Positions 1 through 64,000 of a stretch of 64,000 bases of DNA are shown piece after piece. The notes beneath the pieces were generated by a model. It searched no databases. It was not told the DNA's origin and worked only from the letters and a program-made list of their open reading frames with translations. Made by a program: the position numbers and the translations under genes. This DNA comes from Bacteroidota bacterium (GTDB lineage: Bacteria > Bacteroidota > Bacteroidia > Palsa-965), in contig JABDCB010000001.1 of assembly GCA_013288325.1 (NCBI GenBank), positions 1 through 64,000 on the forward strand. Reading direction: 5' to 3'. How positions within the stretch are numbered: the first letter of the stretch is position 1; each line of letters begins with the position of its first letter.

Positions 1-268
1 GGGTGGGTGTAGACAAGTACCTCCAGGATTTAAATTTTCTATTCGTTATTTCTTCCTGGAATCTTCCGTTTTCATAAAATGTCAGAATACGTTCTGCCGG
101 TTTTTCAGCATACATGTTATTAATTGAATATCCAAGGTTAGACATGGTGTCAATCCGCCCCCAGCTTCCCACCAGCATTTTCTTAACGTTGTCCCTGTTT
201 TGTGCGATGCACGAAAGCATAGGCCAAGCCATCATGAAAAGAAGGAAGAAAATGAATTTACGCAACAT
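1..268 (-). CDS. Secreted protein of unknown function, truncated by the window start (N-terminus MLRKFIFFLLFMMAWPMLSCIAQNRDNVKKMLVGSWGRID)
   Basis: Open minus frame from ATG (cat at 266-268) to the window edge with a signal-peptide-like N-terminus; not in the ORF track because it is truncated. Confidence 0.6.
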   Translation of the reverse strand, partial: MLRKFIFFLLFMMAWPMLSCIAQNRDNVKKMLVGSWGRIDTMSNLGYSINNMYAEKPAERILTFYENGRFQEEITNRKFKSWRYLSTPT

Positions 269-308
269 GGAAAAAACGTGAAACGAAGTTTTGACGGAAA
301 GAAAGCCT

Positions 309-1544
309 TCAGACTTTAGGCGGCTCATCGATAAGAATTTCTTTGGCCATTTTCATGGGTACACTGATATATTTTTTCTCCATGTAAGCAATTACTTTTT
401 CAAGAACATCCTTAGAGCCTTGATCAAGGCCAGCAATTTCTTTGGCAAAAACGGAATTAATAGCAGTGTCTCGAATTTCCTTCACCTTTTTAGGTACTTC
501 GCTCATGGCCAGTTCAACTTTTCTTTCCCGGAGGATCGTATTGAACTGATCTATATTACGGGCAACAATTTCAATACAGGCATCCAATTCTTTCTCTCTT
601 TCTTGCAGATTTTCTCTGGCTACTTCCTGCAGATTGTTTACTGCAATAAGGTTTATATCATAGTTGTCCAGTATTTCAGGATCCAAATCATTAGGAACGG
701 CCAGATCGATTACAATTTTGCGATTTTTGTCGCCGTTAACGAGGTTTTCATAAATACCCTTGGTAATAACGGGTTCAGCAGCACCCGTACAGGTCAAAAT
801 AACATCAAACCCTTTGTTATAATTTTCAAGCTCGGCCAAAGGATAGGCAGCGGCATTTAATTCTGAAGCCAGGGCCTGTGCATTAACCAGGGTGCGATTA
901 AATACAGTAAAATTGGTAAAACCGTGTTTTCGCAAATATTTTGCCATGCTATTATTGGTCACACCGGCACCAATGATCAGAATCCGGGCATCCAGTTTTA
1001 CGTTTAAGTCCCTCAAACGACGATAGGCGAGGGAAACGATAGAAACAGGTTTGTCAGCGATCTGGGTTTCTGTATAAACTTCTTTGGCGGTTTCAATAGC
1101 TTTTTTCACAATCAAACGCAAAAGGTCTCCTGTTAGACCGGCTTTTGAACAGCGTTCATAGGCATTACGCACTTGAGTAATGATCTCCCTTTCTCCTACT
1201 ACCAATGAATCAAGGGAGGAAGCCACGTGAAGAATGTGGCGAAGAGCAGCATCTCCTTCAAAAACAGAAGCATAGGAGGTAGCCCAGGCTACTTCAGTAG
1301 TACTCCAATCAGGCCGGAACGCAGTAAAAAATCGTGTAAGCCAAGCTTCATTTATTTCATCTTTACAAGCAAACAAAAACTCCACCCTGTTACAAGTGCT
1401 TAAATACATAAGCTCGTCAACCCCGGGAATGCTACGTAAAGAATGCAGGTGAGATTCTGCAACACTTTCGTCCAAATGAAAACGCCCGATTTCCTTCAGG
1501 TTGATATTCTTATGGGTAAAAGCGATTATTTTGATCCGATTCAC
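309..1544 (-). CDS. hemA: Glutamyl-tRNA reductase
   Basis: STCNRVEFLF active-site motif, SLVVGEREIITQVRNAYE, GAGVTNNSMAKYL Rossmann motif. Confidence 0.95.
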   Translation of the reverse strand: MNRIKIIAFTHKNINLKEIGRFHLDESVAESHLHSLRSIPGVDELMYLSTCNRVEFLFACKDEINEAWLTRFFTAFRPDWSTTEVAWATSYASVFEGDAALRHILHVASSLDSLVVGEREIITQVRNAYERCSKAGLTGDLLRLIVKKAIETAKEVYTETQIADKPVSIVSLAYRRLRDLNVKLDARILIIGAGVTNNSMAKYLRKHGFTNFTVFNRTLVNAQALASELNAAAYPLAELENYNKGFDVILTCTGAAEPVITKGIYENLVNGDKNRKIVIDLAVPNDLDPEILDNYDINLIAVNNLQEVARENLQEREKELDACIEIVARNIDQFNTILRERKVELAMSEVPKKVKEIRDTAINSVFAKEIAGLDQGSKDVLEKVIAYMEKKYISVPMKMAKEILIDEPPKV

Positions 1545-1588
1545 TTAGCTGGATATTTTCTTGATACAAAAATGCAAATATTGAGACT

Positions 1589-1630
1589 CAAAAGTGTCAC
1601 AGTATTGTCATAACAGCCTGATTTTCGTCA
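1589..1630 (-). promoter_or_regulatory. Crp/Fnr-like operator TGATTTTCGTCA (1619-1630), 22 nt, then -7-like CACTTTTG (minus) upstream of hemA
   Basis: Matches TGAYnnnnRTCA; near-constant distance to the -7. Confidence 0.55.
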
Positions 1631-1801
1631 TAGTTAGATAGGATAGAACCCGGTTAAATGGCAAAAATGGGACTAATCTGCAAAATACCGTCTTTTGTCG
1701 AAACACTTGTATTGTATTGGAAGTGACCATAGGGTGAATTTTGATCATTTTGATTCTTGCCCTGCAAATGTTAATTTTGTGTTTCTATCCCAATATATTT
1801 A

Positions 1802-4800
1802 TTGCGTCGCAAACAGAACAATATGTCCGAGAATATAGATTCTGCAGAAATATATAGGATTGACCAGCTGAACAAAGAAGCCTGGAATTTAAACCGGAAC
1901 AATCCATCTAAGGCAATCCTTCTTGGTGAAGAAGCACAACGGTGCTCGGAGGCTATCTCGTATAAAAAAGGTCTTGCCTACGCTCTAAAAACATTAGGCG
2001 CAAGTTATGTCTGGGTTTCGAAAAACGAAGAAGCCCTCACTGCTTCTATCGGAGCTCTTAGTTTGTTTAAGGATTTAGATGATAAGCTCAATGAATCCCA
2101 GGTGTATTATAATATGGGCACTAATTTTTCGTACCTGGCCGATTATGATAATGCCCAGAAGTATTACCAATTATGTTATAATGTAAATGAAAGACTGAAT
2201 AATAATATTGGTATTGCTGACGGGTTGAACGGATTGGGAACAGTGTACTATTCTATCGGGGAAAACTATAAGGCTCTGGAGGTGTTGGAAAGGAGCAGGC
2301 GAATTTGCGAGAAGGAAAATGAAAAACAAGTATTGGTTAAAGTGTTGGATGGGTTAGGAGAGACATACTATAATCTGGAACAGTTTCCACAAGCTCTGGA
2401 AAATTATTTTCTGTGTTTGGATTTGATTAGAGAAACCTCATGGTCACCGTTGACGGAGGCCTTTGCATTGGAAGGGATTGGGAATACTTATATCAGGATG
2501 GGCTCAGGTGAAAAGGCTTTGGAATATTATAATCGTAGCCTTAAAATAAGAGAAGGCTTAGGTTTTAAAGGTGGAGTGGCAAGAACGTTAACAAGCATCG
2601 GAAAACTGTTTTGCATAACAGGTGATACGGCGACTGCTTCCGATTATCTGGAAAGATCTCTTCAGATTTCAAAAGAAATCAATTCGTTTGAAGGAATCTA
2701 TAAATCCAGCGAAGTGCTGGCTGGTATGCTTGAAGAACAAGGACGATATCAGGAAGCGAATGAGCAGTTAAAAATATGCTATCAGGCAAAAGACGAAGTA
2801 AAGAACGAAAATGCAATTCGTCGGATACGCAGTATGGAATTACAGCACAAAATGGAGCAGACGGAAGGCGAGCGCGCTTTGCTGGCCTTAAAGAATAAAG
2901 AACTGGAGTCCTATTTCCAGGACATTACCCTCTTAAGTGAAATTGGTCAGAAAATTATTAGCAGCCTTTCCGTTGAAGTTATTCTGGATACCGTGTATGC
3001 AAATGTGAATACATTGATGGATGCAGCCGGATTTGGGATCGGATTATATCAGGAAAAGAAAAACGAAATTCTATTCCCTGTCTATATAGAAGACGGGGTT
3101 AAGTTGCGTGATACGCACTTTGATGCTTCTGATATGAACCGCCTTGGTTCCTGGTCTTTCCAGAATAAAAAAGAGGTTTTCATCAATGATATTTATAAGG
3201 AAATAACCAATTATGTGGAGAAGAGGTATGAACCTGTGGCCGGCAGAGCTGTGGAGTCGCTCATCTATTTGCCGCTGATGGTCAAGGACAGAAGATTAGG
3301 TGTTATCACTGTTCAAAGTTTCAATAAGAATGCCTATACTAAATATCACCTTGATATTCTTCGTAACCTGGCAGCATATGCTGCGATTGCATTGGAAAAT
3401 GCAAAAATTTACGAGGGGATGGAAGAAACTGTTGAAGAGCGGACCAGGGAAGTTGTGAGTCAAAAGGAAGAAATTGAAAGGAGTTATGAAAACACCCGTT
3501 TGTTAAGCGAAATAGGCCAGCAGTTGACTTCCACTCTTAATTTTGAACGCCTTTTCAATAAACTGCACGAGAATGTAAACAGATTGATGGATGCTGCCAT
3601 TTTTGGCGTACGCATTTATCATGTGGATCGGCAAGAGGTAGAGTACAAATTTGAAATTGAAAATGGAAAGCAATTTCCAGCCGAAATAGTTAGTATGGCT
3701 GATCAGGATAATTACTCTGTTTGGTGTATTAATAATAGAAAGGAAATTTTTATTAATGATAACCTACGGGAATACAAGAAATATACGCAGCAAATACGAG
3801 TTGTGTCGGGAGACATGCCTCATTCTCTTATTTTTTATCCCCTCATGATTGGCGAGCGCGTACTTGGAGTGATTACGGTACAAAGTTTTCGTAAGCATGC
3901 CTATACTCCCTATCATCTGGACATTTTAAAAACATTGGCATCCTATACGGCCATTGCACTTGAAAATGCCAGTTTGTATGAAAATCTGGAAGAGAAGATT
4001 CGGGCACGTACTACGGAGGTGCTAAAGCAAAAGGAGATTATCGAGGAAAAAAACAAGAACATTACTGATAGTATTAAATACGCTAAAAAAATTCAGCAGG
4101 CCCTTTTACCAAATGAAGCTGAAATGCTACGTGCTTTACCGGAAAGCTTTATTTATTATAAACCTAAAGATATTGTAAGCGGGGACTTTTATTGGTACAC
4201 GCAGTTCGATGATTTTGCCATCTTTGCCGCCGCAGACTGTACCGGCCATGGCGTGCCAGGGGCATTCATGTCGGCAATCTGCAATGACTTAATGAATCAG
4301 GTGATACGTGACGAGCATGTAAGTGATCCTGCTATGGCATTACAACAATTAGACATTAAGTTGGGAATGCTACTGAAGAAAAGTGCAGATCAGGGTGCAA
4401 ACGATGGGATGGATATTGCGCTTTGCTCGTTAAACATGAAAACGCATGAACTCAAGTATGCTGGTGCACATCGGCCATTACTTATTCAGAGGGGGGAGGA
4501 GATTCTGGAGTTTAAGCCGGATAAAATTTCTATCGGGGGATATAACGTAGACGAGAAAGTATTTCATAATCATCAGATCAGGCTGAAAAATGGTGACATC
4601 CTTTATCTTTTCACGGATGGTTATACGGATCAGTTTGGTGGCCCGAAAGGAAAGAAATTCAAATACAAACAACTGAAGGACTTGTTTCTTCAAATAAAGG
4701 GCAAACCTATGGGTGAGCAAAGAGAGGAAATTGCCGCAACCATTAAAAACTGGAGACAAATGCAGGAGCAGGTTGACGATATACTTGTTATGGGAGTGAG

Positions 4801-4807
4801 AATTTGA
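1802..4807 (+). CDS. TPR repeats, two GAF domains and C-terminal PP2C/SpoIIE-type phosphatase
   Basis: N-terminal TPRs; two GAF-like blocks (IYLPLMVKDRRLGVITVQSF / IFYPLMIGERVLGVITVQSF); SpoIIE motifs KPKDIVSGDFYW, ADCTGHGVPGAFMS, YLFTDGYTDQFGG. Confidence 0.9.
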   Translation: MRRKQNNMSENIDSAEIYRIDQLNKEAWNLNRNNPSKAILLGEEAQRCSEAISYKKGLAYALKTLGASYVWVSKNEEALTASIGALSLFKDLDDKLNESQVYYNMGTNFSYLADYDNAQKYYQLCYNVNERLNNNIGIADGLNGLGTVYYSIGENYKALEVLERSRRICEKENEKQVLVKVLDGLGETYYNLEQFPQALENYFLCLDLIRETSWSPLTEAFALEGIGNTYIRMGSGEKALEYYNRSLKIREGLGFKGGVARTLTSIGKLFCITGDTATASDYLERSLQISKEINSFEGIYKSSEVLAGMLEEQGRYQEANEQLKICYQAKDEVKNENAIRRIRSMELQHKMEQTEGERALLALKNKELESYFQDITLLSEIGQKIISSLSVEVILDTVYANVNTLMDAAGFGIGLYQEKKNEILFPVYIEDGVKLRDTHFDASDMNRLGSWSFQNKKEVFINDIYKEITNYVEKRYEPVAGRAVESLIYLPLMVKDRRLGVITVQSFNKNAYTKYHLDILRNLAAYAAIALENAKIYEGMEETVEERTREVVSQKEEIERSYENTRLLSEIGQQLTSTLNFERLFNKLHENVNRLMDAAIFGVRIYHVDRQEVEYKFEIENGKQFPAEIVSMADQDNYSVWCINNRKEIFINDNLREYKKYTQQIRVVSGDMPHSLIFYPLMIGERVLGVITVQSFRKHAYTPYHLDILKTLASYTAIALENASLYENLEEKIRARTTEVLKQKEIIEEKNKNITDSIKYAKKIQQALLPNEAEMLRALPESFIYYKPKDIVSGDFYWYTQFDDFAIFAAADCTGHGVPGAFMSAICNDLMNQVIRDEHVSDPAMALQQLDIKLGMLLKKSADQGANDGMDIALCSLNMKTHELKYAGAHRPLLIQRGEEILEFKPDKISIGGYNVDEKVFHNHQIRLKNGDILYLFTDGYTDQFGGPKGKKFKYKQLKDLFLQIKGKPMGEQREEIAATIKNWRQMQEQVDDILVMGVRI

Positions 4808-4809
4808 AT

Positions 4810-5988
4810 TCAGGATTCTCTTTCCAAAACATGGGTAATAGTAGTGGAAGCGGTACCCCCGATACTTTGTATAAGACCAATACGGGCATCGCGTTTAATT
4901 TGGTTCGCACCGGCCCGGTCAGTTAACTGAAGATAAGCTTCTACTGCCTGATAAACACCGGAAGCGCCAATGGCATGGCCTCGTGCTTTTAAGCCACCGA
5001 ATGTGGAAATAGGAACTCTGCCATCCGCCAGTATTTGTCCTTCGGCAGCAAGTTTCCAACCCTCACCCGGCTTAGCAAATCCCATTCCTTCAAGCGAAAG
5101 AGTTGAAATAATTGAATAGGCATCGTGCAGTTCAAAAAAATCAACGTCTTCCTTTTTTATACCAGCCATTTTGTAGGCTTTATTTCCTGAGCGGCTGATA
5201 CCTTCTGCAAGTAATGGATTACTGCGGTCATTAATGCCGACAAATTCAGTAGATCCAGCAGACCCTGTTATTTTTACATTTGGCAGCTGTCTGGATGTAG
5301 ACTGTCTTGGATATTTTGAAAGAACCAAAGCCGCCGCTCCATCACAAACCGGAGAGGCATCATAAATTCTTACCGGGTCGGCAATGAAACGGGAATTTAA
5401 ATATTCATCCAGGGTAATTTCTTTATGAAAAAGAGCCTTCGGATTATGGTTGGCATTTTTATGGGCATTTACACCAAACATGCCAAAGGAATCAGCGGAA
5501 ATTTTATATTTTTCTATATACATTTTCATTAATCGGGCATTGAGCGTAACAAAGGTTTCCCCCTTGCTGCCTTCCGTCTCCCAATCCGATGCTGTAGCTA
5601 TAGAGCGAGTGATGAAATCCTTGTCGATATGAGACATTTTTTCCAGTCCGCAAACAACCACGGTTTCACAAAATCCGCTCATTATAGCCATCACCCCAGC
5701 CCGAACTGCAGCCCCTCCCGATCCACATGCGGCTTCAAGAGTTACTGATTCCGTTCCTTTTAATCCGGCACTAGCGGCTACCAATGGACCTAATTGTTGT
5801 TGATTCGAAATCACACCGCTTAACATATTGCCAAGGTAAATAGCATCAACATGTTCAATACCTCCATCTTCCATTGCCAGTCGTACCGCTTCAGCGCCCA
5901 TTTCCCGGATACTTAAAGCGGAATTTTTTTCCACTTTCAGTTGGCCGATACCGGTGATGTAAACTCCTGGTTTGTTTTTAGATTTCAT
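4810..5988 (-). CDS. Thiolase family protein (acetyl-CoA acetyltransferase-like)
   Basis: EAACGSGGAAVRAGVMAI, ELHDAYSIISTLSLE, GGLKARGHAIGASGVYQ motifs. Confidence 0.9.
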   Translation of the reverse strand: MKSKNKPGVYITGIGQLKVEKNSALSIREMGAEAVRLAMEDGGIEHVDAIYLGNMLSGVISNQQQLGPLVAASAGLKGTESVTLEAACGSGGAAVRAGVMAIMSGFCETVVVCGLEKMSHIDKDFITRSIATASDWETEGSKGETFVTLNARLMKMYIEKYKISADSFGMFGVNAHKNANHNPKALFHKEITLDEYLNSRFIADPVRIYDASPVCDGAAALVLSKYPRQSTSRQLPNVKITGSAGSTEFVGINDRSNPLLAEGISRSGNKAYKMAGIKKEDVDFFELHDAYSIISTLSLEGMGFAKPGEGWKLAAEGQILADGRVPISTFGGLKARGHAIGASGVYQAVEAYLQLTDRAGANQIKRDARIGLIQSIGGTASTTITHVLERES

Positions 5989-6250
5989 GATGCATTCATT
6001 GTTATTCTACTTAGCAAAACTATTTTAATTATACCGGAAGCGTATTAAGGGATAATCACCAAATCATGAAAAACAACAGTTTGTTTAGCAATTCATTATC
6101 ACAGTGAGGTCAAAACTATTCGTGTTAAGGCGTTTTACCTATGTTTTCTTTCAATAAGGAATATGATCTCTATCCTTGTGATGATCGCATACTTTCATTT
6201 TTCAATAGCCCCTGAAATATCAAATAAAATCCCACCTTTGTCAGGCAGGT

Positions 6251-7642
6251 ATGGGTCAATCAGAAAAACACACACTTACGAATGGAAAGCCTCTTATAAG
6301 AGGACTCGGGCTCAAAGAAGCGACCGCGATCAACATAATTGATATGGTTGGTATGGGTCCGTTTATTATCATTCCTTTTGTTATAAACCGGATGCATGGC
6401 CCCCAATGCATATTAGCCTGGTTACTTGGAGCATTTCTGGCATTTATGGATGGGTCGGTTTGGGCAGAGCTGGGGGCTTCCTATCCGGCAGCCGGCGGCT
6501 CCTATGTATTTCTCCAAAAAATTTATGGAGAAAAAAAGTGGGGATCTCTTTTTGCTTTCCTTTTTATATGGCAAACCAGTATACAAGCTCCTCTTGTAAT
6601 AGCTTCCGGCGCAATCGGTTTTGCACATTATTTTAATTATCTGGTCCCCCTGAGTGCAGTCGGCCAAAGAGCTGTGTCAGGAGGGTTAATCCTGCTTCTG
6701 GCTTTTCTGTTATACCGTAAAATAAGTGACATAGGAAAAATTTCATTGATTATGGGACTGCTGGTTGGCCTTACGCTCCTTTGGGTTATCGTTGCAGGGT
6801 TTACACATTTTCATGCTTCCTATATTCTGGATGTTCCTTCTGATTCATTTAAGCTAAGTCCGATTTTTTTTACAGGACTAGGCCTTGCATCCACAAAAAC
6901 TATTTATTCTTTTCTTGGCTATTACAATGTCTGTCACCTCGGTGCTGAAATAAAAGATCCAGAGAAAAATATTCCCCGAAGTATTTTTATTTCGATTAGC
7001 GTCATTACGATTATTTATCTCCTGATGCAGGTAAGTGTACTTGGAGCAATGCCTTGGCAGGAATCCGAGACATCTACCTACTTTATCAGCACGTTGTTTG
7101 AAAGATTATATGGGGTTATAGCTGCCAATATTGTTACCATACTCATCCTGTTCGTGGGAATTGCGAGTCTGTTTTCTGCAACACTTGGCTACTCACGTAT
7201 TCCTTATGCGGCGGCAATTCAGGGTAATTTTTTCAAATTATTCGCCAGAATACACCCTTCCAGGCAATTTCCACATATTTCGTTGCTGTTCCTTTGTGGA
7301 GTAGCTTTTTTGTTCAGCCTCTTTTCTGATTTATCAACGATTATTACCGTTATCGTTATTATGAGGATTCCGGTACAATTTGTAGGTCAGGCAGCAGGGT
7401 TAATAGCATTGCGTTATCGAAACAAAAAGAGCCCCAGGCCATATCGTATGTTATTATTTCCGATACCGGCTGTAATTAGTATCTTCATCTGGCTCTTTGT
7501 GATGTTCAGTATGGAATGGAAAGTATTTGCTATGGCATTTGGTGTGGTTGCCATAGGATTGATGTTATTCCTGGTCAGAGCAAAGAATAACCGGACATTT
7601 CCCTTTGTGGGAAAAGGGCAATCGGTTGTAAATCAATCATAA
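6251..7642 (+). CDS. APC-family amino acid permease
   Basis: About 12 hydrophobic segments; GxGxxxGPFIIIPF N-terminal helix and SFLGYYNVCHLGAEIKDPEKNIPRSI motif. Confidence 0.9.
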   Translation: MGQSEKHTLTNGKPLIRGLGLKEATAINIIDMVGMGPFIIIPFVINRMHGPQCILAWLLGAFLAFMDGSVWAELGASYPAAGGSYVFLQKIYGEKKWGSLFAFLFIWQTSIQAPLVIASGAIGFAHYFNYLVPLSAVGQRAVSGGLILLLAFLLYRKISDIGKISLIMGLLVGLTLLWVIVAGFTHFHASYILDVPSDSFKLSPIFFTGLGLASTKTIYSFLGYYNVCHLGAEIKDPEKNIPRSIFISISVITIIYLLMQVSVLGAMPWQESETSTYFISTLFERLYGVIAANIVTILILFVGIASLFSATLGYSRIPYAAAIQGNFFKLFARIHPSRQFPHISLLFLCGVAFLFSLFSDLSTIITVIVIMRIPVQFVGQAAGLIALRYRNKKSPRPYRMLLFPIPAVISIFIWLFVMFSMEWKVFAMAFGVVAIGLMLFLVRAKNNRTFPFVGKGQSVVNQS

Positions 7643-7727
7643 AAAAGTACAGAATAACAAACAATTTGGTTGGTTTTACGTACAAGAGAACCAGCATTCT
7701 GCAAACCTCAACGAAAACATACGTTTT

Positions 7728-10697
7728 ATGAAACATACCTACCGTGTATTATCAATTTTTGCTATTTTTCTTTCAATACATTCTTACTCACAGGAATTCT
7801 GGGGTATGACCTCCAGCGGAGGAGCTTATGGGCTTGGTACCCTATTTAAAGCAGATACAGGATGTACCAATACTCAAGTCAAATATTCCTTTGTATCCAA
7901 TATCCCGGGATCAACACCTGATGGTGACTTAGTACAAGCCAGTAATGGTAAATTTTATGGTATGACCTCCAGTGGAGGTTCCAATTCTACCGGAATATTA
8001 TTTGAATATGACCCAACGAGTGGAGTCTACACGAAAAAATTTGAGTTCAATGGGGCCAATGGAGCAAATCCCAACGGTTCACTAGTTCAAGGAGCGAATG
8101 GGAAATTGTATGGTATGACTCCTTTGGGGGGGGCAAATAACATGGGTGTTCTTTTTTCTTATGACCCTGTAACATCACTCTACAATAGACTGATTAATTT
8201 TTCGGGTTCTGCTAATGGAGCTAATCCAATGGGGTCTTTGATACAAGCATCAACAGGAAAGTTGTATGGGATGACTTCGGCCGGAGGGGCTAATGGATTG
8301 GGAATACTTTTTTCATATGACCCGGCAACAGGAATCTTCATCGATAAAATTGATTTTGCGGGAGTAGCAAATGGGTCGGTACCCAATGGCTCATTAGTAC
8401 AAGCATTTAACGGCAAATTGTATGGATTAACTTCGACGGGTGGAATAAAAAATGACGGAGTACTTTTCTCTTACGATACGACTGCGGGCACATTGACCAA
8501 AATGATAGATTTTGACAGTATACCCAAAGGTTGCAACCCCAATGGAGCATTGGTAGAAATCAGTCATGGTAAACTTTTTGGAACCACGCTGAATGGTGGG
8601 GCACTAGGAAACGGAATTGTTTTCTCGTATGTTATAAGTACTGGAATTTTTACGGATGTAACAGATCTGAATGCTAGTACCCAAGGTGGAAATCCTTCCG
8701 GATCACTTGTACTTGCGCCGAATGGTAAGTTTTATGGTTTAACATCGGCAGGTGGAGCTAATGGATTTGGTACACTTTTCCAACTGGATACTACATCGCT
8801 CACCCTTGTAGACAAAGTGGATCTGGCCGGAATATCCAATGGCCAATATCCCAAGGGATCTCTTATCTATGCTTTGGATGGAAAATTGTACGGAATGGCA
8901 AGCAGTGGAGGGCTCAATAACAGCGGCGTTCTCTTTCAGTTCGATCCCGGTTCAGGAACATATACCGATAAAGTTGATCTGGAAACGGCAACAAATGGAG
9001 CTGTTCCAACAGGGAGTGTTATAATGGCAAGCAATGGGAAGCTGTATGGTATGACAACCAGTGGAGGAACCGGAGGAACGGGAGTTCTGTTTGAGTATGA
9101 TACCGCATTGGCAACCTGTACAGCTAAAGTACAATTCACCGGAATGAATGGAGTTAGCCCTAATGGATCTTTAATCCAGGCCAGTAATGGTAAAATATAT
9201 GGATTGACAACCGCCGGCGGAATTTCCAGTCTTGGTGTTTTATTTGAATACGACCCTTCAACAAATATCTGTGTAAAGAAATTTGATTTTGATGGAGCCG
9301 CCAATGGAGCCGCTCCTTTTGGCTCACTTGTGCAGGCGAATAATGGATTGCTTTATGGAATGTGTTCTGCTGGAGGAGCAAATAGTGCTGGCGTTATTTT
9401 CTCATATGATCCTACATCGGGAACACTGACTAAGACAATTGATTTTGATCCGGCTCTCAACGGATCCACTCCATATGGATCGCTTATCCAGACAAATACA
9501 GGAACCTTATATGGGTTAACATCGGCCGGAGGGCTGAATGGCACGGGAATTCTTTTCAGTTATTCAATAGCTTCGGCTACCTGCAATAAAATGATTGACT
9601 TTACCGGTACAACCAATGGGACTAATCCTTATGGATCACTGATAGAATCTCCTTCCGGAAAGTTGTATGGAGCTACATCCGGCGGAGGCTCGAATGGACA
9701 AGGAGTAATTTTTGAGTACGACACAGTTTCGGCTACACTTACGAATATTTTTTCGATGAATCCAATGCCGGATGGCGATTTTCCACAAGGATCTTTGACG
9801 ATAGCAGGCAACAAATTTTATTTAACGGCAGATTATGGTGGGATTAATAATGTAGGAGCTTTGATGCAATATGACCCAACACCCAACACTGCGATTGATA
9901 AAACGGATTTCTCCCGAACCACTACGGGTGCGGATCCTTATGGAGATTTACTCTATCTCTGTAACCCTGTTACCATTACTAGCCAATCTGTTGATACCGC
10001 CAAATGTCCTGGCTCTTCATGCATTCTTTGGGTAAATACAACCGGTAAATATGTTACATATCAATGGTATAAAAACGGAACACTCATAGTTGGGGCCAAC
10101 AATGCCAATTATGTGATTCCTTCCGCCGGCCCATCTGATTCGGCTACTTATTATTGCGCTGTAAGCAACCCTTGTGGAAATTTGAATACAGTAAACACAA
10201 AAATTTCTCTTTATCCTCAACCAGCTATTCCAACCATCAGTTCAGGAGGATCTACTCTTACTTCCAGTGCTGCAACGGGTAATCAATGGTATCTGAACGG
10301 AACCATTATTGGAGGAGCAACAGCTCAGAGCTATACAACAACACAGAATGGAAATTATACCGTTACAGCAACAAATGCTAATGGTTGTTCGGCAACATCA
10401 GCTCCGTTCAATATGACGAATACGGGGATTATGGAAAAGTCTGGAGGGTTGACTGTGGATATGTATCCCAATCCGGCATCTTCTGTTTTGAATCTCACAT
10501 TTCAAACAGATCGCGAACTGCAGATTGATATGACAATAATTGATCTTTTAGGAAATACCATTTTGAGCGAAAAGGTGTACCTGACAAAATCTGCTAACAA
10601 TACTACGCTGGATGTGAGCTCGCTAAGCGCAGGGGTATATGTTCTAAAATTAAATAGTGTGTCAGGCACAACCCTTATAAAATTCTTTAAGCAATAA
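7728..10697 (+). CDS. GloVer-type (TIGR03803-like) tandem-repeat secreted protein with T9SS type A C-terminal domain
   Basis: Many about 55-aa repeats of type GSLVQANNGKLYGMTSAGGANGxGVLFSYDP; C-terminal YPNPASSVLNLTF...GVYVLKLNS...LIKFFKQ. Confidence 0.9.
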   Translation: MKHTYRVLSIFAIFLSIHSYSQEFWGMTSSGGAYGLGTLFKADTGCTNTQVKYSFVSNIPGSTPDGDLVQASNGKFYGMTSSGGSNSTGILFEYDPTSGVYTKKFEFNGANGANPNGSLVQGANGKLYGMTPLGGANNMGVLFSYDPVTSLYNRLINFSGSANGANPMGSLIQASTGKLYGMTSAGGANGLGILFSYDPATGIFIDKIDFAGVANGSVPNGSLVQAFNGKLYGLTSTGGIKNDGVLFSYDTTAGTLTKMIDFDSIPKGCNPNGALVEISHGKLFGTTLNGGALGNGIVFSYVISTGIFTDVTDLNASTQGGNPSGSLVLAPNGKFYGLTSAGGANGFGTLFQLDTTSLTLVDKVDLAGISNGQYPKGSLIYALDGKLYGMASSGGLNNSGVLFQFDPGSGTYTDKVDLETATNGAVPTGSVIMASNGKLYGMTTSGGTGGTGVLFEYDTALATCTAKVQFTGMNGVSPNGSLIQASNGKIYGLTTAGGISSLGVLFEYDPSTNICVKKFDFDGAANGAAPFGSLVQANNGLLYGMCSAGGANSAGVIFSYDPTSGTLTKTIDFDPALNGSTPYGSLIQTNTGTLYGLTSAGGLNGTGILFSYSIASATCNKMIDFTGTTNGTNPYGSLIESPSGKLYGATSGGGSNGQGVIFEYDTVSATLTNIFSMNPMPDGDFPQGSLTIAGNKFYLTADYGGINNVGALMQYDPTPNTAIDKTDFSRTTTGADPYGDLLYLCNPVTITSQSVDTAKCPGSSCILWVNTTGKYVTYQWYKNGTLIVGANNANYVIPSAGPSDSATYYCAVSNPCGNLNTVNTKISLYPQPAIPTISSGGSTLTSSAATGNQWYLNGTIIGGATAQSYTTTQNGNYTVTATNANGCSATSAPFNMTNTGIMEKSGGLTVDMYPNPASSVLNLTFQTDRELQIDMTIIDLLGNTILSEKVYLTKSANNTTLDVSSLSAGVYVLKLNSVSGTTLIKFFKQ

Positions 10698-10699
10698 CA

Positions 10700-11170
10700 T
10701 CAGGAAAGTAATTTCTGACGAAGCATAAAGTCGAGCTGTTCATTGGCTTGAATAAGTTTAGTAGTAAGCTCTTTGTTTGCTTCCCGCAGCGCATATACTT
10801 CATATGCGTTTTCAATCGACATTTTTAACTCCTGTTCATCCCAGGGTTTTGTAATATATCGATATACCTGTCCTTTGTTAATTGCGCTAATTACCGCTTG
10901 TATATCTGCATAGCCGGTAAGCAGAATCCGAATCGGGTCGGGGTATTCTCCAATAATAGACTCAAGAAATTCAACACCGGTAACACCGGGCATACGCTGG
11001 TCGGTAAGGATCACATGAAAGGTTTGTTCTTTCATTAAAGCTTTTCCTTCTTCTGCAGACACAGCTGTGAAAATATTGAAATCTCTTCTGAAAAGAGCTT
11101 TGAATGCAACCAGATTGTTGGATTCATCGTCGACGTAAAGAACATTGATTTTCTTTTCCATGATTAGCAA
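10700..11170 (-). CDS. Receiver-only response regulator
   Basis: REC domain YVDDESNNLVAFK...ILTDQRMPGVTG...ITKPWDEQEL, no output domain. Confidence 0.9.
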   Translation of the reverse strand: MLIMEKKINVLYVDDESNNLVAFKALFRRDFNIFTAVSAEEGKALMKEQTFHVILTDQRMPGVTGVEFLESIIGEYPDPIRILLTGYADIQAVISAINKGQVYRYITKPWDEQELKMSIENAYEVYALREANKELTTKLIQANEQLDFMLRQKLLS

Positions 11171-11203
11171 ATTAAAAAATGTTTATGCCGTGCATTGTAT
11201 TTT

Positions 11204-13354
11204 CTAAAATTTTTCCGTTTGTTGGGTAATCGGAATGGATATAACAAACTCACTGCCTTTGCCAACTTCGGACAACACCTTAATTTTTCCATGATGCTTT
11301 TCTATAATGGAATGGGTAATAGATAAACCTAGCCCCATTCCCTGACCTACAGCCTTTGTGGAGAAAAAAGGTTCGAATATTCGTGGCAATACTTCTTCTT
11401 TTATCCCTATGCCATCATCCTTTATGCTCACATATACATTTGATGCATCCGAGGAGGTACAGATGGTGATATGCCCTTTTTCCGAATCCTTTTTTTCGGC
11501 AATCGCCTGAATGGCATTGTTAAGAATATTCATAAATACCTGGTTGATTTTACCGGGGTAGCATTCAACAGGAGGAAGTTGACTGAATTTTTTCTCAACC
11601 AGCACCTTATCTTTCAAAATGGTATTCAGAAGAATGAGTGTGGCATTTAAGCCTTCATGGAGATCTGTTGTTTTTAATGTGTCTTCATCAAGACGGGAGA
11701 ACACTTTCAGCCCTTTGATAATTTCTGATGTACGTGTAGCTCCGTCATCTATTCCATGCAGGAGATCATCAATTTCCTTGATGGAATAATCCATATCCAG
11801 GTCTTTTTTCAGTTTTTGAGCTGCCGCAATTTTTTCCGCCACTTGATGCCCGTCTTCAATAAGGGCATATTGTTGATAAAGTTGTTTTAGTTCATCCAGT
11901 GTACGTTTTAAGGACTTGATGTTTGACTTAACAAAATTAATCGGATTATTAATTTCATGGGCAATACCTGCTGTAAGCTGACCAAGGGAGGCCATCTTTT
12001 CGGAATCCACGAGTTGACTTTGTGTTTCTTTAAGATTTGTGAAAGTTTCACTCAATTCCTTATTTGCAGCTTCAAGTTCTGTAGTACGTTCTTGAACTTT
12101 TATTTCTAGAATTACATTTTGTTCTTTAACAATACGCTCATTTTCCGTCAGGGCTTCCAGAGCCTTTGTCTGACTTTCTTCTTTTTCCTTTTTAAGAATA
12201 TTAATCCTGTCGGCCAAACCAAAAGAAATTAGTACTACTTCGAATGCAGAACCTGTTTGCATCGTATACCTTGTAATGTTGTTATATGGAAAGATTCCAA
12301 AATCTTTCATAATATAGATAACAACCCCAACGAGGAAAAAGGTCCAGGCAATAAGAAAAAATTTAGCAGGACGGTACCCTTTTCTATAAATAACAATACC
12401 CATTGTTAACATGTAAGTAGAGACCAGCATGGCCGTTATTTCCATGAGAGCATAACTGGCTGTATAAATGTTAAAAATGGCCAGAAGGATGCTGATAGAA
12501 TAAATTATATAGAAGACTACAGCTATCCTGTCCAGCTTGGGAGTGAACTCTGAAGTATGCAGGAATACTCTTAGAAAGGCCAGACCGGCAATCCCTACGA
12601 GAGAAGGAAAGAAAAATCCTCCGTGTATGGCCATCCATGGAGAGTGAGGCCAGAGATATTGAAAAGGGAACCCCTGCAGGCTTGTCTGGGTTAAGAGAAT
12701 AATGACAATATAAACTACGTAATAAATGTAGCTTTTGTCTCGAACAGTAAAATAAATAAAAAGATTATAGAGCAGCATAACGAGCATAATGCCGAAGTAA
12801 ATTCCGGATAGTATATGTTTCTGGCTAAGAAAATTGAGTATGGAATCTTCAGTGCCTAACACAAGCGGAACCTGGATTTGCTCCGTGCTTTTTATTCTCA
12901 TCAGATAGGTAACTTCTTTTCCAGGAAGAATACTTAGCCGAAAAAGATAATCAGGGATTTGATACAGGCGAATTGCAAAATCCTGATATTCCCCCATTTT
13001 TTGAACGGTGTATGTACCGTCTGTTTTGGGAAAATAAAGAGCGACTTCGTCCATATTTGGCTGCTCCAGCATCAAAAGTAGTTGCCCGGAAGAGCTTTCA
13101 TTCCGGATGTGGATTTTTAACCAAAAGGCAGAAGAGGAAAGGCCGAGATTTGGAACTTTTTGGGTACTTGATTTGTACTGATCGGAAGCGAGTGCTTGTT
13201 CAAAGGAAAGCGCTCCTGCTTTATCCTCCAGAATTTCTATGCTGCCTCCGATATCCAGACGGGAAGTATTGTCGGAAAAAAAAACCGTCTCGGTTGCAGA
13301 TGCAACCGAGAGAAACGAAAGAAAGAAAAACATGGAAACTAAATATCGACTCAT
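11204..13354 (-). CDS. 7TMR-DISM sensor histidine kinase
   Basis: DISM extracellular region, about 7 TM segments, HisKA GIAHEINNPINFVKSN and HATPase motifs; start trimmed to MSRYLVSMFFFL (ORF track extends to 13432). Confidence 0.9.
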   Translation of the reverse strand: MSRYLVSMFFFLSFLSVASATETVFFSDNTSRLDIGGSIEILEDKAGALSFEQALASDQYKSSTQKVPNLGLSSSAFWLKIHIRNESSSGQLLLMLEQPNMDEVALYFPKTDGTYTVQKMGEYQDFAIRLYQIPDYLFRLSILPGKEVTYLMRIKSTEQIQVPLVLGTEDSILNFLSQKHILSGIYFGIMLVMLLYNLFIYFTVRDKSYIYYVVYIVIILLTQTSLQGFPFQYLWPHSPWMAIHGGFFFPSLVGIAGLAFLRVFLHTSEFTPKLDRIAVVFYIIYSISILLAIFNIYTASYALMEITAMLVSTYMLTMGIVIYRKGYRPAKFFLIAWTFFLVGVVIYIMKDFGIFPYNNITRYTMQTGSAFEVVLISFGLADRINILKKEKEESQTKALEALTENERIVKEQNVILEIKVQERTTELEAANKELSETFTNLKETQSQLVDSEKMASLGQLTAGIAHEINNPINFVKSNIKSLKRTLDELKQLYQQYALIEDGHQVAEKIAAAQKLKKDLDMDYSIKEIDDLLHGIDDGATRTSEIIKGLKVFSRLDEDTLKTTDLHEGLNATLILLNTILKDKVLVEKKFSQLPPVECYPGKINQVFMNILNNAIQAIAEKKDSEKGHITICTSSDASNVYVSIKDDGIGIKEEVLPRIFEPFFSTKAVGQGMGLGLSITHSIIEKHHGKIKVLSEVGKGSEFVISIPITQQTEKF

Positions 13355-13370
13355 AGGGCGTATTATTCTG

Positions 13371-14093
13371 CTAACGTTTGAATACCATTGACTCAACAAG
13401 AACGTGTTTGGCAACAGGAACAACCAAATCATACTCCACTTCCTGGTTGCTTTTTGGCCCTTTTTCGAGTGCTATACAACGGGGAGTCTTTCTAAGCTCC
13501 AGCATGCGTTCTCTGTCGTAATCAGTACTGGTAGCTAAGGTTTCTGCATTCATAATACCCACAACTTTAGCCAGATATTCTTCCGTAGGATAGATGAAAT
13601 CTCCATTGTTGCCAAGACTCCGGTCTATTATAAATCCAACACGTGTGAACATTGGCAGTGAGTATTCAGCACAAATACCAAGTAAAGTGCGAAAATGTAA
13701 TTGATTAATGATGGATATAGCAGCGCGTACAAGTAAAATACTAATGCCCTGTCCGGCTACTTCTTTTGAGTTCCAGAGCCCGCATAATTCCCCTGCGCCT
13801 CCGTCTATCCTATGTTTAACAACCAAATCATAAACCCGATGATCCATTTTGCCTACTGCCGTTTCCACAGGCAGGGGATGAAGTCCGTCGGCTACTTGTA
13901 CGCGTATTCCACCTACTAGTTTTCCATTTAGTTCCGCCACAACACCATAAGTATATGGATTTTCTATCCAATCTTTGTTATAAGAAGTTATATTAAGTAT
14001 ACCGTAGTCTTCCAGCACCTTCCGATGTCCTTCTATGTATTCAAGGCTTACGGAATGTTCCTCCAGAGGGTAAAATGATCTGATCTTTAACAT
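13371..14093 (-). CDS. GNAT-like / autoinducer-synthase-fold N-acyltransferase (putative)
   Basis: VVAELNGKLVGGIRVQV...GELCGLWNSKEVAGQGISILLVRAAISI...FTRVGF acyltransferase-like pattern. Confidence 0.6.
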   Translation of the reverse strand: MLKIRSFYPLEEHSVSLEYIEGHRKVLEDYGILNITSYNKDWIENPYTYGVVAELNGKLVGGIRVQVADGLHPLPVETAVGKMDHRVYDLVVKHRIDGGAGELCGLWNSKEVAGQGISILLVRAAISIINQLHFRTLLGICAEYSLPMFTRVGFIIDRSLGNNGDFIYPTEEYLAKVVGIMNAETLATSTDYDRERMLELRKTPRCIALEKGPKSNQEVEYDLVVPVAKHVLVESMVFKR

Positions 14094-14096
14094 AGT

Positions 14097-16418
14097 TTAC
14101 TCGAGGTAAAGCACGTCGTCCACAGGGCGCCGAAGCGCCCTAACATCTATTTGATCTGCAACATGAATTCGAAACAGGAAAATCTCCCCTAACTCGGGAG
14201 ACAATGAAAATAAACGAATAAAACGCGATCGTAAGTCCTGTAATTCTTCCTTCATAGCAGGTGTAAATCCAGCTCCATTACCCTGGATGAGGCGGTGAAA
14301 GAAAAAAGTGCAGGCAGAAACGGGGTGAACAGAAAGTCCGCTTTTATTTGCCTGAAGCCAAGCTTTTTGTAATGCCCGTCCACCATTATAAAAATTAAAA
14401 GGACTGTAGGCCGGCATTGTAACAAGACCAACAGCAGAGGCGGAAGCGATTGCCTTACGCCCCATTTTTTCAAAAGCCTGTCCGCCTTTCCATTCATTCA
14501 GATGATGTATAACACCCGGAGCTGTTGACATCCGTAAGCCGGCAAGTTCAGAAGGAGTTAACTCAATTGTAGCAAGATCTACACCATCTTTTGTTTTTGC
14601 TGCTTCCTCGGGTGTCCATCGTATCTCACTTACAAAATCACGATGATCTTCTTCACTCATTAAGCGGATGCGATCCACAGCCCCGACAATATCTGCTACC
14701 TCATCAAGCTCCTTAGAGGAGCTAATGATTTTCAATTCGGCTCCGTGAATAGTCTGAGAGGCTCTTTTAATTTCTTCAAGCAAGTGAGGAGCCAGATTTT
14801 GTCGCTGTCCATATTTCCGGTTAGTGCCCCGGCTAAAAATTGTTCCGGAAAGCATGTCACAATCGTGAGATTCTAATATACCGGTGGAAGGAACCTGGTT
14901 TTTTGAATAAAAACGAAAAACAGAAACGAGCTTACTGGAAGAAGGCAGAAGACAATCAGTACTCACTTCCAGATTCAATTCGTGTGCCTTTAGAATAAGA
15001 TTTTCGGTTGCTGCCCCTAGTCCTATATGTGAGGCCGTATTTTGAAAGTCGAGTAACGACACAGAGCGAATACGATCATGAAACAAATAAAGGCTTTTGT
15101 TGGTGTACAACCATTTCCAAGGCTGACAATTGGCACCAGTAGGAGCAGCAATAGCTGCCGAGATAAGGGTAACCAATTGGGTTTTGTTGAGTTCAAGTTG
15201 TTGATCGTCAGGAACAATATTTTGTTTTTGTATAGTGTCGTGCATTTCCTTTTGGGTCAGCACCGTTTCTCCGGTAGTTTCGGGTTGAGCAACTGCAGAA
15301 GATGGTTTATCGCAGATCAGCTCTTCTAAATCCACAAAATAACGTCCGGATTCATGAAACTGATCCAGGCTAATTCTTCTGCATACATCCGCAGCCAGCG
15401 CAGCTCCCAGAACAACGGATGAACCAAGTTGAGGCCATGTGGTAAGGGTTTGGCCTATTTCTATCATAGAAGCCTTTAGCTTAGATGAAATAGTCTCTGC
15501 TCCCAACATGGGAAGGATATAAGGTACTTTTTCTTCATTGTTCAGATTTTTAATACGACTGATATCCAGGTGGTCAATCATTCCATGCAGCAAAGGGCGA
15601 TCGGGTTCCAGATCAAATCGTTCTACGTCAAGTGTACCGCGGTCATTCATATCCATTACAACCGGAATTCGCATGGCTCTTGCTTTTATTCTGCACTGTA
15701 TTTTGATATCCAGTCCGTCACACTCTTCAACAAGTATATCAAGTTTACCACCTTTTTCGAAAAAGTCATCCATGTTTTCCTCTGTGAGACCGTCGGTATA
15801 ACACACCGTTTTCAGATATGGATCCATTTCTGCAATTTCTCTTGCTACTACAATGGCTTTCGAAATGCCAATATTGTGTAAGCCGGTCTGAATCCGGTTC
15901 ATATTGGTAAGTTCCAACAGATCGAAATCGGCCAGCCGGATTTCCCCGAAACTACGTTCCAATGCCATGGCCATGGCAATCGTTTTGCCAACGGAGAGAC
16001 CGACCACCCCGATTTTTAGTTTGCCAAGACGGTCGCGCTCCTGAACTGTAATTTTATATTGATTCCGGTTTGTTCTTACCTCAATAAATTCACTTTCCCC
16101 GAGTACATGTACAAGGCGTGAAGACCAGGGATAGTATACCCAAGCACCGTATTCATCGGGATTAAAACCTTTCAGATGGTGATCTGCCAATTCATTCAAT
16201 TGGTCGGTATTCAGCTTTAGCTTGGGGTTTCTTGATTTGAGCAGTTCACGAAGCTGTGAGTAAATTTCATTGCTTATCTGGAGGTGAGGAACATCTTTTA
16301 TTAATTTGTCCAGCTCCTTCCTGTCGGCATCCTGCTGCAGATAAAAAACGCGGGGATGATAAACAGTGTCAGAAGAAGAAGCTTTTCTTTCTAACGACGC
16401 AAACAGGGTTTCCGACAT
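14097..16418 (-). CDS. ThiF/E1-like adenylating domain fused to nitroreductase-like domain (Rv1355c/MoeY-type)
   Basis: N-terminal GVVGLSVGKTIAMAMALERSFGEIRLADFDLLELTNMNR; central AAIAAPTGANCQPWKW and SRGTNRKYGQRQ nitroreductase-like segments. Confidence 0.8.
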   Translation of the reverse strand: MSETLFASLERKASSSDTVYHPRVFYLQQDADRKELDKLIKDVPHLQISNEIYSQLRELLKSRNPKLKLNTDQLNELADHHLKGFNPDEYGAWVYYPWSSRLVHVLGESEFIEVRTNRNQYKITVQERDRLGKLKIGVVGLSVGKTIAMAMALERSFGEIRLADFDLLELTNMNRIQTGLHNIGISKAIVVAREIAEMDPYLKTVCYTDGLTEENMDDFFEKGGKLDILVEECDGLDIKIQCRIKARAMRIPVVMDMNDRGTLDVERFDLEPDRPLLHGMIDHLDISRIKNLNNEEKVPYILPMLGAETISSKLKASMIEIGQTLTTWPQLGSSVVLGAALAADVCRRISLDQFHESGRYFVDLEELICDKPSSAVAQPETTGETVLTQKEMHDTIQKQNIVPDDQQLELNKTQLVTLISAAIAAPTGANCQPWKWLYTNKSLYLFHDRIRSVSLLDFQNTASHIGLGAATENLILKAHELNLEVSTDCLLPSSSKLVSVFRFYSKNQVPSTGILESHDCDMLSGTIFSRGTNRKYGQRQNLAPHLLEEIKRASQTIHGAELKIISSSKELDEVADIVGAVDRIRLMSEEDHRDFVSEIRWTPEEAAKTKDGVDLATIELTPSELAGLRMSTAPGVIHHLNEWKGGQAFEKMGRKAIASASAVGLVTMPAYSPFNFYNGGRALQKAWLQANKSGLSVHPVSACTFFFHRLIQGNGAGFTPAMKEELQDLRSRFIRLFSLSPELGEIFLFRIHVADQIDVRALRRPVDDVLYLE

Positions 16419-16492
16419 AAAGAATATGTATTGATTTGAGTATGTGAGTTGGTTCTTGTTTCATTGCCATCAGCAAGGAAACAAGCAAGGAT

Positions 16493-17578
16493 TTAAGCCT
16501 GATTTGGAATAACGATCTTGAATTTCGTTCCTTGTCCAATGACCGAACTGACTTCAATTTCGCCACCTATTTTTTCAACGGCCTCTTTGGCAATATAGAG
16601 TCCTAGTCCCGATCCTGGTTTTTCTTGTGTGGCCCGATAAAACATATCGAAAATTTTATCGAGGTGTTCCGTTTCAATTCCAATGCCGCTATCTTCAATA
16701 GAAAGAGTGGCATGCTCATGCCCTACTTTTAAATCAATAGAAACAAACTGGTCGCTACGGTTTTTATTCTGGTATTTGATAGCATTTAACAGAAGGTTGT
16801 TGAGGATAACCTGGAAGCGGAATTCGTCAGTGCTAAAAATTTCGGCCTGTTCAATATTGTATTTGAGTTCGATTTTGTTTTTATCCTGGAAATAATCAAA
16901 GCTAGCCCATGTTTCACGTATGATCTTGTCAAAATCAAGTATACTAGGGCGTATCTCGTACTTCACATTCTGATAGTAATTGATAATATTACCGACAAAT
17001 ACATCAAGCCGGTCAATGCTTTTTTCAATCATTCCCAGAAAATCTTCAGGATGGTTGTGGGGTTGGGTTTTCGAAAAATTTATGATGCCTTTAATTGACA
17101 TAAGGGGTGCCCTTAAATCGTGTGAAGCACTGTATACAAATTTTTCAAGCTCGTTATTGGTTTTCTGAAGTTGGATGTTTCGTTCCTTCAGCAATCGGCG
17201 AGTACAAGCCATTTCAAATGCATTGCGAATAATAACCCTGAGCTCTTGCTCATCCCAGGGCTTATTTAAATAACAATATATTTTTCCTTTATTGATGGCA
17301 TCAACCACATCCTTCATATCGGAATATCCGGTAATTAATATTTTTATTAAATCAGGATACTCTCCCACAATAGATTCCAGAAAATCCACTCCGTTAATGC
17401 CTGGCATTCTCTGATCGGTGATGATGATGTCGATGGCTTCTTTTTGGAGCACAAGCAGACCTGCTTCGGCAGATTGAGCCACAAAAACCTTAGCATCCCT
17501 TCGAAATGCAGCTTTGAAAGCTGTCAATTGTCCAGGGTCGTCATCCACGTACAGAATTTGAGGGTTCTGATCAAGCAT
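16493..17578 (-). CDS. Hybrid receiver-histidine kinase
   Basis: REC (ITDQRMPGINGVDFLESIVGEYPD), HisKA YSASHDLRAPLMSIKG, HATPase GSGLGLYIAKEAVEK. Confidence 0.92.
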   Translation of the reverse strand: MLDQNPQILYVDDDPGQLTAFKAAFRRDAKVFVAQSAEAGLLVLQKEAIDIIITDQRMPGINGVDFLESIVGEYPDLIKILITGYSDMKDVVDAINKGKIYCYLNKPWDEQELRVIIRNAFEMACTRRLLKERNIQLQKTNNELEKFVYSASHDLRAPLMSIKGIINFSKTQPHNHPEDFLGMIEKSIDRLDVFVGNIINYYQNVKYEIRPSILDFDKIIRETWASFDYFQDKNKIELKYNIEQAEIFSTDEFRFQVILNNLLLNAIKYQNKNRSDQFVSIDLKVGHEHATLSIEDSGIGIETEHLDKIFDMFYRATQEKPGSGLGLYIAKEAVEKIGGEIEVSSVIGQGTKFKIVIPNQA

Positions 17579-18171
17579 ATTCTATATTCAACATCATTTC
17601 CATCAGGCTGGTATTCCTTCCATTATATGCAAAAACACATAGAAATTGAACCTGTCGGAACCTGGATTTTAGTATTGTTTATGGATTAAACCAAAGATAT
17701 GTATTTAAACGGATGGAATTTTTATTCGGTCGCTTACAAACATACAAAAACATGAAATTTCTTACATCTGCAAGATTTGCCTAAAAATTGGTAAAAAATA
17801 GAATATCAAAATCGAAAATATCCAGGTTGCCAAATTGCCTTCGTGTCTGAAAAGCAGGTGCATATTTTAGCAAATACCTGAAAATACTATATGGATTGAG
17901 ATTTTGAGCAGTAAAAAATTGCCACATTTCCTGACGAAAATCATGGCTGTGAAAAGAGATATTTTCCAGAAGCAACGACTATTAAATATTCTAACAGGAA
18001 ATTAACATGTAATGTTATCTAGTTAGGATGATATTTATCGATTAAATTCACAAAATCGGGGCTTCTAAGACATGTGCTTAGAGGACGAAAATTACAATAA
18101 GCGAGGATACTCCTCCTACATATTAGAACCTGCAATTAAGCCGGATCAATTACCCATATTTCAAATTACGA

Positions 18172-19449
18172 TTAGCAATTAATAAGTGTATAAACCTCTT
18201 TGTCTAATTTTTCCCGATGATCGGGGTGAGCGATTTTAATCAACGCCTTTGCTCTGTCTTTTCTGCATTTACCATAAAGATTGGCTATGCCGTATTCTGT
18301 AACAACATAATGCACATGCGCACGGGTGGTGACTACACCGGCTCCCGGGTGAAGCATATTTACTATCCGTGATTCGCCTTTTGACGTGGTAGCGTGGAGG
18401 GCAATAATAGGCTTTCCCCCTTCGGAAAGGGAAGCACCACGGATAAAATCCATTTGTCCTCCTACACCGGAATACATTATCGATCCAATACTGTCGGCAC
18501 ATACTTGTCCGCTTAAGTCAATTTCTATCGCACTATTGATTGCTACTACTTTTGGATTTTGACGTATAATATGCGTATCATTTACGTAGGCTGAGTCTTC
18601 CATTTCAATTAATGGATTATCATCCACAAAATCATACAATCGGCGACTTCCAAGAATGAATCCGGCAACTATTTTACCGGGATGTTTTACCTTATGCTCT
18701 CCAGTAATAACTCCTCTTTCAACCAGATCAATGACCCCATCGGAAATCATTTCACTATGAATTCCCAATTGTTTATGATTTCTCAGTTCGCTTAATACTG
18801 CATTAGGAATATTTCCAATCCCCATTTGCAAGGTGGAGCCATCTTCTATAAGACCGGCTACGAGTTTCGCTATTTTGATGTCACGTTCGCTTGGCTGGCT
18901 GCTAATGACTTCGGGAATAGGCTCATTCACTTCCACCATGTACTTAAAGCGTGACATATGAACCATACCTGCCCCATGTGTACGGGGCATTTGCGGATTT
19001 ACCTGGGCAATGAGACAGCCTGCGTTCTCAATGGCTGAGGGAGAAAGATCTACAGATGTACCCAGACTGCAAAATCCATGTTTATCGGGTGGAGACACGT
19101 GAAGCAAAGCCATATCGAGAGGAATAACCTTTTTTCGGAACAGCGCCGGCACCTCACTTAAAAAAACCGGAATATAATCAGCCATCCCATTAGCAATAGC
19201 TTTCCGCAAATTACTGCCAATAAAGAAACAATTGGTTTTGAAATGACCACGCAATGATTCATCAGCATATGGAGCAGGTCCTTCCGTATGCATGTGGTAC
19301 AGATTAATGTTTTCCAGCATACGACCATTCTCTACCAAAGCCTTAATAAGAGCCTGTGGTGCAGCAGCAGCCGATTGGATAAAGACGTGGGAGCCGGATG
19401 TGAGTCCAGAAAGTGCTTCGGAAGCCGATACATAGGGCTTGTTTGTCAT
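18172..19449 (-). CDS. Acetyl-CoA hydrolase / 4-hydroxybutyrate CoA-transferase family
   Basis: LQMGIGNIPNAVL, GGQMDFIRGASLSEGGKPIIAL, VVTEYGIANLYGK motifs. Confidence 0.9.
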   Translation of the reverse strand: MTNKPYVSASEALSGLTSGSHVFIQSAAAAPQALIKALVENGRMLENINLYHMHTEGPAPYADESLRGHFKTNCFFIGSNLRKAIANGMADYIPVFLSEVPALFRKKVIPLDMALLHVSPPDKHGFCSLGTSVDLSPSAIENAGCLIAQVNPQMPRTHGAGMVHMSRFKYMVEVNEPIPEVISSQPSERDIKIAKLVAGLIEDGSTLQMGIGNIPNAVLSELRNHKQLGIHSEMISDGVIDLVERGVITGEHKVKHPGKIVAGFILGSRRLYDFVDDNPLIEMEDSAYVNDTHIIRQNPKVVAINSAIEIDLSGQVCADSIGSIMYSGVGGQMDFIRGASLSEGGKPIIALHATTSKGESRIVNMLHPGAGVVTTRAHVHYVVTEYGIANLYGKCRKDRAKALIKIAHPDHREKLDKEVYTLINC

Positions 19450-19562
19450 AATAATTAGAGTAAAGCCGGTATCAAACAATCACTTTTATTGAAATGTACT
19501 AATGTTATGCAATATTAAAGCGTTTATAGCGCACTGAAAAAGAGATCAATCAGGTTTGATGT

Positions 19563-19627
19563 TGAGCTAAATCATTTTAACCTGTGATGCTGGTCATGAT
19601 ACCTTGCTGTTGGACTCGGTTTCTTTG
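19563..19627 (+). promoter_or_regulatory. Tandem Crp/Fnr-like sites TGAGCTAAATCA (19563) and TGATGCTGGTCA (19585), then N23, TTTCTTTG; upstream of tolC-macAB
   Basis: 22-bp spaced sites at conserved distance to the -7-like octamer. Confidence 0.6.
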
Positions 19628-19674
19628 TATGGTAATTCATCAGAGCCATAATTGTTCATCTGTCGAAGACAAAA

Positions 19675-21162
19675 ATGAAAAAAGACACAAACTATCCCGA
19701 AATGAAGAAGAGAAGGACCATACTGATTTGGAACCCTCTTTATCTGATAATGATTGCCGGAGCCATGATCTCTTTTCAGTGTATCCAAGCTCAATCAAAA
19801 GTTTGGAGTTTGAAAGAGTGTATTAGCACCGCCCTGGAAAAAAACATAGGTCTGAATCAAAGTAAACTGGGTAATGAGATTACACATATTACGTGGGATC
19901 AAAGCAAATACAATCTTTACCCAAACCTGAATCTGAGCGACGCACATAATATCAGCTTTGGACGGGCACTGGACCCTGTATCCTATGAATACACTAACCA
20001 GAATGTTTCAAGTAATGTACCGTCTTTGAATAGTACGGTTACCTTATATAGCGGGATGAAAAACCTGGATCTTATAAAAGAGAACAAATTAAACTATGAT
20101 GCCGGAAGCCTGGATATCGAAAAGCAACAGAACGACTTGACATTAAATGTGCTTGCAGCGTATATGCAGGTGCTTTTGGACGAGGAAGCCGTGAATATTA
20201 CAAAGGAGCAAATGGCATTAACCGCCCAACAGGTAGATCGTACCGAGAAATATGTTAAAGTGGGCAAGTATCCTGAACTTAATCTGTTTCAGGTTAATTC
20301 CCAATTGGCAGCAGACAAATCTGCGGAAGTGGATGCTGAAAACACATTGCAGATTGCAAAGGTAACGCTTATGCAGTTGTTGGAATTGCCGCTTATGCCT
20401 GATTTTGAAATAGAAAAGCCTGCAGTGGAAACGCTTCTTAGTGAAGCTCCGGCACTTTCGACAGAAGATATTTATAAAACGTCACTGGATATTTTGCCTC
20501 AGGTTAAAAGTGCGGCGCTTCGCACACAAGCTTCTGACTGGGATCTGAAAGTATCTAAAGCAGCATTAATGCCTACACTGAGTCTTACAGGCAGTTTACG
20601 CACGAATTATTCCAACCTGAGAAGCCAGGAAACCGATCAGTTGGTTTATCAACGTGAAAATATTGGTTATTTGTTAGGCAACCCACTGCAGCCCGTTGTC
20701 GGTATGGTTCCGACGGACCTTGTCAATATCTCATCCTACCCGGGATGGAAACAGCTCAATGATAATTTTGGAGAAGTACTCAGCTTTTCTCTTACCATAC
20801 CCATCTTTAACAATTTCCAGGTAAAAAGTGCTATTGCCAAGTCGAAGATAAATATTGCCAATGCAAAACTTAATGAAGAAGCAGTTAAAGTGACAATCCG
20901 GAAGTCGGTGGAACAAGCCTATACGGATGAGGTGGGGGCTGCAAAAAAACTGGTTTCAGCCGGTGAGCAGGAAAGATCGGAAGAGCGTACATATGGAGAT
21001 ATGGAGAAAAAATTTAATGCAGGTATGGCGACTACCACTGACTATCTGGTTGAAAAAAACAATTACAATAAAGCGCAACTCTCCAACGTGTCGGCAAAGT
21101 TTGATTATATCTATAAAACCAAGGTTGTTGATTTCTACCTGGGAAAACCTGTAACCTTTTAA
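19675..21162 (+). CDS. TolC-family outer membrane efflux protein
   Basis: OEP-type helical repeats, signal peptide, followed by MFP/ABC genes. Confidence 0.9.
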   Translation: MKKDTNYPEMKKRRTILIWNPLYLIMIAGAMISFQCIQAQSKVWSLKECISTALEKNIGLNQSKLGNEITHITWDQSKYNLYPNLNLSDAHNISFGRALDPVSYEYTNQNVSSNVPSLNSTVTLYSGMKNLDLIKENKLNYDAGSLDIEKQQNDLTLNVLAAYMQVLLDEEAVNITKEQMALTAQQVDRTEKYVKVGKYPELNLFQVNSQLAADKSAEVDAENTLQIAKVTLMQLLELPLMPDFEIEKPAVETLLSEAPALSTEDIYKTSLDILPQVKSAALRTQASDWDLKVSKAALMPTLSLTGSLRTNYSNLRSQETDQLVYQRENIGYLLGNPLQPVVGMVPTDLVNISSYPGWKQLNDNFGEVLSFSLTIPIFNNFQVKSAIAKSKINIANAKLNEEAVKVTIRKSVEQAYTDEVGAAKKLVSAGEQERSEERTYGDMEKKFNAGMATTTDYLVEKNNYNKAQLSNVSAKFDYIYKTKVVDFYLGKPVTF

Positions 21163-21167
21163 AGACC

Positions 21168-22376
21168 ATGAAGAAAAACATCATTATTATTTCTGTGATT
21201 GCCATTGTAATGGCTGCAGGATATTATTACTATACCAGGAAGAAGAGTGAAACGCTTCCACTTTGGAAAACAGCTAAGGTTGAAAAAGGCCTTCTTGTTC
21301 AGTATGTAACTGCTACTGGATCGGTGGCTGCCGATACAACGGTACAGGTTGGAACACAAGTCTCGGGTATTATTGCGAAAATACTAGTGGACTTTAATTC
21401 CATCGTTAAATACGGACAGATTGTGGCGGTATTGGATACTACTTTTTTGTATGCCTCTAAGGAAGACGCGGATGCAACATTGCAAAAGGCTATTGTACAG
21501 ACAGAAGAAATGAAACGCGAGCTGGATCGTACAAAAGCGCTTTTCGAACAAAAGGTAGCTGATCAGGCAGATTATGACCTGGCTATATATAATTATCAAA
21601 GCGCTAAAAACGGAGAACGGTCTGCAAAAGCACAATATGACAGAGCCGTCATTAATCTGAGATATGCGACTATTCAGGCGCCGGTAAGTGGAACGGTTAT
21701 TTCAAGAAACGTGGATGTAGGGCAAACGGTTATTTCCAGTTTTAACGCTCCAACCTTATTCAGTATTGCGAATGATCTTACCAAAATGCAGGTGCAGGCC
21801 AATGTGGACGAAGCCGATATTGGCCAGGTAAAGGAAGGACAGGATGTTGAATTTACCGTCGACGCCTATGCGGATGATGTTTTTCATGGAAAAGTGCAGC
21901 AAATACGGATTCAGCCGGTAATGGTTCAGAATGTGGTGAACTATGTAGTCATAATTGATGTCCCCAATAAGGATGGAAGATTATTACCTGGTTTGACGGC
22001 GAATATCAGGATCCGGGTAAATGCCAGGGATAGTATCATGAAAGTTCCGGTTAATGCACTTCATTTTAATCCGCCGGCAGACTACCCGGGTAGCATTAAG
22101 ATTCCGGACTCCATATTGAGTAAATCGGAAAGTTTGATTTCCCCACCGAATGAGGACGTTCATAAAAAAACGTTTGTTGTCTGGGTTAAGTCTGGACCTT
22201 ATATATATCCGATACGGGTCAATGCCGGTATCAGCGACGGCTTGGTAACGGAAGTAAGCGGCAAACTGAAAGCCGGAGATGAAGTGGCAATTGGAGTACT
22301 TGCGCAGGCAGCAGCAGTTGTAACGCAGAAAAGTCCATTTATGCCAACCTTTCAGCAACATCGGAAAACACCCTGA
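21168..22376 (+). CDS. MacA-like periplasmic adaptor (HlyD family)
   Basis: Single TM, VQVGTQVSGIIAKILVDFNSIVKYGQ biotinyl-lipoyl half motif, IQAPVSGTVISRNVDVGQTV. Confidence 0.92.
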   Translation: MKKNIIIISVIAIVMAAGYYYYTRKKSETLPLWKTAKVEKGLLVQYVTATGSVAADTTVQVGTQVSGIIAKILVDFNSIVKYGQIVAVLDTTFLYASKEDADATLQKAIVQTEEMKRELDRTKALFEQKVADQADYDLAIYNYQSAKNGERSAKAQYDRAVINLRYATIQAPVSGTVISRNVDVGQTVISSFNAPTLFSIANDLTKMQVQANVDEADIGQVKEGQDVEFTVDAYADDVFHGKVQQIRIQPVMVQNVVNYVVIIDVPNKDGRLLPGLTANIRIRVNARDSIMKVPVNALHFNPPADYPGSIKIPDSILSKSESLISPPNEDVHKKTFVVWVKSGPYIYPIRVNAGISDGLVTEVSGKLKAGDEVAIGVLAQAAAVVTQKSPFMPTFQQHRKTP

Positions 22377-22379
22377 ACC

Positions 22380-23141
22380 ATGGAAAAGAAAACAATCATA
22401 CAGGTAAAAAATATCTGGAAAGTGTATAAGACAGGCGACATGGAGATGAATGCCTTGAGCGATGTTTCACTGGAAGTGAAACAAGGAGACTTTGTAGCTA
22501 TTATGGGTGCAAGCGGATCAGGAAAGTCAACGTTTATGAATATTCTGGGATGTCTGGATTATCCTACGAAAGGAGAATATTATATAGACGGGGCCGATGC
22601 ATTAAAAATGGACCGGAACGAATTAGCCGATCTGAGGAATAGAAAAATCGGATTTATATTCCAGTCATTTAATATTCTGGCCCGTACATCAGCTATTGAA
22701 AATGTGGAGTTGCCGCTTCTGTATAACAATCGTTTCAATGCAAAAGAGAGAAGAGAAAAAGCATTGAAAGCGCTTACCGCGGTTGGTCTGGGAGATCGGA
22801 TAAACTCGATGCCCAATCAGCTATCCGGCGGCCAGCAGCAACGTGTTGCGGTTGCAAGGGCATTAATCAACGATCCCGTGGTTATTATGGCCGATGAGCC
22901 TACCGGTAACCTGGATACGCGTACCAGTTATGAGATTATGCAAATTTTTCAGGAGCTGAATGACAGTGGTATCACCTTTATAATGGTAACACACGAACCC
23001 GATATTGCACAATGCGCCCAGAGTAATGTCATGTTCAGAGACGGGCAGATTATCTCCAATCAGCCGGTGAGTAACCGTAAGATAGCTTCTGAAGAATTGA
23101 AGGTGATTCCGGATAATCGTATCAAAAAAGAAGCGGTATGA
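22380..23141 (+). CDS. MacB-like ABC transporter ATPase
   Basis: Walker [25 protein letters not shown], Walker [13 protein letters not shown]. Confidence 0.95.
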
Positions 23142-24361
23142 GAATAATGAACCTTATCAAAGTAGCGGGTCGCAGTTTAAGCAAAAACAAACTGCGTACT
23201 TTTCTCACGATGCTGGGTATCATCATTGGGGTAGGCTCTGTTATTGCCATGCTGGCTATTGGAGAAGGATCCAGGCAAAATATCCAGGCCTCTGTTGCAA
23301 GTCTTGGAACTAATTCGATTATGATCTTCCCTGGCTCTGTCAATCAGGGTGGAGTGAGAATGGGGGCAGGTTCATATTCCACTCTTACGGTGAAGGATGC
23401 CGAGGCAATTATGGTCCGATGCGATTTAGTCAGCCAGATTACCCCGGTTGTGAGTAAGAGTGTACAGGTCATTGCAGGTCCACAAAACTGGAGAACCATG
23501 TTGGTGGGAGCGAATATTGAATATCTCTCTATTCGAAATTTAAATGTGGCGGAGGGCAGCGCTTATACACTTGCTGATGACCGGGCAGCAGCTAAAGTTT
23601 GTATTGTAGGGCAAACGGTCTCCGATAATATTTTTGGAGAAGGAAAGGACCCTGTTGGGCAGTCCATTCGTATTAATAGTATCCCTTTTCGTATTATAGG
23701 ATTGTTGGAGAAAAAAGGGCAAAACACTTTCGGGCAGGATCAGGATGATATTATCATTGCGCCTTTTTCAACTGTTCAGAAAAGGCTAATGACATCTTCC
23801 ATATTCATCAGCAGCATTTTTGCTTCGGGAGAATCCGAGAAGGTGATTGATCAGGCAAAGGATGTCATAGGAACAATACTCCGCGAGCAGCATAAACTTA
23901 CCCCCCATGATGACGATGACTTTACTGTCCGGAGTCAATCGGATATTGCAAATATTTTTGGATCTATTTCAAAAATCATGACCATTCTTTTAGCCAGCAT
24001 AGCCAGCATCTCATTACTTGTGGGTGGCATAGGGATTATGAATATTATGCTTGTATCAGTTACCGAACGAACAAGGGAAATAGGAATCCGTATGGCAATA
24101 GGTGCCAAAGGAAGGGATGTGCTTATTCAGTTTATGATTGAAGCTGTTTTTATCAGCTTTTTAGGGGGTCTTATAGGAGTGGCATTGGGAATGATTACTT
24201 CCGGCTTGGTTGCAACGTTTGGCGGTTGGCCGGTGGTTATTACTTCTACGTCTATCCTTCTTTCATTTGCTTTTTCCGCTGCAGTCGGTATTTTCTTCGG
24301 GTGGTATCCAGCCCGTAAAGCAGCGAGTCTGAATCCTATAGATGCTTTGCGGTACGAATAA
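23138..24361 (+). CDS. MacB-like ABC transporter permease
   Basis: LRTFLTMLGIIIGVGSVIAMLAIGEG, FtsX-like C-terminus GGIGIMNIMLVSVTERTREIGIRMAIGAK. Confidence 0.95.
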   Translation: MRIMNLIKVAGRSLSKNKLRTFLTMLGIIIGVGSVIAMLAIGEGSRQNIQASVASLGTNSIMIFPGSVNQGGVRMGAGSYSTLTVKDAEAIMVRCDLVSQITPVVSKSVQVIAGPQNWRTMLVGANIEYLSIRNLNVAEGSAYTLADDRAAAKVCIVGQTVSDNIFGEGKDPVGQSIRINSIPFRIIGLLEKKGQNTFGQDQDDIIIAPFSTVQKRLMTSSIFISSIFASGESEKVIDQAKDVIGTILREQHKLTPHDDDDFTVRSQSDIANIFGSISKIMTILLASIASISLLVGGIGIMNIMLVSVTERTREIGIRMAIGAKGRDVLIQFMIEAVFISFLGGLIGVALGMITSGLVATFGGWPVVITSTSILLSFAFSAAVGIFFGWYPARKAASLNPIDALRYE

Positions 24362-24415
24362 GCACATGTGCTTAAACAAACGTATCTTCGGTTAGAACTA
24401 CAGAGAAATAGGCTA

Positions 24416-25696
24416 ATGGAAAAAAGGAGTCGCGCTTATCGGATTAACGGAAGAGTCAGAAGGTTGTGGAAGGTGCTTGGCCCCGGACTGATAACAGGCA
24501 GCAGTGACGACGATCCATCTGGTATAGCTACCTATTCACAAGCAGGGGCTGGTTTTGGCTTCGCTACTTTATGGAGCGCACTGATCACATTTCCTTTAAT
24601 GGCCTCGATTCAGGAAATGTGTGCAAGAATAGGCCTGGTGACCGGCGAAGGTCTTGCTACCATCATCCGAAAAAATTATAAAAAGGGTACACTTTACCTC
24701 ATGCTCATCCTGAGCCTTCCGGCTATTGTTCTCAATATCGGAGCTGATATAGCCGGAATGGGTGCTGTTGCCAATCTTCTTTGTCCGGGAATTCCGTCTT
24801 TCATTTTCAGCATTTTCATAACCGCATTGTTGATCGTGTGTATTGTATACCTGCCATACAAGCGTATTGCTGCGGTGATGAAATATCTGTGTCTTACGCT
24901 GCTTGCCTATGTATTAGTTCCTTTAATTGTAAAAACAGATTGGTCCGGCGCCCTGAGAGAATCATTTCTTCCCCACATTCATTTTAATAAAGAATATGCT
25001 GCTATCCTGGTAGCTATCCTGGGTACCACAATTTCCCCGTATCTTTTTATCTGGCAAACTTCTATGGAGGTAGAAGACATGAAAAAGAAGCAGGGAGGTG
25101 CGATCATAAACAACCGAATCATACATAATATGCGTCTGGATGTAGGTTATGGCATGTTCTATTCGAACCTGATCATGTATTTTATCATTCTGGCTTGCGG
25201 TACTGTTTTGTTTAGTGCCGGTATCCGGCAAATAGATACGGTAGATCAGGCAGCCCTGGCTCTTAAACCTCTTGCTGGAGATTTTTCATACGCACTCTTC
25301 TCCCTGGGTGTCATTGGTACCGGTTTTCTGGCTATTCCGGTTCTGGCGGTATCGTTGTCTTATGCATTGTCAGAAACATTCGAATGGAAAGAAGGTTTGG
25401 ACAAGAAATACAAAGAGGCAAAACCTTTTTACGGAGTTATAATTGTTTCACTCATCGTAGGCCTCGGCATTAATTTTTTGGGAATAAGTCCCATTAAAGC
25501 ACTCATTTATACAGCTGTTTTGTATGGCTTGACGGCACCTGGTTTAATTGCAATCATTCTTATTATTTGTAACAACAAGAAAATCATGGGAAACCGCACC
25601 AATGGATGGTTTTCGAATATCCTTGGGATTGTTACCTTTCTTCTGATGACCGTTAGCGGTATTGCAATGATCTGGTTCTATTGTTTCCCTTCCTGA
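24416..25696 (+). CDS. NRAMP-family divalent metal transporter
   Basis: GPGLITGSSDDDPSGIATYSQAGAGFG, multiple TM segments; start set at ATG 24416. Confidence 0.88.
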   Translation: MEKRSRAYRINGRVRRLWKVLGPGLITGSSDDDPSGIATYSQAGAGFGFATLWSALITFPLMASIQEMCARIGLVTGEGLATIIRKNYKKGTLYLMLILSLPAIVLNIGADIAGMGAVANLLCPGIPSFIFSIFITALLIVCIVYLPYKRIAAVMKYLCLTLLAYVLVPLIVKTDWSGALRESFLPHIHFNKEYAAILVAILGTTISPYLFIWQTSMEVEDMKKKQGGAIINNRIIHNMRLDVGYGMFYSNLIMYFIILACGTVLFSAGIRQIDTVDQAALALKPLAGDFSYALFSLGVIGTGFLAIPVLAVSLSYALSETFEWKEGLDKKYKEAKPFYGVIIVSLIVGLGINFLGISPIKALIYTAVLYGLTAPGLIAIILIICNNKKIMGNRTNGWFSNILGIVTFLLMTVSGIAMIWFYCFPS

Positions 25697-25916
25697 TAAT
25701 AATCAGTCTCCTTACAAAGGAATGTCATTTTCTGCGAGCCTCTGTCTTCCTACTTTTATTCTAATAAATAAAATGGAAAACATAGAGGGGGTGTATGATA
25801 CGCTGGGTAAGTAGTGGTATGCAATTGCCGGCCTTTACTTTCGCTCGCCTGGCTGATTCCTTCCAAAGTACATCCTTACCTGTCCCTCCAAGGGTGGCTT
25901 TAAATAAATCAAAGGA

Positions 25917-25981
25917 TGATTTACATCACGTAAACATCTGACCATCCTCATAAACAGGCCAAGTTCACCTGCCTACATTTA
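25917..25981 (+). promoter_or_regulatory. Tandem sites TGATTTACATCA (25917) and TGACCATCCTCA (25939), then N23, TACATTTA; upstream of mlaEFD-ccoI
   Basis: First site matches the FNR core; 22-bp spacing. Confidence 0.7.
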
Positions 25982-26007
25982 TCATCATAATATTTAGCAT
26001 TTAAAAT

Positions 26008-26790
26008 ATGGATACCAATAATGCATTTCTGCGTCCTGTAAAAAGCTTCCTGGTAGAAGCAGGGGAGCTCTCTGCATTTGCCTGGAGATTTATCCGAGAA
26101 GGATTTAAACCACCCTATGAATATGGCGAGTTGCTTAGACAGTCCTATGAAATAGGTTATCGTTCTATTCCTTTAGTATCGTTTACAGCATTTATTATGG
26201 GATTGGTTATAACCATCCAGTCTCATCCGGCTCTGGAAGCTTTTGGTGCAGAATCCTGGTTGCCTTCTATTGTTTCAGAATCGCTTGTAAGGGAAATAAC
26301 CCCGGTTATTACAGCACTTATTTGTGCCGGTAAAGTGGGATCAAGTATTGGAGCAGAGATTGGATCTATGAAAGTAACCGAACAAATTGATGCTATGGAG
26401 GTATCAGGAACCAACCCATTTAAATATCTCGTGGCTACCCGGATTATTTCTACTACCCTCATGTTGCCCCTGCTGGTCATATTCGGTGATGTAGTGGCCC
26501 TTTACGGAGGATACCTGGGGGTTAATATCAGAGGAGTCACCAGTATGAATCTGTTCTGGACACAAGTATTTAACAAGCTGGAGTTCGGAGATGTGTTCCC
26601 TTCCATTATAAAATCAATTTTTTTCGGGTTTGTAATCGGAGTGGTTGGGACATACAAAGGATATACCACTAAAAATGGAACAGAGGGAGTAGGAAGATCA
26701 GCAAATGCTGCAGTTGTGATTGCTTCTTTTGTTGTTTTTATTGTCGATTTGCTGGCGGCTCAAATAGCGGACATACTTCAACTGACATAA
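26008..26790 (+). CDS. mlaE: MlaE-family lipid ABC transporter permease
   Basis: FTAFIMGLVITIQ, EIGSMKVTEQIDAMEVSGTNPFKYL. Confidence 0.92.
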   Translation: MDTNNAFLRPVKSFLVEAGELSAFAWRFIREGFKPPYEYGELLRQSYEIGYRSIPLVSFTAFIMGLVITIQSHPALEAFGAESWLPSIVSESLVREITPVITALICAGKVGSSIGAEIGSMKVTEQIDAMEVSGTNPFKYLVATRIISTTLMLPLLVIFGDVVALYGGYLGVNIRGVTSMNLFWTQVFNKLEFGDVFPSIIKSIFFGFVIGVVGTYKGYTTKNGTEGVGRSANAAVVIASFVVFIVDLLAAQIADILQLT

Positions 26791-26798
26791 ATAGTATC

Positions 26799-27539
26799 AT
26801 GGAAACGAATGGTTCCCCAATTGTTGTTATTAAGAATCTGGAAAAATCTTTCGGAAAGAAGGAGGTATTGAAAGGATTTAATCTGACAGTTAATAAAGGG
26901 GAAAATGTGGTGGTACTTGGAAGATCCGGTGAGGGTAAATCGGTACTGATCAAATGTATTGTGCGTTTGGTGGATGCCGATGCCGGTGAAATCAATGTCC
27001 TGGGAATAAATATGCAAAACCTGAAACACGGGGAACTGGATATTATGAGAGCTAAAATAGGATTTCTGTTCCAGAGCAGTGCATTATATGATTCCATGAC
27101 TGTGGGAGAAAATCTGGAGTTTCCTTTACGCCGACACAGGAAAAAAAATGTGAAGTACGATGTGAACCAAATGGTAAAGGAAGCATTGGAGAGTGTAGGA
27201 TTGAATGGAACGCAGGAAATGTCGCCTGCAGAACTTTCGGGTGGCATGAGAAAGCGGATTGGAATTGCACGCACGCTTATCCTAAATCCGGAAGTTATGC
27301 TTTATGACGAACCTACCACCGGACTTGATCCTGTCACAGCCAGAGAAATCAATCACCTCATGCTGGATGTTCAGGAGAAATACAAAACATCTTCGATAAT
27401 TATTTCGCATGATATGAATTGCGTGCGTATGACGGCAAACAGGGTAGTGGTACTCATAGATGGCAAGTGTTATGCAGAAGGTACCTATGAGGATCTTAAG
27501 AAAAGCCAGGATAAATATGTTAAACAATTTTTCGACTAG
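26799..27539 (+). CDS. mlaF: MlaF-family ATP-binding protein
   Basis: Walker A GRSGEGKS, ELSGGMRKRIGIARTL, DEPTTGLDPV. Confidence 0.92.
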   Translation: METNGSPIVVIKNLEKSFGKKEVLKGFNLTVNKGENVVVLGRSGEGKSVLIKCIVRLVDADAGEINVLGINMQNLKHGELDIMRAKIGFLFQSSALYDSMTVGENLEFPLRRHRKKNVKYDVNQMVKEALESVGLNGTQEMSPAELSGGMRKRIGIARTLILNPEVMLYDEPTTGLDPVTAREINHLMLDVQEKYKTSSIIISHDMNCVRMTANRVVVLIDGKCYAEGTYEDLKKSQDKYVKQFFD

Positions 27540-27541
27540 CC

Positions 27542-28528
27542 ATGAACAGCTCAACCAACAGCCGGTTACGGACCGGTATTTTTGTGATAATAACAACGTT
27601 GTTATTTATCATCGGCCTTTATAAAATTGGCGGAAAGCACCGGATATTTGGCTCAACGATGAATGTCAGCGCCATATTCAGAAACGTAAATGGCCTTATG
27701 CAGGGCAATAACGTACGTTTCGGCGGAATTGACATTGGAACAGTTTCGAAAGTGGAAATTATTTCGGATACGGCAATAAGAGCGACATTTTCAGTGGAGC
27801 ATGAAGCGGCAGTGCATATCACGTCCACCTCGATTGCTTCCATAGGAACTGATGGACTTATGGGAAACAAAATTGTTAACATCGCTCCGGGTGCAGCCGG
27901 AGGAAAACAGATCGGGGAAGGCGGAGTTGTTATCACATTGCCACTTGTGGAGCTGGATAATGCCATGAGGACGCTCAACAAAACAAATGAAAACCTGGAG
28001 CTCATGACAGACGATGCCAAGATTGTGATGAACCGGTTTAGCAAGAAAAATACCTTATGGAGTTTGCTTCTGGATACGGCTGTAGCTGATAATGTAAAAC
28101 AAGCGTTGGTGAATGTCCGTCAATCGGGAAAAAATGCGGTTAGAATTACAGAGGGCCTGGATTTGATGGTTGATAATGTAAACAACGGGAAAGGAAGTTT
28201 GGGATCACTTATTAAAGACACGGCCTTATCGGGTAATCTGCACCGGGCTGCAGCCGATATTGGTATTGTAGGCAAGCAGGCTGCTCATATCAGCAATGAA
28301 TTGAATACGGTGTCGGATAAAATTTTGCATGGACAGGGAAGTGTCGCTGAACTGGTGCAAGATACCAGCCTTGCTCATCGCATTGACCAGGCCATATTTG
28401 ACTTTAAAAGGGGAGCGGCCAATTTTGATTCCAGTATGGTGGCATTGAAACAGAATGCGTTGCTACGCAAAGGCATAAAAAGACAAGAAAAAAAGGCAAA
28501 GCGAGCGAAGGATAATAATATGAAATAG
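27542..28528 (+). CDS. mlaD: MlaD/MCE-domain lipid-binding protein
   Basis: N-terminal TM then MCE domain FRNVNGLMQGNNVRFGGIDIGTVSKVEI. Confidence 0.9.
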   Translation: MNSSTNSRLRTGIFVIITTLLFIIGLYKIGGKHRIFGSTMNVSAIFRNVNGLMQGNNVRFGGIDIGTVSKVEIISDTAIRATFSVEHEAAVHITSTSIASIGTDGLMGNKIVNIAPGAAGGKQIGEGGVVITLPLVELDNAMRTLNKTNENLELMTDDAKIVMNRFSKKNTLWSLLLDTAVADNVKQALVNVRQSGKNAVRITEGLDLMVDNVNNGKGSLGSLIKDTALSGNLHRAAADIGIVGKQAAHISNELNTVSDKILHGQGSVAELVQDTSLAHRIDQAIFDFKRGAANFDSSMVALKQNALLRKGIKRQEKKAKRAKDNNMK

Positions 28529-28548
28529 TCAAAAGCGGAGAAGAGGTT

Positions 28549-30966
28549 ATGGAATTAAAAGAACATACTCCTGTAGAAACCAAACATGTTTGTTTTCACT
28601 GTGGAGAGGATTGCCCCGATTCATCCATACGGGAAGAAGAGAACTATTTTTGTTGCGAAGGATGCCACCTGGTTTATAACCTGTTAAATAGAAATGGGCT
28701 CTGTACATATTACAGCCTTAATGAATCGCCGGGCACTAATCAACGACTAAAGGTCAGGCCGGATAAGTTCACATTTCTGGATGATGAGAAAGTGAAGCAA
28801 CGCCTTTTGCTTTTTACCGATGGCAAACAAAGCAAGGTAAGTTTTTACCTGCCGCAGATTCATTGCAGCTCGTGTATCTGGCTGCTGGAATATCTTCATA
28901 AACTCAATCCGGGTATTATTTCAAGTCGGGTTGATTTCCCCCGGAAGACAATCGATGTCTTGTATTCAGAGAACTCTATGAGTCTGAGGAAAGTGGCCGA
29001 ATTGCTAACCAGTATTGGATACGAGCCCCATATCAGCCTGAACGATCTGAATGAAAAAGAAGTACGTAAGGTGGATAGGAAGCGATTGATCAGACTGGGT
29101 GTTGCCGGTTTTTGTTTCGGTAATATAATGATGTTGAGTCTGCCAGAATATTTTTCCGGAGGAGCCATTGCAGATCTGACCATGAAGCATTTATTCTCCT
29201 GGCTCAATCTGGGTCTTTCGTTACCCGTTTTCTTCTATTCTGCAACTGAATTTTATCAATCTGCATGGCAGGGGCTTAAACAACGTTTTCTGAATATAGA
29301 TGCACCTATTGTGCTGGCTATTTTTATTACCTTTTTTCGGAGTGTTTATGAAATAACAAGCGGGACAGGAACCGGATACCTGGATTCGATGGCAGGAATT
29401 GTGTTTCTGATGTTAACAGGACGTGTATTTCAGGACTATACCTATCAGACCTTATCCTTTGAGCGTGATTTTAAATCTTATTTCCCGATCTCTGTTTGCC
29501 AGAAACAGGAAGGGAAGGAGATTTATGTACCGGTTTCGGAAATCAAGCCCGGCGATCGGATTCTGATTCGCAGTAATGAATTAATCCCGGTGGATGGAAT
29601 TCTTTTTCATGGAAAGGCAGCGATTGATTATAGTTTTGTTACTGGAGAATCAGCACCTGTTGATAAAGGCATAGGCGAAATACTGTATGCAGGAGGGAAG
29701 CAGAGGGGTGGTGAAATAGAGCTGGAGGTTATAAAGGATGTGTCGCAAAGCTATCTTACACAGCTTTGGAACAATAGTGTATTTAAGGATCGGAAAAAAG
29801 AGGATCCCAGCTTCATTCATAAGCTTGCCCGTTATTTCACCGTCTTATTGCTGGGCCTTGCAATAGGAGCGGCTATTTATTGGAGCATCCAGGATCCGCA
29901 TAAAATATGGCCTTCGGTTACCGCTATTCTTATTGTGGCTTGTCCCTGTGCTTTGCTGTTGTCTGCCACCTTTACCAACGGACATATTATGAGGATGCTG
30001 GGACGGAATGGTTTTTATCTTAAGAATGCTTCTGCCATTGAAACCCTTGCAGGAGCGGATATGGTTGTTTTTGATAAAACAGGGACCATTTCTCAAAATG
30101 GATCTTCTCAGATCACCTATGAAGGAAAAGAGCTTGGCCTTACGGAAAAGCAATTGATCCGTTCATTAGCCCGGCAGAGTAATCATTTCTTAAGCCGGTT
30201 GTTGGTGTCTTATCTGCCCGATAGCAAAGCGCTGAAAGTAGAGCACTATAAAGAAACGATAGGCCGGGGTGCGGAAGGTTATATCCGGAGCACAAAAATA
30301 AAAATAGGGTCTGCGGCTTTTCTGGACATTGAGAAAGACAGTGATGCGAATTTAAGCAGGGTGTATGTGGCTATTGATAGGCAAATACAGGGTTGCTTTC
30401 TGTTTAAAAACACCTACCGCCCCGGAATGAAAAAGCTTATCAAAGATCTGCTAAAAACACACAAACTCGCCTTGCTTAGCGGTGATAATGATTCGGAGAA
30501 ACCGTATCTGTCGCAAATTTTTGGTAGTGATAGTCAGCTGTATTTTGATCAAAGCCCACAGGAAAAGTTGCAATATATATCCGATCGTCAGAAGGAAGGA
30601 AGAAGGGTAGTCATGGTGGGAGATGGATTGAATGATTCGGGTGCACTAATGCAGAGTAATGCAGGTATAGCCTTGTCGGAGGATACTAATAATTTTTCCC
30701 CGGCTTGTGATTGCATTCTTACCGCCGGGCATCTTAATAAACTACCGATTTTTCTGGCTTATGCTAAATGTGGTAAACGCATCATTATTGCCAGTTTTAT
30801 TATTTCCGTACTCTACAATATCATTGGACTGGGGTTTGCCATACAGGGCAACTTATCGCCCCTCATTGCGGCTCTGCTTATGCCAATAAGCTCCGTATCC
30901 ATCTTACTATTTACTTCCGGATTTAGCAGGCTTTGTGCCCGTTATATGGGTTTGAAGTTGGGCTAA
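28549..30966 (+). CDS. ccoI: CcoI/FixI-type heavy-metal P-type ATPase
   Basis: N-terminal CFHCGEDCPD and IHCSSCIWLLE, CPCALLLSATF, DKTGTIS, GDGLNDSGAL; directly upstream of ccoS/ccoN. Confidence 0.93.
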   Translation: MELKEHTPVETKHVCFHCGEDCPDSSIREEENYFCCEGCHLVYNLLNRNGLCTYYSLNESPGTNQRLKVRPDKFTFLDDEKVKQRLLLFTDGKQSKVSFYLPQIHCSSCIWLLEYLHKLNPGIISSRVDFPRKTIDVLYSENSMSLRKVAELLTSIGYEPHISLNDLNEKEVRKVDRKRLIRLGVAGFCFGNIMMLSLPEYFSGGAIADLTMKHLFSWLNLGLSLPVFFYSATEFYQSAWQGLKQRFLNIDAPIVLAIFITFFRSVYEITSGTGTGYLDSMAGIVFLMLTGRVFQDYTYQTLSFERDFKSYFPISVCQKQEGKEIYVPVSEIKPGDRILIRSNELIPVDGILFHGKAAIDYSFVTGESAPVDKGIGEILYAGGKQRGGEIELEVIKDVSQSYLTQLWNNSVFKDRKKEDPSFIHKLARYFTVLLLGLAIGAAIYWSIQDPHKIWPSVTAILIVACPCALLLSATFTNGHIMRMLGRNGFYLKNASAIETLAGADMVVFDKTGTISQNGSSQITYEGKELGLTEKQLIRSLARQSNHFLSRLLVSYLPDSKALKVEHYKETIGRGAEGYIRSTKIKIGSAAFLDIEKDSDANLSRVYVAIDRQIQGCFLFKNTYRPGMKKLIKDLLKTHKLALLSGDNDSEKPYLSQIFGSDSQLYFDQSPQEKLQYISDRQKEGRRVVMVGDGLNDSGALMQSNAGIALSEDTNNFSPACDCILTAGHLNKLPIFLAYAKCGKRIIIASFIISVLYNIIGLGFAIQGNLSPLIAALLMPISSVSILLFTSGFSRLCARYMGLKLG

Positions 30967-30983
30967 TGCCGGATGGTGAAAAC

Positions 30984-31048
30984 TGACGAAGGTCACCCTG
31001 GGCCTTGACGATGGTCATTAAGATTGTTTGGCAGGCCTCCTACTTTTG
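30984..31048 (+). promoter_or_regulatory. Tandem sites TGACGAAGGTCA (30984) and TGACGATGGTCA (31006), then N23, TACTTTTG; upstream of ccoS-NO
   Basis: Two perfect TGAYnnnnRTCA sites 22 bp apart; perfect -7. Confidence 0.8.
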
Positions 31049-31069
31049 AAACAAATAAACCAACTGCTT

Positions 31070-31273
31070 ATGAGTGCCCTGTTCATACTTCTTGGAGCTA
31101 GCTTAAGCATTGCTATCGGATTTCTGGTGGCATTTATCTGGTCGGTAAAAAGTGGTCAGTATGATGATGAATACACTCCTTCCGTTCGAATGTTGTTTGA
31201 TGATACAAAGCCAATTATAAATAATGTACAGTCGAAATTAACAGAGAAGAATACCGGTAAAAAAAGTAACTAA
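31070..31273 (+). CDS. ccoS: cbb3-type cytochrome oxidase assembly protein CcoS
   Basis: ILLGASLSIAIGFLVAFIWSVKSGQYDD; start trimmed to ATG 31070, downstream of the predicted promoter. Confidence 0.9.
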   Translation: MSALFILLGASLSIAIGFLVAFIWSVKSGQYDDEYTPSVRMLFDDTKPIINNVQSKLTEKNTGKKSN

Positions 31274-31290
31274 AAAAAAGAATCAGAATT

Positions 31291-33417
31291 ATGGAAGTCG
31301 AGAAATTTTCATACGACAACAAGATTGTCAAAATGTTTGCCTACGCAACAATGGTTTGGGGGCTGGTGGGTATGCTGGTGGGACTCTGGATAGCACTCGA
31401 GCTGGTGTTCCCATCCCTCAATCTGGGTATTCCGTTTACAACCTTTGGTCGGATCAGACCATTGCACACCAATGCGGTAATTTTTGCATTTGTAGGAAAT
31501 GGAATTTTTATGGGAGTATACTACTCTCTTCAGCGTTTGTGCAAAGCACGGATGTTCAGTGACAAGCTAAGCCTTATCCATTTTTGGGGCTGGCAGCTCA
31601 TTATTGTTTCGGCTGCCATTTCATTGCCAATGGGTTTTACCACCGGAAAAGAATATGCGGAGCTGGAGTGGCCCATTGATATAGCCATCACACTTATATG
31701 GGTTGTTTTCGGATGGAACATGTTCGGAACCATTATCAAGCGCAGAGAGCGCCATTTATATGTAGCTATCTGGTTCTATATTGCTACACTCATTACAGTT
31801 GCCATGCTGCACATTGTTAACAGCATGGAAGTTCCGGTGTCATTTATGAAAAGCTATAGCTGGTATGCAGGTGTTCAGGATGCTCTGGTACAGTGGTGGT
31901 ATGGACATAATGCGGTGGCATTTTTTCTTACCACCCCTTACCTCGGTCTCATGTATTATTTTATCCCCAAAGCGGCCAATCGTCCGGTGTATTCGTACCG
32001 GCTTTCCATCATTCACTTTTGGGCACTGATCTTTCTTTATATCTGGGCCGGCCCCCATCACCTTCTTTATACCGCCTTACCCGATTGGGCACAATCACTG
32101 GGTGTAGCCTTTTCCGTTATGCTGATAGCTCCTTCATGGGGAGGAATGATCAATGGTCTTCTTACGTTAAGAGGAGCATGGGATAAAGTACGGGAGGATG
32201 TGGTATTGAAGTTTATGGTGGTAGCGGTGACATGTTACGGTATGGCCACTTTCGAAGGACCTATGCTGTCATTGAAAAGTGTAAACATGTGGAGCCATTT
32301 TACCGATTGGACAATCGCACACGTACACGTTGGAGCACTGGGATGGAATGGATTCCTCACATTTGGCATCCTGTATTGGATTATCCCCAAAATGTTCCAG
32401 ATAGAGTTGTATTCAAAGAAACTTGCCAACTGGCACTTCTGGATCGGAACACTGGGTATCGTTTTCTATGTACTCCCTATGTATTGGGCCGGATTTGAAC
32501 AAAGCAGAATGTGGAGCAAGTTCACGGAGGAAGGGCAATTACAGTATCAGTTTTTGAATACGGTGGAACATATCCGTCCGTTGCAAATGTTACGTTCCAT
32601 TGGAGGAGCTCTATATCTTATCGGGGCCATCATGATGACGTATAACCTGATAAAGACAGTAAAGGCAGGATCGTTCCTCGCCAATGAAGAAGCAGAGGCC
32701 GCTCCGCTTGAGAAAATTTACAAAACACATACAGGCGAACACTGGCACAGGTGGATTGAACGTCGCCCTATACAGCTTTTAGTGCTTGCATTAATCGCTG
32801 TTGTAATCGGTGGGTTGATTGAGCTTATTCCGACATTCCTCATCCAGTCCAACGTTCCTACCATATCCAGTGTAAAGCCATACACTCCGCTGGAGTTGCA
32901 AGGTCGCGATATTTATCTCCGGGAAGGTTGTTATAACTGTCACTCCCAAATGGTAAGACCGTTGCGTCATGAGACAGCGCGTTATGGAGAATATTCCAAG
33001 GCAGGCGAATTCGTATATGACCATCCGTTTCAGTGGGGATCCAAACGAACCGGTCCTGATCTGGCACGTATTGGAGGGAAGTATCCAAACTCCTGGCATT
33101 ATAATCATATGTTGGAACCAACCTCCATGTCAGAACATTCCAGTATGCCTAATTATCCATGGCTATTGGAGAACAATCTGGATACCGCATCTACCGCTGC
33201 TAAAATCAGAGCGATGATAACACTGGGAGTTCCTTATCCAAAAGGATATGAAAAGCAAGCAAATACGGATCTCATAAAACAGGAAACGGATATTGCTGCA
33301 AATCTGAAAAATGACAAGATTCAAACTCCGCCGAATAAAGAAATTGTTGCATTGATTGCGTATTTGCAACGACTGGGAATGGACATTAAAGCCAAACATA
33401 ATTTCACCGAAAAATAA
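31291..33417 (+). CDS. ccoN: cbb3-type cytochrome c oxidase, fused subunits I/II (CcoN-CcoO)
   Basis: CcoN motifs (HTNAVIFAFVGNGIF, WWYGHNAVAFFLTTPYLG, HVHVGALGWNGF) fused to a CcoO domain with CYNCHSQMVRPLRHE. Confidence 0.95.
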   Translation: MEVEKFSYDNKIVKMFAYATMVWGLVGMLVGLWIALELVFPSLNLGIPFTTFGRIRPLHTNAVIFAFVGNGIFMGVYYSLQRLCKARMFSDKLSLIHFWGWQLIIVSAAISLPMGFTTGKEYAELEWPIDIAITLIWVVFGWNMFGTIIKRRERHLYVAIWFYIATLITVAMLHIVNSMEVPVSFMKSYSWYAGVQDALVQWWYGHNAVAFFLTTPYLGLMYYFIPKAANRPVYSYRLSIIHFWALIFLYIWAGPHHLLYTALPDWAQSLGVAFSVMLIAPSWGGMINGLLTLRGAWDKVREDVVLKFMVVAVTCYGMATFEGPMLSLKSVNMWSHFTDWTIAHVHVGALGWNGFLTFGILYWIIPKMFQIELYSKKLANWHFWIGTLGIVFYVLPMYWAGFEQSRMWSKFTEEGQLQYQFLNTVEHIRPLQMLRSIGGALYLIGAIMMTYNLIKTVKAGSFLANEEAEAAPLEKIYKTHTGEHWHRWIERRPIQLLVLALIAVVIGGLIELIPTFLIQSNVPTISSVKPYTPLELQGRDIYLREGCYNCHSQMVRPLRHETARYGEYSKAGEFVYDHPFQWGSKRTGPDLARIGGKYPNSWHYNHMLEPTSMSEHSSMPNYPWLLENNLDTASTAAKIRAMITLGVPYPKGYEKQANTDLIKQETDIAANLKNDKIQTPPNKEIVALIAYLQRLGMDIKAKHNFTEK

Positions 33418-33421
33418 TATT

Positions 33422-33613
33422 ATGAAATTCATTCACTATCTGGAAGGTATTGCAGGAGTCGGGGTTTTCCCGCTAATCTCTCTGCTGATGTTCTTTGTTT
33501 TCTTTGTTGTGGTAACGGTTTGGGCCATCAGGGCGGACAAAGATCGTATGGAAAAAATGGAGCGGTTGCCATTACAGCCGGATAAATTAAATGACAGGAA
33601 TATAAAAATGTAA
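33422..33613 (+). CDS. ccoQ: CcoQ/FixQ-like subunit
   Basis: 63-aa single-TM ORF between ccoNO and ccoP; start trimmed to MKFIHYLEGIAG. Confidence 0.75.
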   Translation: MKFIHYLEGIAGVGVFPLISLLMFFVFFVVVTVWAIRADKDRMEKMERLPLQPDKLNDRNIKM

Positions 33614-33615
33614 TT

Positions 33616-34773
33616 ATGAAACAGGCTCCAGGGTTTGCAAAAAGCAACACAAGAAATCGGATTTTAACGATAGCGCTGACATTCTTTTCCGTTGCGGCCC
33701 TCTCTGCACAGACACAAGGGCAATCAGGATCGAACGACAGCATATTGTCAAATGGACTGTTTGATGCCATGTTGGCCATGGTCATCTTACTACTGGTTAT
33801 TATCATGGTGCTGGCCGATGTACTGAAGAATGTAGCTGCGGGGATCAAACAAAAGGAATCAACGGGAAATGGAAAAGGTGCAGCTGTGGTGTTGCTGCTT
33901 TTGGCATTAGTGCCTCTTTCGGCACATGCGGAGGAAACAGCGAAAGTTGCAAGCACAGTGTCCGGTTATGGAGGTATGGCCCCTGTGGCGTTCTGGTTTA
34001 TGGTTTCGGCTATTGGCTTTGAATTAGTAATTCTTGCCTTTATTATAGTCATTATCCGTAATCTGCTTGGCGTTGAGGAGCGGAAAGATCTTATGTTTGC
34101 TCAAAAGAAAATTGTCCAGCCATCTTTACTGGAGCGGGTTAATGCCTCTGTATCATTGGAACAGGAAGCGGATATTATGCTGGATCATAACTATGACGGT
34201 ATTCGTGAACTGGATAATAATTTACCTCCCTGGTGGAAGTATGGATTTTATCTGACAATTGTATTTGCCATTGTTTATCTGACGCATTATCACATAACAA
34301 AGACAGGAAGTCTTCAAATTGAAGAATATAACAATGAATTGAAGCAAGCAGAAGTAGCGGCGGCGGAATATAGAAAAACATCTACGAATCTGGTGGATGA
34401 GGCAAATGTAACATTGTTAACAGATGCCGCAAGTCTGGCTGAAGGGAAACAAATATTCGAGACCAACTGTGTTGCCTGCCATGGCCCTGAAGGAGGTGGT
34501 GTTGTAGGCCCTAATCTGACAGATGATTACTGGCTGCATGGAGGATCTATCAAAGATGTATTTAAAACCATTAAATACGGGTACCCCGAAAAAGGAATGA
34601 TTGCATGGAAAGAAAATCTTTCACCTGCTCAGATTGCTCAGGTTGCTTCTTATATCAAATCGTTGAGAGGAACAAAACCTGCTAATCCGAAAGAGATGCA
34701 AGGAACATTGTATGTGGACGAAAGTGCTGCAGGAACAACTCCTTCGAAAGCGGACTCAACCCACGGCAAATAA
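33616..34773 (+). CDS. ccoP: cbb3-type cytochrome c oxidase subunit III (CcoP-like)
   Basis: DNNLPPWWKYGFYLTIVFA typical CcoP segment; single heme-c motif CVACHGPEGGG. Confidence 0.92.
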   Translation: MKQAPGFAKSNTRNRILTIALTFFSVAALSAQTQGQSGSNDSILSNGLFDAMLAMVILLLVIIMVLADVLKNVAAGIKQKESTGNGKGAAVVLLLLALVPLSAHAEETAKVASTVSGYGGMAPVAFWFMVSAIGFELVILAFIIVIIRNLLGVEERKDLMFAQKKIVQPSLLERVNASVSLEQEADIMLDHNYDGIRELDNNLPPWWKYGFYLTIVFAIVYLTHYHITKTGSLQIEEYNNELKQAEVAAAEYRKTSTNLVDEANVTLLTDAASLAEGKQIFETNCVACHGPEGGGVVGPNLTDDYWLHGGSIKDVFKTIKYGYPEKGMIAWKENLSPAQIAQVASYIKSLRGTKPANPKEMQGTLYVDESAAGTTPSKADSTHGK

Positions 34774-34827
34774 GAAACGACCGGTTAATGATTGTTAAAA
34801 GAAAGCAAGCAAAGGCTTGCCACAGAA

Positions 34828-36216
34828 ATGGCACAAGAAGAATCCTTTCGGGATCATGTAGGTACCATCGACGAAAATGGGAAAAGGCGCTGGATATATG
34901 CTCAGAAGCCTAAGGGAAAGCTATTCAATTACCGCAAAATAGCCACTGCATTTTTTCTTACTGTTTTCTTCGGTCTGCCATTTATAAAAGTAAATCGGGA
35001 ACCCTTGTTTCTGCTCAACATTCTGGAGGGTAAGTTCATTGTTTTCGGGACCATATTCTGGCCTCAGGATTTTTTCCTGTTTGGATTGGGCATGATTATT
35101 TTTGTTCTTTTCATTGCTCTTTTTACCGTTGTTTTCGGTCGTGTGTTTTGCGGATGGGCCTGCCCACAGACCATATTTATGGAGATGGTGTTCCGTCGCA
35201 TTGAGTATTGGATAGAAGGTGATGCGAATGAGCAAAAGGCTCTGAATAATGGGCCATTGACTGAAAAGAAGATTCTGAAAAAAGCTGCTAAAAACATCCT
35301 TTTCTTCCTTGTTTCTTTTCTTATTGCAAATACACTCCTGTCGTATATTATTGGCGTTGATGAGTTATTTAAAATCATGTCGGAGCCTTTTGGCGCTCAT
35401 CTGGGCGGGTTCATTTCCCTGCTTATTTTTACCGGAGTGTTTTATGGAGTATATATCCGTTTTCGCGAGCAGGTATGTCTGGTTGTGTGTCCTTATGGTC
35501 GATTACAGGGTGTGTTGCTGGATAGAAACTCCATTGTGGTGGCATATGACTATTTAAGAGGAGAGAAAAGGGGCCATATTAAAAAGAATGAAAAAAGAGA
35601 GATCGGGGATTGTATTGATTGCAACCAATGTGTTAAAGTATGTCCTACCGGAATTGATATTCGCAATGGCACGCAGCTGGAATGTGTGAATTGTACCGCT
35701 TGTATTGATGCCTGCGATTTTATGATGGAGAAAGTGAATTTGCCCAAAGGCTTGATCCGCTATGCTTCTGAAAACGGAATTGCAAACAAGCAGAAGTTAA
35801 AAATAACCGGCAGAATGATTGCCTATTCTATTGTGCTCACCCTTCTGATAGGGGTGGAAGTGTTTTTGCTGATGGGCAGGAGCGATCTGGACATTACAAT
35901 TAACAGAGCCAGAGGTACCTTGTATCAGGAACAGCCCGGAAATAAAATAAGCAACTTATATACGATACAGTTACTGAATAAAACCCATGAGGATCTGCCG
36001 GTTGAATTAAGACTGGAATCGGAAACCGGCGAAATAAAAGTAATCGGAAAAAGCCTGATGATTGCCCATGAAAATTTTGAGCAAGGCTCCTTCTTCATCA
36101 CCGTCGATAAATCAACAATTAAAAACAGGAAAACACCCATGACCATTGGAGTTTATTCAGGGTCGAGGAAAATACAATCGGTCTCAGCCAATTTTCTCGG
36201 GCCTATCGTGTATTAG
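34828..36216 (+). CDS. ccoG: Cytochrome c oxidase accessory protein CcoG (polyferredoxin)
   Basis: CGWACPQTIFMEMVFRRIEYWIEGD, CIDCNQCVKVCPTGIDIRNGTQLECVNCTACIDAC. Confidence 0.95.
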   Translation: MAQEESFRDHVGTIDENGKRRWIYAQKPKGKLFNYRKIATAFFLTVFFGLPFIKVNREPLFLLNILEGKFIVFGTIFWPQDFFLFGLGMIIFVLFIALFTVVFGRVFCGWACPQTIFMEMVFRRIEYWIEGDANEQKALNNGPLTEKKILKKAAKNILFFLVSFLIANTLLSYIIGVDELFKIMSEPFGAHLGGFISLLIFTGVFYGVYIRFREQVCLVVCPYGRLQGVLLDRNSIVVAYDYLRGEKRGHIKKNEKREIGDCIDCNQCVKVCPTGIDIRNGTQLECVNCTACIDACDFMMEKVNLPKGLIRYASENGIANKQKLKITGRMIAYSIVLTLLIGVEVFLLMGRSDLDITINRARGTLYQEQPGNKISNLYTIQLLNKTHEDLPVELRLESETGEIKVIGKSLMIAHENFEQGSFFITVDKSTIKNRKTPMTIGVYSGSRKIQSVSANFLGPIVY

Positions 36217-36243
36217 TAATTAAACAATATTAAAACAACAGCT

Positions 36244-36678
36244 ATGAACTGGGGAACACGTATTGCAATTGTTTACAGCGGTTTTGTAATCATGATCATT
36301 TTGCTGGCATGGAAGACTACGAGTCAGAAATCGGATCTGGTGGCAACCGATTATTATGAAAAAGAAGTAAAGTATCAGGGAACCATTGATGGTATAAAAA
36401 ACACGGCAATGTTGCCGGTTGGTTTCTCCACAGAAACAACGCACAATACCATTGTGTTTCATTACCCGTCGTCGTTTAGCGGCAAAAAAGTTAAAGGAGA
36501 ATTTCTTCTTTATCGTCCATCCGACTCGGAAAAAGATCAGAAATTTATTGCATCTGATACAGGTGGTGTTCAGTCTCTGGTATTAAAAAATCCTCTTAAG
36601 GGCCTCTATAAACTGGAGTGTGATCTGGAGGTGGATGGAGCAAAATACTATTTTGAAGAACCGATTCAAATAAACTGA
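36244..36678 (+). CDS. ccoH: FixH/CcoH-family protein
   Basis: Position after ccoG, N-terminal TM, about 140 aa, ATDYYEKEVKYQ motif. Confidence 0.85.
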   Translation: MNWGTRIAIVYSGFVIMIILLAWKTTSQKSDLVATDYYEKEVKYQGTIDGIKNTAMLPVGFSTETTHNTIVFHYPSSFSGKKVKGEFLLYRPSDSEKDQKFIASDTGGVQSLVLKNPLKGLYKLECDLEVDGAKYYFEEPIQIN

Positions 36679-36679
36679 C

Positions 36680-37390
36680 ATGACCATTCTGTTAGGAGCA
36701 TTGGTGCTGGGATTTATTGGCAGTTTTCATTGCGTTGCTATGTGCGGACCAATTGCCCTTGCCCTGCCTCTTAACAGGAGTTCCTTAGGAACACAGGTAG
36801 GCGGAATACTTGCTTATAACGGAGGACGGGTGGTTACCTATTCCTTACTTGGTAGTTTATTCGGGATAATCGGTGCTTCTTTTATTTTGGCGGGTTATCA
36901 GCAAATTTTAAGCATTGCACTGGGTGCGGTTATTTTGATTTCGGTAGTTCTTCCGGAGCATTTGACTTCGCGTTTTCGTATTACCTCGGGTTTGTTCTCT
37001 TTTTTAGGAGCAAAGAAATACCAGGTAGGCAAATTATTCGGGCGAAAGGGCCTGCCGGCTCTTTTTCTGATCGGACTCCTGAATGGTTTATTACCGTGCG
37101 GATTTGTGTATGCAGGCATTGCAGGGGCTGTATTGGTAGGCGGAAGTATGCAGGGTGCGCTGTTCATGACCTTGTTCGGACTTGGAACAATACCTGCTAT
37201 GGCCATTATATCCTTAACGGGAAACAAAATAAGTGTCGGTTTCCGCAATAAACTCCAAAGAGTGCTTCCTTTTCTTGTGATTATTATGGCTTTGTTTTTG
37301 ATTTTAAGGGGTATGAATCTGGGAATACCTTACCTCAGTCCCCGGTTTTCTACTATTCAGGAAAAGCAGCATATGCTCTGTCACCCTTGA
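36680..37390 (+). CDS. Sulfite exporter TauE/SafE-like membrane protein (cco cluster)
   Basis: GFIGSFHCVAMCGPIALALP and GLLNGLLPCGFVYAGIAGA motifs. Confidence 0.88.
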   Translation: MTILLGALVLGFIGSFHCVAMCGPIALALPLNRSSLGTQVGGILAYNGGRVVTYSLLGSLFGIIGASFILAGYQQILSIALGAVILISVVLPEHLTSRFRITSGLFSFLGAKKYQVGKLFGRKGLPALFLIGLLNGLLPCGFVYAGIAGAVLVGGSMQGALFMTLFGLGTIPAMAIISLTGNKISVGFRNKLQRVLPFLVIIMALFLILRGMNLGIPYLSPRFSTIQEKQHMLCHP

Positions 37391-37414
37391 TTTCCGGTTA
37401 ATTTCCTCCATTAT

Positions 37415-37479
37415 TGATGATTATCAGTATCCTTCCTGCGGTATATCATTTCCCCCGCCCTGTGGCTGCCCTAGCTTTG
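37415..37479 (+). promoter_or_regulatory. Tandem sites TGATGATTATCA (37415) and TGCGGTATATCA (37437), then N23, TAGCTTTG; upstream of usp
   Basis: FNR-like site plus near-match at 22-bp spacing; perfect -7. Confidence 0.75.
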
Positions 37480-37517
37480 TGTTGAATGATAATGTCATTA
37501 ACACAATACATCAAAAC

Positions 37518-38354
37518 ATGAAAAATATCCTTGCTCCCGTCGATTTTTCCAAAGAAGCTGCCCATGCAGCTCTTTATGCCGGCGCTCTGGCACAGCACCT
37601 GAACGCGCAGCTTACGTTGTTGTTCGTATTTCATATGCCCATCCCGATTTCCGAAGCGCCCTATCCCATTGATTTTGATACACTCGAAAAGGAGAACAGG
37701 AAGATGCTTAAGGATCTGGCTGAGGAAATTGAAAGTAAATATCAGGTAAAAGCCAAACAAATGATCATTGCAGGTTTTGCGGATGATGAAATATTGGATG
37801 CTACAGCAGGCAATGAATATGATCTGATTGTAATGGGCTCCAGAGGCAGCGGAAACAGGCTTAGCGAATGGATGGGAAGCACCACCACGGCAGTACTCAC
37901 CAAAAGTGTAGTTCCTGTGTTGGTTATTCCTGAGCATGTCACATTTTCCATACCCCGGGTTATTGCATTGGCCTGCGACTTTCAGAAAACAACAAAAGCA
38001 AGGGTCTTTGCTCCATTGTCAAGTTTAAGCCGGCAGTTTGAATCAACGGTTAAGATATTGAATGTGTCGGAAGAGAAAGAGCAAGAGGCGCTTCAGGATA
38101 AAAACAGTGAATTGGAAAAACAGCTTAACGGAATACCACATACCTATTGTTTCGAGTCGGCTATAGATGTGGAAAAGGGGATAAACAAATTTCTGAATGC
38201 ACATCCTGCTGATTGGATGGCTATTGTTGTTCATAAGCACAGCTTTATCAATCGTTTGTTTTTTGAAACATATGCAAAGCCTCTGGCCATGCATACCAGG
38301 ATTCCCCTGTTGGCTTTAAGCGAGGCTGTTTCAGTTCACGCTGTTAAGGCATAG
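37518..38354 (+). CDS. Tandem universal stress protein
   Basis: MKNILAPVDFSKEAAHAALYA, LIVMGSRGSG; start trimmed because the predicted promoter lies over the ORF-track start. Confidence 0.9.
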   Translation: MKNILAPVDFSKEAAHAALYAGALAQHLNAQLTLLFVFHMPIPISEAPYPIDFDTLEKENRKMLKDLAEEIESKYQVKAKQMIIAGFADDEILDATAGNEYDLIVMGSRGSGNRLSEWMGSTTTAVLTKSVVPVLVIPEHVTFSIPRVIALACDFQKTTKARVFAPLSSLSRQFESTVKILNVSEEKEQEALQDKNSELEKQLNGIPHTYCFESAIDVEKGINKFLNAHPADWMAIVVHKHSFINRLFFETYAKPLAMHTRIPLLALSEAVSVHAVKA

Positions 38355-38423
38355 ATATAAGGAAACATTTAATTCCGGCGATTGAGATAAGTCCGACGGA
38401 TACAAAAAAGTCATTCGTTGCGC

Positions 38424-38466
38424 TGATAAATGTCATGAGACACAGGGCCCTGATTAGCTAGTTTTG
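38424..38466 (+). promoter_or_regulatory. Site TGATAAATGTCA (38424-38435), N23, TAGTTTTG; upstream of MBL-rhodanese/queD-like/hemN
   Basis: Perfect site and -7 at conserved distance. Confidence 0.75.
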
Positions 38467-38567
38467 CCTCTTACCGGCTAATCCCCTGACTCGAAATTAA
38501 GCGGTGTGTATGGTCCGGAGCACTCAATAGGCCGGTCAATTCAAATACCAATTAAATAGATGCTACT

Positions 38568-39944
38568 ATGTACATAAAGCAAATTTACACCTCCTGTCTC
38601 GCGCAGGCTTCTTACTATATCGAATCCAAAGGGTGTGCGGCAGTAATCGATCCCATACGGGATGTGGACGTATATCTGCAGCTTGCAAAGGAAAGGAAGG
38701 CAACCATTCAATATGTTCTGGAAACGCATTTTCATGCGGATTTTATTTCCGGTCACCTCGATCTGGCAAGAAAAACCGGAGCGGTGATCGTATTCGGACC
38801 CCAAGCCAAGCCTACTTACAAAGCAATGGTTGCCAGAGATGGAGACCGGATCTCATTAGGAGACATTAAGATTGAACTCATGCATACTCCCGGGCATACC
38901 ATTGAATCATCCTGTTTTCTGGCAATTGATGAGAACGAAAAACCATACGCTGTTTTTACCGGTGATACTTTGTTTGTGGGAGAAGTGGGGAGACCCGATC
39001 TGGGAAGCGGAAATCTGGATAAGAAAGAACTTGCCGGCCGTTTATATGATTCATTAAATAAGCATATCAAGGTACTGCCCGACGATGTAATTGTTTATCC
39101 CGGACATGGATCCGGATCGGCATGCGGTAAAAACCTCGGAGCGGAAACCTGGTCCACTATATGGGAACAGAAACTTAGTAATTATGCTTTGCAGAAAATG
39201 GACAAAGATGAATTTATAGCAAAAATCACGGAAGGGCTTCCAACGCCTCCGGCTTACTTTGCTCATGACGCCAGCGCAAACAGAAACGGGTATGAAAGCC
39301 TGGATACATTGCTGAAAAGAGGTACAAAAGAGCTGACTCATGAGGAGTTTAAATCAGAAACAAAAAACGGAGCTGTTATTCTGGATGTACGTAACTCCAC
39401 CGATTTCGGAATCGGATTTATCAAAGGTTCTATAAACATTGGTCTGGAAGGTGACTTTGCTGTATGGGCAGGAAACCTGATCCCGGCAGAAAAGGAATTG
39501 ATCCTGGTGGTACGTGATCATCAGGAAGAGGAAGCTGTAACCCGGTTGGCAAGAATTGGGTTTGATCATGTGAAAGGATTTTTGAGAGAGGATATCATTG
39601 GCTGGATCAATATGCAATATCCCGTTGATCATATACAAACAATCGCATCGTCACAGATAGATAAGTATTTAGAACAGGGATATATAATCCTGGATGTGAG
39701 AAAGACCGATGAAGTTTCGTCAGGCCGGATTAAGCATGCTATTAACATACCATTAAACGAGTTGGAAAAGGCACTGACCGGTTTTGCCCGCAAAGAAAAG
39801 TATCTTGTTTACTGTGCAGGTGGCTACCGGTCTATGATTGCGGCTTCCATTCTTAAAGCACATGGGTTCAGTGACGTAAAAAATATCAGAGGAGGTATGA
39901 CACAAATAAGAAAAGATACTCCTTCGCTAATTGAGAAAGAATGA
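38568..39944 (+). CDS. MBL-fold metallohydrolase with two rhodanese domains (persulfide dioxygenase-like)
   Basis: THFHADFISGHLDLARKTGA, FTGDTLFVGEVGRPDL, rhodanese LVYCAGGYRSMIAASIL. Confidence 0.92.
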   Translation: MYIKQIYTSCLAQASYYIESKGCAAVIDPIRDVDVYLQLAKERKATIQYVLETHFHADFISGHLDLARKTGAVIVFGPQAKPTYKAMVARDGDRISLGDIKIELMHTPGHTIESSCFLAIDENEKPYAVFTGDTLFVGEVGRPDLGSGNLDKKELAGRLYDSLNKHIKVLPDDVIVYPGHGSGSACGKNLGAETWSTIWEQKLSNYALQKMDKDEFIAKITEGLPTPPAYFAHDASANRNGYESLDTLLKRGTKELTHEEFKSETKNGAVILDVRNSTDFGIGFIKGSINIGLEGDFAVWAGNLIPAEKELILVVRDHQEEEAVTRLARIGFDHVKGFLREDIIGWINMQYPVDHIQTIASSQIDKYLEQGYIILDVRKTDEVSSGRIKHAINIPLNELEKALTGFARKEKYLVYCAGGYRSMIAASILKAHGFSDVKNIRGGMTQIRKDTPSLIEKE

Positions 39945-40405
39945 AACGGATACGGATTACAAAAGAGTTTACATTCGAAATGGCACATGCTTTAAGAAAT
40001 CATGATGGCCCTTGTAAGAATATACACGGACATTCCTATTCACTTGCGGTTACGGTTATGGGCACACCTGTTGCGGAAGAAGGAAATCCTAAGCAAGGAA
40101 TGGTGTGGGATTTTTCAGAACTGAAGCACCTGGTAAACCATGAAATTATAAGCAGGCTTGATCATGCCCTTGTTTTGAAAATGGAGGATACGGTAGCCGT
40201 TATAGAACAGGGTTCTTTGCCCGTAGGGAAATTGGTGATGGTGCCCTATCAACCTACATGCGAAAACCTGTTGCTCGATTTCGCAGAACGTTTGCTGCAT
40301 TGTCTGCCTGAAAAAGTGAAGCTCGTCCGTCTGCTCCTTCGCGAAACACCCAGCTCTTATGCCGAATGGCTTGCGGAGGAAAATGAATTCCCCGGAGCAC
40401 TGTAA
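39941..40405 (+). CDS. 6-pyruvoyl-tetrahydropterin synthase / 6-carboxytetrahydropterin synthase family
   Basis: FEMAHALRNHDGPCKNIHGHSYSL, PTCENLLLDFAERL. Confidence 0.9.
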   Translation: MKRIRITKEFTFEMAHALRNHDGPCKNIHGHSYSLAVTVMGTPVAEEGNPKQGMVWDFSELKHLVNHEIISRLDHALVLKMEDTVAVIEQGSLPVGKLVMVPYQPTCENLLLDFAERLLHCLPEKVKLVRLLLRETPSSYAEWLAEENEFPGAL

Positions 40406-40430
40406 CTGTATAACCTTGAAAAGAACAGAA

Positions 40431-41792
40431 ATGATTCCATCCGCTCTGTATAATAAGTATAATGTCCCGGGTCCCCGCTACACCAGTTATCCTACCGTTC
40501 CTTTTTGGGAAACTACTCCATCTGCCCATGAATGGGAGATGCATGCAAAGGAAACGTTTCAAAAAACAAATTCAAACGAAGGGATAAGCATCTATATCCA
40601 TCTGCCGTTTTGTGAAAGCTTGTGTACCTATTGCGGATGCAATACCAGGATCACTGTAAACCATGCCGTAGAAGAAATTTATATCAACGCATTGCTTAAG
40701 GAGTGGAGATTGTATTTAGATGTATTTGAAACCGCTCCCCGGATCAGAGAGCTTCACCTGGGAGGAGGAACCCCCACCTTTTTCAAAGCAGAAAATCTGC
40801 GCAAACTGATTACTGGTATTACCTCCAATGCTTTGGTATGTGAAGATGCCGCGTTCAGTTTTGAAGCACACCCTAATAATACAACGGTAGAGCATTTAAC
40901 GGTTTTGTATGAGTTAGGATTCAAACGCATCAGTATTGGGGTGCAGGATCTTAATCCGGAAGTGCAGCAAATTGTAAATAGGATTCAGCCTTTTGAAGCG
41001 GTGCAAACCTTAACGGAAGAATCCCGAAAGGCAGGATTTGATTCGGTTAATTTCGACCTGATATATGGACTCCCTCTGCAAACAAAAGAAAGCATCGTAA
41101 ATACGATGGAGAAAGTAATTGAACTGAGACCTGATCGTATTGCCTTTTACAGTTATGCGCATGTGCCCTGGATAAAGCCCGGGCAGCGAAAATTTACAGA
41201 AGCTGATTTACCCAAAGACGAGGAGAAGCTGGAACTCTATAAAACAGGAAGGGCCCTGTTGGAAAAAACAGGGTACAAGGATATAGGGATGGATCATTTT
41301 GCGCTGGAAACAGACGAGCTCTATCTATCTACCATATCCAAACGTCTGCACCGGAATTTTATGGGTTATACCCCTTTCTCCACCAGCTTGCTGATTGGGC
41401 TGGGAGCTTCTTCCATCAGCGATACCTGGACGGCATTTGTTCAGAATGAAAAGAAGGTGGAAGATTATTATAAGAGAATCAAAGAGGGAAGGATTCCGTT
41501 TTTCAGGGGACATCTGCTTACTGGCGAAGACCAAATTCTAAGAAGACATATTCTGAATATCATGTGTTACATGGAAACATCCTGGAAGGAGAAGGAGATG
41601 CAATGTCCTTATATACAACAGGCTGTTGAAGCATTGGCCGATCTGGAAAAGGACGGTCTGGTAATCATTCAGGAAACCGGTCTGCGTGTATCTTCAGCGG
41701 GGCTTCCCTTTATCCGTAATATCTGTATGGCCTTTGATGCCAGACTCAAGGCTAAAGAACAAAGTGCTGTTAAGTTCAGCAAAACGATTTAG
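40431..41792 (+). CDS. hemN: Oxygen-independent coproporphyrinogen III oxidase
   Basis: YIHLPFCESLCTYCGCNT radical-SAM motif, LGGGTPTFF, VPGPRYTSYP; start trimmed to MIPSALYNKYNV. Confidence 0.95.
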   Translation: MIPSALYNKYNVPGPRYTSYPTVPFWETTPSAHEWEMHAKETFQKTNSNEGISIYIHLPFCESLCTYCGCNTRITVNHAVEEIYINALLKEWRLYLDVFETAPRIRELHLGGGTPTFFKAENLRKLITGITSNALVCEDAAFSFEAHPNNTTVEHLTVLYELGFKRISIGVQDLNPEVQQIVNRIQPFEAVQTLTEESRKAGFDSVNFDLIYGLPLQTKESIVNTMEKVIELRPDRIAFYSYAHVPWIKPGQRKFTEADLPKDEEKLELYKTGRALLEKTGYKDIGMDHFALETDELYLSTISKRLHRNFMGYTPFSTSLLIGLGASSISDTWTAFVQNEKKVEDYYKRIKEGRIPFFRGHLLTGEDQILRRHILNIMCYMETSWKEKEMQCPYIQQAVEALADLEKDGLVIIQETGLRVSSAGLPFIRNICMAFDARLKAKEQSAVKFSKTI

Positions 41793-41806
41793 TAAAAGGA
41801 TCCTTG

Positions 41807-42463
41807 TCAGGAAAAGAATTTCTTTCTTAACATATCAATGCCTTTGGAAACTGCTTCGCTGGTAAACTGAGAGGCAAATTGAAGGAGGGGTTCTGTTATA
41901 GACGATTTCTTTTTTTCCTCTTTTTCTTCTTTCTCCTCTTTCCTGTCCATATATCTGTTCAGGATTTTGCTGGCCATTGCCAGGAGAATGTGTTCCGGCT
42001 TTAAGCTATCAGCAAGGTTGCTTACAGATTCTTTCAATGCAGCTTCCTGAGAAACCTTCCTGGCCTGAGATTCGGTAATGATGTGTTGCAAATCGGGCAG
42101 ATTGGCCGGATGCTTATCGTTACTTTTTGTAAACTGAGCAATGAAGGCATTGGCCAGGGAGCTATGAAGCCATTTTTCACGGTTTGCATAAAAAACAAAC
42201 AAGAGGAGCAGATAAAGCCCTGAAACACTTAAATAACCCAGCCAGGCATGGCCTGTTGCAGAAGATATAAATACCGCAAGTGCCAGACTGCCGAATATGA
42301 GACAACAAAAGCCAAAGAGCAGCAGAATCATTTTGCCCATGACAGCAGCAAAGGCATTGGAGCCATATTCCATGGCTTTTAATTCGCCCAGCTCCAGATT
42401 GGTTTTGAGATATTCCGTTGCTTTTTCGGCAACATTTTCAAAAGGTGATTTTTCGGTTTCCAT
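41807..42463 (-). CDS. Putative phage-holin-superfamily-III-like membrane protein
   Basis: Two adjacent TM segments after an amphipathic N-terminus; next to a YtxH-like ORF. Confidence 0.55.
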   Translation of the reverse strand: METEKSPFENVAEKATEYLKTNLELGELKAMEYGSNAFAAVMGKMILLLFGFCCLIFGSLALAVFISSATGHAWLGYLSVSGLYLLLLFVFYANREKWLHSSLANAFIAQFTKSNDKHPANLPDLQHIITESQARKVSQEAALKESVSNLADSLKPEHILLAMASKILNRYMDRKEEKEEKEEKKKSSITEPLLQFASQFTSEAVSKGIDMLRKKFFS

Positions 42464-42468
42464 AAGAA

Positions 42469-42687
42469 TTAGCTTTTAGCGTCAGAATCAGCGGCGCCCT
42501 TTACTCCGTTTTTTAGTTTGTCAACAAGGCCTTCGGCCAGATCGGTTATTTTTTCTCTTGTTTCGGATCCTTTGGCAGGGGCAATAAGTATACCTATAGC
42601 CAGGCCGGCCAGTGCTCCGGCAACGAGTGCGAGCAGAATTTTTTCGGTGTTGTGTGTTTCAGACATGGTTTTTAGATCTATGTTCAT
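42469..42687 (-). CDS. YtxH-domain small protein
   Basis: LALVAGALAGLAIGILIAPAKGSETREKI. Confidence 0.8.
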   Translation of the reverse strand: MNIDLKTMSETHNTEKILLALVAGALAGLAIGILIAPAKGSETREKITDLAEGLVDKLKNGVKGAADSDAKS

Positions 42688-44126
42688 TTAGATTCGGAAG
42701 GAGAAGGTACTAATTTATGTCCAGCTTCAAGAAGCTTTGGAGTCAGATTTATAAGTTCAAATTTTTCATTTATAATAGGAGTAACGGCATTCCATCCCAA
42801 AACATCATGAATTTTCAATTCGAGAGCAGAAGAGGCTTCCGCTTCGCCATGGACTATAAAGATGCGTTCAGGTTTGTTATGAATCGAACTGATCCATGCA
42901 ATCAATTCGGCCTGGTCGGCATGTGCTGACAACGAAAGAATCTCTTTTACTTCAGCTTTTACCTTATGGTAAGCGCCAAATAATTTTATTTCATGAACAC
43001 CTGATTTCAATGCCTTGCCTCTTGTTCCGGCAGCCTGATAGCCCACTAATAAAACAGTGTTCTGATGATGACCCAGATAACTGTGTAAGTAATGCAATAC
43101 ACGGCCCCCGGTAAGCATACCACTTGCGGCGATAACAATCTTAGGGCCGGGTTTGGCAATCACCTTAAATGTATCTTTCAAATGCTTTACATGGATAATA
43201 TCATTGTCTATCTGTTTGCACTGGAGGGAGGTGAGTTTATGCCAGCCCGGGCTGTTTTCATATACCTCCGTAGCTTCAATACCCATGGGGGTATCGAGAT
43301 AAACGGGGATGTCAGGAATCATATTTTTTTTCTTCATTCCGTTAATAAGAAGCATCATATCCTGTGCACGCCCTACTGCAAAACTTGGAATTAGCAGACA
43401 ACCTTTTTTCTGGATCACCTGATGTACAATCTCAGAAAACTCTTTTTCGGCAGAAACCGCAGGATGTAGACGATCTCCATATGTGGACTCAATAATCAAG
43501 ACATCTGCTTTTTCCGGTGTAAGAGGAGGAGCAAGGGAATACGATTTTTGTCTTCCCAGATCGCCCGAAAAAACAATTCTTTTTTCATAACAATCCATTT
43601 CTACAAAGGCCGAACCGAGGATATGCCCGTTTTTTCTGAACCTGAAACGAATGTGTGCCGATAAGTCAATCCACTCCTCATGGGGACAGGATTGCATCAG
43701 GTCGAATGTTTTCTTTACATCATCCTGAGTATATAATGGTAAAGCAGGCTTATGACGGCTATATCCCATTTTGTTGGCATGATCGGCATCCTCTTCCTGC
43801 AGCTTGGCGCTATCTAGTAAGATGATTTTGGTTAATGACAGGGTAGGAGGAGTAAGGTATATTTTGCCCCGGAATCCATTCTTTACCAATACCGGAATAT
43901 ATCCGGTATGATCCAGATGGGCATGCGTGATAATAAGTGAATTAATAGAAGAGGCATCGATACCAAGCGGCTCCCTGTTTAACTGACGAAGATTTTTCAG
44001 TCCCTGAAATAATCCGCAGTCAACAAGAACAGTATGTTCGGGTGTTTGGAGCAGATGTTTTGAACCTGTAACCATGCCGGCAGCTCCCAGAAACTGCAGA
44101 CTTACTTTTTGTGGCATTGTTTCCAT
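42684..44126 (-). CDS. MBL-fold beta-CASP RNA-processing-type exonuclease
   Basis: ITHAHLDHTGYIPVLVKNGF, FSGDLGR, ASGMLTGGRVLHYL, SAHADQAEL. Confidence 0.92.
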   Translation of the reverse strand: METMPQKVSLQFLGAAGMVTGSKHLLQTPEHTVLVDCGLFQGLKNLRQLNREPLGIDASSINSLIITHAHLDHTGYIPVLVKNGFRGKIYLTPPTLSLTKIILLDSAKLQEEDADHANKMGYSRHKPALPLYTQDDVKKTFDLMQSCPHEEWIDLSAHIRFRFRKNGHILGSAFVEMDCYEKRIVFSGDLGRQKSYSLAPPLTPEKADVLIIESTYGDRLHPAVSAEKEFSEIVHQVIQKKGCLLIPSFAVGRAQDMMLLINGMKKKNMIPDIPVYLDTPMGIEATEVYENSPGWHKLTSLQCKQIDNDIIHVKHLKDTFKVIAKPGPKIVIAASGMLTGGRVLHYLHSYLGHHQNTVLLVGYQAAGTRGKALKSGVHEIKLFGAYHKVKAEVKEILSLSAHADQAELIAWISSIHNKPERIFIVHGEAEASSALELKIHDVLGWNAVTPIINEKFELINLTPKLLEAGHKLVPSPSESK

Positions 44127-44143
44127 AACTAAGATTATTTAAA

Positions 44144-44186
44144 CAAATGTCCATGTAAAACGAGTTCGCTTTTATGATTTGCGTCA
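44144..44186 (-). promoter_or_regulatory. Site TGATTTGCGTCA (44175-44186), N23, GACATTTG (minus); upstream of the beta-CASP nuclease operon
   Basis: Perfect site, -7 with one mismatch, conserved distance. Confidence 0.6.
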
Positions 44187-44195
44187 GCTTTTCGG

Positions 44196-44260
44196 TGGCT
44201 TATATCACAGAAAGGAGTGATGGAAATCAGATGTTTAAAGCAAAATATCACGGAAATTTG
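44196..44260 (+). promoter_or_regulatory. Sites TGGCTTATATCA (44196) and TGATGGAAATCA (44218), then N23, GAAATTTG; upstream of PAS kinase/receiver-Crp genes
   Basis: 22-bp spaced sites at conserved distance; suggests autoregulation. Confidence 0.65.
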
Positions 44261-44327
44261 ACACAAATCTTAATAACACAAGGAATAACCCTTATCCAAA
44301 GGGTGATCCGGTAAAATCAATTAGCAG

Positions 44328-45542
44328 ATGATAGGAAAACTGGAAGGTGAGGATATATTCAGAATATTATTTGAATCAGCGGGAGAAGGTCTTATTCTGT
44401 CGGATGAAAGGGGCACTTTATTGGTGATGAATCCCCGGATACAGGAGATGTTTGGATATGAGAATGACGAGCTGATAGGTAAGAAAGTAGAAGTACTGAT
44501 TCCGGAATCACGCCGGGATCAACATATAGACCAACGGAATGGGTATGTGGCCCATCCTAAGAAACGTCCGATGGGTAAGGGAATTGATTTGTCGGGGAGA
44601 CGCAAGGATGGAAGTGTTTTCCCGATTGAAATAAGTCTCAACTATTTTTATTCAGGAGGCGAAATGGTAGTGATGGGTCTGATTACCGATGTTACGGAAA
44701 GAAAGAGGATAGAAAAAAAGTTTCAGCAGCTGAATATTGATCTGGAGCAACGCGTGGATGATCGGACACAAATGCTGGCGGGAGCCATCAAAGAGCTTGA
44801 ATATTCAAATCAAAGTCTGGAGAAAGCGGAAGAAGATTTGAGAAGAGCGCTGGAAACCGAGAAGGAACTGAGCGAGTTAAAATCACGCTTTGTATCCACG
44901 GCGTCACATGAATTCAGAACTCCCCTGGCCACTATTCTATCATCGGTTTCATTGATTGCGAAATACAATAAACCGGAAGATGAGGAAAAGAGAGCCAAGC
45001 ACATAGAGCGGATTAAGTCGAGCGTAGATAATCTGCGCGACATTCTGAATGATTTCCTTTCCCTGAGCCGTCTGGAGGAAGGAAAAGTGGGAACCATCCG
45101 GGTACAATTTGATATTATTCCATTTTGCGAAGCAATCAGGGAGGAAATGCAGTTTCATACCAAACCCGGACAGGAAATACGATACGAGCACCGGGGGGTA
45201 ACCGAAATTACACAGGACAATCAGTTGTTAAAAAGCGTATTGGTTAATCTGCTTTCCAATGCGATTAAATTTTCGGAAGAGGGCAAGCCGATCTGTATGA
45301 AATCGGATTGTATAGGTGAAGAACTTAGGATACGAGTAATTGACCACGGGATCGGGATGCCGGTGGAAGATCAGAAACATTTATTTGAACGTTTTTTTCG
45401 CGCGGAAAACGCTGCATCTATTCAAGGTACCGGCTTAGGTTTGAATATAGTATTGAAGTATGTGGAGCTCATGGGAGGGAAAATCTCTTTCCAAAGCGAA
45501 CTGGGTAAGGGATCGGTTTTTCAGATAACGTTTCCATTGTAG
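44328..45542 (+). CDS. PAS-domain sensor histidine kinase
   Basis: PAS block, HisKA TASHEFRTPLATILSS, HATPase motifs. Confidence 0.93.
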   Translation: MIGKLEGEDIFRILFESAGEGLILSDERGTLLVMNPRIQEMFGYENDELIGKKVEVLIPESRRDQHIDQRNGYVAHPKKRPMGKGIDLSGRRKDGSVFPIEISLNYFYSGGEMVVMGLITDVTERKRIEKKFQQLNIDLEQRVDDRTQMLAGAIKELEYSNQSLEKAEEDLRRALETEKELSELKSRFVSTASHEFRTPLATILSSVSLIAKYNKPEDEEKRAKHIERIKSSVDNLRDILNDFLSLSRLEEGKVGTIRVQFDIIPFCEAIREEMQFHTKPGQEIRYEHRGVTEITQDNQLLKSVLVNLLSNAIKFSEEGKPICMKSDCIGEELRIRVIDHGIGMPVEDQKHLFERFFRAENAASIQGTGLGLNIVLKYVELMGGKISFQSELGKGSVFQITFPL

Positions 45543-45560
45543 TATAAAAAACAAAAAAGC

Positions 45561-46628
45561 ATGAATATGAACAAAACAATCTTGCTGATTGAGGATAATG
45601 CCTCTATGAGGGATAATACCAGAGAACTCCTGGAGCTTTCGGCATACAAAGTATATACTGCAGAAAACGGTAAGATTGGGGTTGAGCTTGCAAAAAAAGT
45701 GCATCCCGATCTGATCTTATGCGATATCAATATGCCCGAACTGGATGGGTATGGGGTACTTCATATTTTAGGAAAAAGTGAAGACACAGCCGGCATCCCT
45801 TTTGTTTTCCTGACTGCAAGAGTGGAAAGAGTTGATTTCAGAAAAGGGATGACCCTGGGTGCTGATGACTACTTAACCAAACCGTTTGATGATGTTGAGT
45901 TGCTGGATGTGGTGGAGATGAGATTAAGAAAAGCGGATTTGTTTAAAAAAGAGATTGAGAAAGCCGATACAGGTTTTGATCGGTTCATCAATGACGCAAA
46001 AGAAACCAATATGCTTAGTTCGTTTTCGAACGAACGGAGTTTAAAGAAACATAAAAAGAAAGAATCCATATTTACCGAAGGCAACTATCCGGTTGGGTTA
46101 TATCTCATCAGCAAAGGAAAGGTAAAGACCTACAAAACCAATGAAGCGGGTAAGGAGCTTATTACCGGAATTTATAAAGAAGGAGATTTTGTAGGGTATG
46201 TTCCATTGCTGGAAGATACAACCTATACAGAATCGGCAGAGGCTTTGGAGGAGGCGGAGATTTACATGATACCCAAACAGGATTTCTTTTCCCTTATTTA
46301 CAATAGCAGGGAAGTGTCGCGCAAGTTTATCCAGCTTCTTTCCAATAACCTTTCCGAAAGGGAAGACAGGCTTATTAAACTGGCTTATAACTCGGTCAGG
46401 AAGCGTGTTGCCGAATCCCTCGTTATGTTACAGCATCAATACCAACAGGATAAATCAGGCAAAACGTCCATTCCTATTTCCAGAGAAGATTTAGCAGGAA
46501 TTGTTGGAACAGCAACAGAATCGGTTATCAGAACATTGGGCGATTTTAAAGAAGAAGGGTTAATAGAAATAAAGAAGGGAGATATTTTCGTACTTAGCCT
46601 GGAAAAACTGAAGGAGCTTAAAAACTAA
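45561..46628 (+). CDS. Response regulator: receiver + cyclic-nucleotide-binding-like + Crp/Fnr HTH
   Basis: REC (LLIEDNASMRDN, CDINMPELDG), cNMP-like barrel, HTH_Crp ISREDLAGIVGTATESVIRTLGDFKEEGLIEIKKGDIFVL. Confidence 0.93.
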   Translation: MNMNKTILLIEDNASMRDNTRELLELSAYKVYTAENGKIGVELAKKVHPDLILCDINMPELDGYGVLHILGKSEDTAGIPFVFLTARVERVDFRKGMTLGADDYLTKPFDDVELLDVVEMRLRKADLFKKEIEKADTGFDRFINDAKETNMLSSFSNERSLKKHKKKESIFTEGNYPVGLYLISKGKVKTYKTNEAGKELITGIYKEGDFVGYVPLLEDTTYTESAEALEEAEIYMIPKQDFFSLIYNSREVSRKFIQLLSNNLSEREDRLIKLAYNSVRKRVAESLVMLQHQYQQDKSGKTSIPISREDLAGIVGTATESVIRTLGDFKEEGLIEIKKGDIFVLSLEKLKELKN

Positions 46629-46661
46629 GCATCTGTGTAATAAGGTCGATCAGGAATAAAC

Positions 46662-46684
46662 AAAAGGCCCGGTCAGGGCCTTTT
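46662..46684. terminator. Bidirectional intrinsic terminator AAAAGGCCC-GGTCA-GGGCCTTTT
   Basis: Perfect 9-bp inverted repeat with A/T-rich flanks just after the regulator gene. Confidence 0.85.
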
Positions 46685-46789
46685 GAATTGTTCGTAACAG
46701 GTAAACAGAATTGCAGCCAGGGCCATCAACCATAATGCATTATTGAAAAGCCATGCGGGGAGAGATTTCGTGCGTGTCTTGTGTTTCAT
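46673..46789 (-). CDS. Small (38 aa) single-TM protein, putative
   Basis: MKHKTRTKSLPAWLFNNALWLMALAAILFTCYEQFKRP; ATG lies directly after TACATTTG, so the start is uncertain. Confidence 0.35.
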   Translation of the reverse strand: MKHKTRTKSLPAWLFNNALWLMALAAILFTCYEQFKRP

Positions 46790-46888
46790 GCCAAATGTAT
46801 TATAGGTAATGCAAAGGAAAGGACGATACGTGCTATAAACAATGACTTTCATCACCCATGGACTCTTACACGCAATCCATTTGCACAT

Positions 46889-47315
46889 ATTTTATCTGTA
46901 TGCGTAAAAGGAGCGTTTCATTATGTGCTTGCCCCTATTTTATGTGCTCATAAAAGGTATGCATTCGTGCTTGAATCTATTTTATGTGCTCATAAAACGT
47001 ATTTATTCATTCTTATATCTATTTTATGTGCTCATAAAATGTATTTATTTACGCTTGAATCTATTTTATGTACTCATAAAAAGTATTTATTCATGCTTAT
47101 ACCTGTTTTATGTGCTCATAAAATGTATTTATTCATGCTTGTACTCATTTTATGTGCTCATAAAACGTATTTATTCATCCTTGCACCTATTTTATGTGCT
47201 CATAAAATATATTTATTCATGCTTGTACTCATTTTATGTGCTCATAAAGTGTTCCCGTTCACGCATGCAGTGTCTCCCTTCACTCATAAAGTGTTTCCGT
47301 CTATTCATGCAAGGA
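46889..47315. repeat. 42-bp tandem repeat array; seven well-matched units (46938-47231) plus degenerate edge units; core TTTTATGTGCTCATAAAA
   Basis: Units start at 46938, 46980, 47022, 47064, 47106, 47148, 47190 and 47232 (exact 42-bp spacing). Confidence 0.95.
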
Positions 47316-47400
47316 CCCCAAGCATCTTGGCCGAATATCCTATTGTTGATGCAGGATATAAGCTTACGTTTTAAGCAGGTCCATATGTGTTTGGAGTACG

Positions 47401-47490
47401 TCCGTTCAACTTTAGACCACCTCCGAGTCTTTAATATTAAGTTAACATTGGGTTTTCACCTTTTCCTGTTATAAAAATTGTCGTATCTTG
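47401..47490 (+). promoter_or_regulatory. Putative promoter: TCCG..., 21 bp later TCCG... (weak LytTR-like direct repeat) and -7 TATCTTG
   Basis: TCCGTTCAAC at 47401 and TCCGAGTCTT at 47422; TATCTTG at 47484-47490. Confidence 0.35.
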
Positions 47491-47529
47491 ATAACTTGAT
47501 TTTCTTTATTCAACAGCATCAATCCTTTT

Positions 47530-47997
47530 ATGGCTCACGTTTTTGTCCGATTTTTTATCGTAATGACCCTATTAGCGGGTGTTTCCTGTCTTTCAGAGAA
47601 ACCACACCAGACACAAGCGGTGAAGGCTCAGCCTTTTAACTTTGTCCTTAACAGGATGGACACTACTTGTTTTACGGTAGCAGAAGCAGAAAAGCTAAGA
47701 GGAGGAAAGAGCTATGTAACCATAGCTTTTGATGAAATGATTCTGGATACTGTTTCACATTGTCTGGGTTTGTATCGGTATGGCTTGAGTGAAAAACCGG
47801 CCTGGCCGGCAGCACATGGTATCAAGTGTTATGCACTTAAGTTCAGAGACAAGATTGAAATAGCAGAACAACAACCAAACCGGGTTGTCATCCTCGACGA
47901 TTTTTTTGCTCAATACGGGAAGATGTTTACCGAACAACAGCAAAAAGATATCCGTGCAAAATTCATGTCAGATTGCACGTTAGTACAGGGAGAGTAA
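47530..47997 (+). CDS. Putative lipoprotein of unknown function
   Basis: N-terminus with lipobox-like LLAGVSC. Confidence 0.6.
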   Translation: MAHVFVRFFIVMTLLAGVSCLSEKPHQTQAVKAQPFNFVLNRMDTTCFTVAEAEKLRGGKSYVTIAFDEMILDTVSHCLGLYRYGLSEKPAWPAAHGIKCYALKFRDKIEIAEQQPNRVVILDDFFAQYGKMFTEQQQKDIRAKFMSDCTLVQGE

Positions 47998-48005
47998 AAA
48001 TCCTG

Positions 48006-50000
48006 CTATTTAGGTTCCACACCCAATTTGCTAATTACCAGCCTGTCCAGTTCAATGGCTCCCTTTGCATTACAAAGTTTAACACCTTCGGGATAAAAGG
48101 AGGATTCCAGTTTGTACCACGACCATTGTGTAGTATCAGGCAGCGCAACACGTTTAGTTTCTCCCTTAGCCTTCATGGATTGCACCGTAAGTGTTCCTTT
48201 TCCTTTATACCTGATCCAGAGAAAACGTTTTTCAGGAACAGAGTCACGGATAACACAGCGATATTCATATTCCTTATTTTCCAGCATGTTTAAGGAAGTG
48301 GTATAGTTTTTATAATCGCCTTCGGCACCTGTATGAACGGTAGTTAACTCAGCGTTTGAAATATCAGAGTCACCCACTTCGGCTTCGAAATTGAAATCGT
48401 CGGACCAATAATCGGGATGAGCATTTTCATGCCATTTGTCGAGCTGATAAAATAGGGTTTTCCCATCCGTTGTTTTCTCATACACATAAACACTTCCCTG
48501 TCTGCGTATTTCAAAGGATAGTTCCTTTCCGTCCAGCTGAATGGTTACATTCCTCTTTTCAGGAATTTCGGCTGCATCATTGGAGAAGGGTTGATAGGTG
48601 CCGCAGATAATGTATTTATCTTTTTTATTGTGTTTTCGTACGGCGATTAATACATGAGGATCTTCCGTACTCCAGGTAATACGGGGTGTTCCGTCTTTTT
48701 CAAACAACACATTCCCATTTCGCAATACATCTTCAAACCGGCTGGTGATTGCTTGTGCATACGCTGGCATAGCAGCCTGCCATACATATTGAGAGGGGTT
48801 GGTAAACGGAGCCCCCAGATTGAAATAGCCTACATAATAGTATTCTGCTCCTATAACGGAAAGACATTTGAGTAAGCCAAGCCATTGACCGGGACGTATA
48901 TCATCTTCCGGATTGCTCGACCAGCCTGCAGCTACAAAGGGACTGAACAGATAGTCCCCGTCTTTAATTTCCACCTTTCTTCCTATATCAATCCATCTCC
49001 ATCCATGCCAGGGGCCGCTCCAGTCTTTCCAGTTTTTAGGCCAGCGAGGATAAAAATCGGGAGTGGAATAGTAGATACCATTCACCGGCGTCTGGCATTT
49101 TTTCATGATAGACCATTTGAAGCAATTTATAGGCCCTCCTTCCGTACCGTATAAACTATAGCGTGTATTTTTCAGCTCCGGCAATGTTTTCATAAATGCC
49201 GCAGCATACACATTACGCATGTGTAATTTGCGGATTGCCATAAAATCTTCCCAGGAATCTATTTTCATAGAATCTTTCATACGGATCATAATAGGATCTT
49301 TTTTAAGATATGGAAGCTGATAGGGTCCCGGAGGTTCTTCCCCATCTTCATTGATAACATCAACGGGGCGGGTGAGCCATTTAAGTAAGCGGGAAATATG
49401 ATATTTGGTTACAGCACCGTCAATCCGGATCAGGGAATCGGGGAAGTTGAATTTAATTTGCTTCAGATCATTGCCGTAAAAATTAAAGGTAGCCGACCAG
49501 GCGGGGTTGAGATCTGTATTCTGAACCATAGCCTTGGTATATGGATAACCAATGAGATTAGGTTCTGAGAACAGCCAGGAAGTAATGAAATGAAGCGGTA
49601 TTTCGGGATGTTCATTAGCCAGTTGAACATATGGAGGGCAATGCCCTTCTCCTGTAATATTAAATGCAAAATCGATATTCGGAATAACAATACCATAATG
49701 CCAGTGGAGGCAAAGTTCCTGCTGAACAAACTCTGACCGTTTTACAGCATCATCCCTTTCTACTCCAGGTTGCCCACCTTCTCCCATATAAAAAGGATCC
49801 ATCCAATTGAACAGATAACTGAGTGTATGTCCGGGACGGTAACGGGGCAGGGGATATTTTTTCAGCTGATCTAGCCCCCGTAAAGTGGGATTTTCCATCC
49901 CTTTTGGATACTGTTTGGGATCTTTTTGCGGTGGAGAGCTTTGAAAATAGAAAAGGGAAATAAAACAGAAAAGAAAGGCTTTAGAGAAAAGTAATTTCAT
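48006..50000 (-). CDS. Large secreted protein of unknown function (possible TIM-barrel/glycoside-hydrolase-like architecture)
   Basis: Signal peptide, 664 aa, aromatic-rich, C-terminal beta-sandwich-like segment; no family recognised. Confidence 0.6.
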   Translation of the reverse strand: MKLLFSKAFLFCFISLFYFQSSPPQKDPKQYPKGMENPTLRGLDQLKKYPLPRYRPGHTLSYLFNWMDPFYMGEGGQPGVERDDAVKRSEFVQQELCLHWHYGIVIPNIDFAFNITGEGHCPPYVQLANEHPEIPLHFITSWLFSEPNLIGYPYTKAMVQNTDLNPAWSATFNFYGNDLKQIKFNFPDSLIRIDGAVTKYHISRLLKWLTRPVDVINEDGEEPPGPYQLPYLKKDPIMIRMKDSMKIDSWEDFMAIRKLHMRNVYAAAFMKTLPELKNTRYSLYGTEGGPINCFKWSIMKKCQTPVNGIYYSTPDFYPRWPKNWKDWSGPWHGWRWIDIGRKVEIKDGDYLFSPFVAAGWSSNPEDDIRPGQWLGLLKCLSVIGAEYYYVGYFNLGAPFTNPSQYVWQAAMPAYAQAITSRFEDVLRNGNVLFEKDGTPRITWSTEDPHVLIAVRKHNKKDKYIICGTYQPFSNDAAEIPEKRNVTIQLDGKELSFEIRRQGSVYVYEKTTDGKTLFYQLDKWHENAHPDYWSDDFNFEAEVGDSDISNAELTTVHTGAEGDYKNYTTSLNMLENKEYEYRCVIRDSVPEKRFLWIRYKGKGTLTVQSMKAKGETKRVALPDTTQWSWYKLESSFYPEGVKLCNAKGAIELDRLVISKLGVEPK

Positions 50001-50048
50001 GTACTAAAGTTACTAAAAATGGAGACCTGCTCAATATCAGGAAGAAGA

Positions 50049-50091
50049 TGATGTAAATCATTGATGAAGGGTGAGAGGCAATCTACTTTTA
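50049..50091 (+). promoter_or_regulatory. Site TGATGTAAATCA (50049-50060), N23, TACTTTTA; upstream of the SDR gene
   Basis: Perfect site at conserved distance to the -7-like octamer. Confidence 0.65.
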
Positions 50092-50145
50092 GCTCATCAT
50101 GCGTTAGGGAAAGAAACAATCAATCAATCAACAAAACCATAAACC

Positions 50146-50898
50146 ATGAACAGATTAAAAGACAAAGTAGTTATTATTACCGGCGGAGCCGGTGGTATGG
50201 GAAAAGCAGAAGCTATATTATTTGCGCAGGAAGGCGCGCATGTGCTGGTAACCGACAACCAGTTTCAAAAAATGGATGAATGGGTACAGAAAGCATCGGA
50301 TGAAAATTTAAAAATTGCATGTATTGCACATGATGTAACTTCGGAAGATGACTGGAAAAAGGTGGCCGAGAAAGCGATAGAGCTGTACGGAAAAATAAGC
50401 ATTCTGGTAAACAATGCTGGGGTGTATCCGGCCGGAAAAACGACCGATAATACGGAGAAGAAAGAATGGGAAAAAGTAATCGCCATTAATCTGACCGGAC
50501 CTTTTCTGGGTGCCAGGGCTGTGATTCCATACATGAAGAAAAACAAACAGGGTGTAATTGTTAATGTTTCTTCCATTGCCGGAATGGTAGGCGGGAATGG
50601 CCCTGCATACAGCGCTTCCAAAGGCGGGCTGAGATTGCTTACCAAAGATCTGGCTCTGGAATATGCCAAAGACAATATCCGTGTCAACTCCCTTCATCCC
50701 GGAGGTGTACTTACACCTATGACGGAAGGAATGTTAAACATGCCCGAAGCAAAGGAAATGATAAAAGGTATGTGTCCTCAGGGGCGTATGGCCGAGCCCA
50801 TGGAACTGGCTTATGCTGCTTTGTACCTGGCTTCGCCCGAGTCATCATTCATGACCGGATCGGAACTGGTAGTGGATGGAGGAATGATTGCACGCTGA
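50146..50898 (+). CDS. Short-chain dehydrogenase/reductase
   Basis: TGGAGGMGKA, NNAGVYPAG, YSASKGG. Confidence 0.93.
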   Translation: MNRLKDKVVIITGGAGGMGKAEAILFAQEGAHVLVTDNQFQKMDEWVQKASDENLKIACIAHDVTSEDDWKKVAEKAIELYGKISILVNNAGVYPAGKTTDNTEKKEWEKVIAINLTGPFLGARAVIPYMKKNKQGVIVNVSSIAGMVGGNGPAYSASKGGLRLLTKDLALEYAKDNIRVNSLHPGGVLTPMTEGMLNMPEAKEMIKGMCPQGRMAEPMELAYAALYLASPESSFMTGSELVVDGGMIAR

Positions 50899-50900
50899 TA

Positions 50901-53381
50901 TCAAAAGAATCCTCCGTCATCACCCTGCTGCTGTTGCTGAGGTTTGCGTTTGAAGATGGAAGCATCGGCTTTTCCGAAACGCATGGTGACGGTAAATTTC
51001 ACGTAGCGAATTTCCCTGCGTGTTACCAGTTCCTGGGTATACTGATCGGTTATCAGATTAGTACCTCTGCTCTTGGTATTGAATATATCGCTCACACTCA
51101 GCGTGAAAATGAGGAACTTCTTGATGTCCTTGCTCAAACCGCAATCAGCAAAATACAAGGCGGTGGTAGTTCCCTGTGGAATAACTTTCGGACTCTCGTA
51201 ACTGCCCGACAACTGGAAGTTAAAGCTCTTGGGGAAATGGTAAACGAAGTTCAGTTTGGTGGTATAATTAGAACCCTGATTACTTACACTGGTGCCTTCA
51301 TACGAAGCGTCGATAACCGTATAAAACAGATTCACGTTCCAGGTAGCTTCCAGATTCTTAACCAGCTCATACTTCAGGGTAAAATCGACTCCTGCCGTAT
51401 TGCTTTGTTTGCCATTGATAGTGGTGGTGATTAATACCGTCGGATCAGTTAGCGAAGGATAGCTGTAAGGTGTAAGCGGATTCATGGTATTGCGGTAGAA
51501 CAGAGTAAAGAGAAAATTACCTTTGTTAAGCTGCTGGCTGAAGTTAGCTTCGGCCAGGGTAATAAACTCCGGAGTCAGATTCGGATTTCCTATGGTATAG
51601 TTTGATTTGTCGCTGAACATAATAAAAGGCATCATTTGCCTGTAGTTGGGGCGGTTCAGTTTGCGTGATACATTGAACTGCCATTGCTGTTTGCTGTTCA
51701 GCGTTTTGCTGATAAACAAACTGGGGAAGAGGGAATTCATGATATTATCTGTAGAGCTCGGGTATTCATACGTGAACGTCGCATTTTTATCCGTCAGTAT
51801 TCCCTGATAATAAGAATCTTCAAAGCGCATACCCAGCATAAAATCGAGTCGTTTCCAGCGTGTGCTGTAGTTGATATAGGCGGCATTTACCAGATCTTTT
51901 ATTTTGTAGTGCGAAGTAAGAAAAGTATCGAGCGCATATACTCCGGTGTTATAATTAAGTTCGCTCACATCCAGATAAGACAAGGAAGGACGGTAGTTGG
52001 AACGCACACCCAGCTCCAGTTTTGTACTGTCATTGATAGGATTTACATAATCGGCCTGAAAGGTATACATCTGACTGATATTACTTCCGTTGTTTACCTG
52101 CAAGGCCGGATTAGGCTGGCCGGGAAGGGCATTGCCCCACTGATCTAAGGAGGTGGTACTGTAATTGCTCGGGCTGAGTGCAGTAAGCGTGTTGTAATCA
52201 ATATCGGCCGTCAGTTCCTGTCCTTTTTTAGGGAATGTTTTTTTGTAGAGAAGTTTAGTAGTGTAGTTTTGAAATTGAGTATGTGTATAAGCGGTACGAT
52301 ATCCACTACCTAATGAAGCACCATTCTGATCCAGATAATTAAAGGTTTGATTGTCGTGTGTGAGAAAATCGCCGGCTACGATATTCTGAGAAAGAGTGAG
52401 TGTATTACGATTGTTGAGTGCATAGTCAACCGCAATACTTCCCATCTGAAAAGTATGTTTGAAATTGGTATTGTCACTTGAATTCAGATAGCCGGTAGTT
52501 TCTCCGTTTAGCAGAGAAGTCCTGTTGGTATAGCCGTGAACCGGATTATCGGAAGAGTTGTAATTATAAACAATGGCAAGACCCCAGGGTTTCTGACGGA
52601 TGTTAAGCGCAAATGTTCCGTTGTAGCGATCGTTGGTACCTACTCCTGCTGTAAGTATTCCATTGTAACCCGGTTTGGAATTGGTTTTCATTACAATATT
52701 GATGATACCACCGGTGGCGCTGGCTTCAAATTTAGCAGAGGGGTTGGTAATCACTTCAACGCGGTCTATCTGATCGGAAGGAATCTGATCCAGGGTCAGC
52801 GTGGTGGGGCGTCCGTCAATATAAATGGTTGCCGGATTTTGACGAAGCTGTGCATTCCCGTTATCATCCAATGTAACGGAAGGAATGTTTTTCATGACAT
52901 CCATGGCCGTACCGCCTTTGGATGTGATGTCTTTATCCACGTTAAACACTTTACGGTCTATGCTCATTTCGGATGCACTTTTCTCCGCATCTATCTCCAC
53001 AGTTTTCAGCAGTTTATCATCGGCACCTAAGGTAAGATTACCGAGATCCTGTTCCAGGTTCTGCATATTGATCACCACCGGTTTCTGAATTGTTTTATAA
53101 CCCAGGAAGGTAACTTTCACGGTGAATTTTCCTACGGGCAGGTTATCGAGACTGAAATCACCGTTATCTTTTGTAAAGTTTCCGGCAATAACACTGTCGC
53201 CTTTCAGCAGAATAACAGAAGCATAGGATACAGGAGCTTTGGAACCATCTACAATTTTGCCATAGAGTCGCCCAATGTTTGGCATTTTGAATTTGGAACC
53301 TGCTGCCGGAGCACCATTGTTTTGAGCCGACATGCCGATGCTTAATGCCAGCATCAGGAAAGCCACGATATTGATCTTCAT
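50901..53381 (-). CDS. TonB-dependent receptor-like outer-membrane beta-barrel protein with CarboxypepD_reg-like N-terminus
   Basis: GRLYGKIVDGSKAPVSYASVILL; plug-like DVMKNIPSVTLDDNGNAQLRQNPATIYIDGRPTTL; beta-barrel C-terminus. Confidence 0.88.
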   Translation of the reverse strand: MKINIVAFLMLALSIGMSAQNNGAPAAGSKFKMPNIGRLYGKIVDGSKAPVSYASVILLKGDSVIAGNFTKDNGDFSLDNLPVGKFTVKVTFLGYKTIQKPVVINMQNLEQDLGNLTLGADDKLLKTVEIDAEKSASEMSIDRKVFNVDKDITSKGGTAMDVMKNIPSVTLDDNGNAQLRQNPATIYIDGRPTTLTLDQIPSDQIDRVEVITNPSAKFEASATGGIINIVMKTNSKPGYNGILTAGVGTNDRYNGTFALNIRQKPWGLAIVYNYNSSDNPVHGYTNRTSLLNGETTGYLNSSDNTNFKHTFQMGSIAVDYALNNRNTLTLSQNIVAGDFLTHDNQTFNYLDQNGASLGSGYRTAYTHTQFQNYTTKLLYKKTFPKKGQELTADIDYNTLTALSPSNYSTTSLDQWGNALPGQPNPALQVNNGSNISQMYTFQADYVNPINDSTKLELGVRSNYRPSLSYLDVSELNYNTGVYALDTFLTSHYKIKDLVNAAYINYSTRWKRLDFMLGMRFEDSYYQGILTDKNATFTYEYPSSTDNIMNSLFPSLFISKTLNSKQQWQFNVSRKLNRPNYRQMMPFIMFSDKSNYTIGNPNLTPEFITLAEANFSQQLNKGNFLFTLFYRNTMNPLTPYSYPSLTDPTVLITTTINGKQSNTAGVDFTLKYELVKNLEATWNVNLFYTVIDASYEGTSVSNQGSNYTTKLNFVYHFPKSFNFQLSGSYESPKVIPQGTTTALYFADCGLSKDIKKFLIFTLSVSDIFNTKSRGTNLITDQYTQELVTRREIRYVKFTVTMRFGKADASIFKRKPQQQQQGDDGGFF

Positions 53382-53571
53382 ATACTTTGCTTTTGGAAAC
53401 GCGAAGGTATCTACTATTCATGAATCGTACTTTAACGAATGAAGAGATTAACCTAAAAAATGTTAAAGAAGGGCCTGAAGAGGAGGGTAAGTGCTTGACA
53501 GTGATGAGCCTACCGGGCTAAAAATGAAACAACAATCTTGTATAAAAAGGTCTTTACGGGTTTTGAATATA

Positions 53572-53595
53572 TGTAAGTTTGCAGGTATGAACAGG
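53572..53595 (+). repeat. Left copy of 24-bp direct repeat ATGTAAGTTTGCAGGTATGAACAG
   Basis: 22/24 match to the idi promoter/start sequence at 54503-54526. Confidence 0.85.
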
Positions 53596-53613
53596 CCGAC
53601 CGGGTGTAATTAC

Positions 53614-53766
53614 TTAAGCAGCCGCTTTGCGGTGTTTCGCTTTTTTGGCTTTATCCCTGCGCCTTACCTCTTCCATAAATTTGCCGAACTCCTTTTTCTC
53701 TTTGTCAGTTAATTTGACTTGTTTTACATACAGGTCAATTTCCCGTGGTTCTGGTTTCAATTTCAT
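53614..53766 (-). CDS. Small basic protein (50 aa) of unknown function
   Basis: MKLKPEPREIDLYVKQVKLTDKEKKEFGKFMEEVRRRDKAKKAKHRKAAA; 11 bp downstream of the GNAT-like ORF; absent from the ORF track (under 60 aa). Confidence 0.7.
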   Translation of the reverse strand: MKLKPEPREIDLYVKQVKLTDKEKKEFGKFMEEVRRRDKAKKAKHRKAAA

Positions 53767-53777
53767 TTTTTATAGCT

Positions 53778-54434
53778 TTAAAAATATTGGTTAACTAATT
53801 TATTAGCGGCTTCACTATTTATTGCCATTCGTTGCCCAATGCCTGATTCCGCTCCAAGTGTTTCTATATAATGTGACACTAGCGTTGATTTTGCTACGAA
53901 ACCAACATATCCTTCAAATCCAAATTCCATGGATTTTTTACAGGCAAAAGCAAACATATTACCACCAACACCCAGATATATTTTTGTCTTTCCTCGATTG
54001 AACTTTGCATTTTCGACAAGATTAACAAACACATATTTTTCGTCTGGGATAGGGCTTATTGAAATTAATCCTTGAATAACATTTACGTTGTCCTTTATTA
54101 TCAACTTATATACTTCCCTGTCCTTACTCATTATTTCTCGTCCCCAATCAAATAGCCAATCCTTTTTCTTTATCTCCTTTTTTGAGACCTTATGAAATTC
54201 AGTATCGAAAACATCTCCTGAAAGTGCATTTACAATTGAATTTGTCAATCTGTCAATTTCAATATCTACTGCTTGCTTTCGAACCATACACGCTGATTCT
54301 ATCGAATGTTCGGTAAAAACAAATTTAGCGATTTTACCGCATATATAATTTTTGTATATACAATTTCTACCAGTTTCACCATTTAATGGAAGCCTCCTGT
54401 TCATAAGCTCTCTTTCCTGATTTATCCGCCCCAA
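53778..54434 (-). CDS. GNAT-like protein of unknown function (start probably downstream, at MVRKQAVDIEIDRL or MNRRLPL)
   Basis: C-terminal GGNMFAFACKKSMEFGFEGYVGFVAKSTLVSHYIETLGAESG resembles the GNAT C-terminal half. Confidence 0.65.
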   Translation of the reverse strand: MGRINQERELMNRRLPLNGETGRNCIYKNYICGKIAKFVFTEHSIESACMVRKQAVDIEIDRLTNSIVNALSGDVFDTEFHKVSKKEIKKKDWLFDWGREIMSKDREVYKLIIKDNVNVIQGLISISPIPDEKYVFVNLVENAKFNRGKTKIYLGVGGNMFAFACKKSMEFGFEGYVGFVAKSTLVSHYIETLGAESGIGQRMAINSEAANKLVNQYF

Positions 54435-54502
54435 CCGCTATTGTACATCGTTATCTCATCGTACCAATTTGATTCTGCCAGAAAACAAGCAGGGCGGTAA
54501 TA

Positions 54503-54526
54503 ATGTACCTTTGCAGGTATGAACAG
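54503..54526 (+). repeat. Right copy of 24-bp direct repeat ATGTACCTTTGCAGGTATGAACAG (idi -7 element TACCTTTG plus start codon)
   Basis: See left copy at 53572-53595. Confidence 0.85.
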
Positions 54527-55016
54527 ACCGGTTATCCTTGTCAATGAAAAAGACGAGCCATTGGGAGAGATGGATAAGCTGGAAGTGCATCTAAAAGGAT
54601 TGCTTCACCGGGCGTTTTCCATTTTCATTTTCAATGATTCGGGTTTGTTGCTTTTGCAATGCCGGGCCAATGAAAAATATCATTCTGGAGGTTTGTGGAC
54701 CAACACCTGTTGCGGACATCCCGGACCGGGAGAGTTGACAGAAGAAGCGGCCCATCGCCGGTTAAAAGAAGAAACGGGGATTGAGACGGAGCTGGTCAAA
54801 AAATTCAGTTTTATATACGAGGCCCATTTGGATCACAAGCTGGTAGAACATGAATACGATCATGTATTTACAGGAATATATAATGAAGAACCTGTCCTGA
54901 ACCTGGAAGAAGCATCTGCTTACCGCTGGATAAGTATTGCGGAAGTAAAAAAAGAAATTGAATCTCATCCGGCCCGCTTTACCGAGTGGCTTAAAATAGC
55001 CATACAGTCGTTCTGA
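54519..55016 (+). CDS. idi: Isopentenyl-diphosphate delta-isomerase (type I)
   Basis: VNEKDEPLGEMDKLEVH, LWTNTCCGHPGPGE, YEAHLDHKLVEHEYDHVF. Confidence 0.93.
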   Translation: MNRPVILVNEKDEPLGEMDKLEVHLKGLLHRAFSIFIFNDSGLLLLQCRANEKYHSGGLWTNTCCGHPGPGELTEEAAHRRLKEETGIETELVKKFSFIYEAHLDHKLVEHEYDHVFTGIYNEEPVLNLEEASAYRWISIAEVKKEIESHPARFTEWLKIAIQSF

Positions 55017-55028
55017 TAACGTATGGGG

Positions 55029-55058
55029 AAAAAAAAAGGAGGGCAAAATGCACCCTCC
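55029..55058 (-). terminator. Intrinsic terminator (minus strand: GGAGGG-loop-CCCTCC followed by T9)
   Basis: ggagggcaaaatgcaccctcc next to the A-tract at 55029-55037. Confidence 0.8.
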
Positions 55059-55087
55059 CTCAGAGATAACAAAAAGAAAAGAGTTTA

Positions 55088-58000
55088 TTAGCGAATGAGA
55101 TTACAGTGTCCGGAATAGATATGCCGGTTTCCAAAAACATCTTTTAGACTTACCTTCCACACATACGTATCAATCTGTGCAATATTAGCTCCTCCGTTTG
55201 CACGTCCATCCCATCCTTGTCCCCAGGTATGTGTTTCAAACATCAGATTGCCCCATCTGTCAAACATCAGGAGGTCATAATTATTCGGATCAATACCCAC
55301 ACCGAAGGGCATCCATTCATCATTTTTTCCATCTCCGTTTGGTGTGAATGTGTTGGGAGCATAGAAGGTGAAGATGGGTTGGATACAGATAGGGCCCGTA
55401 GTAGAATCCTTACAACCATCGGGCGCTGTTATAACCAGCTTCACCGTGAAACATCCTGTATCGGTATAGGAATGAATCGGATTTTGTAAGGAAGAGGTAG
55501 AATCGCTCGGATCACCGAATAACCACAACCAGCCTACTGCATTGGTGCTTTGATCGGTAAATGTAATGGTAGGATCTGTAATATTGGTCGGCTGGGGATT
55601 GTCGGTAAAGGCTGCATGAGGCACCGGTAGTGCATTGATAAAATTCGGGATCATATCGCTGCCTTTGCAGCCGTGTATGTCCGTTACATTATACGTTACA
55701 TTATACGTACCGGCCACGTAATAGCAATGTTTGGCCGAGTCGCAACCGGTAGCTGTGGTTCCATCACCGAATGACCAGGAGCCGGAAGCACAGGCAGGGT
55801 TTGAACTTCCAAAGAAGGTGGCGCATACGGGGGCACATACAACGGTATCTTTTGAAACAAATGTTACCACCGGTAAAGGGTATACGGTTACTGTTGCATA
55901 GTCCGAGTCGGTAGGCGTGCCGCAGTTATCGGCCACAATGACGGTGTAGGTGGTGGTTACTGTTGGAGATGCAACAGGGTTTTGGCTGTTTGCATTTGAA
56001 AGCCCGGTAGCCGGTATCCAGGTGTAGGTATAGGGGCCGCCATTGCCTCCGCTGCCAATAGCATGCAGGGTATCATTGGCTCCGGGGCAAATGGATTTGC
56101 CTCCGCTGGCAAGTACTTCCAGCGCGGGGTTTACAACCACTGTTTCCAAAGCCGGCTGAGCTATGCACCCATGAGAGTCTGTAACCGTTACAGTGTATGT
56201 GGTAGTTACCAGTGGGCATACAGTAGCAGAAGGTAAGGGAGTACCATTCAATGTCCATGAATAAGAATAAGCCGGGCTGCCTCCCGTGGCCGTAGAGGTT
56301 AATGTGGTGCATTGACCGATACAGATTTTGAGCGGAGGACCGGCACTCAACAGGAGTAACGGTGGCTGCACAATGGTAACAGAAACCTGATTGGTACAAT
56401 GGACAGAGTCGGTAACCGTACACACATAGGTGCCGGCAGATAAACCGGTGACACTGAGTGTTCCTTGTCCTGTTCCCGGTGCAGGTGTCCAGTTAAAGGT
56501 ATAAGGTTTAAATCCTCCGCTGGCTGAGTCTCTTGCTGTTCCGTCATTGCCACCGAAACAGCTAACGGGCGTGGAAGCCACAGTAACCATATTTACACCG
56601 GGAAGATTGGGAACCACATTTTTCATGGTGTCGGGGCAGCCATTCTGATCTTTGATAATGACGGTGTAATTTCCGGCCAGGATAGCATGAATCCCTTCCG
56701 TGGTATAAGCACCGGGAGTCCAGGTATATGTATAACCGGGAGTTCCTCCGCTTACGGTAACCGAATCTTTTCCATCTGCTTTGTTGCAATGTGCAGCCGT
56801 TGGAAACATATTCATCACCAAAGGAGTTGGCTGTGTAATGAGTGCGGTGTCGGTAGCGGTACATCCATGTGCGTCGGTTACGGTAGCGGTATACGTGCCG
56901 GCACATACATTACTGGCGCTTGCCGAAGTGCTTCCGTTGCTCCACAAATAAGTATAAGAAGCCGTTCCTCCGTTAGGTAAACCAATCAGCTGTCCGTTAC
57001 ATTTACCATTACAGGTAGCCGGAACACCGCTCGCTGTTATTGTAAGTATGGTAGGTTGAGTAATGGTTACCGGTGTGGTTACCGAACAACCTTTTGAATC
57101 GGTGGTGGTGCAATTGTAATTTCCGGCAGCAAGTCCTGTGGCGGTATTGCTGGTGCTGGCCGATCCTGTCCATACATACGTATAAGGCGCGGTGCCTCCG
57201 TTAGGAGTTATGGTAGCAGTTCCATCTGATAATCCGAAACAGCTCACATTCGTAGTGGAGGCATTTGCAGTAGGTGCGTTTGGTTGTCCAACAACGACGG
57301 TAGCCGAATCGGGACATGTTCCGGTAGCTCCGTTTACAACCAGGGTGTATGTGCCTCCATTCAGTCCGCTAGCATTCGTAGTTCCTTGTCCACCTGTTGG
57401 TGCCGGCGACCAGGTATAGGTAAAAGGTCCGGAGCCTCCGGTAACGGTAGCAGTAGCTGTTCCATCACCACCCGGTGAACAGGAAGCGGGAGTAGAGGTG
57501 ATGGTAACGGTAGGTGCTCCTGCAGGGGCGCTGAGTGTAACAGATCCGGAAGCGGTGCAACCGTTAGCAGTAGTTATATTGAGCGCATAGGTTCCTGCAT
57601 CTAATCCTGTTGCATTGGCAGTACCTTGTCCACCGCCCGGGGCGGGGCTCCATACGTAGGTAATGGGAAGGTTGCCTCCGGTAACCGTAGCTGTTGCTGT
57701 TCCATCATGACCTGGCTTACAGGTGGGATTGGTAGAGGTAAATGTGACGGTAGGGACAGGATAAAATGCGATGGTCGTATCAATTACATACGTACATCCG
57801 GGACCTTGTGTAACAGTAACCTGATAGGTGCCATCGGCGTTGACGGTAACACTTTGCCCGGTGGTGGAACCAACAATTCCTGCCGTGCCGGTAGGCATGG
57901 TGTTCCAGGCATAGGTGCCGCTTGTTCCTGCATCAGGAGCTGTAAGCGTAAGAGATCCTCCCAGACAAACTTCCGGAGTGGAAGCGATTACCTGGATGGG

Positions 58001-58981
58001 AGAACAGGATGCATCCACATAGGCATAACCCCAGTGACCGCCCGGTGTACAACCCGCAGCGCTAAAACGTACGGTAACATTATGCCCGATATAATTTTTG
58101 AGATTAAGACTATTGGATGTCCAGGGCAGATAATAAACAGAATTGCCTCGGGATTGAGAGGAAGAAACAGACATTCCTATAGGAATACCGGTACCAACCG
58201 ATTCAATATAATATTGTAAACAGGGAATGGGCTTGCCATTGCTATCCAGTACTTCGGCTCTGAAATATGGACATTGTGTGGTGGTGTGCCCGTTGCTGGT
58301 TTGTTCCAAAACAACGGCATAGTTATAGATAAGCATTGCATTGGCGGTGGTAACGGCAAAGGTTTGCTGAATACTTTCACCGGGTGCTCCTGAAGGCGAT
58401 GTAGTGCTGCAGCTGGATCCACTTTTCAGATTTGCATTTTCACCTCCCAGACGCAATGAATAGGTACCTCCGATAGCCAGCGGATCGAGCATAGGAAATG
58501 CACCATAAGGATCGTTGCCGGCGGCACTGTTTACGAGTGTAAACATAGAGCACGATGTTTCTGCGGAATTTACTCCAAGCGTATTGGGAAGGATGCCGGC
58601 GCTAAGTTGTGTTACGGCCGAATCGGAATTTGCATTATAACCGATATATCCGGTCCAGTTTGTATAGTCGCCTGTTTCAAATCCTAAATTGTTGCAGGAG
58701 AGACCCAGAACCGTATTGCTGTTTCCCGGATTAAAAGCATGATTTTTGGAGGGAATATGATAGCGTCTTTGTACGTATTGTAATTCCTGATCTTTAAGAT
58801 AAGCGCCTATCTCAGAGGCACTTAAACCTTCCTCTGCCGCCTCTTTATAATACGATGCAAGGTTAAATCCATTCAGTGTATCTCCTTTATAATAAACATA
58901 TTGACCCGGTACCTGAGCAAACCCGGTAATCACGGACCCAAAGAGAATAAAGAAGAGTTGTAAGTATTTTCTCATGCACAT
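55088..58981 (-). CDS. Large surface protein with SprB-type/Ig-like repeats, PKD domains and gliding-motility-associated C-terminal domain
   Basis: Repeats of type TNVSCFGLSDGTATITPNGGTAPYTYVWTG; PKD SWSFGDGTTATGC; C-terminal FYAPNTFTPNGDGKNDEWMPFG...WDGRANGG. Confidence 0.93.
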   Translation of the reverse strand: MCMRKYLQLFFILFGSVITGFAQVPGQYVYYKGDTLNGFNLASYYKEAAEEGLSASEIGAYLKDQELQYVQRRYHIPSKNHAFNPGNSNTVLGLSCNNLGFETGDYTNWTGYIGYNANSDSAVTQLSAGILPNTLGVNSAETSCSMFTLVNSAAGNDPYGAFPMLDPLAIGGTYSLRLGGENANLKSGSSCSTTSPSGAPGESIQQTFAVTTANAMLIYNYAVVLEQTSNGHTTTQCPYFRAEVLDSNGKPIPCLQYYIESVGTGIPIGMSVSSSQSRGNSVYYLPWTSNSLNLKNYIGHNVTVRFSAAGCTPGGHWGYAYVDASCSPIQVIASTPEVCLGGSLTLTAPDAGTSGTYAWNTMPTGTAGIVGSTTGQSVTVNADGTYQVTVTQGPGCTYVIDTTIAFYPVPTVTFTSTNPTCKPGHDGTATATVTGGNLPITYVWSPAPGGGQGTANATGLDAGTYALNITTANGCTASGSVTLSAPAGAPTVTITSTPASCSPGGDGTATATVTGGSGPFTYTWSPAPTGGQGTTNASGLNGGTYTLVVNGATGTCPDSATVVVGQPNAPTANASTTNVSCFGLSDGTATITPNGGTAPYTYVWTGSASTSNTATGLAAGNYNCTTTDSKGCSVTTPVTITQPTILTITASGVPATCNGKCNGQLIGLPNGGTASYTYLWSNGSTSASASNVCAGTYTATVTDAHGCTATDTALITQPTPLVMNMFPTAAHCNKADGKDSVTVSGGTPGYTYTWTPGAYTTEGIHAILAGNYTVIIKDQNGCPDTMKNVVPNLPGVNMVTVASTPVSCFGGNDGTARDSASGGFKPYTFNWTPAPGTGQGTLSVTGLSAGTYVCTVTDSVHCTNQVSVTIVQPPLLLLSAGPPLKICIGQCTTLTSTATGGSPAYSYSWTLNGTPLPSATVCPLVTTTYTVTVTDSHGCIAQPALETVVVNPALEVLASGGKSICPGANDTLHAIGSGGNGGPYTYTWIPATGLSNANSQNPVASPTVTTTYTVIVADNCGTPTDSDYATVTVYPLPVVTFVSKDTVVCAPVCATFFGSSNPACASGSWSFGDGTTATGCDSAKHCYYVAGTYNVTYNVTDIHGCKGSDMIPNFINALPVPHAAFTDNPQPTNITDPTITFTDQSTNAVGWLWLFGDPSDSTSSLQNPIHSYTDTGCFTVKLVITAPDGCKDSTTGPICIQPIFTFYAPNTFTPNGDGKNDEWMPFGVGIDPNNYDLLMFDRWGNLMFETHTWGQGWDGRANGGANIAQIDTYVWKVSLKDVFGNRHIYSGHCNLIR

Positions 58982-59604
58982 AACCCCTGGTCTTAAACAA
59001 TGGCATTTGTTTTTATCTGAAGGGAGAAAAACACCCCCTTTTTGACCTTATTTAGAACGACACTATTCAATTGATTTGTTTAACCTTTTCGCGAAATAAA
59101 AACCACACTGCACTCTTGAGACTTTGTCCTTTTGTTGGATAACAAATATGAACAATTTATGCAAGAAATGCAATAGAATAAATTCAATTTATTATTACCA
59201 TTTTAAGTATTCGGTTACATCATATGGGAATTAAACCGACTTATATCGCGATAAGGACCAACCCTAAAAACATCGTTAACAGTGGCCTGTAACAAATTTT
59301 AGCTCTGATGAAAGAGAAAAGAAACATTTTCCTATGATACAAGTCATCTTGTTTATTTTATGAAATTCTATAAAAGGGCAAGGTTTCGGATGAAACCTGG
59401 ATGTAAGAATTTGAGAGCAATATTTTCTGCCGGCTAATCAGCTTTTTTCGCACATTTTCATCCCTGGTTTCATGTCGTAAAAATGACTGATTGGCGTTAT
59501 ACATTCCTTCGTCTGTATAAAAGAAAGATACGTCTACGGAAGTTCGTTACAGTGGGTATCCTGAACAAACCAAATTACTGGCATAGTTTTGGAGTCAAAG
59601 GGAG

Positions 59605-59628
59605 GGGTGTAGCATACCCTTGTTTTTG
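59605..59628 (+). terminator. Possible intrinsic terminator GGGTGT-AGC-ATACCC with T-rich tail in a long non-coding interval
   Basis: Hairpin followed by TTGTTTTTG. Confidence 0.35.
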
Positions 59629-59795
59629 AGGAAAAAGCCACGTTTATGCTCCCATTTCCCTGTTTTTGCCGGATTTTATATTAGCATTTAATTAGAATTG
59701 GAATTAAATGTAATTTATTTGCAATCAACCCGTTAAACCTTAGTATTTTTAGAATGTCTATGCTTTTACCAGGCTTTAAGCCAGAGGGGAAAAAA

Positions 59796-60575
59796 ATGAA
59801 AAAAGGAAAGATGAAACGGATTCGGTACGTCATTTTTATCAGCAGTATAGGATCCATGCTTTTTGCATCGGCTAAGGCTAATCCTGTTTTTCAAAAAGCG
59901 GGCGCCACAACCGATACCCTTCTTATCGGTGATACCCTTCATCGGCAACCTGCAGATACCGGTTATGTAAGAGAACACCATCATACAACCATAAAGCCTA
60001 CGACCGATTTTGACCAGCGTTTTTCCTTTATCCGTAATTATTCAGTGAATATATGGGGGCAAAGGGGAGGTATTCTGTTAAATGATGAGTGGAAGTTCGG
60101 TGTTGGAGCCTATTATATGGATGATACCCGGATGAATGCCAGGACCTCTTCAGGAGGAGTGAACCCTAACCATTATCTGAAACAAAACCTGGTTTTTGGA
60201 ACCGGATACGTAGAACCCTTTCTGATTCGGAGAACGTATTGGGAGCTGAGTGTTCCATTTGAGCTTGGATATGGAAAAGCAGGATCCAAAGTATACGAGA
60301 GTTCAACCGATGCACAAATTTCAACCCGTTCCAAAGATTTTCTTCCAACCGGGGCAGGTCTTTCTCTTTCACTCAAATTTCCACCCATAGGAAGATTCAA
60401 ACCTACCAGCTGGGTTGGACTTAATTTTCTGGCAGGATACCGCTATTGTTTACTGGAAAACGTTTTTAAGACAGATTATGACGGAGCTTTCTGGTCCATC
60501 AGCGGTGCTATTTTCTTAGACAGGATATTTGATGATACCCGGGCCTGGAAAAGAAAGCGGAAAATGGAACAATAA
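59796..60575 (+). CDS. Hypothetical secreted / outer-membrane protein
   Basis: Signal peptide MKRIRYVIFISSIGSMLFASAKA, amphipathic beta-rich body. Confidence 0.6.
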   Translation: MKKGKMKRIRYVIFISSIGSMLFASAKANPVFQKAGATTDTLLIGDTLHRQPADTGYVREHHHTTIKPTTDFDQRFSFIRNYSVNIWGQRGGILLNDEWKFGVGAYYMDDTRMNARTSSGGVNPNHYLKQNLVFGTGYVEPFLIRRTYWELSVPFELGYGKAGSKVYESSTDAQISTRSKDFLPTGAGLSLSLKFPPIGRFKPTSWVGLNFLAGYRYCLLENVFKTDYDGAFWSISGAIFLDRIFDDTRAWKRKRKMEQ

Positions 60576-61522
60576 TGAAGATACAACGATTACCTGTCCT
60601 CCTTTTTATTTTTTTTGTCATCACTTCTTGCAAATCCACTCTCTACCAAACCAAATGGCAGGATAAAACCGTAACGGCCGATGGAAATCCTAAGGAATGG
60701 GAAATCCCGCTTCGGTTTTATGATTCCAAGAGTAAGCTTTCCTATACAATAACGAATGATCTGGAGAATCTGTATATCTGTATGCGGATAACGGAAGATG
60801 CCAGTCAGGTAAAAGTGATGAAAGCCGGTATGCAGGTATGGATTGATACAACAGGATCCAATAAACAACTGACCGGTATTTTATTTCCACAGCGTCCTCC
60901 TGAAACAACGGATAATGCTACTCACTCAAGTTCCGAAACCGGTAGTAACGGTGGTGGCAAACATAACGGAGGAGGTAGTGGTGGCTATGGTGGCGGAAGT
61001 GGAGGTGGCAGCCGGTCGCCCAATATGGCCAATATGAGAGGCCGTTTTCAAAAGGATTATAAAGAAATGATGCTGACCGGTTTTCATGCCCCTATTCGCG
61101 GATCTGTTCCGCTTACCAATGATTTTGGTGTGCAGGTGGGTGTTAATTGGGATGCGAGTAAATATGACAGCTCCTATATCATGATTTACGAAGCTGTAAT
61201 TCCATTCCGCACGTTTTATAAAAACAAACTGACAAGTGCTGACAGTCTCCGTAAATTCGGAATTACCATTACCGTAAATGCACTTCCGCATGCAGCATCT
61301 CAGGGTGGTTCCAAAGGAGGAGGACACGGAGGAGGTGGAGGAGGCGGAATGGGTGGCGGTGGTATGGGTGGTGGTGGTATGCGCGGAGGCGGAGGTGGAG
61401 GAAGAGGTGGAAGAGGCGGAGGTGGTAAAGCTCCGGAGCCTGCCAATCCATTGTATGAAAGCAATACCTTAAAAATGCGCTTCCAGATGACATTGCATCC
61501 TCATCCGGAAGTGAAACTGTAA
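60575..61522 (+). CDS. Hypothetical lipoprotein with CBM9-like N-terminal domain and Gly-rich tracts
   Basis: Lipobox-like FFVITSC; TADGNPKEWEIPLRFYDSKSKLSYTITNDLENLYICMRI; GGGGGGGMGGGGMGGGGMRGGGGGGRGGRGGGG. Confidence 0.65.
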   Translation: MKIQRLPVLLFIFFVITSCKSTLYQTKWQDKTVTADGNPKEWEIPLRFYDSKSKLSYTITNDLENLYICMRITEDASQVKVMKAGMQVWIDTTGSNKQLTGILFPQRPPETTDNATHSSSETGSNGGGKHNGGGSGGYGGGSGGGSRSPNMANMRGRFQKDYKEMMLTGFHAPIRGSVPLTNDFGVQVGVNWDASKYDSSYIMIYEAVIPFRTFYKNKLTSADSLRKFGITITVNALPHAASQGGSKGGGHGGGGGGGMGGGGMGGGGMRGGGGGGRGGRGGGGKAPEPANPLYESNTLKMRFQMTLHPHPEVKL

Positions 61523-61557
61523 ATACGTTCACAGAAAAATAGTTTGCTATAATCACG

Positions 61558-61579
61558 AATCCGCTTCAGGCGGATTTTT
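61558..61579 (+). terminator. Intrinsic terminator AATCCGC-TTCAG-GCGGATT-TTT
   Basis: 7-bp perfect stem followed by a T run after 61522. Confidence 0.8.
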
Positions 61580-61668
61580 GATTTTATAGCCCTTCCCTTT
61601 TCCATTTACAGGATAATGGAAATTGATGGTACATTTGAAGAGATCAATCCTGTTAATTTCCCAACCGT

Positions 61669-62538
61669 ATGAAAACAATTTTGTTCCTGTGTCTGCTTTG
61701 TATTGCTCCTTTTTCTTCCCTGTTGTCTCAGGAACGGAATTTTCAACATGAATACGATTCTCTTTTTTATACGGGCACACCGCAACAACTTAGCTCTATT
61801 CTGAGCAGCTGGGAAAAGAAAACACCACAGGATCCGGAACTGCTTATTGCCTGGTACAACTTTTATGTGAAAAGCAGTGCGCATGAAGTACCGCTACCCA
61901 AAGGTGCTCAAGTTAAAGATGGCTCCGACACAGCAACGGTTACCGTACAGTATGATGGAGAGAAAATGAAAAAAGCATATACGTATCTGGATAAAGGGAT
62001 TTCGCTTTATCCGGACAGGCTGGATATGCGTTTCGGTAAAATATACATGCTGGGGCAAACAGAAAACTATGATGCTTTTACAAAACAGATTGTTGAAATG
62101 ATAGAATATGGCTATTCGATTAAAAACATGTGGAAGCTTCCCAATAAGCCTACTGCCAAAAATGAGGAAACACTCCTGCTAGGCACCATACAACTATATG
62201 TGGGTACATTGTTGGATATTGGCGATGCGCAGGGTCCTCATATCCGGACTATTTGTGAAGAGGTTATCAAACACAATCCCGAAAGGATGGATTTTCTTTT
62301 TGACCTGAGTGTAACCTATATGTTTAAGGAAGAGTGGGACAAAGCATTACCTGAACTTCTGAAAGCCGAAAAATTATCTCCCTCCGATATCAGTGTTTTA
62401 AACAACATCGCTTTTTGTTATCAGCAAAAAAATGACAAGACCAATGCAATTGCTTATTTCGAAAAAATAACCAAAGTGGGTACTGAGGAAGATAAAAGCA
62501 AGGCCGAAGAAGAGATCAAAAAATTGAAACAGAAGTAA
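61669..62538 (+). CDS. TPR-containing secreted protein
   Basis: Signal peptide, two TPR-like helical repeats near the C-terminus; upstream -7 TACATTTG at 61630-61637. Confidence 0.75.
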   Translation: MKTILFLCLLCIAPFSSLLSQERNFQHEYDSLFYTGTPQQLSSILSSWEKKTPQDPELLIAWYNFYVKSSAHEVPLPKGAQVKDGSDTATVTVQYDGEKMKKAYTYLDKGISLYPDRLDMRFGKIYMLGQTENYDAFTKQIVEMIEYGYSIKNMWKLPNKPTAKNEETLLLGTIQLYVGTLLDIGDAQGPHIRTICEEVIKHNPERMDFLFDLSVTYMFKEEWDKALPELLKAEKLSPSDISVLNNIAFCYQQKNDKTNAIAYFEKITKVGTEEDKSKAEEEIKKLKQK

Positions 62539-62567
62539 AGGAATTTGCCGGATACTCGCTTATAACG

Positions 62568-62600
62568 ACCGTTTACTCATAAAACCCTACCGTTTACTCA
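62568..62600 (+). promoter_or_regulatory. LytTR-type direct repeat ACCGTTTACTCA-N9-ACCGTTTACTCA
   Basis: Two identical 12-mers 21 bp apart, 30 bp upstream of a -7-like TACCTTGT at 62630. Confidence 0.75.
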
Positions 62601-62654
62601 ATGTGCCTTTGGATAGAGCAGATTTAATATACCTTGTAATCCTAAAATCAGCAC

Positions 62655-63704
62655 ATGAAAAAAACACTACTTATCATAGCTCTTTTATATTCTTTCATTT
62701 CGCTCCGGGCTCAGCATTACTATCCTATGTTGGATAGCGCCAATATATGGATTTATACAGGTAATATAATACCTGCAACAACACCTCCCGGCCACCAAGT
62801 AGCAGCAACCGGAGTATGTTATTACTTTTCCGGAACACCTATAGGATCGACGATTCAGGTGTACACAACCCGTGATACTTCTGATGGAGGGCATACATAT
62901 AAAATCGTGTTGCAGAATCCGGCTAGCCCCTGTTATATGGGATTGATCCGGGAAGATACTGCTGCCCATCAGGTGTTTTTTAAAGATAATCTGGGAGATC
63001 CGGAAGGCATCCTTTATGACTTTTCAAAGACTATCGGAGATTCCTTATTGATCCATGCCAGACCGGGAAATTATTTTCAAACCGGAACATACCGGGTAGA
63101 TTCTATAGGGTACATTCATATAAAGGCGGGGAAAAGAAGAATATTTTATCTTAATTGCCATGCCTGTGGAGCTGGATATAATCCTCTGGAATGGGTAGAG
63201 GGATCGGGCAACAGAGCGGATGCCATTTATAGTTACAGTCCGATATCCAGTGGTGGAGGGGGACTTTATTTTTGCCCGGGTTATCCGCATACCATGTCAT
63301 CCTTTATGGCTTGTTTTGAGCACAAATACATTGAGTATTACGATACCTGTTCGTTCTATAATGCTCAGCATAATTCATGTATTCATTATCAGGATACATG
63401 CGATTATTATGATATTTGCGGTGGAATAAAAGAGTATAATTCATTCAGTAAATGGGTTGTATTTCCGAACCCGGCTGGTAATCGTATAACGATGCAACTG
63501 GATGTAAACGTAGCTTCCCTTTTTGAAATCCGGGTATTGGATGTAAATGGCCGGGAGGTGATGAAGCCGCAATCGCTGGGAGAGCTCGGTACAGGATTAA
63601 ACGAAAGAGAGCTGGATCTTACTGCTCTTTGTAACGGCTTTTATTTTATCGAATGCCGGTCCGGGCAGGATATCCGGTATCAGAAGTTGTCGGTACAGAA
63701 GTAA
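62655..63704 (+). CDS. Secreted protein with T9SS type A C-terminal sorting domain
   Basis: Signal peptide; C-terminal VVFPNPAGNRITMQLDV...GFYFIECRSGQDIRYQKLSVQK. Confidence 0.85.
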   Translation: MKKTLLIIALLYSFISLRAQHYYPMLDSANIWIYTGNIIPATTPPGHQVAATGVCYYFSGTPIGSTIQVYTTRDTSDGGHTYKIVLQNPASPCYMGLIREDTAAHQVFFKDNLGDPEGILYDFSKTIGDSLLIHARPGNYFQTGTYRVDSIGYIHIKAGKRRIFYLNCHACGAGYNPLEWVEGSGNRADAIYSYSPISSGGGGLYFCPGYPHTMSSFMACFEHKYIEYYDTCSFYNAQHNSCIHYQDTCDYYDICGGIKEYNSFSKWVVFPNPAGNRITMQLDVNVASLFEIRVLDVNGREVMKPQSLGELGTGLNERELDLTALCNGFYFIECRSGQDIRYQKLSVQK

Positions 63705-63710
63705 TACTTC

Positions 63711-64000
63711 TTATTTTCCCAGCAGGTTAATATCCTTCATTTCAATTATCTTTTTAGCATAGCCATTTCTGGCTGCGGAAATCATTGCTTTTCCAAGGGT
63801 GGTGGTATCCGTTACCGCCCCTTTGAATGGTTTGAGGAGATAATACAGCGGTGTGAAAATCTTATAAATGATGCGATAGCTTTTTGTTCTGGATACAATC
63901 CCTTTCATGGGTTGAATATATCCCGGGCGAAACATAAAAGCATTTTTAAAAGGCAGGGCCAGCAAGGCATTTTCCAGTTTACCTTTTACCCGGGCCCACA
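63711..64000 (-). CDS. NAD(P)-binding/epimerase-like protein, C-terminal part, truncated at the window end
   Basis: Frame stays open to the edge: WARVKGKLENALLALPFKNAFMFRPGYIQPMKG. Confidence 0.65.
   Translation of the reverse strand, partial: WARVKGKLENALLALPFKNAFMFRPGYIQPMKGIVSRTKSYRIIYKIFTPLYYLLKPFKGAVTDTTTLGKAMISAARNGYAKKIIEMKDINLLGK

Follow-up and report, generated by a model that had tools for sequence, protein, structure and literature searches.

Candidate signalling module in Bacteroidota: a TrzA/TrzS-like synthase locus with an adjoining 7TM-DISM kinase relay

The paper that defined TrzAS names the role of bacterial acyl-oxazolones as a major unresolved question (PMC12856293). In Actinobacteria, Rv1355c (TrzS) together with TrzA (Rv1356c) produces N-acyl tryptazolones. 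L-tryptophan is first acylated by TrzA; TrzS then cyclises the product with ATP through its ThiF half and desaturates it with O2 through its FMN half (PMC12856293). OxzAB and TyzACB yield related oxazolones (PMC12856293, PMC10404671). The TyzACB, OxzAB and NasY N-acyl tyrosine clusters share the logic of acyltransferase, ThiF protein and nitroreductase-type oxidase with the locus described here, but belong to other subfamilies, and the papers describe no dedicated sensor module (PMC10404671, PMC12479983).

Synthases encoded beside their sensors are known from other chemistries. The Ralstonia phc operon encodes the synthase PhcB, the kinase PhcS, the receiver-plus-kinase protein PhcR and the receiver-only protein PhcQ, the last two without a DNA-binding domain (PMC8578825; PMC6989110). 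The Lqs system (LqsA/LqsS/LqsR) likewise places its synthase next to its sensor, although its chemistry and receptors differ from those of our locus. RetS and LadS share the DISMED2, 7TM and kinase architecture of the sensor kinase described below; neither is known to be encoded alongside a small-molecule synthase.

Here we describe a five-gene locus at positions 10,700–17,578 of the window, the 64,000-nt stretch of Bacteroidota DNA that we analysed. The original prediction took it for an uncharacterised signalling or small-molecule system. That word does not hold for the enzyme chemistry, as the TrzA/TrzS, OxzAB and TyzACB reactions are known (PMC12856293, PMC10404671), and the signalling layout has a parallel in PhcS–PhcR–PhcQ of Ralstonia (PMC8578825). 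The apparent novelty lies in the signalling half: within a mostly open-access literature, we found no published description of such a synthase–receptor signalling system in Bacteroidota.

Synthase and kinase genes of the locus

Checked with Pfam and NCBIfam, the five open reading frames lie on the minus strand with the positions and domains originally proposed. The intergenic gaps are 74, 3, 16 and 42 bp; the first three agree with the prediction, whereas its fourth value, 33 bp, is obtained only if the last gene (10,700–11,161) starts at an upstream TTG. From this spacing, a single transcript is plausible. A perfect hairpin with a T-run lies close to the start of the sensor kinase gene in the window, but is absent at the kinase start of other loci (0/83 in a stricter scan).

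The fusion enzyme (14,097–16,418, 773 aa) matches the Rv1355c family model NF005901 over its full length (residues 13–770) at 813 bits, well above the cut-off of 476, and is thus TrzS-like, with only ~33–35% identity to the Mycobacterium and Rhodococcus proteins. The predicted coupling of an E1-like adenylating domain to a nitroreductase-like domain was borne out. The ThiF/E1-like half (15,309–16,361, approximately residues 20–370; PF00899, 2e-14) would carry out ATP-dependent cyclisation, and the nitroreductase-superfamily oxidase half (14,109–15,221, approximately residues 400–770; Acg-type NF047509, 1e-33; PF00881, 1e-4, just below cut-off) would carry out desaturation. The Asp of the ThiF adenylation motif, D234 in the window, is kept in 95/95 aligned sequences; we equate it with M. 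smegmatis D217 by motif and through Mycolicibacterium TY66. In the oxidase half, R583 aligns with TY66 R525, the constant-offset equivalent of Arg540 near the FMN (a correspondence drawn by offset through TY66 rather than from the M. smegmatis sequence), and is R or K in most sequences.

A role for the ThiF half as an E1-like activating enzyme in protein conjugation or anti-phage defence is extremely improbable. PADLOC E1–E2 models do match it, but in the ThiF half only and weakly (best 1e-6), and we reject an E1–E2 defence system on that account; the Rv1355c family match, by contrast, spans the full length, and the genes that recur beside it encode an N-acyltransferase, kinases and receivers, with no E2, JAB or ubiquitin-like partner among them.

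The adjacent 240-aa protein (13,371–14,093) is TrzA-like. By sequence it gives only a weak GNAT match (PF00583, 4e-5), with hits to GNAT families alone and none to the Pfam family Autoind_synth. Its AlphaFold model (pLDDT 91.8) has the fold of N-acyl amino acid and acyl-homoserine-lactone (AHL) synthases, as the original prediction had suspected and in keeping with acyl transfer: the best structural match is FeeM (Z 18.0, 2.4 Å over 172 residues), followed by LasI (Z 16.5), RpaI (15.8) and BjaI (15.6). Since general GNAT enzymes score 14–17 against the same model, the substrate does not follow from fold alone. AHL systems share this synthase fold; their synthase chemistry and receptors differ.

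The three remaining genes encode two-component proteins. The putative receptor (11,204–13,354) is a 7TMR-DISM histidine kinase with DISMED2, 7TMR-DISM_7TM, HisKA and HATPase domains, as assigned by Pfam and structure (PF07696, 1e-31; PF07695, 3e-58; PF02518, 1e-24). Its sensor model (pLDDT 90.6) comprises a seven-helix membrane part and a RetS-like periplasmic domain (Z 16.0), and gives no indication of the ligand. A Foldseek likeness to Wntless was weak (TM ~0.3), and GPCR-like matches (Z 12–14) are at a level that any helical bundle may reach; we therefore drew no conclusion on the ligand from either. REC-HK (16,493–17,578) combines a receiver with HisKA and HATPase domains (PF00072, 4e-20; PF00512, 8e-7; PF02518, 1e-25), and the fifth protein (10,700–11,161) is a receiver only (PF00072, 3e-19), ~50% identical to the REC-HK receiver at the same locus.

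The phospho-relay residues are intact. The HisKA His of the DISM kinase is present in 79/79 orthologues, and the phospho-acceptor Asp and His of REC-HK in 70/70 and 68/70; the receiver Asp, Thr and Lys are invariant in both receiver types (72/72 for the receiver-only protein). The C-terminal tail of the receiver-only protein is nearly invariant (consensus QLEFLLRQKLLS; window version QLDFMLRQKLLS), with residues N, F, R and Q in 72/72 sequences, and is likely a docking site.

Linkage across Bacteroidota

Several surveys bear on whether these genes belong together. First, a TrzS profile scan of named genomes gave 80 loci, nearly all from Bacteroidota. Neighbourhoods were compared at 57 TrzS loci with flanks of 4.5 kb or more on both sides: TrzA was found at 55, the DISM kinase at 56, REC-HK at 53 and the receiver at 54, and all four together at 50. 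The next most frequent neighbour family occurred at 9 of 90 loci. Gene order is variable: TrzA may precede or follow TrzS, the gene for the receiver is often divergent, and many loci have an extra small receiver, so that the linkage does not amount to one frozen operon.

Second, in a phylum sample, the independent NCBI profile NF005901 matched 10 genomes, including that of the window, at E values of 1e-80 or better, and the DISM kinase and REC-HK were present at all 10 matched loci. A TrzA profile run on a phylum sample of 390 Bacteroidota genomes found 13 genomes; the top 12 matches of a receptor-sensor profile on the same 390 all fell within these, with the thirteenth at rank 17. Module-bearing genomes encode only 1–3 DISM proteins (PF07695, 10 genomes examined).

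Third, TrzA occurs in 75/395 genomes of a sample of the class Bacteroidia, roughly a fifth (70/339 good-quality genomes; 43/197 genera). The receptor kinase adjoins it in 73 of 74 assessable loci, usually accompanied by the receiver-kinase and the receiver-only protein; one locus that ends at a contig edge (L247) was left out of the 74, and TrzA is very divergent at the lone locus without a receptor (L269). As both profiles were seeded from cluster members, distant TrzA proteins without a receptor may be under-sampled in these counts.

The recurrence of the gene set in almost every related Bacteroidota locus is far beyond chance, and its co-occurrence in the phylum and class samples excludes chance adjacency. 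The original prediction had named rarely co-occurring homologues as the finding that would count against it; in Bacteroidota, co-occurrence proved near universal. Tree-distance correlations fit co-inheritance, from which species history is not separated. The distribution is patchy: TrzA is present in 3/4 genomes of the window's genus and in 0/8 others of its family. Since many Bacteroidota link a receptor kinase to the synthase, a signalling role of acyl-oxazolones becomes directly testable, and recurrence in about one-fifth of sampled Bacteroidia genomes points to widespread cell-to-cell signalling.

Interchangeable partner enzymes of TrzA and the receptor tree

The enzyme acting after the acyltransferase is interchangeable. 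At the 75 class-sample loci, TrzA is partnered by the ThiF–oxidase fusion in 43 (including two truncated at contig ends) and by a stand-alone ThiF protein in 21. Seven loci have a class I SAM methyltransferase of ~255 aa instead, and a Methyltransf_2-type O-methyltransferase, an ICMT, no partner and an unknown partner account for one locus each. A second ICMT-type locus (L174) came from the phylum sample. These alternatives (ThiF-oxidase, ThiF, ICMT and two soluble SAM methyltransferase types) plausibly share the masking of the N-acyl amino acid carboxylate, by ring closure or as a methyl ester. ICMT methylates the carboxylate of prenylated cysteine; the soluble methyltransferases, whose family matches are non-specific, would by inference act on the carboxylate too. 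Interchange of cyclase and methyltransferase suggests modular diversification of a signal, with one acyltransferase and one relay kept.

The same exchange bears on whether the O2-dependent oxidase half of TrzS could make the module a reporter of oxygen or oxidative stress. The TrzS oxidase does consume O2 (PMC12856293), and a link between tyz genes and oxidative stress is described (PMC10404671), but the oxidase is missing, with the rest of the module retained, from the 21/75 ThiF-only loci and from the methyltransferase types. In six ThiF-only genomes and two ICMT genomes, genome-wide searches found no TrzS-type oxidase outside the locus. With the oxidase dispensable, we reject an oxygen sensor as very improbable.

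Mapped onto the tree of receptor sensors, the cyclase/methyltransferase label requires 4 changes, against a mean of 8.6 and a minimum of 6 in 300 shuffles; on the TrzA tree it requires 6. In the FastTree receptor tree, the six MT1 receptors with usable sequence form one supported clade, although they span four families, and ThiF-type modules also occur in two of these families (f60 and f85). The receptors of the two ICMT-type loci likewise group as a pair. When labels were rearranged within families, 16 of 240 arrangements were as good as that observed, making the receptor-tree evidence suggestive, not conclusive; one same-genus pair, L224 (ThiF plus FDO) and L250 (methyltransferase), has sister receptors with different enzymes. 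Receptor phylogeny following the choice of carboxyl-modifying enzyme is thus a suggestive pattern.

Proposed signalling mechanism

We consider it probable that the module is a signalling system that senses its own N-acyl amino acid derivative. The original prediction had proposed synthesis of an acylated signal sensed by the 7TM-DISM kinase; co-occurrence and fold support this model, and support for the sensing step itself is indirect. By analogy with the Actinobacterial enzymes, TrzA would use acyl-CoA to attach a fatty acyl chain to an amino acid, presumably aromatic and perhaps tryptophan. The ThiF half of TrzS would activate the carboxylate with ATP and close it to an oxazolone, and the FMN half would desaturate this with O2, giving an uncharged, lipid-like N-acyl oxazolone. 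This product may exit the cell or partition in the envelope, where the 7TM-DISM kinase would detect it and pass phosphate on to both the REC-HK receiver and the receiver-only protein. As originally predicted, the response regulators lack a DNA-binding output; Pfam finds no DNA-binding domain in any gene of the cluster, and both proteins would act through protein contact. Such a circuit could report cell density.

Alternatively, the two-component genes might sense envelope stress, sugars or redox state and control the N-acyl oxazolone as an antibiotic, membrane lipid or protectant. The RetS-like periplasmic domain of the kinase fits this explanation. The likely ligands of RetS-type DISMED2 domains are carbohydrate-like rather than lipids, a preference that counts against the sensing of a lipid signal. 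Links between oxazolones and stress responses are also described, as is antimicrobial activity of the related N-acyl tyrosines (PMC12856293). We nonetheless regard control by another cue as unlikely, given that the cluster encodes no DNA-binding output for operon control, that receptor clades track the carboxyl-modifying enzyme, and that the survey of 90 loci found no exporter, immunity or other further gene family recurring beside the module.

The best reading of the locus, by analogy, is an autoinducer synthase–receptor module laid out like PhcB–PhcS–PhcR–PhcQ with another synthase. Like the Phc systems of Ralstonia and Cupriavidus, it sets a kinase, a receiver-kinase and a receiver-only protein, without a DNA-binding domain, beside a synthase (PMC8578825). 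The Phc methyl ester signal moreover resembles the product expected of the window's methyltransferase-type relatives. PhcB, however, is a SAM methyltransferase, whereas the window encodes TrzA/TrzS and only some of its relatives encode methyltransferases; as the synthase differs, the likeness is one of layout and not of shown descent, and the module may work like Phc without being Phc. A region in Rhizobium (H39) considered as a Phc cluster is none.

More broadly, we lean slightly towards a widespread and hitherto undescribed class of Bacteroidota quorum sensing, in which carboxyl-masked N-acyl amino acids, either oxazolones or methyl esters according to the tailoring enzyme present, would be read by 7TM-DISM kinases co-evolving with the head-group chemistry. 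If so, ligands would be at hand for a set of 7TM-DISM kinases, along with a chemical signalling system for Bacteroidota, and the model is now testable in culturable Pedobacter or Mucilaginibacter. The tryptazolones of Mycobacterium and Rhodococcus remain mostly in cells (PMC12856293), unlike what is expected of an exported signal, which counts against a signalling function.

These Actinobacterial loci have the same synthase family, with a ThiF–FDO fusion next to an N-acyltransferase (PMC12856293), but at the Mycobacterium and Rhodococcus loci examined neither a DISM-type receptor kinase nor the receivers were found near TrzAS, and the missing kinase also counts against a signalling function; the kinase is likewise absent at two Sorangium loci. 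In Rhodococcus, a GGDEF gene lies next to TrzAS.

Apparent exchange of the putative carboxyl-modifying enzyme

Among the loci of other genomes, the enzymes that accompany the putative receptor, a 7TM-DISM sensor histidine kinase (DISM kinase), vary. Loci L224 and L250 come from one genus, and their receptors are sisters, as are their TrzA N-acyltransferases, but their carboxyl-modifying enzymes differ, being a ThiF+oxidase fusion in one and an O-methyltransferase in the other, apparently the result of a recent enzyme swap. In L240, the DISM kinase directly follows TrzA with no carboxyl-modifying enzyme, and this module would be expected to work with a plain N-acyl amino acid. In L209, two tandem TrzA genes lie between the DISM kinase and TrzS, the ThiF+oxidase fusion.

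Variable putative relay proteins

An unrelated gene of around 900 aa takes the place of REC-HK, the receiver–histidine kinase fusion, in L211, L228 and L242 (sequences inspected for L211 and L228). In many loci, including L018, L024, L029 and L036, REC-HK is followed by an extra single-domain receiver of around 133 aa, which was not seen in the window or in its two same-genus relatives.

Gene pairs on actinobacterial plasmids

On a Rhodococcus plasmid (L106, 4892–9040), TrzA-like and Rv1355c-family genes adjoin a GGDEF gene, resembling the arrangement in Mycobacterium tuberculosis, in which the neighbours of trzAS include c-di-GMP genes (PMC12856293). On a Streptomyces plasmid (L107, 6941–8739), a GNAT gene adjoins a ThiF gene that lacks the oxidase fusion, with a sensor and response regulator around 5 kb beyond the pair.

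Other features of the window

The opening codons of the DISM kinase gene contain a terminator-like element (13288–13311, minus strand), made up of a perfect 10-bp hairpin and a T-run after it; no counterpart was seen at the kinase start in related loci. Convergent with the cluster is a plus-strand gene (7728–10697) whose 989-aa product carries 14 GloVer-type repeats as well as a sorting tail for type IX secretion. A minus-strand gene encoding a 1,297-aa repeat-rich protein (55088–58981) lies in a stretch where GC content is near 52%, a value seen nowhere else in the window.

Follow-up and report, generated by a model that had tools for sequence, protein, structure and literature searches.

A 42-bp tandem array of candidate protein-binding sites among genus-wide intergenic repeats with periods in multiples of 21 bp

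The window, a 64,000-nucleotide stretch of DNA from a Bacteroidota bacterium, carries an intergenic 42-bp tandem repeat (array 1) that we read, with a probability of roughly 45%, as a non-coding, DNA-level array of candidate sites for a sequence-specific DNA-binding protein. Each 42-bp unit would offer one 18-bp dyad core, that is, one site every four helical turns. With this spacing all copies would lie on one side of the DNA, which would make side-by-side binding possible. Binding of the putative protein would require this helical phase, and the requirement would in turn maintain both the core and the period. Array 1 appears to belong to a class of intergenic arrays present in every sampled species of the genus. 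These arrays are locked to multiples of 21 bp, the length of two turns of the DNA helix, and differ in unit sequence. Their copies occur at several loci in one genome, to which they are probably carried as a unit. The bound array may serve the host, through local chromosome structure, insulation or regulation, or may chiefly promote its own spread.

Structure of array 1

Array 1 comprises eight full 42-bp units on the forward strand (46928-47263), starting at 46928, 46970, 47012, 47054, 47096, 47138, 47180 and 47222, with decayed edges. Tandem Repeats Finder places it at 46926-47252 with a period of 42, 7.8 copies and 0% indels. The 42-bp tandem array of the original prediction is thus confirmed, with an eighth full unit added, and the alignment of units that it proposed as a check returns the same period with no indels. 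The unstranded 18-bp dyad cores (TTTTATG-TGCT-CATAAAA; 46938-47249) begin at 46938, 46980, 47022, 47064, 47106, 47148, 47190 and 47232. The pattern TTTTATGNNNNCATAAAA is matched exactly at the first seven of these positions and with one mismatch at 47232, giving eight matches against 0.87 expected in shuffles. Two cores are altered, by a G to A change in the centre at 47064 and an A to G change of the last base at 47232. The former, in unit 4, is the single core substitution previously noted for units 1-7, and it lies in the 4-bp centre without touching an arm.

To the right, a half-decayed ninth unit (47264-47305, forward strand) continues in phase, and a 21-bp sub-repeat is discernible at 47241-47300. 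On the left edge, a weak degenerate unit (46886-46927, forward strand) fits best 2 bp out of phase. A weaker 21-bp period is present within and alongside the array. The exact helical phasing supports the earlier proposal that the 42-bp spacing puts the dyads on one DNA face.

Constraint on the core in two related arrays

Deviations from the consensus are concentrated outside the core of array 1. In units 1-7 they occur in 1 of 126 core cells versus 25 of 168 linker cells, and in all eight units in 2 of 144 versus 33 of 192. A permutation that allows for the post hoc choice of the best 18-column block gives P=0.0026 for units 1-7 and P=0.0009 for eight units.

A pattern search of 2.81 Mb of the window's genome (G000; 59.6% complete) revealed a further array built from this unit on another contig (array 2; C76:6624-6959), which likewise has eight complete units and a decayed one. 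Identity between the two arrays (33.7 of 42) equals that within them (34.4 and 33.8 of 42), and their end units correspond, judged by eye. Over the 16 units, 4 of 288 core cells deviate versus 80 of 384 linker cells. This supports constraint on the dyad, as had been suggested from array 1, with the qualification that the two arrays are copies related to each other, as their matching end units and shared polymorphisms indicate, and so do not constitute two independent tests of constraint.

The 15 columns that are polymorphic in both arrays all fall in the linker (P=1.3e-5), which indicates that the core was already constrained before the arrays separated. Letters private to one array avoid the core weakly (4 of 17 in the core versus 7.3 expected, P=0.08), so most of the constraint signal predates the split. 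The asymmetric centre TGCT shows 1 change in 64 cells across both arrays, a degree of conservation that palindrome correction alone would not give. Apart from decayed units and short matches attributable to chance, the flanks of the two arrays have nothing in common. We note that TTTAATATTAA occurs between array and gene in both cases (window ~47430-47440; L011 ~7217-7227, at the array 2 locus), which may be chance in AT-rich DNA.

Genomic setting and distribution of the array 1 sequence

Array 1 lies between a gene for a response regulator with cNMP-binding and Crp-type HTH domains (RR-Crp; 45561-46628, forward strand) and a forward-strand gene (47530-47997) encoding a 155-aa protein. The N terminus of this protein is signal-like, and searches found neither a Pfam match nor a relative in the family. 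A terminator-like hairpin (46661-46685, forward strand) 3' of the RR-Crp gene agrees with the terminator originally predicted upstream of the array. Besides the regulator and the small orphan protein, neighbouring genes encode a histidine kinase and a 664-aa protein that lacks a Pfam match; no par or rep gene, the mark of a partition or iteron site, was found among them. The histidine kinase and RR-Crp genes are kept in the congeners, the latter at 74-77% identity in three congeners that all lack array 1, and the sequence departs from the window immediately afterwards. The synteny breakpoint falls at window position 46629 in all three; each continues with different sequence, and none has a counterpart of array 1 at this locus.

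Array 2 is preceded by a gene for a 210-aa protein (L011:5919-6551) without a Pfam match, whose family has 5-13 copies per congener genome and is absent from the two sister-genus genomes searched. Because this gene belongs to a large paralogous family, orthology of the array 2 locus could not be set.

The search for orthologous arrays proposed in the original prediction was run on 58 relatives. It returned no array with the array 1 sequence, and at the array's own locus synteny ends after the RR-Crp gene. A sequence profile gave weak single hits across the family and nothing more, and no such array was found in plasmid and phage collections. Single 18-mers of the core are scattered in unrelated genomes, with two single hits in viral contigs. 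The search for further core sites in the genome, also suggested earlier, found array 2 and, outside both arrays, one weak 1-mismatch match in 2.81 Mb (~60% of the genome), as compared to four for a reversed control pattern. Neither a regulon nor a decoy target is therefore visible in this part of the genome, and the earlier idea of a decoy or titration array is left without its target.

These observations bear on a further reading, in which array 1 is an operator cluster for a conventional regulator of the downstream gene (47530-47997). Both arrays do precede a co-oriented gene whose product begins with a signal-like stretch, but the sparsity of single sites in the 2.81 Mb, the lack of relatives of the downstream gene in the family and the position of other arrays of the class between convergent genes make such a role improbable. 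CRP sites have the form TGTGA-N6-TCACA and FNR sites TTGAT-N4-ATCAA. The Crp/Fnr contact bases are missing from the core: its right arm, read from the centre, is C-A-T-A-A-A-A and lacks the TCA triad. Together with the retention of RR-Crp in congeners that have no array, this speaks against the Crp/Fnr likeness drawn previously.

A class of arrays with periods of 21n bp

Each of the four species sampled in the genus, namely G000 and the congeners G001, G002 and G003, contains many intergenic arrays of differing sequence. The period is 21n bp in 26 of the 29 long non-coding arrays from these species, mostly without indels; the DNA was sampled in part (871 kb of G000, 305 kb of G001, 310 kb of G002 and 95 kb of G003), and in the G000 sample the choice of the window and of C76 was not random. 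Self-identity plotted as a function of lag has peaks at 21, 42 and 63 bp for the four species and shows no such peaks in two sister genera, where neither of the two long non-coding arrays (377 kb sampled) has a 21n-bp period. In other families of the class Bacteroidia, the proportion is one of three.

About half of the arrays tested show significant dyad symmetry, so it is the period, not the dyad, that defines the class, and a universal dyad was rejected. A 7-bp sub-period was likewise rejected, as lags 7 and 14 carry no signal in most arrays examined. Arrays occupy tandem, divergent and convergent gaps between genes (long ORFs picked mechanically), and the class is thus not tied to promoters.

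That dozens of unrelated-looking arrays nearly all have periods of 21n bp points to a protein-bound DNA structure, not to a gene or an RNA. Most reports of bacterial minisatellites have presented them as isolated curiosities. In this genus, by contrast, an exact two-turn period is common to many unit sequences that are unrelated to one another, and the phase survives most sequence change. If the phase is selected, the class would be a bacterial analogue of satellite DNA with helical organisation, and it would have a protein partner. We advance more tentatively the broader proposal that the genus carries satellite-like DNA, in which dozens of unrelated intergenic arrays are held at 21n bp by a phase-sensitive nucleoprotein, spread within genomes and are replaced between species.

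Two related arrays from another Bacteroidia family (G014) each contain six near-palindromes TCGCACATGTGCGA exactly 42 bp apart (L185:345-568 on G014:C1 and L261:520-743 on G014:C59). The core-linker contrast is not significant in these copies (P=0.23). Some of their linkers align best with compensating gaps, although gapped alignments this short (28 bp) carry little weight.

Helical phase in diverged E elements

A dispersed non-coding element of ~620-780 bp, termed E, is composed of 21-bp quasi-units and occurs at about 14 loci in G000 (L108:12720-13500, L161:17789-18481, L150:8700-9392, L104:12189-12853 and about ten others). The copies have similar ends, and the left half of the element is in part an inverted copy of the right half. 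The 33-35 quasi-units of an element have a mean identity of ~40%, yet in most copies the autocorrelation peaks fall on exact multiples of 21; the L150 copy shows a 1-bp drift in phase. One pair of copies aligns gap-free over 748 bp at 81% identity, this being the longest gap-free block, chosen after the fact. The probability of such a block is P=0.0008 at an indel-to-substitution ratio of 0.05 and P=0.014 at 0.03, both ratios being assumptions. Copies at lower identity contain indels of mixed length.

Dispersal of the arrays

The main rival of the protein-bound reading is a selfish or neutral minisatellite carried on a MITE-like dispersed element akin to BrickBuilt, in which the period stems from the copying or expansion mechanism and has no host function. 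We regard this as possible but somewhat doubtful, and hold the same view of its corollary, that the core is conserved through the element's own mobilization or because the element is young. Several features of the class fit such an element. Unit sequences are mostly private to one species, and a given unit family can be found at 2-5 or more loci within one genome, with one family at five loci in G002. The E elements occur at about 14 loci, and the G014 arrays lie within a duplicated element of roughly 0.9 kb. In G002, an array and its flanks (~390 bp) are present twice at 99% identity (L143:~14027-14440 and L206:~18940-19360), and arrays of unlike unit type share one conserved end of ~60 bp. 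BrickBuilt of Porphyromonas gingivalis provides a precedent (PMC4596501).

Slippage alone, however, leaves unexplained both the exact 21n-bp period of many unrelated units and the persistence of phase at ~40% identity. Arrays 1 and 2 share no flanks, having no leader, tail or inverted ends. A gene for a REP-type Y1 transposase (Y1_Tnp), which might move such an element, was not found in G000 (60% complete) or G001 (98% complete), and three were found in each of G002 and G003; these counts do not support Y1 transposase as the mover of the arrays. The protein-bound and selfish readings may also both hold, in the form of a spreading element whose putative binding protein sets the period.

Among individual families, one with a 42-bp unit occurs at three G000 loci (L118:12914-13291, L120:6784-7182 and L146:14838-15194; GTGCATCGATGCTTGGAGTAT GTGCATCAAGTCTTGGACATC) and was not found in the congeners. 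The L143/L206 pair of G002 looks like the product of recent copying, and no target duplication is obvious. The leader-like ends shared by G002 arrays of unlike unit type (TCTGGCTGGACCAACATGCAGCAGTCATTCGATCTCTGCCCCCCAGCTTTTGACATT) lie at L142:18869-18922, L206:3615-3668, L143:13957-14010, L140:341-397, L204:9861-9911 and L213:16484-16531.

RNA and coding potential

The repeated dyads could in principle act as a string of hairpins at the RNA level, an option raised in the original prediction that we now consider very improbable. Both strands fold better than shuffles, but they score alike, as palindromes do, and the strong folding of both strands follows from the palindromic units. Several arrays of the class fold no better than shuffles, and no Rfam match exceeded the threshold. 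Covariation beyond the marginals was detected in paired columns of 1 of 16 arrays (G002g, P=0.003), and paired columns show no bias of G-T over A-C. Lack of both signals is as expected for DNA half-sites; covariation thus does not favour RNA, with the proviso that the arms of arrays 1 and 2 vary too little to inform.

Translation of the region into a 14-aa (or 7-aa) repeat protein, named at the outset as a finding that would overturn a DNA-level interpretation, is the remotest of the readings. Frames +1 and +2 are open across array 1 and the period is divisible by three, but codon tests show no codon-level constraint in array 1. In arrays 1 and 2, frame +1 has a synonymous share of 0.29 and frame +2 one of 0.23, compared to 0.30 in the stop-containing frame +3. 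The L223, L118 and L212 arrays carry stops in all six frames, pN/pS in the most open frame is ~1 or above for most E pairs, and there is no Pfam match.

Comparison with known systems

A CRISPR array is not supported, as the linkers of array 1 are variants of one sequence and not unrelated unique spacers. Array 1 resembles Crp/Fnr operators in the approximate length of its dyad, whose 4-bp centre is like that of FNR sites, but differs in lacking the contact bases and in having no other clear sites in the 2.81 Mb searched. In iteron arrays and plasmid partition sites, direct repeats lie about two helical turns apart and align the bound proteins on one face. Judged from sequence, array 1 appears to share with them a repeat spacing set by helical turns; it differs in the absence of an adjoining rep or par gene and in the many unit families per genome.

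Our literature search for a 21-bp array class found none, returning only BrickBuilt and heptamer repeats. The heptamer direct repeats TAACTGA of Beggiatoaceae, Cyanobacteria and some Bacteroidetes (PMC4679880) are, like the present arrays, intergenic direct repeats with no spacers and a patchy distribution, but they have a 7-bp instead of a 21-bp period and a single sequence instead of many. BrickBuilt, a minisatellite/MITE of P. gingivalis, itself a member of the Bacteroidota, has a 23-nt unit and a leader and tail with inverted ends (PMC4596501). It shares with the class a strictly intergenic tandem array at several loci per genome, a limited host range and the gain and loss of whole units. 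In contrast to BrickBuilt, a leader and tail with terminal inverted repeats are not common to arrays 1 and 2, although some G002 arrays share an end, and the arrays described here combine a 42/21-bp period with many sequence families, where BrickBuilt has a 23-nt unit and one.
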